From a virus, in IMG/VR virus record IMGVR_UViG_3300025655_000111, positions 1 through 37,812 of that record: a stretch of DNA of 37,812 nucleotides. One strand, 5' to 3'. This document shows, in pieces, positions 1 through 37,812 of the stretch; the first letter of the stretch is position 1; each line of letters starts with the position of its first letter. Made by a program: the position numbers and the translations under genes. Below the pieces are notes generated by a model. The model was not told where the DNA came from. It did not search any database and was given only the letters and a program-made list of their open reading frames with translations.

Positions 1-103
1 CAAAAGACAGTGCTGTCACTTCATAGCCCTCGGCAAGTAGATGAAGCAACAATGTGGAGCTGTCCATACCTCCACTTAGTGACAATACTGCTTGTTTATT
101 CAT
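1..103 (-). CDS. queC: QueC-like 7-cyano-7-deazaguanine synthase, N-terminal part (runs off the window)
   Basis: Only the first 34 codons are present. The reading frame starts at the ATG complementary to 101-103 and stays open to base 1. The protein begins MNKQAVLSLSGGMDSSTLLL, a hydrophobic beta strand followed by the PP-loop pyrophosphatase motif SGGMDS, then a helix and a second strand (VTALSF). Established knowledge: QueC uses ATP and ammonia to turn 7-carboxy-7-deazaguanine into preQ0, the base that DpdA-type enzymes insert into DNA. The start overlaps the end of the preceding small ORF by 8 bases, so it is translated within the same operon as the DpdA-like gene about 600 bases upstream. 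Other PP-loop enzymes share the motif. The neighbouring DpdA-like gene makes QueC the best call, but the diagnostic C-terminal cysteines are outside the window. Confidence 0.72.
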   Translation of the reverse strand, partial: MNKQAVLSLSGGMDSSTLLLHLLAEGYEVTALSF

Positions 104-236
104 TGTTTTTTTTATTTGCTAATTTAACTAATTCTTGATAGTCTTCCAAGCTAAGGAAGGCACAATTTTTAAGGATTTCGTCTAAAACTTCTTTAAACAT
201 TTTTTCCCATGCTGGATTTGTATCTGTGTTGTTCAT
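96..236 (-). CDS. Small hypothetical protein (46 aa) between the glycosylase-like gene and queC
   Basis: I do not recognise this protein. I chose the ATG at 236 because it overlaps the stop of the upstream gene in an ATGA arrangement; the frame extends a little further upstream but only from a non-ATG codon inside that gene. The product is a 46-residue, mostly helical, charged protein with an acidic middle (EVLDEILKN) and a lysine/asparagine-rich tail. It overlaps the queC start by 8 bases. Translational coupling on both sides argues that it is a real gene rather than chance. No signal peptide or membrane segment is visible. A small partner or regulatory protein of the modification operon is possible, but no function can be assigned. 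Confidence 0.55.
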   Translation of the reverse strand: MNNTDTNPAWEKMFKEVLDEILKNCAFLSLEDYQELVKLANKKNNE

Positions 237-715
237 TTTAAGTAAATTTTTTCTTTTGTTCCTGCTGTTTGGTCGTACCATTGTTTCTTATCCATATCAT
301 ACCACCTGTAAGGTAATTTAGGATTTTCATTCCAACCATGAGCACCATAATAATCAGCGTCTTTTCTTAATAGATTTGCTCTATGTGACCTATGAAAATC
401 TTCATTTCCAAACCAAAAAGGCATAGTAATTTCTTCATTGATTTCTTCTTTTTTCATAGTATTATTTTTGCCTCTTTCAACCCAAACGTCTATAGACACA
501 TTTAAATAATGTTTTAACGCAGGTATATTATCTCGAAACATCTTGCTTATAGGATGGTTTACTCTACCTTTAGAGTATGGTTTCCCAGTTAATGTTGGTC
601 TGCCTTCTAATCCTGCTATAAGTTGATAAGTTTCAACTCTTTGTTTACCTAAACGTTTATTGTCTAGGGATTCAAGTGACTTTTTAAAGTCTGGATATGG
701 GAGAAATACTTGCAT
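233..715 (-). CDS. Pyrimidine-dimer DNA glycosylase/endonuclease V-like protein
   Basis: The 160-residue protein opens with MQVFLPYPDFKKSLESLD followed by NKRLGKQRVETYQL. It later has an HxxSHRxxLLRKD segment (around residues 109-119) and ends near PYRW. I recognise these as hallmarks of the bacterial and phage family related to T4 endonuclease V (Pyr_excise type), which nicks DNA at UV-induced pyrimidine dimers. The conserved basic N-terminal helix RLGKQRVE and the SHR segment are the parts I rely on. The ATG at 715 overlaps the stop of the DpdA-like gene by one base, and the stop overlaps the next start in an ATGA. In this operon it could do repair, or it could process modified bases; the second idea is inference. 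Lack of a database search limits certainty. Confidence 0.6.
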   Translation of the reverse strand: MQVFLPYPDFKKSLESLDNKRLGKQRVETYQLIAGLEGRPTLTGKPYSKGRVNHPISKMFRDNIPALKHYLNVSIDVWVERGKNNTMKKEEINEEITMPFWFGNEDFHRSHRANLLRKDADYYGAHGWNENPKLPYRWYDMDKKQWYDQTAGTKEKIYLK

Positions 716-1497
716 TATTTAAGTAATTTTCTAAAGTGTTTAATGTTCCAATCTAATAATTCAAAATCCATATCTTCAGCAGCCATATAAAAATGATCAT
801 TCATATTGGCTTTTGGTTTTTCAGTTAAACCATTTGTTGTATAAGGTAAACCATCAATAGTAGCCATAATAGGATTTGATGTATCAATTGATTCAATAAA
901 TGACATATCTTTGTACCAACTAAACTCTTGTGGTACTTGACAACCTAGTAAATGTACTCTATCTACATGACTAATAATTTTAGAATTATATAAACGAGTC
1001 ACTACTTCAATTCGGCCTAATGCTTTAGCTAAATTTTTATTAGGATGTGATGAGTACTCTAAATAATAGCTACCACCATATGAAAAAGCAATCTTTTTAT
1101 ATCCTAAATCTTTATATGTTTGATAACATGTAATTGCTTCTCTAATTGTTTTTGCTTGTACAACTGCTACTTTAGTTACTTCATCAGGTAAATTAATTTG
1201 AGCCCATTTTCTAGCATTGACTATAGAAGCATTTGCTTCTTCCCAAACATCAGGAATAATAAATTCATTAGGGCGAAGCTTTTCAACCCAATAAAGCAAG
1301 CCTGAATCATTATATGCTGTTCCTAATTCATGAAGTGAGTTATCTAAAATAATATAACGTCCCTGTTGTTTTGCCTTCATAAAATAATCAGCATAATCAG
1401 AGTCTGATTCTAATAAATGAACTAACGCATAATCATAGTCATTAAATTTTTGACTATCTTCTAACAGGAATAAAGGAACTTCATGTGATATTTTCAT
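715..1497 (-). CDS. dpdA: DpdA-like DNA-guanine transglycosylase (7-deazaguanine insertion into DNA)
   Basis: This 260-residue protein has the layout of the tRNA-guanine transglycosylase superfamily in its short phage form. Visible blocks are ISHEVPL at the N-terminus, ILDNSLHELG (D52, position of the general acid/base), WVEKLRPNEFIIPDV, VAVVQAK, KIAFSYG, HLLGCQVPQEF and IESIDTSNP (D205, position expected for the nucleophilic Asp). Established knowledge: DpdA enzymes exchange guanine in DNA for preQ0 or a derivative, protecting phage DNA from restriction. The start overlaps the upstream stop (ATGA), and the partial queC gene lies two genes downstream, supplying preQ0. A true tRNA-modifying TGT is unlikely because the protein is much shorter than those enzymes and its blocks match phage forms. 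Motif assignment is from memory, not from an alignment. Confidence 0.72.
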   Translation of the reverse strand: MKISHEVPLFLLEDSQKFNDYDYALVHLLESDSDYADYFMKAKQQGRYIILDNSLHELGTAYNDSGLLYWVEKLRPNEFIIPDVWEEANASIVNARKWAQINLPDEVTKVAVVQAKTIREAITCYQTYKDLGYKKIAFSYGGSYYLEYSSHPNKNLAKALGRIEVVTRLYNSKIISHVDRVHLLGCQVPQEFSWYKDMSFIESIDTSNPIMATIDGLPYTTNGLTEKPKANMNDHFYMAAEDMDFELLDWNIKHFRKLLK

Positions 1498-1982
1498 ACA
1501 ATAATTTTTTTAGGGCGGCCACGTCTTTTAGGAGCGACTCTTCTAACAGTATATTTTTTACAAGCATGATTATAATAAGATAATATTGATTTGCCAAACA
1601 TTTTTATTTCATCTTCTACATCTTGTTTATCAACTTCAAAATAATCATAAATAGCATCAATAAAATTATCAAGACGCTCATTATCATCTACTTCAAAATC
1701 ATGCATTAGTCTCTCATATTTAGCTAAAAGTAAACCACCACGTTTTGCTCTATAGAATGGTTCAAGATCTAATTGGTCTAGATCATGTTTTTCCCAAAGT
1801 GCTTCTTGAGCCATCCAAAAATAAGGTGATGGTTCAAAATCACCATTTTGAATTCTTTTTTCAATATGGATTGATTTAGGTAAAGTAGATGGAACTTGAT
1901 ATGTTCTCCACCAACGAAATTGACTGTATTTAAGAGGTTTAAGTTTTTTAAGTTTTTTAGTAACTGTTTCTCTTGAATGCAT
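1494..1982 (-). CDS. Hypothetical protein with C-terminal AT-hook-like tail
   Basis: I do not recognise the family. The 162-residue protein has a very basic N-terminus (KKLKKLKPLKYSQFRWWRTY), an acidic central region rich in Asp/Glu and aromatic residues, and a basic C-terminus ending in RRVAPKRRGRPKK. The core RGRP flanked by lysines is the classic AT-hook, which binds the minor groove of AT-rich DNA. It therefore could bind the phage's own AT-rich genome, which is inference. The stop overlaps the DpdA-like start by four bases (ATGA), so the two are probably translationally coupled. A DNA-targeting partner for the transglycosylase is a testable idea. The segment FWMAQ also occurs in the 55-residue protein two genes upstream, perhaps by chance. 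Confidence 0.7.
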   Translation of the reverse strand: MHSRETVTKKLKKLKPLKYSQFRWWRTYQVPSTLPKSIHIEKRIQNGDFEPSPYFWMAQEALWEKHDLDQLDLEPFYRAKRGGLLLAKYERLMHDFEVDDNERLDNFIDAIYDYFEVDKQDVEDEIKMFGKSILSYYNHACKKYTVRRVAPKRRGRPKKIIV

Positions 1983-1992
1983 TACTTATAAT

Positions 1993-2235
1993 TTAAAAAA
2001 CATCTTTAGGAATTCCAAGCTCACGTCGAGCTTCTTCCTGTGCTTCAAACTCATTAACTTGTGACTCAAAGTCATCTGCTACTTCTTCAACAGTAGCAAA
2101 ATCATACTCTCCATCCATGTTCAACATGAACTCAACCCAATCTTCAGCTTCACTTCTAGATTCGAACTCGGCGGACATATCGAAAACTGCGTTCTCGTTG
2201 TCATCAATCTGGTATCCTACAAATGCTTTAAACAT
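1993..2235 (-). CDS. Small highly acidic hypothetical protein (80 aa)
   Basis: The 80-residue product is rich in Asp and Glu throughout, has very few Lys/Arg, and reads as alternating short strands and helices (FKAFVGYQIDD, then SRSEAEDWVEFML, then EEVADDFESQVNEFEAQEEA). No signal peptide or transmembrane segment is seen. It begins at an ATG preceded by AATAAAAGTT, the A-rich leader shared by several genes in this part of the genome. It sits between a 55-residue protein and the AT-hook protein in the modification operon. Small acidic phage proteins sometimes mimic DNA or inhibit host enzymes, but nothing here proves that, and I cannot name a family. Confidence 0.65.
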   Translation of the reverse strand: MFKAFVGYQIDDNENAVFDMSAEFESRSEAEDWVEFMLNMDGEYDFATVEEVADDFESQVNEFEAQEEARRELGIPKDVF

Positions 2236-2246
2236 AACTTTTATTA

Positions 2247-2414
2247 TTAATATGTAAAACCTATTTTATTTATTTCTTTTTTTAATTTATTTACAGACTC
2301 AATCTTATTCCAAGCTTCTTGAGTTGCTTCTTCAATTGATTTACCTTGAGCCATCCAAAAATTGAACGTGGCGTTAAATAATACTTTTTGTGTTGATGTT
2401 AATTCTTTACTCAT
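2247..2414 (-). CDS. Small hypothetical protein (55 aa), first gene of the modification operon
   Basis: The frame can be extended upstream only from a non-ATG codon inside the promoter region. I therefore use the ATG at 2414, which follows the leader AATAAAGGTT and lies about 17 bases after a strong promoter-like -7 element. The 55-residue product starts MSKELTSTQKVLFNATFNFW and continues as amphipathic helix (KSIEEATQEAWNKIESVNKL) with a basic tail. It has no signal peptide and I do not recognise a family. As first gene after the promoter, and with a very short predicted leader, it may be expressed early and strongly. Confidence 0.6.
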   Translation of the reverse strand: MSKELTSTQKVLFNATFNFWMAQGKSIEEATQEAWNKIESVNKLKKEINKIGFTY

Positions 2415-2430
2415 AACCTTTATTATGATA

Positions 2431-2462
2431 TAAATATAACATCTTGATTTGGATGAGCCAAA
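2431..2462 (-). promoter_or_regulatory. Bacteroidota-type promoter P1, modification operon
   Basis: On the minus strand TTTG (2459-2462, followed by G) is followed after 20 bases by TATATTTA (2431-2438). This fits the Bacteroidota pattern (-33 TTTG, -7 TAnnTTTG). The flanking sequence is almost the same as in P2 upstream of the RadA-like gene, including GGCTCAT just after the -33 box and TATCATAATAAA after the -7 box. The start codon at 2414 would leave a leader of only about ten bases. Confidence 0.7.
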
Positions 2463-2530
2463 CAAGGAGGTGAATTACTTCACCCCTGTTTGCCTTCGTA
2501 GCTCCAGTCCATTTTGAGGTTGGACAACCT
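2460..2530 (-). terminator. Hairpin region between the lipoprotein gene and promoter P1
   Basis: Two inverted repeats lie between the lipoprotein stop (2537) and the next operon. The larger, 2460-2491, has a perfect inner stem GGTGAA/TTCACC with a four-base loop, continued by GG/CC and ACA/TGT pairs with single-base bulges. The smaller, 2517-2530, pairs AGGTT with AACCT and is flanked by T-rich sequence on the plus strand. Read on the minus strand the larger hairpin ends in TTGTTT, a modest U tract. It probably stops the transcript that contains the RadA-like gene. Its base overlaps the -33 box of P1. Confidence 0.5.
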
Positions 2531-2536
2531 TAATTT

Positions 2537-2989
2537 TTATTTTTCTTCTACTTTTGCATATATTAAAGTAGTATTAAGAGTAGATAATTCTTTTTCTAAT
2601 GAATCAATAACACTTTTACCACTATTTATTATGTATAATAAGTCCTTATATTTTCTTGAGTTGAATATAGAATCTTGATTTTTTAAAAATGGGTTTAAAG
2701 ATACTGCTTCTATTGTACCCATTCCATTATAAAATCCTGGATATTTTTTTAGGAATTTTATACCATCTTCTGTTAGGGCACCAAGTTTTATTAAACTATC
2801 AGTCCAAGCAGCTCCTTGTTTTAATGAAGTATAAATCATAGAACTCCTAATTGAATCTGCCTCAGCGACCTCTTGTTTAACTAATTCTATTTGAGATTTT
2901 TTTTCATTAATTTTAGTCTGTATTTTTTCAACCTTAGATTGACAAGAAAATAAACTAATAACTCCTAATACTAATGTTAATTTCTTCAT
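2537..2989 (-). CDS. Small predicted lipoprotein with coiled-coil region
   Basis: The 150-residue protein starts MKKLTLVLGVISLFSCQS: a two-lysine n-region, a hydrophobic core and the lipobox LFSC, so signal peptidase II should cleave before Cys16 and the mature protein be lipid-anchored. Residues about 20-50 (KVEKIQTKINEKKSQIELVK and on) and the last 30 residues look like coiled coil. No catalytic motif is seen. It follows the RadA-like gene by 17 bases and shares its promoter. Phage lipoproteins are commonly superinfection-exclusion proteins or outer spanins. The replication-region location and early-type promoter fit exclusion or host-surface alteration better than lysis, but that is inference. 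No clear Bacteroidota lipoprotein export signal follows the Cys. Confidence 0.75.
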   Translation of the reverse strand: MKKLTLVLGVISLFSCQSKVEKIQTKINEKKSQIELVKQEVAEADSIRSSMIYTSLKQGAAWTDSLIKLGALTEDGIKFLKKYPGFYNGMGTIEAVSLNPFLKNQDSIFNSRKYKDLLYIINSGKSVIDSLEKELSTLNTTLIYAKVEEK

Positions 2990-3006
2990 AACTTTTATTT
3001 ATATTA

Positions 3007-3819
3007 TTAAGCTGAAATAGTGGTTCCGTAACGGATCACACTATTTGACAATTCAAAGTACATTTTATTATCAACCAAACCATTACGGTTCTTAGTAAAG
3101 TTGATAAAAGTGGCTCCACCATCACGCTCTGATTCGCGGCGCATCTCACCCATGGCGTCAACCAAGTGCTTCAATTTGTTAGAACCTGCAAATACACCAG
3201 CTTTAGTAACTTGTTGAATCAACATAAATGATGTGAATTTTTCTGACTTGTTCTCACCTTTGTTATTTTTAACACAAATATCAACCAACCAGCTCTCAGC
3301 CATTTTACGATCCCAATTATTGTCGTCACGAACACCATCAATAATTTCAGCGGCACTGTCAACCAAAACCAAATCATAACCACGGTCTAAAACCTGCTCA
3401 ATTACGTCTTTAGTGTTGTACTCAAGAAAATCTTGCATAAACAATGTTTCAATATTTCCAAATTGTGGAAAACGTTGTGTGTATTTGAACATTTGTTTTT
3501 TACCCATCTCACCTGAGATGAACAAACATTTGTTACCTTTGTTTTGGGCAGCTGAAAGAACATCCAACAAAACAGTTGTTTTACCAACACCTGGATCTCC
3601 AATCATCATAATATTAGTTGCGGCTGGAATACCACCTTCATGTGAAATCAATTTATCAACAGCCAAACCTGTTTTCATAGTGGCCATCATTTTAGGATCA
3701 ATATTCAAATTGTCCAATTTTGTAACTTTAGAAAAATCAATCAGTGATGGAACGAAAGTTGCGTTTTGAACGTTTTTGTTACTTGGACGACCTCTTTTTA
3801 CTACTTTAATGTTTTTCAT
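3007..3819 (-). CDS. RadA/RecA-like ATPase with N-terminal AT-hook-like motif
   Basis: The 270-residue protein has a RecA-fold core: Walker A GDPGVGKT (residues 74-81), CLFISGEM after it, and a Walker B-like strand YDLVLVDSAAEI. A segment SFMLIQQVTKAGVFAGSNKL resembles the RadA/Sms region that contacts DNA (KxxxxAG...L), and HLVDAM fits RadA as well. It lacks the zinc finger and the Lon-like domain of bacterial RadA. An RGRP AT-hook core sits at residues 9-12 (VKRGRPSNKN). The likely role is branch migration or loading during recombination-dependent replication; a KaiC-like ATPase is the alternative. It has its own promoter (P2) and is followed by the lipoprotein gene. It is distinct from the UvsX-like and DnaB-like proteins encoded upstream. 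Confidence 0.78.
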   Translation of the reverse strand: MKNIKVVKRGRPSNKNVQNATFVPSLIDFSKVTKLDNLNIDPKMMATMKTGLAVDKLISHEGGIPAATNIMMIGDPGVGKTTVLLDVLSAAQNKGNKCLFISGEMGKKQMFKYTQRFPQFGNIETLFMQDFLEYNTKDVIEQVLDRGYDLVLVDSAAEIIDGVRDDNNWDRKMAESWLVDICVKNNKGENKSEKFTSFMLIQQVTKAGVFAGSNKLKHLVDAMGEMRRESERDGGATFINFTKNRNGLVDNKMYFELSNSVIRYGTTISA

Positions 3820-3850
3820 AACCTTTATTTCTTGTTTCTTTATTATGATA

Positions 3851-3882
3851 TAAATATAGCATCACTATTTGAATGAGCCAAA
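3851..3882 (-). promoter_or_regulatory. Bacteroidota-type promoter P2, RadA-like gene
   Basis: Minus-strand TTTG (3879-3882, followed by G), a 20-base spacer, and TATATTTA (3851-3858). About 44 bases here match the P1 region with only about five differences, so the two look like copies of one promoter cassette. It lies just after the stop of the membrane-protein gene (3911), where a weak inverted repeat (TCTCT/AGAGA, 3896-3908) also occurs. Confidence 0.7.
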
Positions 3883-3910
3883 CCAGGAGTAACCCTCTCT
3901 AAAAGAGATT

Positions 3911-5257
3911 TTAAAATATAGTTATGGTGTCATCATCATCCTCTTTTTTCTTAGTAAAATAATCTGATATTAAGGATTTTAATTTTGATATTTCTTCTTT
4001 TACTTTATGAGGATAATATATAGTATTATCTATATTTTTAAAGATTTTATTAGCTTCATTTAATTTTTGGGCAGTGTCATCATCTAAATTGGCTACTTTA
4101 GCTTCTTTTTCATCTATAACACCATCATTATTAGTATCAGCTTGTTCAAATACTTGTTTAAGTTCTTCTTCTTCAACTACACCATCACCATCTAAATCTA
4201 AATTAAATTCTTCACCTTCTAAAATTTCATCTATAGCTTCATCTGGTAGAGGATTAATCGGGTCAGGTTCTTCATAGTACAATTTTCCTGTTTTAGGATC
4301 TACAAACACAGGAATTGGTTTTTCTTCTTCTTCCCATTTTTGAAGATCTACTAAACTTGCCTCTTCTAACTCTTCATCATTTTTAAAATTATGTTCTATA
4401 TCTGAATCTTCAGGTTTATCCTGAGGGTCAGGATATAAAACATCATCTTTTTTCTTTAGTTGGGCGAAAGCAAAGTTTGCAGCAACTACTAAAGATATTG
4501 CTAAAGGATCAAACACAAATATAATAACTAATAAGAACCAGTTAATAATTCGGTCCATTTCAACACCTGTTAAGTTTGCTAAGTATTTTAGTGGTCCTAA
4601 TTCGGCTGCTACTTCTGAATTATTTTGTGTTTTAACAATTTGGGTTTCTAAACTGATTATCGAGTCATTGTACGTTTGAATTTTTGTAGTAAGTTGTTCG
4701 TCTTTTTCGATAGCCACCTCCAGCTGTTTTTCATAAGCTTTTCGGTTTGCTCCGGAAGAATAACTAATGACATTGCCATTATTATCCACATAAGACTGAG
4801 TATTGCTTCCCAATGCATTTCTTAATGTTGTTATGTTTTGTGTTAAAGATGTTTTTTCTACCTCATATTGTCCTTTAATTTTTTCAAAGGATGTCTTTTT
4901 GGTTTCTAAAAGTTTGATTTGGTTTTCTACTATACCTGCTTTGTTAGCTGTAGCTTGATAAGCAGCAGATAAAAAACCATAAATACCAGCTGAGGTGATT
5001 AAAATAAGAATAAATGTTGCTACTGTTAAATAGGTTCTTAATATTTTATTTATTTTTTCCCAATATTGATATAATAAAGAAGCTATTACTAGTTTGGCAA
5101 ATTCTAAAGAAGAAGCCATAATAATTACGGCGAAACTGGCCCCAGCAAATAATAAGCTAAGACCAGTTACACTATAAAAAGCCGCGGATGCACTTACAGA
5201 TAATGCGGAGAGTGCGATAATTAGCGGGAAAATTCTTTCTCTTATACTATTCCACAT
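3911..5257 (-). CDS. Multi-pass membrane protein with coiled coil and paired EF-hands
   Basis: The 448-residue protein has hydrophobic segments at about residues 10-30, 34-55, 75-98 and 237-265. A long polar, coiled-coil-like stretch (about 105-215) lies between the third and fourth. The C-terminal half is acidic and contains two textbook EF-hand loops: D354-E365 (DLDGDGVVEEEE) and D374-E385 (DTNNDGVIDEKE), each with the D-x-D/N-x-D-G pattern and Glu at position 12. I know no named phage family with this layout. It could sense or bind calcium at the host inner membrane, or organise replication at the membrane; both are inference. It follows the ribonucleotide reductase gene by 12 bases and has an AATATTTATC motif just upstream of its ATG. 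Confidence 0.75.
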   Translation of the reverse strand: MWNSIRERIFPLIIALSALSVSASAAFYSVTGLSLLFAGASFAVIIMASSLEFAKLVIASLLYQYWEKINKILRTYLTVATFILILITSAGIYGFLSAAYQATANKAGIVENQIKLLETKKTSFEKIKGQYEVEKTSLTQNITTLRNALGSNTQSYVDNNGNVISYSSGANRKAYEKQLEVAIEKDEQLTTKIQTYNDSIISLETQIVKTQNNSEVAAELGPLKYLANLTGVEMDRIINWFLLVIIFVFDPLAISLVVAANFAFAQLKKKDDVLYPDPQDKPEDSDIEHNFKNDEELEEASLVDLQKWEEEEKPIPVFVDPKTGKLYYEEPDPINPLPDEAIDEILEGEEFNLDLDGDGVVEEEELKQVFEQADTNNDGVIDEKEAKVANLDDDTAQKLNEANKIFKNIDNTIYYPHKVKEEISKLKSLISDYFTKKKEDDDDTITIF

Positions 5258-5260
5258 ATC

Positions 5261-5270
5261 TGATAAATAT
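5261..5270 (-). promoter_or_regulatory. ATATTTAT-type start-proximal motif, membrane protein gene
   Basis: On the minus strand ATATTTATCA lies four bases before the ATG at 5257, overlapping the end of the reductase gene. The same motif precedes most tail genes in this window. Confidence 0.35.
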
Positions 5271-7126
5271 TAAACTATTTCACAAGCTCCACCTGCACAA
5301 GCTGCTTGATCCATTAATGCTGTGTTATCAACCATCTCAATGACTTTTGATAAATCTACAGCGTGTAATGATTCTACTGCTGCCTCAAACTCTTCCTTTG
5401 TAATTGTTTCAAAAGGAGCTTGTTTGTAAGTGCCTAAATCTTCCGGTAAGAAAGATAAAGCTGTAAAATATTCTTTATTTTCATACAACCACTCACCTAC
5501 TGTATCCCATTCATCTTGTTTAATAGTTACTGTAGCTGATACATTATGCATATTAGAACCTCTTCTATGACCTGGTTTAATCCAATTTTTATTAATTGTT
5601 TTAATACGTTCTAATAAGTCCATAGCTGATTCTTTACGTGTGATTGCATTTTCAGGAGCACGTTGTGGTACTGATACTACTGATTGGATTTCAGGTTTGA
5701 AGAAATCATCTTCTAACATTTCAGGATGGTAAACGGCAAGATATTGATACAATGCTTCATTTTTACCTAAACGAATACGACGCATGTAATAATCATCATG
5801 CCAAGCATGAATACCTGAACTTGTACCTAATACTAATGAAGTGGTACCTGATGGTTTAACTGTAGTAACACGAGCTGCTTTATTAATACCTAAAATTTCA
5901 GCTACACGGGCGTTTTCTTCAACTGCTGCTTTAGCCGCTTCTTTCATATTGAAGTTAAAAATAGCTCCTGAAGCGATACCTGTCATTCCAATACCTAACA
6001 ATGCTTCTTTTTCAGTTGTTTTTCTCCAAATATCTCTTAAATAATGGAAGTCAGTATATGAGGCTTGTAATGTGCCAATAAAAGCTGCTGCTTTAGCTCT
6101 TGCATTATATTCTTCTTGTGAGTCAATATCTGAGGCATTGATTTCACATAAGTTACAAAATTGGTTTGGTTTCAAATTAATTTCAGCACATGGATTAGTA
6201 CCCGCGTCTTTATCATTTGTAAATAAGAATCCTGGTTCTCCGCTATTAGATGCCTCAATTTTCTTCCACAAATCCAAAAATGTTTCTTTATCAATTTTAC
6301 TACGTAACAACACAGCTGAGTTATTTGATCTTCCTCGTTGAGGATTATTTTCCCACCAGTTCCCAAATTTACAAGTTAACATATCCTGGTCATCTAAATT
6401 AAATAATGAGATCAAAGCAGCTCTACGAATACCTCCAGACAATACAGCGTCAGCTAAGTGACAAATAATATCATGGGCTTCCAAAGTTGTTAATTTTTCA
6501 CCATCTTGTTTACGGTCCAAAATAGCTTGTACATGTACTAAAGCAATTTTCAATGGCTCAGGACCCGGTGCTTTACCTCCAACAGTAATAAGTGAGGCAC
6601 CTTTTGGACGAATGTCTCTAAAATCAAATAATGGACCTGTTGAAGTATAACCAAAATAAGCTTTGGTCAACATACGAACAGCATCAGCCCAACCTTCAAT
6701 TGAATCACCTACTAGATAACGTTTCCACTTAAGTGGTTTTCTTACTTCAGGTAATTTTTCTACATGGTGAGTTTGGACTGAATATCCTACTCCACATCCT
6801 GAAAGTAGCAAAAACATAATTTCAGAAAAAGCTCTGTAATCATCAATAGGTAAATAGGAACAGTTAAAAATACGGGCATTGTTTATTTCGATAGGTTTGC
6901 CAGCAAATTGCATTGATCGCATAGATGGCAATACCTTTTTATCATAAACATACTTGTAAGCGGACTCGATTTCTTCAGCTAATTGAGGAAATCTTTCAAT
7001 GTGCATCTCTTTGTTTCGGGTAACTAACTCACTCCAAGTCTCACGTCTGTTTTTTTCAGGGACGTATTTTGCATACTTAAGGTGGGTAGTGATTTCCGAC
7101 AAAATTTGTGATTCTGTTGTTAACAT
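5270..7126 (-). CDS. nrdJ: Adenosylcobalamin-dependent class II ribonucleotide reductase
   Basis: At 618 residues this is a monomeric class II enzyme, slightly shorter than the Lactobacillus-type triphosphate reductase. Visible landmarks are FNCSYLP (C89, first redox Cys), NPCAEINL (C313, thiyl-radical Cys, with E315), C324 eleven residues later (second redox Cys), VKPSGTTS (substrate-binding loop) and the C-terminal swinging pair C610/C615 in CAGGACEIV. The enzyme makes deoxyribonucleotides using vitamin B12 and needs no oxygen, no NrdB subunit and no activase. It sits 15 bases after the helicase gene in the replication operon, so it supplies precursors for phage DNA synthesis. All catalytic cysteines appear intact. 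A large insertion-free N-terminal region suggests a minimal allosteric domain, but I cannot confirm that from sequence alone. Confidence 0.92.
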   Translation of the reverse strand: MLTTESQILSEITTHLKYAKYVPEKNRRETWSELVTRNKEMHIERFPQLAEEIESAYKYVYDKKVLPSMRSMQFAGKPIEINNARIFNCSYLPIDDYRAFSEIMFLLLSGCGVGYSVQTHHVEKLPEVRKPLKWKRYLVGDSIEGWADAVRMLTKAYFGYTSTGPLFDFRDIRPKGASLITVGGKAPGPEPLKIALVHVQAILDRKQDGEKLTTLEAHDIICHLADAVLSGGIRRAALISLFNLDDQDMLTCKFGNWWENNPQRGRSNNSAVLLRSKIDKETFLDLWKKIEASNSGEPGFLFTNDKDAGTNPCAEINLKPNQFCNLCEINASDIDSQEEYNARAKAAAFIGTLQASYTDFHYLRDIWRKTTEKEALLGIGMTGIASGAIFNFNMKEAAKAAVEENARVAEILGINKAARVTTVKPSGTTSLVLGTSSGIHAWHDDYYMRRIRLGKNEALYQYLAVYHPEMLEDDFFKPEIQSVVSVPQRAPENAITRKESAMDLLERIKTINKNWIKPGHRRGSNMHNVSATVTIKQDEWDTVGEWLYENKEYFTALSFLPEDLGTYKQAPFETITKEEFEAAVESLHAVDLSKVIEMVDNTALMDQAACAGGACEIV

Positions 7127-7141
7127 TTTTTAATAATAAAT

Positions 7142-8506
7142 TTAGGTTGTTAGTTCGAAAAATTTGTTTCTAATAAGGGCTTTATCTACTGAATCAATTC
7201 CTCCAAAATTAGTGCTGTTGGATTGAGTTTGAGGTTCGTCTTCATCGTCTATGACATGATTTGATACTTCAAAATGACCAGTTGAAGTGTCTGCTTTCAC
7301 TGAGAACGTTAGGCCGTCCATACCGTAGCGATTTTTCATGATGTGAAATCTTCCTGTTCCATTTACTTTGTCTTGACGTTTCCTTGATAAGGATATTGCA
7401 ACATCGGTTATCATGATTTTATCATAAGAACCAGCTGCTTTATCTCCCTCAATAATATCATCCTTTGCACCAGCACGGTTAACTTGAGATACACTCCAAA
7501 CGGGGATATTTAATTCTCTAGCTAAACCCTTAGTACTAATATAAATATCATCTATTTCGTCCTTACGCTCACGATTTTTTCTTTTTGAACGAAGAAGGTC
7601 AACATAGTCAATAATTACTAGGTCTGGTTTGAAATCTAAATCAATACATTTTTTAATATGTGATTCAATTGTTGAAATAGATGCCTTACCTGTTGGGTAT
7701 TCTTTGATAATTAGCTGTCCTTCTAATGATGGTACTACTTCTTCAACTTTATTTTTATGTTGTAAAATTTTATTTACAGGAATATTAGTAAAGAAAGCGT
7801 CATATCGTCTACCAACATAATCTGCACCTAACTCAAGAGTATAATGGAGTACATTATAACCTAACTTAACAGCCCAGCCTCCTAAAGCAACCAATGACCA
7901 AGATTTACCACCACCTGGATTACCAAATATAAGGCCAAAATCTCCTCCTCCAAGACCACCCATTAAAAGATCATTAAATGGTTCCCAAGGAGTAGGAATA
8001 GTTACTCTATTATCTTCTCTATATCTAGACTCAGTATCTTTATTATACTCATGGCCAATATTTTTGTCTTGACCCGCCTTTAAAGCGTTATCAATCATAG
8101 ACCTAATAGAGTCATAATCTCCGGCATTAAGAAAATCTACGCTTGTTAATAACGCCTTTTTAAGCTGTTGATTTTTACAAAAGTTTGAAAATTCTTCTTC
8201 AACATATTTAAGATCTTCATCAGAGGCTTTATAAGCTTCACGAAGTTGTTCTTTAATAGATACTTGAAGTACTTCATTATCAATTTTCTTTAACTCTACT
8301 TTTAGTACATCCATTGAAGGTACTGTATGGTACTTCTGGAAGTAATCTAGAATTTGTTTAATGATCCATTTATGTGCTTGATTATCAAAGTATTCTTCAC
8401 TTAACACATCTTGAATATTTAGTAGAAATTCCTTATGTGTTAGTAGGGAAGATAATACTTTGATTTGAAATCCCATTCCATATTGGGATAAATTATTTAA
8501 TGTCAT
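7142..8506 (-). CDS. dnaB: DnaB-like replicative DNA helicase
   Basis: The 454-residue protein has an N-terminal all-helical domain (residues about 1-140), like DnaB or T4 gp41, and a RecA-type motor. It carries Walker A GNPGGGKS (195-202), HYTLELGADYVGRRYD as the H1a-like segment, Walker B LVIIDYVDLL (296-305), and SVSQVNRAG with a glutamine sensor and downstream Arg. The segment AGSYDKIMITDVAISLSR and the C-terminal RNRYG-like KNRYGMDG match DnaB motif H4. It unwinds the replication fork 5' to 3' as a hexamer. It follows the exonuclease gene by nine bases and precedes nrdJ by fifteen. No primase gene is visible in the window. The start is preceded by AAAAAAGTTAT, similar to the A-rich leaders nearby. 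Confidence 0.9.
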   Translation of the reverse strand: MTLNNLSQYGMGFQIKVLSSLLTHKEFLLNIQDVLSEEYFDNQAHKWIIKQILDYFQKYHTVPSMDVLKVELKKIDNEVLQVSIKEQLREAYKASDEDLKYVEEEFSNFCKNQQLKKALLTSVDFLNAGDYDSIRSMIDNALKAGQDKNIGHEYNKDTESRYREDNRVTIPTPWEPFNDLLMGGLGGGDFGLIFGNPGGGKSWSLVALGGWAVKLGYNVLHYTLELGADYVGRRYDAFFTNIPVNKILQHKNKVEEVVPSLEGQLIIKEYPTGKASISTIESHIKKCIDLDFKPDLVIIDYVDLLRSKRKNRERKDEIDDIYISTKGLARELNIPVWSVSQVNRAGAKDDIIEGDKAAGSYDKIMITDVAISLSRKRQDKVNGTGRFHIMKNRYGMDGLTFSVKADTSTGHFEVSNHVIDDEDEPQTQSNSTNFGGIDSVDKALIRNKFFELTT

Positions 8507-8515
8507 ATAACTTTT

Positions 8516-9547
8516 TTATCTATAACTGTTTAATACTTTAAAAACCTCATTAATTACAAACTCAGTATTTAGAATTGTTTTACCCAAACCATCTTCATTA
8601 TATAAACGCATAAATGCTTTTAAGTTTAGTTCTGGTGATTTTTTGTCAATAAATTCTTCTAAATACATTTCATCATTTTGGCTAATGATAGGATTGCTTA
8701 GATCCATAACCTTATAGTTTTTTTCTAACCTATCAGCATCAAATACAATTTTAGAATATGTTACATTCTCTTTATACTTTGAAGCACATAAATTAATTAA
8801 ATCACTAAAAGACATAGGGCGTTCAGCTAATTCAGGGAACTTTTTTCTTAATCCTTTTTCACCTAATCCTTTTACACCCTCAATTTTATCCGAATTATCT
8901 CCCATTAGCGTTTTATATAAAATAAAATTCTCAACTAGTACTCCAAAATTTTCCTTAACAGCTTTTTTATCAAAAAATTCTTTTTCAGCTGGTCGGTAAA
9001 GAATAACTTTATCATTTACTAGTTGCATAAAGTCTCTATCATTAGAAACTATAAAGACTTGGGAGTCATGTTTTTCAGGTAATTTCTTACTTAGAAAAGC
9101 AATAATATCATCTGCTTCTGCTTTATCAATACTAACTGTTTTAACAGGCAAACACTTCAAATAATGGATCAATCTAACTAATTGGTCAACTTTAGAATCA
9201 TGTTCATCTTCTAATGAATCAAAAATATCCCAGTTAGTGACTCTAGTTAAATTTCTACCTGATTTGTATTCGGGGAGCAGATTCTTCCTGTTAGTGGAAG
9301 AACCTACTCCATCAAATACTACATATACGGATGTTGGTTGGATTTGCTTAATTAGAAAATTAAGTGAGCGAATAAAACCTCCTAAACCACCAACGTGAGC
9401 ACCTGCCTCATTAACATACTTGATAGTTGTAAAATTTCTAAAGAATAAATTTAATCCATCTATTAATAGAACCCTATCATGTCGGTTTGAGACAGGCGTC
9501 TCTTGTTCCATGGTTTCAAGAAGCTGTAAAAGTTCTTTTTTGTTCAT
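8516..9547 (-). CDS. 5'-3' exonuclease / flap endonuclease (RNase H-like)
   Basis: The 343-residue protein matches the 5'-3' exonuclease family of Pol I and T4 RNase H. Landmarks are RVLLIDGLNLFFRN (first metal Asp), VYVVFDGVGSSTNR, EYKSGRN, EADDIIAFL (the acidic cluster), FIVSNDRDFMQLV, and the helix-hairpin-helix-like MGDNSDKIEGVKGLGEKG. It should remove RNA primers and flaps, complementing the polymerase, which lacks this domain. I start at the ATG at 9547; the frame can be extended to 9583 only from a TTG next to the upstream stop. The 38-base gap before the ATG contains AAATATTTG, similar to a Bacteroidota -7 box, so a minor promoter is possible. Confidence 0.88.
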   Translation of the reverse strand: MNKKELLQLLETMEQETPVSNRHDRVLLIDGLNLFFRNFTTIKYVNEAGAHVGGLGGFIRSLNFLIKQIQPTSVYVVFDGVGSSTNRKNLLPEYKSGRNLTRVTNWDIFDSLEDEHDSKVDQLVRLIHYLKCLPVKTVSIDKAEADDIIAFLSKKLPEKHDSQVFIVSNDRDFMQLVNDKVILYRPAEKEFFDKKAVKENFGVLVENFILYKTLMGDNSDKIEGVKGLGEKGLRKKFPELAERPMSFSDLINLCASKYKENVTYSKIVFDADRLEKNYKVMDLSNPIISQNDEMYLEEFIDKKSPELNLKAFMRLYNEDGLGKTILNTEFVINEVFKVLNSYR

Positions 9548-9585
9548 TACTATGAATATAACAAATATTTTGAATAAAGCCAATA

Positions 9586-10668
9586 TTAATCTGGCTCTTG
9601 TTCAAATACATTCATAGTCTCAAATGTTTCATCTTCTTCGAAAATATCGAAGTCCATGCTGCCTAGAACTTTCATCCACTCATTGGCATGAGCATCCTTA
9701 TAGGCTTTAATTTCTTTATCAACATCATTAATAAAGCCATGAGGAGTCATGATAATTTTACCTCTGGTTGTAACACCATTAATATGATTTTTGTCAATTT
9801 GGATGTTAGTACGTTTGGCAAATTCTACTTGTTTACCATCCTTAATTGCTTTAATCTTACTAGTACCAGCGTTAGCGATATTACCAAAAGTAATTACAAA
9901 TGTGGCATCAAACCACATTGCAAAGCCTCCCTTATTCATAAGTTTTGGTTGACCCATAGGTACTTCAGCTTTAGCTGTCCAAACCTTATTTACACATAAG
10001 AGAGTATTAGTGTAAGGAGATGATTCCTTCCTGGAAAGTGTAATTTTCTGATTTACATTGTTGCCAAATTGGGTTGACATAGCACCTGCATTCCATTCAT
10101 TGTTATTTTTATTAGATTTAACAGACATTTCACATGGTACAGAACCGATTGAGTCCCACAAGAACAACAAATCATAAGGCAAATTACCTTTTTTCTGTTC
10201 ATCTACCATATCTAAAATAAATGCTGCTACATCTTCAATAGTATGCAAACTTTCTCTATCAACATAGAGGAAAAAACCACTGTAGTTAATAACTTCACCT
10301 GTTTCCTCATCTACATCAAGATCTACTTGCAAACCCATTTGCATGGCGTGCTCCCAATTCCATTTCATTTCAGTTACAATGAACACAGGCAAAACACCCA
10401 TTTTTTGAGCGCTCACAGCAGCTTCAATCAAAGCAGTTGTTTTACCTGTATCACTGTGACCTCTAAGAAGTACAATGTGTCCCTGAGGAATTCCAGGGAC
10501 AGATGTAACATCTTGAAATGCCTGGCTAAGAGGAATCCATTTTTGTTCTTTAAACTTAACATTACTGTTAAGCATTTTCTTTTCCTTGAATTTATCAAGA
10601 TTAAAATTGGCTCTAATCTCAGCAGAGACAGCAGCCGTAAGTGATTCATTTTTCTTAGGTCTAGGCAT
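9586..10668 (-). CDS. UvsX/RecA-like recombinase
   Basis: The 360-residue protein has Walker A GHSDTGKT (residues 70-77), a strand PVFIVTEM, a long loop, and a Walker B-like LLFLWDSIGSVPCEM. A mobile-loop region follows with NAGAMSTQFGNNVNQK and GQPKLMNKGGFAMWFDATFVITFG. This is the pattern of T4-like UvsX recombinases rather than of cellular RecA, whose C-terminal domain is missing. It should form filaments on single-stranded DNA for recombination-dependent replication and repair, working with the SSB encoded directly upstream and the RadA-like ATPase further downstream. The frame opens from a TTG at 10674, but I choose the ATG at 10668 (MPRPKKNESL). The gap to the SSB stop is eleven bases. 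Confidence 0.85.
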   Translation of the reverse strand: MPRPKKNESLTAAVSAEIRANFNLDKFKEKKMLNSNVKFKEQKWIPLSQAFQDVTSVPGIPQGHIVLLRGHSDTGKTTALIEAAVSAQKMGVLPVFIVTEMKWNWEHAMQMGLQVDLDVDEETGEVINYSGFFLYVDRESLHTIEDVAAFILDMVDEQKKGNLPYDLLFLWDSIGSVPCEMSVKSNKNNNEWNAGAMSTQFGNNVNQKITLSRKESSPYTNTLLCVNKVWTAKAEVPMGQPKLMNKGGFAMWFDATFVITFGNIANAGTSKIKAIKDGKQVEFAKRTNIQIDKNHINGVTTRGKIIMTPHGFINDVDKEIKAYKDAHANEWMKVLGSMDFDIFEEDETFETMNVFEQEPD

Positions 10669-10679
10669 ATTCAATTAAA

Positions 10680-11225
10680 TTAAAATGGCAAGTCATCATC
10701 TTCCTCATCAAACAAAGAATCAAATTTTTCTGCTTTGCTTGTTTTAGGAGCAGTTGGAGTTTTAAGAGTGTAATTTTTAGTAGAAGAAACTACTTCAGCT
10801 TCTGGTTCGTTTTCATCATCAATGATGTCTCCTTCTTCTGGTTCATCAGGTGACAACCATTTCTGTAGAGCATCTTTCATTTCATCATAAGAATACTTTT
10901 TAAATACATCTACTGGTTTTGGTTGATTCTCTAACCAGCTTTGAACCTCTTCAGCATTAGCACTCAATGGAGTTTCTTTAACCTTAGGCATAATGGTTGT
11001 TTTGTTGTAGTTAGTGCCTGTAACTTCAGGTCCTACTGTAGTCAAAGCAATATCACGACCAGTTGCTACATCAGTGAAATCACCAATGTCTTCATTATCT
11101 GCCAAGTTCAAGAAATCCATATACAACTCCTTACCGAATTGCCACAATTTAACTCCTTCTGCTTCTTCACCACGAACAATAACAGGAGCGAAAATACGCA
11201 TTTTAGCATCCAACTTTTTAGCCAA
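10680..11225 (-). CDS. gp32-like single-stranded DNA-binding protein, C-terminal part downstream of an in-frame stop
   Basis: This is the same reading frame as the ORF at 11259-11510; only the TAA at 11259-11261 separates them. The first usable start after the stop is the TTG at 11225. Protein-coding sequence continues between the stop and that TTG (LRGTNDKENWR), so the split is not a natural gene boundary. The part reads WRLAKKLDAKMRIFAPVIVR, then GVKLWQFGKELY, as in the core of T4-like SSBs. A long acidic linker follows, and the tail FDSLFDEEDDDLPF is typical of an SSB C-terminus that recruits replication proteins. A full-length protein of about 276 residues would need readthrough, suppression or a corrected base. 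Confidence 0.75.
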   Translation of the reverse strand: MAKKLDAKMRIFAPVIVRGEEAEGVKLWQFGKELYMDFLNLADNEDIGDFTDVATGRDIALTTVGPEVTGTNYNKTTIMPKVKETPLSANAEEVQSWLENQPKPVDVFKKYSYDEMKDALQKWLSPDEPEEGDIIDDENEPEAEVVSSTKNYTLKTPTAPKTSKAEKFDSLFDEEDDDLPF

Positions 11226-11258
11226 ACGCCAATTTTCCTTATCATTTGTTCCACGAAG

Positions 11259-11261
11259 TTA
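11259..11261 (-). other. In-frame TAA stop inside the SSB gene
   Basis: On the minus strand the frame reads GAG TTT GCT AAG TAA CTT CGT GGA ACA. Removing the stop joins VEFAK to LRGTNDKENWRLAKKL with no frame change. A single base change from CAA (Gln) or AAA (Lys) would explain it. TAA is also the normal stop of this gene (10680-10682) and of most neighbours, so the code is not obviously altered. Confidence 0.85.
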
Positions 11262-11510
11262 CTTAGCAAACTCAACAATAGGATCTTTTTCACCCCAGTT
11301 GGTTGGAGAAATCATTACTCGGTTAGTAATGTCATAATGGAAATAAACCTCTGAAAATGGGTTATTTTTGTTAAACTTAGACGGTACAATTCGTACTGTC
11401 TGCTTACCTACACTTGGTTTCCAAAAAATGTTTTTTTTGTCACCTCCACCGCTTGGAGCAGATTTGCTCTGCATAGCGTTTAATCGATTGCGAATTTCAT
11501 TCAAATCCAT
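11259..11510 (-). CDS. gp32-like single-stranded DNA-binding protein, N-terminal part ending at an in-frame stop
   Basis: The 83-residue open part begins MDLNEIRNRLNAMQSKSA, the N-terminal helix by which T4-like SSBs bind cooperatively. It continues with a Gly-rich linker and the first strands of the OB fold: NIFWKPSVGKQTVRIVPSKF, then PFSEVYFHYDI. It stops at TAA after DPIVEFAK. The CPxC zinc-binding element of T4 gp32 is not present (the matching region is KDPIVEF). The stop falls in the middle of the fold, so this piece alone should not bind DNA normally. It is preceded by promoter P3 and the leader TATAAGTT. Since SSB is normally essential, a sequencing error or a recoding event must be considered; see findings. 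Confidence 0.8.
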   Translation of the reverse strand: MDLNEIRNRLNAMQSKSAPSGGGDKKNIFWKPSVGKQTVRIVPSKFNKNNPFSEVYFHYDITNRVMISPTNWGEKDPIVEFAK

Positions 11511-11531
11511 AACTTATACATTGTTTATAAC

Positions 11532-11563
11532 TTAATTTAATAAAAACTGATTAATGGGCCAAA
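11532..11563 (-). promoter_or_regulatory. Bacteroidota-type promoter P3, SSB-recombinase-helicase operon
   Basis: Minus-strand TTTG (11560-11563, followed by G), a 20-base spacer, then TAAATTAA (11532-11539). The -33 box starts directly after the stop of the preceding 154-residue gene. The downstream genes up to the membrane protein are closely spaced and may share this transcript. Confidence 0.6.
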
Positions 11564-12028
11564 CTATAGCTCAATAATCTTATAAATTTTTGTATTTAAT
11601 TGCTTTAACTCATTATGGTTAGTCAATAAAATACAGTTTCTATAATGTTGCCAACTCACTCTATATTGTGGATCAACAACCCCACCATTTAATTTTTTAA
11701 TTAACTCATTTAGAGCATTTATTGTATAGAGTGTATTAGTATCTTTTTTTCTATGTACTAAAATAGTATTCTCAGGAATATCACTTACATTACCTTGCTC
11801 AACATTGTATGTAACAACATATTCATCTGTACTTTTAACGTACAAGACAAACATTTTATTATACATTATAGAGTATGAGCTTGTGATTCCATTTACTAGT
11901 TCATCTAAATCTTCTAGGCTAGTAAAGGTACAAAATAACTTATTATTCACGTCACGTATATTAGTTGGATCAAAATCGTATCCTCCATACATATATTTAG
12001 GCCTCTGTAAAATCGTAGGTGTTTCCAT
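11564..12028 (-). CDS. Hypothetical protein overlapping the polymerase gene
   Basis: I do not recognise this 154-residue protein. It starts METPTILQRPKYMYGGYDFD and is rich in Tyr, Asn, Thr and Val, with an alternating strand/helix pattern suggesting a small mixed alpha/beta domain (FCTFTSLEDLDELV, then MFVLYVKSTDEYVVTYNV). No membrane segment or signal peptide is seen. Its start lies inside the last 32 bases of the polymerase gene in another frame, so it is almost certainly translated from the same message. It is preceded by AGAAAAGTT, the A-rich leader also seen before other genes of the replication region. A polymerase accessory role is possible from position only. Confidence 0.7.
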   Translation of the reverse strand: METPTILQRPKYMYGGYDFDPTNIRDVNNKLFCTFTSLEDLDELVNGITSSYSIMYNKMFVLYVKSTDEYVVTYNVEQGNVSDIPENTILVHRKKDTNTLYTINALNELIKKLNGGVVDPQYRVSWQHYRNCILLTNHNELKQLNTKIYKIIEL

Positions 12029-13280
12029 AACTTTTCTTAATTAATAACTTATATTTTTTAAATATGTTTTCTATTTCAATATCTATATCTTTTTCGTTTT
12101 CTCCAAGTTCAAATAAAAAGCTGTCATAAGTATACAACACAATCCTTGTTTTGCGCCCTCTCAGTAACCTATGTATATCCATCAGTATATATGTGTTTAC
12201 AGCACTTTCTATGTTTTGTAACATATAATTAAAAAGTTTTTGTGGATTCATTTTGTCCAACTTTTCCTTCTCAAAAATATACCCTGAGTACGGAACTTCT
12301 ACCCTTCCTTGCTCATTAAACTCTTTCCAGTTCTCTTCAATAAACTTACTTACTTTTTGAAAAAATTCCAAATGCGCGTACTCTTTAAATACGCCACCAT
12401 AAAGTTGTTTGAACGTAAGTTCTTTTGCTTCTTTGTATGAAACGCCATAGAGCGAAGCGAACGTTTGGTGGACATCCTGTCCATTAAAATCCATGGCAAC
12501 CAAACGAGAAGCAAGATTGGGATGGTATGCACTAATATCAAACTCCACGAATCCATACTTCGATATGTAGCTTCTCCTTGAGCCATTTTCTTTATTTAAA
12601 GCGGCAAAATTAATGCCATTGAAAGTATTACTTGGTCTACGAGTTGTTGTAACCAAATTGTAATTGGTATAAACTCTATTGTCTTTAACAGAATAAAATT
12701 CTTTAGTTGGTTCATAGTATTTATCAAATTCTTCTTTATCTATATTAATTCCATTCTTTTCAATTCCAAAAAAAGCTAATACCACTTTATTATTGTAAAA
12801 ATCAAAGTATGATGGTAGTTCTTTAGGTATTATACTACGAACCTGTATATAAATATGTTCGTATTTTTCGTAATGTTTACCTACTGGAATAAGTTTGTTT
12901 ACTTTTGGGTAATCTGTATTATAAAAATGCGAGTAAACAGGTAATTCGTCTTGTATATACGTAGGGTTAAGTATGGAAAGGTCGAGCAAGCTTTTGATTT
13001 GAAAGTAATATAGTGTTTGCTTTTTATCTCGAACCCATATGCGCTTTATATTTCGTAGAATACTGTCTATAACCGTTTTATTAAGCGAGAAAGTCTCACT
13101 ATGGTCAACGCTCAATATATAACCTTTGTTGTCGTTAAACGGTCTAATATAAACTAATGAAACATCATTTAGAGCAGGATGAACTTTATCATGATAAGGA
13201 ATTACTTCAACAAACGCCTCTTCTATAGGTTTTTGTTTTAAATAATCTAATTGTTCTTCTGTCTCTATTAACCAAAACAT
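11997..13280 (-). CDS. Short family A (Pol I-like) DNA polymerase
   Basis: The 427-residue protein carries the family A palm and fingers motifs. TTTRRPSNTFNGINFAAL corresponds to TGRLSSxxPNLQNIP. FDISAYHPNLASRLVA is motif A with the first catalytic Asp. KEAKELTFKQLYGG is the O-helix, where Lys, Phe and Tyr align with K758, F762 and Y766 of E. coli Pol I. TYDSFLFEL is motif C with the second catalytic Asp. The usual HDE of motif C reads YDS here, and the O-helix Arg is Lys. The N-terminal 200 residues resemble a shrunken exonuclease domain, but I see no DxE exo I motif, so proofreading may be lost. It is short for a replicative enzyme. The 5'-3' exonuclease is encoded separately at 8516-9547. 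Confidence 0.82.
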   Translation of the reverse strand: MFWLIETEEQLDYLKQKPIEEAFVEVIPYHDKVHPALNDVSLVYIRPFNDNKGYILSVDHSETFSLNKTVIDSILRNIKRIWVRDKKQTLYYFQIKSLLDLSILNPTYIQDELPVYSHFYNTDYPKVNKLIPVGKHYEKYEHIYIQVRSIIPKELPSYFDFYNNKVVLAFFGIEKNGINIDKEEFDKYYEPTKEFYSVKDNRVYTNYNLVTTTRRPSNTFNGINFAALNKENGSRRSYISKYGFVEFDISAYHPNLASRLVAMDFNGQDVHQTFASLYGVSYKEAKELTFKQLYGGVFKEYAHLEFFQKVSKFIEENWKEFNEQGRVEVPYSGYIFEKEKLDKMNPQKLFNYMLQNIESAVNTYILMDIHRLLRGRKTRIVLYTYDSFLFELGENEKDIDIEIENIFKKYKLLIKKSYGNTYDFTEA

Positions 13281-13295
13281 AACCTTGATTTACTA

Positions 13296-13327
13296 TTAAT
13301 ATAGTATCAAGATTTTGTAAGACCAAA
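13296..13327 (-). promoter_or_regulatory. Bacteroidota-type promoter P4, polymerase gene
   Basis: Minus-strand TTTG (13324-13327, followed by G), a 20-base spacer, then TATATTAA (13296-13303). It marks the switch from the structural module (ending at 13334) to the replication module. Confidence 0.65.
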
Positions 13328-13333
13328 TTATAA

Positions 13334-14335
13334 TTAAATATTAGAAAGGTAAGTATTTAATGATGTATAAAGAGTAGTTGCTTCATCTTCTGTTAAGTAA
13401 CTTCCCCAAAAATCCGCTTGAATAAAAATACCACTAGGAGTGTACCAGTTAGATCCATTTATACCACGTTGTAAAATAACAACAGAACTTGTTGGTAAAG
13501 TAGATGTTGTTACAGAAGCAGTAGCTAAAGCTCGGAAAGTATTATTAGCATTATCATAAGGTTGTAGAGTACTAGCAGTTACATTAGCTAATAAAAACCT
13601 TGGAGCTATTACTCCACGTTTGTATTCATACTGTGTAGCACCAGAAGTATTAGTATAATAACCAAAAAAAGAATTACTGTAATATGGACTATAAATGTTT
13701 ATTATATTATAAACACCGCTGCCAGATATATGTCCATGGAAACCAACATTAGCTCTAGATACTTGTATATTAGGAGTATTATAATAAACAAAACATCCAT
13801 GAGATGAAAAAGACTGAGAGAAATTAGAACCTGATGCTGGGATCCAATTTGTATTTAAGTAAGCATTTGTACCATTTCCAGTAAATCCTGTTGATGGTAT
13901 AAATGATGGAGAATTAATTCTATCAACAGCATAAGAAGAAGTATTTTTCCAATTTATAGAGGCAAAATCTTCATCACCATCTGTAGCGAACATATAAAAT
14001 AAATCTAATTTATCCCATACACCTTCTGTTTTTAAGGTAGTAACTAAAGCACTTCCAAGTTCTTGAACAGTTTGAGAAGGTAAAACATATCCTTGATCTG
14101 TAGCATATGTTAATACAGACTGATAATCAGCATCAGCTGCAGGAGGATTATAGTAATTAGCAGAAGGTGATTCAACAACAGGAACAGGAACAAATTGTCT
14201 ATCTTCTCTTCTAGAATTATTAGGTCTTAAAAATCCACTTTGTCTAATTCTATTAAGGATAGAATCTGCTGTTTGAGCTTCTGCTTTACCAAAGTTTTTA
14301 GCTTTTAATGATGAGTTTTCTTCTTGCAATGCCAT
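13334..14335 (-). CDS. Virion appendage protein with lectin-like (LamG-type) domain
   Basis: The 333-residue protein has a polar N-terminal region (residues 1-75) with Arg/Pro-rich segments that may attach it to the baseplate. A helical part follows (QSVLTYATDQGYVLPSQTVQ). From about residue 120 there is a beta-rich domain with many Ser, Thr, Asn, Tyr and Phe (DRINSPSFIPSTGFTGNGTN, then NAYLNTNWIP). That pattern, a ligand-free strand followed by TGNGTNAYL, is common in phage concanavalin/LamG-like receptor-binding domains. It is the last gene of the tail module, directly downstream of two baseplate genes, which supports a fibre, tip or adhesin role. I cannot name a specific family. Confidence 0.65.
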   Translation of the reverse strand: MALQEENSSLKAKNFGKAEAQTADSILNRIRQSGFLRPNNSRREDRQFVPVPVVESPSANYYNPPAADADYQSVLTYATDQGYVLPSQTVQELGSALVTTLKTEGVWDKLDLFYMFATDGDEDFASINWKNTSSYAVDRINSPSFIPSTGFTGNGTNAYLNTNWIPASGSNFSQSFSSHGCFVYYNTPNIQVSRANVGFHGHISGSGVYNIINIYSPYYSNSFFGYYTNTSGATQYEYKRGVIAPRFLLANVTASTLQPYDNANNTFRALATASVTTSTLPTSSVVILQRGINGSNWYTPSGIFIQADFWGSYLTEDEATTLYTSLNTYLSNI

Positions 14336-14339
14336 AATC

Positions 14340-14354
14340 TATTATAAATATTTA
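14340..14354 (-). promoter_or_regulatory. ATATTTATAATA motif before the lectin-like gene
   Basis: The minus strand reads ATAAATATTTATAATAG, five bases or so before ATTATG. No TTTG box is found at the spacing used by P1-P5. It belongs to the late-type motif set. Confidence 0.45.
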
Positions 14355-14361
14355 TGTTTTT

Positions 14362-14967
14362 TTATTTGTATAATTTTAAATATCCTCCTGTTTTTTTAAT
14401 AAATAATCTAAACCCAAGAGCTTTATTTTGGACTTCAGCTAAGGCAACTATTTTTTTATTAATTTGTTCTACTTCTTCTTTTATACCTGAGATTTCCCAT
14501 GGTATAGAAAATGTAGTATAGTATTGCCATAGATAAGAACTATTTTCAGAAGATAAATTTTCAAAATCAGTTGAATTAATTTCAATAAAGAGATTATCAT
14601 TTATTTTTTTAGAAAAATATCTTTGTATTTCTCCTAGTTCATAATCTTGTTTTGTTGGTTTTGGATAATAAGGAGTAGGTAATTTTTTATCTTCAGGGTC
14701 TTTACCTAATAAACCAACATATCTTTGAAGAACAGGGTTAGTATCTTTACTTAAAGTAACTACAAGAGGATCATCTTCAGTAATAGTTTCTACTAAAGGA
14801 ATTAATTCTTGACTAGGACCATCATTTGGAGTTTTACCTGTAAAGAAAGTTCCATTATAAAGTTTATAATAATATCCTGTATATTCAGCTCCTGTAATAG
14901 AAATAGAAAATTCTCCTCCACGAGTATATAAATCTGTTACTATTCTATTTTTAGGATAATATGCCAT
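14362..14967 (-). CDS. Conserved-looking structural protein of the baseplate region
   Basis: The 201-residue protein begins MAYYPKNRIVTDLYTRGGEF and has the segments YTGYYYKLYNGTFFTGKTPND and PTPYYPKPTKQDYELGEIQRYF. It ends with helix and a short Gly-rich strand (ALGFRLFIKKTGGYLKLYK). I recall similar proteins beside baseplate genes of large phages of aquatic bacteria, always without a function. Its start overlaps the stop of the 1200-residue hub-like gene by one base, which suggests coupled translation and a role in the same substructure. A baseplate wedge or adaptor protein is the best guess. Confidence 0.7.
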   Translation of the reverse strand: MAYYPKNRIVTDLYTRGGEFSISITGAEYTGYYYKLYNGTFFTGKTPNDGPSQELIPLVETITEDDPLVVTLSKDTNPVLQRYVGLLGKDPEDKKLPTPYYPKPTKQDYELGEIQRYFSKKINDNLFIEINSTDFENLSSENSSYLWQYYTTFSIPWEISGIKEEVEQINKKIVALAEVQNKALGFRLFIKKTGGYLKLYK

Positions 14968-17900
14968 TATTTTTTAGGTCTTCTAATTGAACTTACTGTT
15001 AAACTTTCTAATTTTGTTTTCCATTGGTTGTTAGATACAGTATGGGAAATACCTTTGATTAAGAAATCAATAACTCCACCTTCTAATGCATCTGATGATC
15101 TATAACTATATGGTAATATTTCTTCTGTAATGGAGAATCGTTCATAATTTTTCATCCCTGAAAGGCCATCCATTGTAAGGGATAAATTAAATGGTATAAA
15201 GAAAGGAGCGGGTATTTCTTCTTTTTCAGCTTTTATTCCTACTTCAAATAAAGATACATCTCGGTTAATTGATTTTAATGATTCAATATTTTGAGGATCA
15301 TATTTATTGTTTTCATATATATCTTCAACAAAAGTATTCATTTGATTTATTTTATCACCAAATATAACATTTGGGTCAGTTGTAGTATTATTATTTGATT
15401 TTGCTTTTATACTTTGTGAGTCTAATTTACTAGGAATAATTCTATCTTTTAAACCAGTATTTAATTTAGATAAACCAGTAGCATTTTCACCTACAATATT
15501 ACCTGAGGATTGGGCAGATATAGTAGCCATAGAAGCCATATTAGGAGGTAATTGGACTTGGAAATCAATGTCATTTAAAAAACTACCTTGGGTACTTGGT
15601 TGTAAACCATAAGCTCTAAACCTTCCTATTTCAGGAATAACTGGTTCAGCCTTTTTAACTTCTACTTTATTAAAACTTAAACCAATTCCATTCTCATCAA
15701 CAATTTTTATTTGGTTTGAGTCTCCATCATAGACTGTGTTTAATTTATTTACACCCCCTAAAGTATCAGAAATATACATACAAACACTATTTAAAAAACT
15801 TAATAATGTTACTTTACCATTTGGATCAACGTTTTGGGCTAAAGTATCAGCTACAAAATCAATATTAACCATTATATTCATTAATCGGGCGGCATCTTTT
15901 TCACCTTCAATAAAATAATTTTTTAAGTTAGGTTGATTTGGGTTTGTTCCATTTAGACTAATCCAATTAAAATTTGCTTCAAAATCTTCAATTGTTGTTG
16001 TTTGTTTTTTAGTTTTAGAATCTGTAACTGTATTTGATTTTTTTCCTTTAAATTGTTTAGTATAATTTATAGGTATAATACAAATTTTAGGATCTGAGGA
16101 GATTTGAGAAGGAAAATGTTTTAAAATATTTGCTTCAACATCTGTATCTATAGTTAGATAAGGGTGTCCTTTGGATGCTGTCATTCCTGGGGTAGAACCT
16201 GATATAGGAGTAGTTATTTGGGGGATATCAAATTTTTTACTATCATCATAAATAAGTAAGTTATAAGTCATCCAATCTAACATATAACCAAATCTAACAT
16301 AATATTGAGTAATATCAAATGTTGATCTTCCAGTTGAAGCATCATGGGATACTGCTTGAAAATTTAATTTACAAAAATCAGGATTTTTTATATTGTTTAA
16401 TTGTTCACCTGTAAATTTTTTAAATTCTTCTGTTATTTGTTCTTTAGTAAATCCTTGATCTTTTAAAGTTCTTTCTATAACTTGTTTTTGAATATCATTT
16501 AATTCTATAGTTTCTTTAATTTCACCAGTTGTTTTATTAGCTGAATTTTTAATATATTCAATCCAAAGATATAATTGTCTATTAAAATTACTTTTATCTC
16601 TATATTCTGCAGCAGATTGTGGAAAATTTTCAAATTTTTCTTTTAAAAGAGCTAATTCTTGTTGAGCTTGTTTAAGACGTCTTTGTGCTGCTTGTTTTGT
16701 TGCAGTTGCTCTTGCTAAAGCACCTGCGGCATTTTTGGCTAATTCATTTTTTTGGTTTCCTTCTTCTTTTACTTTATTATATATCTTTAGTAACTCACTT
16801 TTAATTTCAGAATATGAATAATCTAATGGTTTTTTTGTTGTATCCAGGGGAGTTACCCCAGCACTTATTTTTACTCTATTTGATTCTATAGTAAGTAAAC
16901 GAGAGTATTCTGATGCAGTTACAGCTCCTGGTCCTGTTTTTTTACTAAGGGAAACTGGTTTTCCTCCATTAAAAAGATCAATTATAATTTGTGATTCTTT
17001 TGAGTAAAGTCCTGGGTTAAGTGCTTTAAAGATTATACGTCGTATACTAGTTTGAAAATCACTAGATGAAGATTCTATATCAGCAAATAGTTGATTTATT
17101 AGTTTATCTGAGTTGACAAAATCTTTTTTATCAATATATTGAAGAAGTAAAGAATCATTGATTTTAGGTAAAGGATTTTTTAATCCAGCTAAAAGAGAAA
17201 CTTGACCACTACTACCTCCCTTTGACTGAACTAATGCTGAAAGTCCTGCATTAACTGCTCCAAGAGTAATGTTTCTGAAAGCCGAACCTGCAACATTGTC
17301 ATCTATGATGGCCCCTGTTGTATCAAGTTTACCTTGAGAATATATTTTTGTTACAGTTGCTGTAGATAAGGCGGTATCTAAACTTAACTTTCCTACTCTA
17401 GTGATAAAAGTTTCAACAGTGGCTGTTAGTAAATCAGTGCTATCTGATACTTCATCTAAAGCAGCTTGGGCTGAGACAACGGCATTTTCCGCTGCAGTTA
17501 CTTGGCCTTCTATTCGTTCAATTTCAGCTTCAAGTTCTCTTGCTTTTATTTCTTCTTCATTTAATAGATCTGAAGGTTTAGCTCCTGTATTTCCTGCTAC
17601 TGAGGTATTTATTTTAAGGGCTTCAATTACATCTCCTAAACCAACTAAATTTAAAGTAATATTATAAGATCCATCATTATTATATTTCCAAGTAAAGTTT
17701 ACAACTTTACCTAACATAGCGTCATAGTTGTAATAGTCATCTTTTCTTTGTTCTTTAATAGAATCTATAATATCATTTTGGGTTGATTTGTTATCAAAAA
17801 ATTTATTAAACGGTTTGGTATAAAAAGTAGGTCTATTAACTAAATTAGGATCCCATTGGTTATCTCTTATAGTATTATCAATGTAAATATTATGTCCCCA

Positions 17901-18569
17901 TTCTAAAAGCATTGTATAACCAATTCTTAAATATAATAAATCAAATATTTGAAGTTGTTCTACAGAATATACTTTACAATTTACAGTTGCTTTAGCTAAA
18001 GCACCTCTGTTATAATAAGAAATATTGGCATCTAAAATACCAGGCATTGGTCTATAACCTTGTTCTCCTAATCCACCCCAACCATAAACTGAAGTTGATG
18101 ATAGGTCAATGTTTTCAGTTCCATATCCTTTTGGGCTGTTATCTCCTTCACCTACCCCATATTTTTGAGCAAATGTTTTATCATCGGTGTTAACAGAGAC
18201 TGTTCCACCAAATAAAACACATTCTTCTGCTAAAGATTTTCCTTGTAAAAAAGTTGGAAGATTTCTATCTTGGAGTGGTTTTGTAGATTCTTCTGTTAAA
18301 AAATCTTGTGGTGTAGATGTTTCTTGATCAAAAATACTTAGAGTTGGAGGTGTTTGAAGACCAAAAAGATTAGAAGTTTGATTAGAGAGTAAATTATTTG
18401 ATTCTATATTAATAGAAGAAGCTAATCTAACAAACGCTGTTTTGTTATTTTGATAAAGTAAATGTTTATCTAATTTTGGGTTTACACCCATAAATGTTTG
18501 TCTTGCTTCAATTTGTTTTATAACCTCAACATCAAAGGATTCACCTGTAATATTTCCTCTTTTACCCAT
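14967..18569 (-). CDS. Very large baseplate hub-like structural protein (1200 aa)
   Basis: At 1200 residues this is the longest gene in the window. Residues about 155-330 (YGWGGLGEQGYRPMPGILDA, then YLRIGYTMLLEWGHNIYID, and VVNFTWKYNNDGSYNITLNL) have the look of gp27/gpD-type hub domains found in contractile tails. Two coiled-coil-like inserts follow at about 345-380 and 600-650, both Ala/Glu/Gln-rich. The last third has beta-rich segments (FIPFNLSLTMDGLSGMKNYE) and an ending (SHTVSNNQWKTKLESLTVSS) typical of hub proteins, whose last strands wrap the domain. It follows the LysM-like gene by four bases and overlaps the next gene by one. The hub is the platform for the tail tube and spike. I see no lysozyme motif in it. 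Confidence 0.72.
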   Translation of the reverse strand: MGKRGNITGESFDVEVIKQIEARQTFMGVNPKLDKHLLYQNNKTAFVRLASSINIESNNLLSNQTSNLFGLQTPPTLSIFDQETSTPQDFLTEESTKPLQDRNLPTFLQGKSLAEECVLFGGTVSVNTDDKTFAQKYGVGEGDNSPKGYGTENIDLSSTSVYGWGGLGEQGYRPMPGILDANISYYNRGALAKATVNCKVYSVEQLQIFDLLYLRIGYTMLLEWGHNIYIDNTIRDNQWDPNLVNRPTFYTKPFNKFFDNKSTQNDIIDSIKEQRKDDYYNYDAMLGKVVNFTWKYNNDGSYNITLNLVGLGDVIEALKINTSVAGNTGAKPSDLLNEEEIKARELEAEIERIEGQVTAAENAVVSAQAALDEVSDSTDLLTATVETFITRVGKLSLDTALSTATVTKIYSQGKLDTTGAIIDDNVAGSAFRNITLGAVNAGLSALVQSKGGSSGQVSLLAGLKNPLPKINDSLLLQYIDKKDFVNSDKLINQLFADIESSSSDFQTSIRRIIFKALNPGLYSKESQIIIDLFNGGKPVSLSKKTGPGAVTASEYSRLLTIESNRVKISAGVTPLDTTKKPLDYSYSEIKSELLKIYNKVKEEGNQKNELAKNAAGALARATATKQAAQRRLKQAQQELALLKEKFENFPQSAAEYRDKSNFNRQLYLWIEYIKNSANKTTGEIKETIELNDIQKQVIERTLKDQGFTKEQITEEFKKFTGEQLNNIKNPDFCKLNFQAVSHDASTGRSTFDITQYYVRFGYMLDWMTYNLLIYDDSKKFDIPQITTPISGSTPGMTASKGHPYLTIDTDVEANILKHFPSQISSDPKICIIPINYTKQFKGKKSNTVTDSKTKKQTTTIEDFEANFNWISLNGTNPNQPNLKNYFIEGEKDAARLMNIMVNIDFVADTLAQNVDPNGKVTLLSFLNSVCMYISDTLGGVNKLNTVYDGDSNQIKIVDENGIGLSFNKVEVKKAEPVIPEIGRFRAYGLQPSTQGSFLNDIDFQVQLPPNMASMATISAQSSGNIVGENATGLSKLNTGLKDRIIPSKLDSQSIKAKSNNNTTTDPNVIFGDKINQMNTFVEDIYENNKYDPQNIESLKSINRDVSLFEVGIKAEKEEIPAPFFIPFNLSLTMDGLSGMKNYERFSITEEILPYSYRSSDALEGGVIDFLIKGISHTVSNNQWKTKLESLTVSSIRRPKK

Positions 18570-18573
18570 TTTT

Positions 18574-18897
18574 TTAGACTGTATTTAATTGATTGTACAA
18601 AGCTTTTATTTGCGAAACGTTTGAAGGTATTCTAATTTCTGTTCCTTCATTTATAAATAACGATGAAAATCCTATTTTATCCGGATTAGCACAAGCTATT
18701 ATCCAATACAAACTTGAATCTCCATAAAATTGTTGGGCTAACAAATCTAATCTATCACCTAAAGTTGTTATAGCATATGTATCATTTACTGATAATGGTA
18801 TTTCTGGGTATTTAACTGTTTGATAAATAGCTGTAGGGAACTTATTTGGAGTTCCTTGACTAGATTTTAACGGTATTGAATTGTATCTGTTAGCCAT
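18574..18897 (-). CDS. LysM-like baseplate protein (gp53 type)
   Basis: The 107-residue protein has one LysM-like unit: TYAITTLGDRLDLLAQQFYG, then DSSLYWIIACANPD and INEGTEIRIPS. This pattern, GDxLDxxAxxxYGD...W..I...N......I..GxxIxIP, is shared by gp53-like baseplate wedge proteins and gpX-like tail proteins. In such phages it helps close the baseplate around the hub. The position between the tube-initiator-like gene and the large hub gene fits well. There is no sign of an enzymatic domain or signal peptide, so a cell-wall hydrolase is unlikely. Confidence 0.8.
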   Translation of the reverse strand: MANRYNSIPLKSSQGTPNKFPTAIYQTVKYPEIPLSVNDTYAITTLGDRLDLLAQQFYGDSSLYWIIACANPDKIGFSSLFINEGTEIRIPSNVSQIKALYNQLNTV

Positions 18898-18912
18898 TAG
18901 TTACATAGATTA

Positions 18913-20355
18913 TTATAGAGGAGTTGCTCCTCCAGTTAGGTCTTGATTTTGTGTAATAGGTGTTTGAGGATTAGGTTTTTCTTTTATTTTTATAACACCC
19001 CCACCGTATCCTCCACCATTGTTTGTATCACTGTTTAATTTACCATAATTTATAAAAGGAGCATCTACAAATCCACCATTTCCTGTAGTAATATAATCAG
19101 GATTAACTGTTTTAGGTATAAAAGAATGTATAGGTTTAAAGTTAAATCCTGATATTTCAATTAATTTAGGCATAACCCATCCTCCTGTATTATTGTTAGA
19201 TTTATTATCTTCAGAACCAATATCCCAACCAGCATCATTATTAATAGTATAATTTAAAGAAGTTAATACTCCAGGAACATCTTTTAAATAATCTCCAATA
19301 GTTAATTTTATTAAATTACCTCTCATAAACCCACCATTTGAATAATCAGGGGCCATTATTGATGCTAAATAATTTAATTTTGAATATACAGATCGTTGTT
19401 CAAAAGCTGATAATACAGGTACTTTAAATGTGAATGAAATATCTCTAGAAAAACCATTATAGAAGTAAAAATTTTCTCCTCTACCCATATATTTTTGAGT
19501 ACCCCAATCAGCACCAAAACTATCAGCTAAACCTTCTATATATGATCTAAAATGAATGTAAGTATTATTTCCACTACCATCATTGTTAATAACAGTTATA
19601 TAAAAAGGAACTGTATCTGCTTTTACTAAATCAGATTTTGCTGTTAAGTCTCTGTATAAAGCAGCAGTTGTTATTTTATCAACTCTATCCTTTATGTTTT
19701 GTTCATTACCAAAATCTTTTGGTTTTTGTAAATATGTTTTACCTTCACCATATTGACTTCTAGTTTCTCTAGGAATTAATAAATTAGGTTGACCATATAA
19801 ATAACCAGCACCTTGGTTTACTCCTGAAGGACCACCATTAGATAAAATAACATTTGCTAAATGAAGACCTGTTGGGGCTAAAGTTGTGTTAACTAAAGGT
19901 GAAGTTGGATTATATGTTACTTTCCATTTTGTTTGATCAGGACCATATAATTGTATTTGTTCAGCTACATATAAACCAAACTGTTTAGCTAAAAAAACTA
20001 TTCCATTTTCTGAAGAAAGAAAACGGGTCATTCTATTAATATCTCTAGGGACAGCTGTTTTAAGAGCTGTTCCTCCTCTAACAAGTTGGTCAAGACCTAA
20101 TCCAGGAATATCTTGGGCTGGAAAAGCAGGAATTGGGTTTTTAACCCAATCTTGTTTGTTAAATTTATTTAAAAAAGGACTATTACCTCCTCCAGGTGAA
20201 TCACCACTATATTTTAAGTTTTTAAAATTATTACCTGCTCCTCCAGTAGGATATCCTTTTTCAGTATATGGCTGATAAGTATCAGTTACACCTTTTCGTG
20301 AATTATAGGTGTACTTAAAATCTTGAGGATTAGTTAATAAATTTTTTAAACTCAT
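18913..20355 (-). CDS. Tail-tube-associated baseplate protein (gp48/gp54-like tube initiator)
   Basis: The 480-residue protein has a Gly/Pro/Asn-rich N-terminal region (1-90). A tube-protein-like core runs through about residues 240-370: VPFYITVINNDGSGNNTYIH, FRSYIEGLADSFGADWG, YMGRGENFYFYNGFSRDISF and KLTIGDYLKDVPGVLTSLNY. These segments match the fold family shared by tail tube, gp48 and gp54, where the tube is nucleated on the baseplate. The C-terminus is Gly/Asn-rich. It sits after the tape measure and the 81-residue repeat protein and before the LysM-like protein, the usual order from tape measure into baseplate. The exact T4 equivalent cannot be fixed by eye. Confidence 0.72.
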   Translation of the reverse strand: MSLKNLLTNPQDFKYTYNSRKGVTDTYQPYTEKGYPTGGAGNNFKNLKYSGDSPGGGNSPFLNKFNKQDWVKNPIPAFPAQDIPGLGLDQLVRGGTALKTAVPRDINRMTRFLSSENGIVFLAKQFGLYVAEQIQLYGPDQTKWKVTYNPTSPLVNTTLAPTGLHLANVILSNGGPSGVNQGAGYLYGQPNLLIPRETRSQYGEGKTYLQKPKDFGNEQNIKDRVDKITTAALYRDLTAKSDLVKADTVPFYITVINNDGSGNNTYIHFRSYIEGLADSFGADWGTQKYMGRGENFYFYNGFSRDISFTFKVPVLSAFEQRSVYSKLNYLASIMAPDYSNGGFMRGNLIKLTIGDYLKDVPGVLTSLNYTINNDAGWDIGSEDNKSNNNTGGWVMPKLIEISGFNFKPIHSFIPKTVNPDYITTGNGGFVDAPFINYGKLNSDTNNGGGYGGGVIKIKEKPNPQTPITQNQDLTGGATPL

Positions 20356-20358
20356 TTA

Positions 20359-20604
20359 TTAATCTTTAACTGTGTATTTTTGAGGTGATTTACCAGCAAT
20401 AGCATCATCTCTATTTAATTGAGAAGTTGAAGCATTTGGATTATCTAATTTTGAAACTTGACTATAAGTACTAGGTTGTCTACTATCAATATCTAATATA
20501 GAAGCACCAGCGTTTACATTATCTAATCTAGAAACCTGGCTATACTTTTGAGGGTCTTTATTAATTGTTAAGTTTGATGTTTTAAAGCTATCTAAAAGTG
20601 CCAT
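20359..20604 (-). CDS. Small repeat protein next to the tape measure
   Basis: The 81-residue protein is built from an internal repeat: KYSQVSRLDNVNAGAS at about residues 20-35 and TYSQVSKLDNPNASTS at about 46-61, with a partial third unit KYTVKD at the end. Between the repeats are short Asp/Ser/Thr-rich linkers. It has no signal peptide, membrane segment or known motif. It starts MALLDSFKTSNLTINK and is followed three bases later by the tube-initiator-like gene. The repeat suggests two or three identical short binding motifs that could tether a virion partner such as a hub or tape-measure component. Function unknown. Confidence 0.65.
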   Translation of the reverse strand: MALLDSFKTSNLTINKDPQKYSQVSRLDNVNAGASILDIDSRQPSTYSQVSKLDNPNASTSQLNRDDAIAGKSPQKYTVKD

Positions 20605-20617
20605 AATTTATTTTTAT

Positions 20618-20627
20618 TATAAATATT
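20618..20627 (-). promoter_or_regulatory. ATATTTATA motif before the 81-residue repeat protein
   Basis: The minus strand reads AATATTTATAATAAAAATAAA, ending about eight bases before the ATG at 20604. It lies between the tape-measure stop (20630) and this gene and belongs to the late-type motif set. Confidence 0.4.
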
Positions 20628-20629
20628 GA

Positions 20630-23600
20630 TTATCCCATTTTGTATCCACCTATTACTAAGCTTTCACCTACTTTTCTACTATCCATATAAACATTTCCTC
20701 CTTGTTTAACTGCAGCTATTAATTCATCCATTTTAGCATAAAATTCTCTTAATGGAATTACAGCTTCAGGTCCTGCTTCACCTACTAATGCTTTTGTTGG
20801 TTTGTTAACAATACCTCCAGCGGCCATTTCCATATCATAACCGCCGCCCATGTCACCACCCATATCATTATCATTTCTGTCTCTAACAGCTCCTACTAAT
20901 CCTGTTGGGTCTATAGCTTCTAAAGCGCCACCTAGACCTTCTCCTGATGCTAAAGCAGTGCCTGCTGATAATGCTAATCCAGCAACCATACCTATTGGAC
21001 CTAACATACCTAACATGCCTCCCATTCCTCCTCCTCCTTTTCCAATTCTTCTAACAGCATTATTTAGATTTCTAAATAAACCACTCATTTTAGTTTTTAA
21101 ACTTCTAAACATACCTTTCATACTTCTGTTTAAGTCTCTAAACATCTTTTTAGAATCTCGTCCTAATTTTTTAACATTTCTACTTAAACCAGAAGTTATT
21201 CTTCTAAGTCTACTTGATTGTTGTCTATTTGATCTACTAATATCGCGACTAGCTTTTTGCATAGTTCGTTTAGTATCTCTAGCATTTTTATCAGTTTGTC
21301 TTTTTATATCACGAGATGCTTTTTTAGTTAAATTAGATTGTTCTTTAGAGTTTTTATTGGCTTGTTTTTTAAGACTATTAGTTTGTTCTTTAGATTCTTC
21401 TTTTTGTGCTTCTGAAGCCTCTTTAACAGCGTCTACAGCTTCTTTAGAAGGATCTTTAGCAAATCTGCCTTTTTCATCTCTAAATTGACCATTTTTATCT
21501 TGTTGTGGACCTTTTAATGAGTCAGGAATATTTTTGCTAAGACTTTCTGGTAGGTTTTCAACAATTGTATAGGAAGGGTTAGATTTATCACCAATTTGTT
21601 TCTTTTTCCATCCTAGTCCTTCAAACATTTTTCTTCCTAAAAATGTTCCTACATTTCCAAGTATAGTACCTGCTGCTCTTATAGCACCTCCAGCTACTTT
21701 ACCTCCAAATAAGTATCCTAAAGTTGAAATAATAGGATTATTCTTAACAAATTCTCCAATCTTATCTAACATACCAGTAACACGCTTAGCCAGTTTTTCA
21801 GCATTATCAGGCATGTCATTAATAAACTTTTTTACTTCAGGATCTGTTAATAATTTTTGTAATTTTTCACCAAACCAGTCTGCAAATACTTTTTTAACTC
21901 TAATGGCTGCTTCTCTAATCTTTTGAACTAAAGGATCTAAAGCTTTAAAATAACCTAAAGAAGCGGCTTGTTTAGCTCTTTCAATTTCTTCTTCTCTTTC
22001 AGCTAAACTAACTCCTGATTTCATTGCTGCTAATCCGTCTTCTTGTTCATCAACCAAATTACCATTTAATGCTAGGTTGGATTTTTGGTCAGATAACATT
22101 TTAGCTAAATCCTGTCTACTTAAACCAACAGCTTTAGCATATGCTTCCTGTTGAACAACATTCATTTTATTAAACTCTTCAATAGAGCCAGCATTTTTAG
22201 CTATTTCTTCTTGTAATGTAGCTACATCACCATTTAAAGCAGCTTCTCTAGCTTTTTCAAGGTTTAATTCTTTACCTGTTAAGAGTTCAGCTTCCATTTC
22301 AGCAGCTAAACTGTCTTCAATATTTAATAAACTATTTGCTATATCTTCAGCTTTAGCTAATTCTAAACCATATTTTTTAGCGTCTGCTACAATTTTAACT
22401 AATTCTCCTTCTTGGCCTTTAAATCTTAACTTAATTACATCTGAAGTTTTGGCTACATCTCCTAATAATACTTTTTGACTAACTGCTAATTTATTATTTT
22501 TAATAGCAGATAAAGCAGCATCAGCCATATGTTCTGCTACTACTCCTGAATCGTCTCCAGATAATTTAGCAAATTTATGAATATCAGCTAAGTTTTCTGC
22601 GGACATTCCAGCGAATGTATTTAATCCAATAAAGGTTTTTAATGTTTTTTGGCTTAACTTTTCAGTACCACCCATAGCACCATACAAAGCTTCAGCTGAT
22701 TGTACTGAGGCGGCTTGAGTTGGTCCCATTCCTCTTACAGCACCCGCTAGTTTAGAAGCAGCCCCTTGAGCTAAACCTAAACTCCTAGCTAATGAAACAT
22801 TTTCTCCAGATATTTTTTTAGCAGCTTCTAATCCTTCTTGATAACCTTTTTTAAGATGTCCAAATAATTTTTGAACACCGCTGATGAAAAAACCTATCAT
22901 TGCTAAAGGACTAAAAACAGTTGAAATTACTGATCCTAAAGATTTAAAACCAATAGCTGCTCTTTTAAGAAGGCCAGGAAATCCTTTTAATGGTTTAGTA
23001 CCACCTTCTGTCATTTCGTAACGAAATCTTTTCATTTCGGTACTTAAATCCTTAAGTTTGAGATATTTTGATATACCACCAGCACCAATTTTATTTAAGG
23101 CACTATCAATTTTATCAAAAGTTTCAGCAGTTGTAGAAGTAAGAGCTTTTTGGGTTTCAAGAGATTCATTTAAATACTCATTATTAGCTTCTAAAGTTTT
23201 GCTTGTTTGTTGTAATAAAGAATAATTTTGTTCTTCAATACTAAGACTTTCTTTTTCAGCAATTAAAGCGTTGCTTTGTTCAAAATATTGTCGGGCTAAT
23301 TCATCTGCTTTTTCTTTAGCACCTTTAACTCCTAATGTTTCTTGTTCTCTTAATTTAGATAATAATTCTTTTGATTTATCTAAACCTTTCTCTTGTTCTT
23401 TAATGTTTTTAAGTCTTTCAGTTCCTTCTTTACCTATTTCTTTTTCAAGAGTAATTTTTTGTCTAGCTATTTCATTTATTAATTTATCATTTTTAGCTAA
23501 GTCTTTTTGGATGTCATTAATAGAGTTATATTGTGATGCTAATGATTGTGTTAATTTAGTAGCTTTTTTAACTGATTCTACTGCTAAATTATTTTGGGTA

Positions 23601-23776
23601 TAGTTTTCTTTATTAGCTTTATTTAAAAAAGTTATTTTGTCCTTAATTTGACCAACAAGATTTAGCTGTTCAGCTAATAATCTATTAGACTCCTCTAAGT
23701 TTTTTTTCCTTATAGCTTCAACTTTATCATCCTTAGGAGGAGTTTGGGATTTATCTTTACCTGTTTGTTTAGCCAT
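20630..23776 (-). CDS. Tail tape measure protein
   Basis: The 1048-residue protein sits between the chaperone-like pair and baseplate genes. Residues about 1-220 are coiled coil (Lys/Glu/Gln/Leu-rich). A hydrophobic helix follows near 280-300 (VISTVFSPLAMIGFFISGVQ), and the central part is helical and Ala-rich. Residues about 780-930 form a strikingly basic stretch of repeated RD/KK units (RDIKRQTDK, RDTKRTMQKA, RDISRSNR, RLRRITSGLSRN). Next comes a Gly-rich hydrophobic segment (GGMLGMLGPIGMVAGLALSA), then AAGGIVNKPTKALVGEAGPE and AVIPL, the C-terminal signature of many tape measure proteins. It sets tail length and probably enters the host membrane on injection. The gene overlaps nothing and has an ATATTTATA motif upstream. 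Confidence 0.88.
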   Translation of the reverse strand: MAKQTGKDKSQTPPKDDKVEAIRKKNLEESNRLLAEQLNLVGQIKDKITFLNKANKENYTQNNLAVESVKKATKLTQSLASQYNSINDIQKDLAKNDKLINEIARQKITLEKEIGKEGTERLKNIKEQEKGLDKSKELLSKLREQETLGVKGAKEKADELARQYFEQSNALIAEKESLSIEEQNYSLLQQTSKTLEANNEYLNESLETQKALTSTTAETFDKIDSALNKIGAGGISKYLKLKDLSTEMKRFRYEMTEGGTKPLKGFPGLLKRAAIGFKSLGSVISTVFSPLAMIGFFISGVQKLFGHLKKGYQEGLEAAKKISGENVSLARSLGLAQGAASKLAGAVRGMGPTQAASVQSAEALYGAMGGTEKLSQKTLKTFIGLNTFAGMSAENLADIHKFAKLSGDDSGVVAEHMADAALSAIKNNKLAVSQKVLLGDVAKTSDVIKLRFKGQEGELVKIVADAKKYGLELAKAEDIANSLLNIEDSLAAEMEAELLTGKELNLEKAREAALNGDVATLQEEIAKNAGSIEEFNKMNVVQQEAYAKAVGLSRQDLAKMLSDQKSNLALNGNLVDEQEDGLAAMKSGVSLAEREEEIERAKQAASLGYFKALDPLVQKIREAAIRVKKVFADWFGEKLQKLLTDPEVKKFINDMPDNAEKLAKRVTGMLDKIGEFVKNNPIISTLGYLFGGKVAGGAIRAAGTILGNVGTFLGRKMFEGLGWKKKQIGDKSNPSYTIVENLPESLSKNIPDSLKGPQQDKNGQFRDEKGRFAKDPSKEAVDAVKEASEAQKEESKEQTNSLKKQANKNSKEQSNLTKKASRDIKRQTDKNARDTKRTMQKASRDISRSNRQQSSRLRRITSGLSRNVKKLGRDSKKMFRDLNRSMKGMFRSLKTKMSGLFRNLNNAVRRIGKGGGGMGGMLGMLGPIGMVAGLALSAGTALASGEGLGGALEAIDPTGLVGAVRDRNDNDMGGDMGGGYDMEMAAGGIVNKPTKALVGEAGPEAVIPLREFYAKMDELIAAVKQGGNVYMDSRKVGESLVIGGYKMG

Positions 23777-23795
23777 CTTACAATTAAGTTATATG

Positions 23796-23807
23796 TTATA
23801 AATATTT
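23796..23807 (-). promoter_or_regulatory. ATATTTATAACA motif before the tape measure gene
   Basis: The minus strand reads AAATATTTATAACATATAAC, with its core about 20 bases before the tape measure ATG at 23776. No TTTG element is found at the P1-P5 spacing. It belongs to the late-type motif set. Confidence 0.42.
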
Positions 23808-23823
23808 AAACATATAGCTTTTA

Positions 23824-24123
23824 TTATTTTCTTACATTCTGTCTGTAAGTTTGGGCAGCTGCTAATGGATTATTAAAATCAATTTCTGTTGAAGAAGAAT
23901 CTCCCCCTGATGAATTTGATTTATTTTCTTCATCATAATGGTCAAGCATTAATTTAAAAGTAAATTTTCTTAACCAGATAGGCATGTTATAGACAGTATG
24001 CCAGTCATAACCACCTTTACCATGAAATACTATTTCATGTATTTGTTTAAATAAATAAAGTCTATAGTCCGAAGTCAGGCCAAAAAAAGTTGAGATTAAT
24101 TGGTATACGAACGTCCTCCTCAA
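23824..24123 (-). CDS. gp51-like baseplate/tail chaperone ORF, probably translated by +1 frameshift from the gp26-like gene
   Basis: The open frame runs from a TTG at 24123 but has no ATG until MPIWLRKF well inside the conserved region. Only the part from about 24081 on looks like protein: GLTSDYRLYLFKQIHEIVFH, then GKGGYDWHTVYNMPIWLRKF and TFKLMLDHYD, ending with a Ser/Asp-rich tail. I recognise the HEIVFHGKGGYDW...VYNMPIWLRKFTF pattern as similar to gp51-type proteins of T4-like phages. The upstream gp26-like frame ends in NFFWPDFGL with AAC TTT TTT TGG. A +1 shift on the T run gives NLNFF-GLTSDYRL and a fused product of about 338 residues. This resembles the frameshifted chaperone pair upstream of tape measure genes in many phages. 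Confidence 0.68.
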   Translation of the reverse strand: MRRTFVYQLISTFFGLTSDYRLYLFKQIHEIVFHGKGGYDWHTVYNMPIWLRKFTFKLMLDHYDEENKSNSSGGDSSSTEIDFNNPLAAAQTYRQNVRK

Positions 24124-24841
24124 CGCCGTCCTCTGTAGTATGAGTAAAAGTCATATTAATATCTGGCTGGATACTTTTAATATATTCTCTTAAGGCTCTA
24201 GAGTCAGCAGCTAACATATAATTATCTACAAAATCACGAATTGTTTTTCTATCATCATCTCCATTAATAGATAAGATCATATGTTTTAATCTTGTAGTTG
24301 TTTCTGGAGAAGCATTTTTATTAATTTTTTGGATACCTTTAATTTCTCCTTCAATAATTTTTTCATCTTTACCATTTAATAATTTAAATGTAATTTCATT
24401 TTTAGATTTTGGTAAAGTAAATTTGAAAGAGTTAACACCTGGTTCATCGATAAGATCTTCTCTTAATTCAATATTATCTAATTCACCTAACTCAACATTA
24501 TATTCATTTCCTTCATAGGTAAAACTATAATCAGAACCATAACCTAATACACGAGCAGCTACCATTATAGCATTTTTATCACCTACTAATAACTCATCAT
24601 AATCACATTTTGTAAGAATTAATGATTGAAGTAATTTGTCAACTACAATACCTTTTGAAATGTAATTTTGGTTAGTTAAAATGTCTTCTTCTTTAGCAGT
24701 CATGTACTTCATTTCAATAGTTCCTGAATGAAGTGGGCTTGATTTAGGATACAATAATCCTTTTGAAGGTAATTCTACGTGCTCGGAAGGGAATTTAAAT
24801 TTTGATGTTTCTTGAACAACTTGAGTTTCGTTATTTTCCAT
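24062..24841 (-). CDS. gp26-like baseplate hub / tail assembly protein
   Basis: The 259-residue protein has the segments EHVELPSKGLLYPKSSPLHS, GTIEMKYMTAKEEDILTNQN, YISKGIVVDKLLQSLI and, near the end, EDVRIPINLNFFWPDF. This is the pattern of the T4 gp26-like baseplate family (short N-terminal linker, SKGLLYP, then MTAKDEDILTN). Family members help assemble the hub; their exact role is unclear. The gene ends at a TAG at 24062-24064, and a heptamer of T lies seven codons upstream of that stop. It follows the terminator behind the tail tube gene and precedes the tape measure gene, the position where lambda-type phages encode chaperones gpG/gpGT. Confidence 0.78.
   Translation of the reverse strand: MENNETQVVQETSKFKFPSEHVELPSKGLLYPKSSPLHSGTIEMKYMTAKEEDILTNQNYISKGIVVDKLLQSLILTKCDYDELLVGDKNAIMVAARVLGYGSDYSFTYEGNEYNVELGELDNIELREDLIDEPGVNSFKFTLPKSKNEITFKLLNGKDEKIIEGEIKGIQKINKNASPETTTRLKHMILSINGDDDRKTIRDFVDNYMLAADSRALREYIKSIQPDINMTFTHTTEDGVEEDVRIPINLNFFWPDFGL
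24082..24088 (-). promoter_or_regulatory. T7 slippery run, candidate +1 frameshift site
   Basis: The minus strand reads AAC TTT TTT TGG in the gp26-like frame. Two Phe tRNAs on TTT TTT can re-pair perfectly one base forward, placing GGC as the next codon in the gp51-like frame. TGG (Trp) in the A site could add a pause. A homopolymer miscount at this run would give the same picture. Confidence 0.55.
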
Positions 24842-24870
24842 AATCTATTTTTGTTATAACTTTTTATATC

Positions 24871-24882
24871 ATATATAAATAT
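24871..24882 (-). promoter_or_regulatory. ATATTTATATAT motif upstream of the gp26-like gene
   Basis: The minus strand reads ATATTTATATATGATATA directly after the terminator T tract, about 30 bases before the ATG at 24841. A promoter here would restart transcription after the terminator. It belongs to the late-type motif set. Confidence 0.42.
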
Positions 24883-24886
24883 GCCA

Positions 24887-24919
24887 GAAAAAAAGAAGCT
24901 CGCGATTTCTCGCGAGCTT
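24887..24919 (-). terminator. Strong intrinsic terminator after the tail tube gene
   Basis: A perfect 10-bp stem AAGCTCGCGA / TCGCGAGCTT closes a four-base loop, GAAA on the minus strand (24896-24919). On the minus strand the stem is followed by CTTTTTTTC. The stem is far more GC-rich than the surroundings. It should end the sheath-tube transcript and so separate highly expressed tail genes from the baseplate/tape measure genes. A shorter T run on the other side could let it work weakly on the plus strand too. Confidence 0.85.
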
Positions 24920-24939
24920 TTTATGTTTTCTTTTTAAAA

Positions 24940-25428
24940 TTAGAAATTCAATACGCAATAATCCATACCAACAGTCATTGTAAGGTTCACAGCGGCATCA
25001 GCTGTATCCCAGTTATAATCACCGAAGTTGGCTTCTTTAATAAAGGCTCCTTTAATTACCCATTCTGATACAATATCACCTACTGGACCTAAGATATCAA
25101 TGGTTAAGTCTTTTTTATACATGTCTGAGTAACCATCTCTACCTGTTACTGATTCATGATGCATACGTACCCATTCCATTACAGACAAAGCTCCTGATGG
25201 TGTAATAGGATCAAACAATGTCATCTGAATATCACCCCATGTAGTTCTACCTTTAACTTTTCTATAAACGTTAATATGGTTAAGAACAATTTCAGGTTGG
25301 CTCAATGTAACAGCGTTAACACCTTTGATTAAGTATGCCGGAATACCGTCTATGTATAGAATAAATCTATTTGGAGTCTTTGGTTCAAAGGCGGTAAAGA
25401 AAATTTCGTTTGCGTTTAGTATTGCCAT
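24940..25428 (-). CDS. Tail tube protein (gp19-like)
   Basis: The 162-residue protein matches the contractile-tail tube family: MAILNANEIFFTAFEPKTPN, RFILYIDGIPAYLIKGVN, then KGRTTWGDIQMTLFDPITPS, ALSVMEWVRMHHES, DLTIDILGPVGDIVSEWVIK and GAFIKEANFGDYNWDTADAA. The length and the order (directly downstream of the sheath gene) are as in T4-like phages. Hexameric rings of this protein form the inner tube that is driven through the host envelope. A strong terminator follows 21 bases after the stop, consistent with a high-copy transcript. The ATATTTATAATA motif lies about 13 bases before its ATG. Confidence 0.92.
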   Translation of the reverse strand: MAILNANEIFFTAFEPKTPNRFILYIDGIPAYLIKGVNAVTLSQPEIVLNHINVYRKVKGRTTWGDIQMTLFDPITPSGALSVMEWVRMHHESVTGRDGYSDMYKKDLTIDILGPVGDIVSEWVIKGAFIKEANFGDYNWDTADAAVNLTMTVGMDYCVLNF

Positions 25429-25440
25429 TTTATTATTTTA

Positions 25441-25450
25441 TTATAAATAT
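25441..25450 (-). promoter_or_regulatory. ATATTTATAA motif before the tail tube gene
   Basis: The minus strand reads AATATTTATAATAAAATAAT, ending near the ATG at 25428. It could be a late promoter -7 element or a translation leader shared by structural genes. Confidence 0.42.
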
Positions 25451-25465
25451 TCTATCTTTAAAAAA

Positions 25466-27250
25466 TTAACCCGGGAAAGTAGCTCCTGTTGGTAAAATGT
25501 TGAAATCCAAATAAATAAATTCAGCAGTTTTAGTTGGTTGTAAATAGATCTGACCAATTAATTCATTTCTATCAATTACATCTGCTGTGTTATTTGAATC
25601 GTCCATAATTACTTTATAAGCAAACAAACCTTGTTGTTGTTGAACTGATTCTAAATATGGGTTAACTTGGTTTAAGAAACTAGTACGAGTAGCTACTGTA
25701 TTTTGTTCAAATACTAAGTTATTAGCAATATCGCTGATTCTAGTTTTTAAAGCAATTAACAATCTTCTAACATTTACTCTATCCAAAGCAGAAGCTCTAG
25801 TTTGTAATGTTTTCTGACCATATACTACAACTCCTTGTCCTGGGAAAGTAGCTACTGGGTTTACTTTGTTTTGGTAAAGTGTATTTCTATCACTATTAGT
25901 TAATTTCTTTTCAGCACTAATAGCGTTTATAATACCTCCTCTATTCAAACCAGCTGGAGCAAACCATGGAGCAGCAATTGTGTCGTTATTAACATATACC
26001 GCTGGAATCATAGTAGAAGCTGGAACCCAAGTAAATTCACCTGTTAATGGATCAACTGTTTGAACCCAAGGCCAGTAAGTAGCAGCGTATGAAGTATCTA
26101 TTGTATTAGCGTATTGAGATACCGCTGTAACTGTACTACCATATAAAGCCATATCGATCACTGCAATAGCATCTCCTCTGTTTGTAGTATTGTTTACTAA
26201 AGTATTTAATGAAGTTATACCAGTAGCATTGTCATAAGCTAAACCTGGTACTGCGATTACATTATAAGCATATTCATCTTGGTTTGACATGATATCAATA
26301 CCACCAGTAATATTAGCAGCACTTAAACCTTGAATGTTAGTAGAAGTAATATTGTTGTAGTATTTATCGGCTCCACTAGTTCCTAAATTACCTATAGCAT
26401 TTCCAAAGTAACCTTGTTGAGCTACTGGGATTGAAGCTGTAAACTCAGCTTTAGCATTTCCATTGTTATCATAGAAATAAGGAGTTTTATATGGTACTGA
26501 AGTAATAGTAATATAATTACTTCTATTTGGATAGTTTCCAGAAGTATTTACATACTCATATTTACCATTTGAGCCTGTAGCAACTGTAAATGTTTGGTTA
26601 CCAATTACTCTTTCAATGTAGTTTGGTTGAGTTGGGTCTAATGATAAGTTAGTCCAAGTTTCTAATACAACTTTACTATTTGTATTATCATCTCCTCTTC
26701 TTACTAATAATGAAAAAGTTCCTGAAGCTGTATTTGGTGATACAATTTCATAACGTAAGTTATCAATAGTACCATTTGTTAATGAACCACTAGCATCTAT
26801 ACTACCTGAACTGTTTTGGTTAGCTCCATAACTTAATGGAGCGATAGTAAATGAAGCTGATGAGTTAAGGTTTGAAGCAGCGCCTAATTCAACTGTGTTA
26901 ATAATACCTGTAACATCACCGTCATTTTGACTACCGGTAATTGAAATTGCTGATGCAGCTGTGAATGAACCACTAGCTACTCTAGTAACCCATAAACTTT
27001 CTCCTCCGTTTTGGAAGTAGTTATAAGCTGCTGTTGATGTGAAATAAGTGTATTGAGTCGAACCACTCAAAAACGTACCGCCAAAATAAGTCAAATATTC
27101 TGAGAAGCTAGTAATTCTTCTTGGAACATAAGGCTGACCTTTTACTGTTGGACCAACAATAGCTGCTCCAATAGTAGCTGCTGCTTGGCCGGTAACTGTT
27201 AAATCGTTTTCTCTTGCTAATACGCCTGGAGATAAAAGTGTTTCTGCCAT
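25466..27250 (-). CDS. Tail sheath protein (gp18-like)
   Basis: The 594-residue protein starts MAETLLSPGVLARENDLTVT, then AAIVGPTVKGQPYVPRRITS and FSEYLTYFGG: the N-terminal sheath signature with an AxVG(P) and switch to F..Y..YFGG. The middle is a variable, Ser/Thr/Asn-rich beta domain. The C-terminal third is conserved: VNVRRLLIALKTRISDIANN, LVFEQNTVATRTSFLNQVNP, YLESVQQQQG and AEFIYLDFNILPTGATF. Six-fold rings of sheath contract to drive the tube. It lies upstream of the tube gene in the standard order. An ATATTTATAATAG motif is found about 20 bases before the ATG, and a second ATATTTATC further up at 27341-27349. Confidence 0.93.
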   Translation of the reverse strand: MAETLLSPGVLARENDLTVTGQAAATIGAAIVGPTVKGQPYVPRRITSFSEYLTYFGGTFLSGSTQYTYFTSTAAYNYFQNGGESLWVTRVASGSFTAASAISITGSQNDGDVTGIINTVELGAASNLNSSASFTIAPLSYGANQNSSGSIDASGSLTNGTIDNLRYEIVSPNTASGTFSLLVRRGDDNTNSKVVLETWTNLSLDPTQPNYIERVIGNQTFTVATGSNGKYEYVNTSGNYPNRSNYITITSVPYKTPYFYDNNGNAKAEFTASIPVAQQGYFGNAIGNLGTSGADKYYNNITSTNIQGLSAANITGGIDIMSNQDEYAYNVIAVPGLAYDNATGITSLNTLVNNTTNRGDAIAVIDMALYGSTVTAVSQYANTIDTSYAATYWPWVQTVDPLTGEFTWVPASTMIPAVYVNNDTIAAPWFAPAGLNRGGIINAISAEKKLTNSDRNTLYQNKVNPVATFPGQGVVVYGQKTLQTRASALDRVNVRRLLIALKTRISDIANNLVFEQNTVATRTSFLNQVNPYLESVQQQQGLFAYKVIMDDSNNTADVIDRNELIGQIYLQPTKTAEFIYLDFNILPTGATFPG

Positions 27251-27270
27251 GTTTGTGTTTTAATTTATTC

Positions 27271-27282
27271 TATTATAAATAT
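27271..27282 (-). promoter_or_regulatory. ATATTTATAATA motif before the tail sheath gene
   Basis: The minus strand reads ATATTTATAATAGAATAAAT, about 20 bases before the ATG at 27250. A second related copy (ATATTTATC) is at 27341-27349. No TTTG box fits at the P1-P5 spacing. Confidence 0.45.
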
Positions 27283-27359
27283 GTTAAAGTTGTTCAAAAG
27301 TTCATTATTATAAAAACAATTAAGTAGAAACCCTTTCAGTGATAAATATGGTGTTTTTT

Positions 27360-28115
27360 TTAAATATACGTTATTGTATAGAAAAAGTCTGTGTCAAAAG
27401 TTTGGGTTTCAAATTCTAATATATTACCAGCCAAACCATTTACTACTATACCATTTCCAACACCTGCACTTCCAGAAACTGTGGCTGTTACAAAACAATT
27501 TAATCCTAAAGTTTTACCACTTAATTCAGTAATAGTAACAGAAGCAGTAGCTGGGTTACCTGTTTTATCAGCACCAGCAATAAATTTAAGTGAAGCTCCT
27601 GTAACTTTAACACTACCACTTGGAAAATATGTTCCTTCAACAGATGAAACTGATGGTGAGTTAACTACATTTGTTGCCCAAGAAGAAGTTCCAGTTAAGT
27701 TTCCTATAAATAAAGAAGCAGATAACGCGTTTGTAGATGGTTGATACCATAAACCAGAATAATCTGATCCTGAATCAACTAATAATGTAGAGTATTTAGG
27801 ATAACCAGAAGTACTATCTGCTACAAAAGGCACTAAAAATTGATTTGTTGAAGTTACACTACTGCTAACTACTATTTGACTTGCTTTACTAGCTGAGTCT
27901 GCTGTACCAGTCACATTACCTTTTAAACTACCTGTATATCCATCTAAAGAATTTACACTACCTGTTAAAGTTAATGATCCTGAAATTGTAATATCATAAG
28001 CAGCTGCTCCTGTTAGAGCATCAACTGATTGAGATACATGCCAAGACTCAATAGAATAGTTTTGTGAAATTTGGTCTGAGCCTGTAGCAAATATTTGTTT
28101 TAATATAAGTGCCAT
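27360..28115 (-). CDS. Fibre-like structural protein
   Basis: The 251-residue protein is rich in Ser, Thr, Gly, Val and Ala and looks almost entirely beta. It contains low-complexity repeats common in phage fibres: ISGSLTLTGSVNSLDGYTGS, LKGNVTGTADSASKASQIVV and FIGNLTGTSSWATN. Such SLTGTAxxA units build intertwined trimeric fibre shafts. The C-terminal part (about 190-251) could be a small knob. It is encoded between the glycosylation island and the tail sheath gene. The abundance of Ser/Thr makes it a possible target of the phage's own glycosyltransferases, which is inference. Its ATG is preceded by AATATTTATCGC. Confidence 0.68.
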   Translation of the reverse strand: MALILKQIFATGSDQISQNYSIESWHVSQSVDALTGAAAYDITISGSLTLTGSVNSLDGYTGSLKGNVTGTADSASKASQIVVSSSVTSTNQFLVPFVADSTSGYPKYSTLLVDSGSDYSGLWYQPSTNALSASLFIGNLTGTSSWATNVVNSPSVSSVEGTYFPSGSVKVTGASLKFIAGADKTGNPATASVTITELSGKTLGLNCFVTATVSGSAGVGNGIVVNGLAGNILEFETQTFDTDFFYTITYI

Positions 28116-28120
28116 TTAGC

Positions 28121-28130
28121 GATAAATATT
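28121..28130 (-). promoter_or_regulatory. ATATTTATC motif before the fibre-like gene
   Basis: The minus strand reads AATATTTATCGCTAA, ending at the ATG at 28115, in the short gap after the trifunctional enzyme gene. It belongs to the late-type set and would separate this structural gene from the glycosylation island. Confidence 0.38.
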
Positions 28131-28138
28131 ATTATTTT

Positions 28139-29977
28139 TTAAAAAGTATTAATTAATTTAATATATTTTTTTATTTTATCAGGATCATTATGTAAAGGAA
28201 TTAAAGACAAAATTAATGATTTAGTAATTATTTTTATTTTTTCAAAGTCTTCATTTACTTGATTTTTAAAAAAAGATAATAAATTGTCTTTATATGATTT
28301 TTTAATTTTTTTATCCATTAATATTTCATCATATCCTATTAATGATTGATATATTTTAGCATAATCATAAAGAGATAAACCATAACAAGTTTTTTTAGTT
28401 CCTACTATTCCTCTAACATCAACAAATTTTATATCCTCCACAGTAGTTAATAATATATTACTAAAAACACAATCTCCATGAATCATTACACTTTTATAAC
28501 CTTCATTTTCAATATAGGTTAATTGGTCTTTAATTTGTATAATATCATCTTCATTTACACCATATAGTTTATAATCATACATGGCTATTCTTTTAGAAAA
28601 TTTATCACTTAAATTAGGGTAACTATAATATATTTCATTGTTTTCTATATTATTATGTAATAATTTTATTTTATCAAATAAAAGTTGAAGATGATCAGTT
28701 GTGAGAATATTATTTACATACATTGTACTAAAATTAATACCTTCAATTGTTTCAAGTTCTAAACTATTATTAGTATAAGAAATTAATTTAGGAAACAATT
28801 TTTGAATTTCTTCAGTTCCATTATCTTGAACCCACTTATAATATTCTATTTCACCTTGAAGTTTAGGATCTAAAGATTTTTTTATAAATGTATTTCCTAT
28901 TTCAACTTCATTAAAATGTCTAGCAGAAACATCTTCCATATAAAACCCTAATGTTTTATTTAAATCAGTTTTTGGATTTATCATCAAATCATCAACATAA
29001 TAATGAGCATAAGGTTTTCCAAAATATAACTCATCATATGGAATATTATATTTTTCTAATGTTTCAATTGTAATTTTTCCAATATCAGCTATTACTCCTC
29101 CAATATTACCACTATGGGTTCTCATTCTTCTAGCAGTATAAATAATAATAGTATGACCTTTTTCTTTTAATTTTTTTAAATAATTAATAGTGTCAAGTAT
29201 TGGTTCTACTGAAGTATAATCATCTTTAATTTTAGGGTATGTGACTAATGTATTATCTAAATCAAAACAAAATCTCTTCTTTGGAATATCATATGTTTTA
29301 GAAAACTGGATAATTTGTTGGGGGGTTCCAAGTACATGGAAATCTGTGACTTTAATAGGAATAAATTTTTCCCCTTTTTCAATCATTTTTTCTATAACTT
29401 GAGAAGTATATAATTCATGTTCATTTTTAAATCCAATTTCTAATATTTGTTTTTTTAATGTTTGAGAATCTTTAAAAACATAACAACCACTATTAGCATT
29501 ATTTGAAATTTTAATTTTCTCTTTTATATTAATAATTGAGTTATCTTTTATTTGAATATAAGAATAAATAGGGTTTGGATTTTTAGATTCAAAATAAAGA
29601 ACAGAGTTTTCTTCTACTGTTTTAATTTTTTCAAGTATATTTTCTTCATACCAAGTATCCCCATCTAAAACAATAACTTTACCTTCAATTTTAAAACAAT
29701 CTAACCCCATTAATACAGTTTCAGAAGCTCCTCTAGTATTAGGAATAGGAGCTAATTGGATATTAGGATATTTTGAATTTATAATTTCACTAAAATTATA
29801 ATATTCTAGATACTCATTATACGGAATAAAAATTTTATCATCTTTAGTTATTTTTAAAGAGTCTAAAAGCCAAAAAATAATTTCTTTACCTAAAACTTTA
29901 ATTAAAGGTTTAGGCATATGGTATCCATATTCAGAAAATCTTTTTCCTACACCACCTAAAGGAATTAATATATTCAT
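28139..29977 (-). CDS. Three-domain enzyme: nucleotidyltransferase, HAD phosphatase, APH/choline-kinase-like kinase
   Basis: The 612-residue protein has three recognisable parts. Residues 1-225 are a sugar-nucleotidyltransferase fold: IPLGGVGKRF (5-14), PKPLI (22-26) and DGD (105-107, metal). Residues 235-345 are a HAD phosphatase of the capsule-biosynthesis (EcbF/BcbF) type: FDLDNTLVTYP (D238/D240), IIIYTARRM and the DD at 329-330. Residues 360-612 are a kinase of the aminoglycoside/choline kinase type: MIHGDCVFSNILL (H500, D502, N507) and VDVRG (D520). One protein could therefore phosphorylate, dephosphorylate and activate a sugar or alcohol to an NDP form. It overlaps the upstream gene by four bases (ATGA). 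The substrate is unknown; see findings for the heptose idea. Confidence 0.85.
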   Translation of the reverse strand: MNILIPLGGVGKRFSEYGYHMPKPLIKVLGKEIIFWLLDSLKITKDDKIFIPYNEYLEYYNFSEIINSKYPNIQLAPIPNTRGASETVLMGLDCFKIEGKVIVLDGDTWYEENILEKIKTVEENSVLYFESKNPNPIYSYIQIKDNSIINIKEKIKISNNANSGCYVFKDSQTLKKQILEIGFKNEHELYTSQVIEKMIEKGEKFIPIKVTDFHVLGTPQQIIQFSKTYDIPKKRFCFDLDNTLVTYPKIKDDYTSVEPILDTINYLKKLKEKGHTIIIYTARRMRTHSGNIGGVIADIGKITIETLEKYNIPYDELYFGKPYAHYYVDDLMINPKTDLNKTLGFYMEDVSARHFNEVEIGNTFIKKSLDPKLQGEIEYYKWVQDNGTEEIQKLFPKLISYTNNSLELETIEGINFSTMYVNNILTTDHLQLLFDKIKLLHNNIENNEIYYSYPNLSDKFSKRIAMYDYKLYGVNEDDIIQIKDQLTYIENEGYKSVMIHGDCVFSNILLTTVEDIKFVDVRGIVGTKKTCYGLSLYDYAKIYQSLIGYDEILMDKKIKKSYKDNLLSFFKNQVNEDFEKIKIITKSLILSLIPLHNDPDKIKKYIKLINTF

Positions 29978-31056
29978 TTTGCTATAAATCTACAATTAAG
30001 TTTATCATATGTGTCATTATTCACATAAGTAGTTATTGTATGTTCTTTATTATCATACATCATTTTACTCATAAAAACCATATCTTCTTGTCTATCAATA
30101 ATATCGTAACACCAAGCTTTAGGAGATAAGGTTACTTTTTTATAATAACCTTTGTTTGAAACTATTTCAACATCAACAGAATCATAATCCATATTTAAAT
30201 AAAAAAGTACTAATCTGTTTTTATCAGGTTTGTGACCACCATCAACATCAAGTCTAGCTATCTTTGGAATGTCTTTCCATTTATCAGTCCATAAACCTGA
30301 GGATGAAATTCTATCAAATTGGGAATTTGGAAATTGAGTTCGAGTAAAATTATGGTAAAAAGTTCCTTGAATGTTTTCTTTTAAATTATAATTAAACACC
30401 ATAGCAAGAATATATTCACTCCATTTACCAACATATCCTATTTTTTTACATAAAGACCAAAATTCATTATCGTTTTTCACATAATCAAATCCCTGAAGTG
30501 TTTTGTTTGAGTATCCACAAAAATGTAAATCAATTAAAAATTGGTAATTTTGTGCCCATTTACCTTCTTGACGTTTACCATATATTAAAAATTCTTCATT
30601 TTCAAATTTATTAAGGTCATCTAATATGGTTTGAAATTCAACTTCATCAAACAACATATCATACTCAATCCTAAAAACTTTTTCATATCCAAGTTTTTTA
30701 GCTTCTTTAGATGCAAATATAAAACCGTTATAAACATTGGCCACATGGTCTGATACTCCTTCTAGAGGCATCCAATTTTCTAATGTTTTTCCTTCTACCT
30801 CAAAATACACATAAGGCATATCATATTGTTTATTTTCTAATACATCATTAGGAGGATATCCTACTAAAAAACCATCAAGATATTCACAATAATAGTCAAC
30901 ATATTGTTCAATACCCCAAGAATTATTAAATTTATTAATTAATAATATTTTTCTTTGGGGGTCTAATTTTTTAAGTTGGTTAATTAATTCAAGGGTGACT
31001 TCAAATTTATCTTTAGAAGTTAAATAACCATCTATAACATACAATATATTACTCAT
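29974..31056 (-). CDS. Glycosyltransferase-like protein
   Basis: The 360-residue protein begins MSNILYVIDGYLTSKDKFEV, a Rossmann-type strand and helix. It carries KVFRIEYDMLFDE near residues 125-137, where EYD sits like the DxD metal-binding motif of GT-A enzymes. Further segments are FLIYGKRQEGKWAQNYQFLI and SEYILAMVFNYNL. The C-terminal 100 residues are beta-rich (RLVLFYLNMDYDSVDVEIVS) and may be a separate binding domain. I do not recognise an exact family; a GT-A glycosyltransferase is the best reading. It overlaps the downstream trifunctional gene by four bases and follows the FkbM gene by ten, so it belongs to the glycosylation operon. Confidence 0.6.
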   Translation of the reverse strand: MSNILYVIDGYLTSKDKFEVTLELINQLKKLDPQRKILLINKFNNSWGIEQYVDYYCEYLDGFLVGYPPNDVLENKQYDMPYVYFEVEGKTLENWMPLEGVSDHVANVYNGFIFASKEAKKLGYEKVFRIEYDMLFDEVEFQTILDDLNKFENEEFLIYGKRQEGKWAQNYQFLIDLHFCGYSNKTLQGFDYVKNDNEFWSLCKKIGYVGKWSEYILAMVFNYNLKENIQGTFYHNFTRTQFPNSQFDRISSSGLWTDKWKDIPKIARLDVDGGHKPDKNRLVLFYLNMDYDSVDVEIVSNKGYYKKVTLSPKAWCYDIIDRQEDMVFMSKMMYDNKEHTITTYVNNDTYDKLNCRFIAK

Positions 31057-31066
31057 GGTTTTTTAT

Positions 31067-31738
31067 TCAACGATTATCAATATGGATTATAACTTGATTA
31101 TAATATTCTATAAAATGTTCATTCCACAAATCCCATTTAATACCTTGACCATCAACTGAAAATAAATCATGGTTTGGGAATAATTTTAAATATATATCCC
31201 TAAACTCTCTAAATTGTTCTTTTTGTTTTGGAGTTTCTAAATGCCATTCACCTACTATTTTTCTAATATTTTCTTTTATCCACCAAATATTTTCTCTATT
31301 GAATATTTCATACTCACCTCCCTCACAATCTGTTTTTAAAAAATCAATGCTGGAAATGTTATATTCATCAATAAAAGTTTTAAATCTTATACTTTCAACT
31401 GTTTCAATTTTATTAACAGAACCATATACTTCAAATTCATCATACCCATCTATATTAGATATACCTTTAGGTATTATTGTATAATTTAAACCATTAAGAT
31501 TATTTTTTAAAGATGTTAATTCTTCTTTACTAGGTTCAAAACAGTAAACATGTTTTGGGTTTTTTTCTTTAATTACAAAAGGAAAAGGACCATTGCTAGC
31601 TCCAAAGTCAACAACAATATCATTTTCTTCAACTTCAAAAAGTCTAGTGTATAAATTATAGTTTGAAAATTCTTTAATAATTTGTTCTTTGTACCAATCA
31701 TTGGCGGTACCCCAATCAAAAGTTGTAAAATCTATCAT
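31067..31738 (-). CDS. FkbM-family methyltransferase
   Basis: The 223-residue protein shows the SAM-dependent fold of FkbM enzymes. Motif I is IVVDFGASNGPF (41-52), followed by HVYCFEPSKEELTSLKNNL with the acidic residue that binds the ribose. Then come IPKGISNIDGYDEFEV and the diagnostic IDFLKTDCEGGEYEIFN. Such enzymes usually O-methylate sugars or their precursors. It overlaps the start of the gene on its upstream side by four bases and lies inside the six-gene glycosylation island, so it probably caps or modifies the sugar added by the neighbouring transferases. The exact acceptor cannot be told from sequence. Confidence 0.85.
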   Translation of the reverse strand: MIDFTTFDWGTANDWYKEQIIKEFSNYNLYTRLFEVEENDIVVDFGASNGPFPFVIKEKNPKHVYCFEPSKEELTSLKNNLNGLNYTIIPKGISNIDGYDEFEVYGSVNKIETVESIRFKTFIDEYNISSIDFLKTDCEGGEYEIFNRENIWWIKENIRKIVGEWHLETPKQKEQFREFRDIYLKLFPNHDLFSVDGQGIKWDLWNEHFIEYYNQVIIHIDNR

Positions 31739-34017
31739 AATTTTAATTTATTAAATACTTGTAAGGGTGTTATTGATTTTTGACATATATGTTGATATTC
31801 AGTTCCTTTATAGACGGGGCACCAGTCCCAATCACCAGCATCAAAAATATGTACTGGATCATTCCAACATTTTATACATAAATCATTTGTTATTTTAGTT
31901 AAATTAGAAGTAAATTCATGCCCTTCTTTAACAAAACCATTAATCATATAAGTATGATTTCCTAATGCCCAATTGATCCAAGATAATCCTGAACCTAGTC
32001 CTATAAAGGCTTCGGCGTAATGTAAATAAGTAGCTACCTCATCCCATGATTTACCATACAGATTTAAACCATAAGATATTTTATATTCAGTTCCTGTTAT
32101 AACAACTATATCATAACCAATTTGTTTTAACATTTTAGCTAATGATTTCCAATTATTATAAGTCCATTCTTTACATCCTGAAGTTGCTTGTGGTCCAAAA
32201 ACTATATATTTTTTCTTTTTTGGTCTTAATCCTATATTAAAATTAATTCCATAGTTTAATTCTTTAAATTCTAAACCTAAAATATCTGTAGCTGTTTGTT
32301 GTAAAGGAATTAAATTTACTTGGTTAGGATACATTTCAAATTTATTCCATTTACCAGAATCTCCTTTAAACCATCCTATTTGATATTTAACATCACATTT
32401 TGTAGACTGGCCAGGTTCTAAAAATTCAATATCTTTATATGGTTCTAATTCTTTAAACCAATTATTATGGAATGTACTTAAAATAACTTTACAATTATGT
32501 TTTTTAGCAAAATCAACAGCATATGGTGCCCATGCTATTGTATCACCTATTGATTTTGAGTCTAAAGCTATTAATACCCGTTTATTATCTAAAGTAAATT
32601 CATCTATTATATCTCCATTAACTTTAATTTTCCATTTAGTATAATACACTCTAGAACATTTAGTCCACATATTATTTGTAATAGTATCTTTATGAACAAT
32701 ATTATTATTTTCATCTAAAAATTCAATATAATATTCCTGATCATTTTCTCCTGTGATTTCTACTTTAGGACCTTCTAAATAACTAATGTTTATTTTATTA
32801 TTTTGAGGGATATGGGGATGTTTTTTATGAAATTCTAATAATGTGTTATAACCTATTTTTCCTATATTTTCCCAACTAAAATTACGTCTAATTTCTTCTG
32901 ATTCTTTTAATGCTCTTTTTTTACATTCATCATGTTTTATATAAGAATACATCATCATTAATTGTAAATGATTAAAATCAGGTTCATAATAGTTACCTGG
33001 AAGATCACTCATTTTATATCTAGCATATGAGTTTATATCAGCTGGTTTTTCTCCTAAAATATTTACTGGTATTCCTTTATTTTGGGCAAATTCAAGTTGG
33101 CCTGAACAATTGGAGTAAATTGAAGGTGTTCCACAAGCCATTGCTTCAATTAAAGGTAAATTCCAACCTTCAGAACGGGAACAAGATAAAAATACATTAC
33201 ATGATTTTAATATTTTAATATAATCTTCTCTTGAAGGAAAATGAACTATTTTAATACGTGGATCTATTAAATTATAATGAGCTAGTCTTTCTTCTGTTGT
33301 TTCAAACCCATCAATTTCTTTACCAAAAACATTATCTATAGAAACAATTAAATCAACAGGTTCATTATTTGTAAATGTATTTAAAAATGTTTCAATAATT
33401 TCTTTAGTTGATTTTCTATAATCCCATCTACCTGCTAAAAAGAATTTAAATCTACCATCTGATGTTAGTTCATGGGTTGTTTCTTCAGGGTAGAAAATAT
33501 TAGTATCTACACCTTCAGGAACTACTTTAATTTTATCAGAATCATATCCTTGTTTTATTGTTACTTCTTTTTGCCATTTTGACGGAACCCATAATTCATC
33601 AAATTCTTTTAATTTTTCAAAATATTCTTCAGGTTGTAAAGTAGATTCCCAAACATTATAAGCTATTTTAGGACCAACATAACTATCATAAAAATAATGG
33701 TGATTAGTTTCACTTAATACTAAATTAATATCCGGTCTAAAATTTTTAGAGTCTGATGGGTACATTAATATATCAGTTCGATGTGGTTTTTGAGTCCATA
33801 AAGTTTGTTGATACAACATACTTTTATCAATATCAGTTAAATAACTCTCACCATTATGGGGAGTGTCAGACATACCCTCCCAAGAATTTCCTATAGAAAA
33901 ATTTCTAATTTTTAGTTGTAAATATTTATTTAATTCTCTAAAAAAATCTCTTGTATGGTGGTTATAACCTGTATTTCCTATATAAGAACAATGAGCGTAT
34001 ATTTTTAATTTATCCAT
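31735..34017 (-). CDS. Fusion of GT4 glycosyltransferase and autotransporter-heptosyltransferase (BAHT/TibC-like) domain
   Basis: Residues 1-400 are a GT-B enzyme of family GT4: WVPSKWQKE, VVPEGVDTNIFYP, FKFFLAGRWDYRKS and the donor-binding EGWNLPLIEAMACGTP (283-298). Residues about 405-760 are a second complete transferase. It opens with a small beta domain (LEGPKVEITGENDQEYYIEF, then KWKIKV) and continues with KRVLIALDSKSIGDTIAWAP, GCKEWTYNNWKSLAKML and FIGLGSGLSWINWALG. The end has four cysteines as C714-x2-C717-x15-C733-x11-C745 within WDWCPVYKGTEYQHICQKSI. That layout matches the TibC/Aah family, which uses ADP-heptose to glycosylate serines of autotransporters and binds iron with four Cys. 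It is the largest gene of the island. Confidence 0.82.
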   Translation of the reverse strand: MDKLKIYAHCSYIGNTGYNHHTRDFFRELNKYLQLKIRNFSIGNSWEGMSDTPHNGESYLTDIDKSMLYQQTLWTQKPHRTDILMYPSDSKNFRPDINLVLSETNHHYFYDSYVGPKIAYNVWESTLQPEEYFEKLKEFDELWVPSKWQKEVTIKQGYDSDKIKVVPEGVDTNIFYPEETTHELTSDGRFKFFLAGRWDYRKSTKEIIETFLNTFTNNEPVDLIVSIDNVFGKEIDGFETTEERLAHYNLIDPRIKIVHFPSREDYIKILKSCNVFLSCSRSEGWNLPLIEAMACGTPSIYSNCSGQLEFAQNKGIPVNILGEKPADINSYARYKMSDLPGNYYEPDFNHLQLMMMYSYIKHDECKKRALKESEEIRRNFSWENIGKIGYNTLLEFHKKHPHIPQNNKINISYLEGPKVEITGENDQEYYIEFLDENNNIVHKDTITNNMWTKCSRVYYTKWKIKVNGDIIDEFTLDNKRVLIALDSKSIGDTIAWAPYAVDFAKKHNCKVILSTFHNNWFKELEPYKDIEFLEPGQSTKCDVKYQIGWFKGDSGKWNKFEMYPNQVNLIPLQQTATDILGLEFKELNYGINFNIGLRPKKKKYIVFGPQATSGCKEWTYNNWKSLAKMLKQIGYDIVVITGTEYKISYGLNLYGKSWDEVATYLHYAEAFIGLGSGLSWINWALGNHTYMINGFVKEGHEFTSNLTKITNDLCIKCWNDPVHIFDAGDWDWCPVYKGTEYQHICQKSITPLQVFNKLKL

Positions 34018-34558
34018 TTATAAATTTATCAATAAAACTTTCTATATTATTTGACCACATTATCATAGCATTATCTTTAATTTTTTGTTCATCCCAGTTC
34101 CACCAAGAAATTAATAATAATTTTTTAATTTGTTCTTCTGTAAATCTATATTTTACAATCTTGCCTGGGTTTCCTGCTATAATAGCATATGGGGGAACAT
34201 CTTTAGTTACTGTTGATCCAGCTGCTATAATGGAACCATTTGAAATTTTAACACCTGACATTATAGTTGATTTAGCACCAATCCAAACATCATTTTCAAT
34301 TATAATGTTTCCTTTACAAGTTGGATGTCCCATATCCATATGCATTTGAGCAATTTCAGGAGTAACAGGTCCCCATAATTGAGAAGATGTAGTTATCCAA
34401 TCAGATCTATGGTTAGCATGAAGAAAAAAGTTACAATCTCTTCCAATTGAATTATATTTACCTAAAATTATTTTATAATCATCACTCCATGATATAATAT
34501 TAACATTACGATCAAAGTACGTACCTATATCTGATATCCATAAATGTATATTTTCCAT
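34010..34558 (-). CDS. Left-handed beta-helix (hexapeptide) acyltransferase
   Basis: The 182-residue protein has the hexapeptide repeat of CatB/WbbJ-type acetyltransferases: GNIIIENDVWIGAKSTIMSG, VKISNGSIIAAGSTVTKDVP and PYAIIAGNPGKIVKYRF. The loop HANHRSDWITTS carries the likely catalytic His, and the C-terminal helix (EEQIKKLLLISWWNWDEQKI) is typical of the xenobiotic/sugar acetyltransferase subgroup. It should transfer an acyl group, probably acetyl, from CoA to a sugar. Its end overlaps the next gene start by eight bases, so it is co-translated with the GT4-BAHT fusion. The acceptor is presumably an island sugar, which is inference. Confidence 0.85.
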   Translation of the reverse strand: MENIHLWISDIGTYFDRNVNIISWSDDYKIILGKYNSIGRDCNFFLHANHRSDWITTSSQLWGPVTPEIAQMHMDMGHPTCKGNIIIENDVWIGAKSTIMSGVKISNGSIIAAGSTVTKDVPPYAIIAGNPGKIVKYRFTEEQIKKLLLISWWNWDEQKIKDNAMIMWSNNIESFIDKFING

Positions 34559-34564
34559 AATATT

Positions 34565-35353
34565 TTATGTTTTATGAAGTTTAAATTCATCATCATAAGA
34601 AATCCAATAAGTATAATTATTAGATATTAAGGATAAAATAGATCTAAATAAATATTTTTCATTCCAATCAAAAAAGATCCACACATCTTGAGGGGACTCA
34701 GTTAAAGCAAAATCAACAATATATTCATTTCTGACATCATATATATCATATCCTAAATTTACAATTTCATGAGTAAAATCAATTTGAACTTGTTCAATAT
34801 CTTTATAATTATTACTTAAAACATGAGGTAATGAACCTAACTTATTATAAACTTCATTTAATACTTTAGTTGAAGATATTCCGGTGGTGTGTCCTAAATG
34901 TTTTTTGTTATTACACCAACCATTAGCTTCTCTAACAACCATTCCAAAATAACCACAATTTGGAGAAGTTAAAAATTTATTTTTAAGATATATGTCCCAA
35001 TTATCCTCAACAAAAAAATAATCATCTTCATTAAAAATAAAATAATCATATTTACTTCTATGTTTTTCAAATAATTCTGAAAAGGCAGCAAAACTCATTC
35101 CTATATTATTTCTAAAATTTATCTCAATTTCAGTACCGTTAATAAATTTAGGTACTATTTTAAAGATTTCAGAGACATATTCATAATCTTCTTCTCTAAT
35201 ATTAAAAGTAAAAATAACTTTTGATAAAGAATTTTTTATTTTATATAAATATTCTATTTGTTTTTTAAGCAAAAAAAGTTTATCATTAGTATATTCAGGA
35301 AGTTGTTTACGTCTTTCACCTAAATAAAAGTTAATAATATAACAGGTTTTCAT
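34565..35353 (-). CDS. GT-A-like glycosyltransferase
   Basis: The 262-residue protein has a GT-A-type pattern: VIFTFNIREEDYEYVSEIFK, INFRNNIGMSFAAFSELFEK, then YDYFIFNEDDYFFVEDNW with EDD in the metal-site position, and GYFGMVVREANGW. The region HLGHTTGISSTKVLNEVYNK fits an acceptor-side loop. I cannot assign a GT family number. It is the first gene after promoter P5, seven bases before the acyltransferase gene, and therefore the leading gene of the glycosylation operon. A role in adding sugar to a phage protein or to host surface glycan is inference from position. Confidence 0.65.
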   Translation of the reverse strand: MKTCYIINFYLGERRKQLPEYTNDKLFLLKKQIEYLYKIKNSLSKVIFTFNIREEDYEYVSEIFKIVPKFINGTEIEINFRNNIGMSFAAFSELFEKHRSKYDYFIFNEDDYFFVEDNWDIYLKNKFLTSPNCGYFGMVVREANGWCNNKKHLGHTTGISSTKVLNEVYNKLGSLPHVLSNNYKDIEQVQIDFTHEIVNLGYDIYDVRNEYIVDFALTESPQDVWIFFDWNEKYLFRSILSLISNNYTYWISYDDEFKLHKT

Positions 35354-35381
35354 TTTTAAAAATATAGGATTTATAACTATT

Positions 35382-35413
35382 CTAATATAATAAAACTATT
35401 TTAAAAAACCAAA
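35382..35413 (-). promoter_or_regulatory. Bacteroidota-type promoter P5, glycosylation island
   Basis: Minus-strand TTTG (35410-35413, followed by G), a 20-base spacer, then TATATTAG (35382-35389). The spacing is the same as in P1-P4. It begins two bases after the stop of the 65-residue gene, so the island is probably transcribed apart from the fibre genes upstream. Confidence 0.62.
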
Positions 35414-35415
35414 TT

Positions 35416-35613
35416 TTATTGTGGGATTCCTACTTTATCTTGAAAATACTGTTGTAAGAAAGTTTGAGTGTAAAAATAATATCTTGGATTAACTCCACTT
35501 AATCTATATCGAGAACCTACTTCTTTACATTTATTTAAAATAGTTTCCTCTAAAGTAGATGAAGGTGTATAACCTAAAAATTGTCTTGTTGATATAAAAG
35601 TTTCAGTCGGCAT
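35416..35613 (-). CDS. Small hypothetical protein of the fibre region (65 aa)
   Basis: I do not recognise this 65-residue protein. It starts MPTETFISTRQFLGYTPSST and continues LEETILNKCKEVGSRYRL, then PRYYFYTQTFLQQYFQDK. It looks like one helix and a Tyr/Phe-rich amphipathic stretch, without signal peptide or membrane segment. It starts two bases after the stop of the upstream fibre-type gene and ends just before promoter P5, so it is the last gene of the appendage transcript. A small structural or fibre-assembly factor is possible from position. Confidence 0.6.
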   Translation of the reverse strand: MPTETFISTRQFLGYTPSSTLEETILNKCKEVGSRYRLSGVNPRYYFYTQTFLQQYFQDKVGIPQ

Positions 35614-35614
35614 A

Positions 35615-36292
35615 TTAATAAACAGTTACTACTACACTTAATCCAGTTGCTGCTCCAAAATTAGCAACAGCCGCTGCTCCATAAGTTGTCCAGTCAAATA
35701 AATTACTACCTCCTCCAATACCAGCACCCCCAACATAATTTGTTCCATTTATATCTATATCACATGATCCTCCTCCAAATCCTGGATCCATATTAACATC
35801 TATATACCAATAACCTTGAGCTATAATAGGGGTACTATTTTGAGATATATCTGTAGGTCCATAAGAAGTACCTGTTGGTACACCTCCTGAGTTTCCAGCT
35901 AAATAAAGATAAGTTCCTGAATTATCATAAAATGATAAGGTACAGTCTTGTACATCATTATTAAGTGGAGGTGGAGGTGGAGGAGGTGGAGTTAAATTAT
36001 TTATTACAGTTAATTGTACTTGATAAGTACTTTGGTCATAAAAATAAGTTAAATTAGCGAAATCTTCTACTCTAAAAGGTCCTGAGGTACTAACTGAAAG
36101 ACCATATATTCTATTTAATCCTACATTGGCACTTTGGCCCCATCCATTATAAGAGATAGTATTATCTCCATTAGGTCCTTGAAAATAACTATAAGAGGCT
36201 AGATCTTTAAAACTAACATTTGTACCTGTACCTCCATTAGCTTCATTGTAGATATCTCCATTTATTTTAATATTTGAAGAAGGTACAGCCAC
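35615..36292 (-). CDS. Fibre-type structural protein with poly-proline linker
   Basis: The 225-residue protein starts with GTG at 36292 ([20 protein letters not shown]), three bases after the upstream stop; there is no ATG near the N-terminus. The first 100 residues resemble a repeated phage structural module ([20 protein letters not shown] and on). An uninterrupted run of eight prolines (about residue 102-109) joins it to a Gly/Ser/Thr/Asn-rich beta domain ([18 protein letters not shown], then [20 protein letters not shown]). The poly-Pro linker is encoded by a GGT/GGA-type triplet tract that could vary in length by slippage. It is probably a tail appendage or fibre adaptor. Confidence 0.65.
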
Positions 36293-36294
36293 TG

Positions 36295-36639
36295 TTATGT
36301 AGTTATATTAGTAATAGTAAAAGTAGTTCCAGGTGATAAAGCTTCTAATTGATTTACTACTTCTGATGTTACCCAATATAAATACTTATCTGTTACATTT
36401 GTTCCAAAAGTATCAATAGGAGAAGATCCTGTTATATAAAAACCTATACTAGTTATATGTCTATCAGCTCCACCCATAGTAGGGATAGAACTAGTTACAA
36501 ATGTCATATAATCCTTATACATTCTAGTTTCAACAGGAATTTCATCTCCTGTAGAAGCTAAATAAGGAGTTATTCTAAAATAAGGAGCATCATAACTAGC
36601 GTTATTGTAAGTAAAAGTACCTGTGGCTTGTATTCCCAT
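36295..36639 (-). CDS. Hypothetical fibre-region structural protein (114 aa)
   Basis: The 114-residue protein starts [20 protein letters not shown] and reads as a beta-rich small domain with Thr, Tyr, Ile and Gly ([33 protein letters not shown] and FTITNITT at the end). No signal peptide or membrane segment is seen. It starts two bases after the stop of the S74 fibre and is followed within three bases by the poly-Pro protein, so all three form one transcript. I know similar short beta proteins near phage fibre and neck genes but cannot assign a function. Confidence 0.6.
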
Positions 36640-36641
36640 AA

Positions 36642-37812
36642 TTATTTATTTTTTAATTTTTCAATTTCTTGTTTTAAGTTATCTATTTGGTCTTGTTGTT
36701 CTTTAATACCTTCAATTAACAGACCTACTAAGTTACCATATGCTACTGATAAATATCCTTCAGAATCAGTTGAAACTGCTTCTGGGGCTACTTTTTCAAT
36801 TTCTTGGGCAATAACACCCATTTTTCTCTTAGTTTGATCAGTATCCGTTTTTAAGAAAGTAACACCTCTAATTTCTTTAATTTTTTCTATAGCATTTTCA
36901 ATTACTTGAATTTCAGTTTTCTTTCTAATATCTGAAGATGCTATGATATCTCCTGAGGCATATATTGAATCACCTGATACATCTAGAGCTACATGTAATG
37001 GATAACTTGGAGCTGCTGTTCCAATACCTACTCTTTTGTCGTTTCTAACTATTAGAATACTAGTTCTAGAATCATCAACAAATTGAGCACAATAAGTAGC
37101 AGAAGTTGTTCCTGTACCTCTAACAGCAAATTCTGTGGATGATGGAGGAGTGTTAGTTGAAACATCATATCCTACAAATACACCTTTATCACGACTAACA
37201 GTATCAGTATCCATTAAGATTGACTTATATGCTCCTGAACCAGCTCCGTAGTTGTAGCCAGCAAATTGAGTATAAGATGTATTACTGTATGGGAAAATAA
37301 ATCCAGAAGCAGAACCGCCTGTTTGACCACATCCAAAGAAGGCATAAGTGTCGTCTCTGAAGTCCATAATTGAGGTTCCATTGCCTGTTTCTACTACAAA
37401 GTTTTTAGTTGCGGATGTAGTACCTGATCCTTTAACACTTAATGTAGCATTAGCTGAAGCTCCGCTTCCTACTTTTAAATAGGATCCATCAAATGTTAAA
37501 TTAGCTTCACCATTAATAGTTGCTGTACCTGTAGCAGTTAATACATAATTGTTTGTATTATTAGTTATAGTAGCTGCGCCACTTGTACCTGATGAACCTG
37601 ATGTACCTGATGAGCCAGATGTTCCTGAGGAACCACTTGTTCCGCTAGCTCCAACAGTACCTGAGGTACCAGATGAACCACTTGAACCTGATGTTCCTGA
37701 GCTTCCACTTGTTCCACTTGTTCCAGCAGCTCCTGTTGCACCTGTTGCTCCTGAAGTACCACTTGATCCTGATGAACCACTAGTTCCTGAACTTCCGCTT
37801 GAACCTGATGTT
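36642..37812 (-). CDS. Collagen-like fibre with Peptidase_S74 chaperone domain, 5' end outside the window
   Basis: The frame is open from the stop at 36642 to the right window edge, giving about 390 codons without a start codon in view. From the N-side: a Gly-X-Y collagen-like tract rich in Ser and Thr (units GSS, GTS, GAT), a beta-rich region (VLTATGTATINGEANLTFDG, then YLKVGSGASANATL), and FRDDTYAFFGCGQTGGSASG. Next come RVGIGTAAPSYPLHV and the C-terminal intramolecular chaperone domain: IIASSDIRKKTEIQVIENAI, TKRKMGVIAQEIEKVAPEAV, then YLSVAYGNLVGLLIEGIKEQ, with a coiled coil at the end. Established knowledge: S74 domains trimerise the fibre and then cut themselves off at the Ser before the SDIR-like sequence. 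It is a receptor-binding or shaft fibre. Confidence 0.85.
   Translation of the reverse strand, partial: TSGSSGSSGTSGSSGSSGTSGATGATGAAGTSGTSGSSGTSGSSGSSGTSGTVGASGTSGSSGTSGSSGTSGSSGTSGAATITNNTNNYVLTATGTATINGEANLTFDGSYLKVGSGASANATLSVKGSGTTSATKNFVVETGNGTSIMDFRDDTYAFFGCGQTGGSASGFIFPYSNTSYTQFAGYNYGAGSGAYKSILMDTDTVSRDKGVFVGYDVSTNTPPSSTEFAVRGTGTTSATYCAQFVDDSRTSILIVRNDKRVGIGTAAPSYPLHVALDVSGDSIYASGDIIASSDIRKKTEIQVIENAIEKIKEIRGVTFLKTDTDQTKRKMGVIAQEIEKVAPEAVSTDSEGYLSVAYGNLVGLLIEGIKEQQDQIDNLKQEIEKLKNK

Follow-up and report, generated by a model that had tools for sequence, protein, structure and literature searches.

The DNA analysed here, called the window throughout, comes from a marine phage and makes up a viral record 37,812 bases long. 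A gene for a membrane protein of 448 amino acids lies on its reverse strand, between a ribonucleotide reductase gene and a gene for a RecA-superfamily ATPase (Table 1). The sequence-only reading had placed this gene in a replication operon, between the reductase and a RadA-like gene. Both neighbours were confirmed, the label "RadA-like" being only approximate.

Several other genes of the window deserve mention. The gene at 715-1497 matches a profile that is also hit (4.8e-72) by a gene of Flavobacterium phage vB_FspM_immuto_2-6A (immuto in the following) annotated as the DNA-guanine transglycosylase DpdA. Since several relatives have QueC-like genes nearby as well, the phage may carry 7-deazaguanine-modified DNA. 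A 150-aa protein encoded at 2537-2989 looks coiled-coil-like by eye and has a lipobox-like LFSC near its N-terminus, so that it could be an outer-membrane lipoprotein; a counterpart adjoins the gene at the related locus L009 and is absent from the ORF list of L010. Between 28139 and 35353, a run of nucleotidyltransferase-, glycosyltransferase-, methyltransferase- and acetyltransferase-like genes was recognised by eye.

Table 1 Features of the membrane-protein gene and its immediate neighbours, in window positions.
Feature	Position	Strand	Basis
RecA-superfamily ATPase, downstream of the membrane-protein gene	3007..3819	-	Pfam/profile
Whole gene, membrane protein, 448 aa, ATG start	3911..5257	-	ORF list and translation
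Acidic-aromatic C-terminal tip DDDDTITIF	3914..3940	-	Sequence; pattern count in relatives
Acidic tail, residues 271-448, 55 D/E versus 19 K/R, predicted cytoplasmic	3914..4447	-	Composition, charge bias
EF-hand loop 2, DTNNDGVIDEKE, residues 374-385	4103..4138	-	Pfam, sequence
Inter-loop stretch LKQVFEQA, 8 residues, helical in the model	4139..4162	-	Sequence, AlphaFold2
EF-hand loop 1, DLDGDGVVEEEE, residues 354-365	4163..4198	-	Pfam, sequence
Membrane helix 4, residues about 237-265; D250, P251 each identical in 110/110	4463..4549	-	Hydropathy, alignment
Coiled-coil hairpin with beta-hairpin tip, residues 99-215, predicted periplasmic	4613..4963	-	Model (block pLDDT 89-98), charge bias
Membrane helix 3, residues about 75-98; T88, S89 each identical in 110/110	4964..5035	-	Hydropathy, alignment
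Membrane helix 2, residues about 39-64; E52, K55 each identical in 110/110	5066..5143	-	Hydropathy, alignment
Membrane helix 1, residues about 10-34	5156..5230	-	Hydropathy, AlphaFold2 model
Ribonucleotide reductase, 12 bases upstream of the membrane-protein gene	5270..7126	-	Pfam/profile

The hydropathy profile of the protein peaks in four regions. The AlphaFold2 model of all 448 residues (110 sequences; mean pLDDT 83.4, pTM 0.57) has helices at residues 2-36, 38-64, 71-150, 169-212, 215-230 and 234-273, followed by short helices in the tail, and strands at 154-157 and 163-166. Membrane helix 3 continues in this model into the long coiled-coil hairpin, after which comes membrane helix 4. Confidence in the tail is low at residues 281-350 and reaches block pLDDT values of 73 (351-360) and 83-92 (361-410), marking an ordered EF-hand region. 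The positive-charge bias favours an N-in/C-in orientation in 109 of 110 aligned members and the opposite one in a single member; the hairpin is therefore predicted to be periplasmic and the EF-hand tail cytoplasmic. Taken together, we strongly predict four membrane helices with both termini in the cytoplasm, a periplasmic coiled-coil hairpin and a cytoplasmic tail with an exchangeable middle module. The sequence-only reading had described four membrane segments, a long coiled coil and an acidic tail with two loops, all borne out by hydropathy, model and loop positions, and the topology prediction it proposed as a check is the charge-bias result just given.

The core of this protein represents a very large family without a name, unstudied as far as the searched literature shows, and the tail loops are a lineage-specific module of it rather than a family trait. 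We confirmed the family core at 591 or more places in viral contigs and found 77 family loci on contigs of bacterial and archaeal genomes, including Bdellovibrionales and Opitutales. By tblastn, 13 phage records matched parts of residues 31-300, none spanning 80% of the protein. After removal of truncated, partial and identical sequences from 262 profile hits, 220 distinct complete members were retained. Neighbourhoods were counted for 187 of these (excluding proteins >600 aa) or for 156 phage-type members (also excluding L034-L105, the loci on contigs of bacterial and archaeal genomes), and relatedness groups were formed by single linkage at 60% core identity. A further alignment (A2) comprised the window protein and 109 rows hand-picked from 125 listed. 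Among the positions invariant in all 110 rows are S29, G32, F37, L51, E52, K55, T88, S89, G91, G94, G221, D250 and P251, and those that are polar and lie within membrane helices may mark a functional site that is buried.

The closest comparison with an isolated phage was provided by KNV73_gp185 of immuto (YP_010114498.1), whose core is 51.5% identical over residues 31-268. It shares the acidic tail and a comparable C-terminal end (NNENKITYL) and is encoded downstream of an endolysin and a holin gene; unlike the window protein, it has no EF-hand loop and its gene lies outside the replication cluster. No name was assigned to the family core at a convincing score in Pfam, PHROGs or NCBIfam. Weak core matches below the cut-off occurred, for example to Tetraspanin in 10 of 23 members (best 0.00054). 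DUF4407 (PF14362), a family of similar layout, is neither one of the seven Pfam entries retrieved with the protein nor among the best 25 of 97 for the 23-member set. A fold search of the full model against the PDB gave 644 matches, none at E ≤ 0.001 (best 0.043, long-helix proteins), and the eight BFVD matches at E ≤ 0.001 were all unnamed or uncharacterised. Among the 50 matches listed by VIA-align, mostly coiled coils or long helices, Z was 9.7-11.5, a range common for helical models, and the alignments spanned mainly residues 13-256, barely covering the tail. Ten long or divergent members (428-977 aa) had no Pfam match over the cut-off, and hence no fused domain that would name a function. 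Relatives from Opitutales and Verrucomicrobia of about 875-1107 aa (e.g., L070:4941-7739) carry an additional C-terminal part, and the coiled coil that separates helices 3 and 4 is much longer in them; those scanned lacked a Pfam match above the cut-off.

Both 12-residue loops in the tail possess ligands at positions 1, 3, 5, 9 and 12 and a glycine at position 6. The Pfam models EF-hand_5 (PF13202; 31.5 bits, cut-off 25.9) and EF-hand_1 (PF00036; 26.9 bits, cut-off 25.4) were passed, and EF-hand_6 scored just under its threshold (24.8 bits, cut-off 25). When the 178-aa tail was shuffled 20,000 times, at least one loop arose 76 times and two loops not once. A paired helix-loop-helix domain with the usual spacing was not recovered, with the paired-domain model EF-hand_7 scoring 21.8 bits against a cut-off of 30 and a gap of 8 residues between the loops. 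The PROSITE EF-hand pattern requires a hydrophobic residue at position 13; loop 2 has alanine there, and only loop 1 fits the pattern. The claim of two perfect EF-hand loops thus stands for the ligands, complete in both, and has to be qualified for the alanine and the short gap. Two loops occur in just three of the 220 members, and the starts of the two loops are always 20 residues apart. Complete as each loop is, they do not form a classical pair, with 8 residues in between compared with a typical gap of about 25.

Matches of the loops to solved structures comprised 24 distinct sequences at E ≤ 0.01, among them hippocalcin, troponin C and centrin. The aligned range covered both loops in three of the 24: 6mi5 (E 0.008) and 8fns, both lanmodulin, and 9d8s, a calmodulin-domain kinase. 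In the available text of PMC10232371, the gap between typical Ca2+ EF-hands is given as about 25 residues, and lanmodulin is characterised by four EF-hands, neighbours 12-13 residues apart and proline at position 2 of at least one. The tight spacing of the phage loops is thus reminiscent of lanmodulin (PMC10232371, as far as available). In contrast, the phage protein is anchored in the membrane, has two loops instead of four, 8 residues apart, and carries Leu and Thr, not Pro, at position 2, which places it outside lanmodulin as delimited by these hallmarks. Among viruses, an EF-hand gene is mentioned in the accessible part of an archaeal virus-host study (PMC9694453); the papers listed on calcium binding and holins in phages dealt mainly with endolysins.

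Modelled alone, the tail reached a pLDDT of 65.3 (seven sequences). A Foldseek search with this model returned nothing at E ≤ 0.001. Its 19 matches at E ≤ 10 include 14 titled as EF-hand proteins or their complexes and are suggestive only. Searching the phage collection with the tail by tblastn yielded no match at E ≤ 0.1. From the ligand sets, the tail loops are predicted to bind Ca2+.

Binding need not mean sensing. An EF loop is present in 58 of the 220 members, a set in which such proteins are over-represented because one of the searches used an EF-bearing query, and 55 of these 58 have a single loop. This lone loop as the commonest form would suit a structural clip or a surface for docking, either permanently loaded with Ca2+ or dockerin-like. 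In the AlphaFold2 model, loop 1 has no helix immediately before it, the helix at 339-345 being followed by coil up to residue 362. Layouts of a loop plus an exit helix are dockerin-like. The resting cytoplasm is, however, low in free Ca2+, and constant loading at the predicted cytoplasmic site would be unexpected unless affinity is high. We regard such a purely structural role as unlikely.

The loop was found after residue 300 in all 58 loop-bearing members, and its distribution is patchy. In the alignment of 110 members the strict loop is present in 16 and absent in 94. On the corresponding tree this distribution needs 10 changes, at least 8 of which are forced by well-supported branches. When a single-loop member served as query, the resulting set of 56 comprised 44 members with an intact loop and 12 with no trace of one, even under a relaxed definition; another short segment occupies the loop position in several of these 12. 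Between the window and L010, 261 of 270 core positions are identical versus 18 of 40 in the EF region, and both proteins keep two complete ligand sets. Because presence is all or none in the 56-member set and the pairs are complete despite the 18/40 identity, the loops do not appear to be decaying. Beyond the profile match, 11 of 169 tails contain a loop, compared with a shuffled mean of 0.29 and maximum of 3, a further five loops having been booked as core since the match extended into the tail. Conservation scores inside the loop are partly circular, with members picked by motif, and were excluded as evidence. The middle of the tail is predicted to be an exchangeable unit, a tight tandem here, a single loop in many relatives and something else in others. 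Homologues lacking the EF-hand residues, which the sequence-only reading had named as speaking against it by showing that these residues are not conserved, do on their face exist (94 of 110), but the loss is all or none (44 versus 12 of 56). Outside the family, just 5 of 2162 neighbour ORFs contain an EF-loop motif. Loops of the DKNxNGxxDxxD type were seen in neighbour proteins at L180:4610-5833 (two such loops), L182:9344-10633, L177:9084-10790 and L156:8885-10216; such neighbours lie about 2.7-3 kb downstream.

A conserved core with a fast-changing, module-swapping tail, as in the comparison with L010, would also fit a protein for superinfection exclusion or envelope protection, in which the core blocks or alters DNA entry of a second phage, an effect that the tail modules would adjust or diversify in an arms race. 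The integral membrane location and the early-gene neighbourhood in the window are consistent with it. Against it, no named exclusion protein was similar at a convincing score in Pfam, PHROGs and NCBIfam, and the variable part is predicted to be cytoplasmic, not the expected site of direct contact with an incoming phage. This role appears improbable to us.

A second element of the family is the motif R-x4-GQNGNxGxHY, present in 60 of 220 members, 38 of which also have an EF loop, with a gap of three residues between motif and loop in 27 of the 38. It is absent from the window. Scanning viral contigs for GQNGNxGxHY yielded at least 80 ORFs, at least 64 of them outside the family. All 80 recovered ORFs have arginine at position -5, and positions -4 to -1 are mostly [MI], [DN], [IV] and I, none of which was demanded by the pattern. 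After motif masking, the 64 non-family carriers (a minimum number) fell into 35 groups without detected similarity. The resulting 15-residue motif, R[MIV][DN]x[IV]GQNGNxGxHY, occurs N-terminally, in the middle or C-terminally on unrelated phage proteins; carriers are encoded at L118:7232-7504, L132:6586-6876 and loci L265-L344, and some look, by eye, DUF3310-like or MazG-like. One carrier, a 294-aa ORF at L282 with about four membrane segments by eye and the motif in its tail, was missed by the family profile. With one motif copy as query and the limit set loosely at E 10, tblastn matched 23 phage records, and a literature search with three spellings of the motif gave no match. Possibly, the motif is a shared docking or processing tag.

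The extreme C-terminus is a third recurrent element. A loose acidic-aromatic pattern fits 88 of 156 phage-type members, many relatives ending in DDLTITY, DETKTY and the like. The single-stranded DNA-binding protein (SSB) of the window (10680-11225) ends in EEDDDLPF, and a shared partner pocket for both tips is conceivable. This resemblance to the tip DDDDTITIF would agree with the protein serving as a membrane anchor for replication or nucleotide-supply proteins, its tipped cytoplasmic tail holding replisome partners, although it extends over few residues and acidic tips are widespread. Gene order provides further points in favour: the window and L009-L013 have ribonucleotide reductase and helicase genes ahead of the membrane-protein gene, in phage XacN1 it lies among RecA-like, helicase and clamp-loader genes, and in SCTP-2 it adjoins a topoisomerase II gene, in both cases among replication rather than lysis genes.

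Neighbourhoods were compared across the family, with six window proteins (helicase, exonuclease, UvsX-like, SSB, reductase and RecA-like ATPase) as queries for replication genes. The search for lysis genes used eight proteins encoded at these loci and two profiles, so that other types of lysis gene would escape. A replication-type gene lies within 5 kb in 6 of 31 loci of the window's group and in 0 of 68 of the largest group, whereas a lysis gene does so in 24/31 and 57/68 and lies within 600 bp in 17/31 and 53/68, respectively, related members within groups not being independent. Across groups, the two types are equally frequent, each being found within 5 kb in 5 of 19 groups. These counts make an anchor for the replication machinery quite improbable and favour a role in lysis close to the window, less so at the level of groups. 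Accordingly, the position in the window, which recurs in L009-L012 with the neighbouring genes included, is a minority arrangement in its own group. The window and L009-L013, where the gene adjoins replication genes and no recognised lysis gene was found within 5 kb of L009-L013, speak against the lysis reading.

When the 2162 neighbour ORFs were clustered and examples named, the recurrent order was endolysin, holin, membrane-protein gene. A holin-like ORF adjoins the gene in many relatives (one example matched Phage_holin_4_1 at 22.9 bits, cut-off 22.2), preceded by an endolysin-like ORF (in one example matching the endolysin family phrog_33083 at 1.4e-18, the best PHROG being phrog_3000 of unknown function). 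The lysis enzyme varies, with PG_binding_1 plus GH19 at L107 and Peptidase_M15_3 at L132, and the pair of holin and membrane-protein gene is constant. At L107, which belongs to the six-row clade of the window (support 100/99), the gene begins 37 bases after the holin; no homologue of this holin was found in 9 of 10 records searched, which may be fragments, the sole hit being that of L107 itself. In immuto, endolysin and holin lie 1.8-2.8 kb upstream of the gene, and in phage Mosig a glucosaminidase gene is located directly upstream. In isolated flavophages, proteins with 1-4 membrane segments were reported near lysins and a GH19 protein was proposed as endolysin (PMC8776804, available text). 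These lysis regions are alike in having membrane proteins close to lysins; coiled-coil hairpins and EF-hands are absent from the descriptions in the portion of PMC8776804 at hand.

Farther from the window the association weakens. Among the genome-contig loci L034-L105, only 1 of 31 complete members of ≤600 aa was near a sought lysis gene, a result that may point to a broader task for the core itself, and eight genome-contig loci inspected by eye shared no neighbourhood function. At the level of clusters, EF loops and lysis genes coincide in 9/13 versus 5/84, an association confounded by shared ancestry. Close to the window the lysis link is thus strong, but over the family as a whole it is thin.

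The best reading of the product is an inner-membrane protein of the infected cell. The sequence-only reading had likewise favoured infected-cell physiology over virion structure, which agrees with a protein that is integral to the membrane and encoded next to genes for replication or lysis; the replication operon from which it had argued carries little weight, given lysis genes in 24 of 31 loci compared with replication genes in 6 of 31. A virion protein was set aside, as the protein is integral to the membrane and no annotated structural gene adjoins it in immuto, Mosig, XacN1 or SCTP-2. Most neighbours there are hypothetical, and one unnamed cluster (22 loci) looked baseplate-like by eye. 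Nor is it a recognisable holin: no holin family, be it PF05105 or a PHROG lysis family, was among the seven Pfam (E ≤ 5) or three PHROG (E ≤ 1) families listed for the protein, and phrog_1296, annotated as holin, touched 8 of 23 members (best 0.0016). Spanins have a single N-terminal membrane helix, or are lipoproteins, with a periplasmic coiled coil; the four membrane helices led us to reject this identity, four "Rz-like spanin" PHROGs touching 2-3 of 23 members each (best 0.005). Near many members there is a separate 94-aa ORF whose product, judged by eye, has a single membrane segment and ends in a coiled-coil-like part. Overall, the core showed no relation to a known holin, antiholin or spanin at a convincing score, which counts against the lysis reading, and for an antiholin or lysis regulator the support is gene adjacency.

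We tentatively propose, with a probability of roughly 0.4, that the protein either partners the holin or regulates lysis, and that its cytoplasmic tail responds to Ca2+. At the cytoplasmic membrane it would cooperate with the holin, whether as its partner or by setting the time of lysis, and its periplasmic hairpin might touch the holin or the wall. Ca2+ entering the cytoplasm, e.g., through a leaky membrane, would change the conformation or partner of the tail and thereby adjust how holin assembly leads on to lysis. That Ca2+ loops sense Ca2+, and that a neighbour of a holin acts on lysis, is what we infer here. A more specific version, a calcium-gated lysis clock, is a long shot: the EF tail would read Ca2+ leaking in at membrane failure or upon attack by a second phage and advance or hold lysis, the tail being a socket for different sensor modules.

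The family is abundant in viral contigs (at least 591 places), yet nameless in Pfam, PHROGs and NCBIfam at a convincing score. If the tail senses Ca2+ beside the holin, these phages would gain a direct read-out of membrane integrity, and this would open a testable route to lysis timing in phages of marine flavobacteria.
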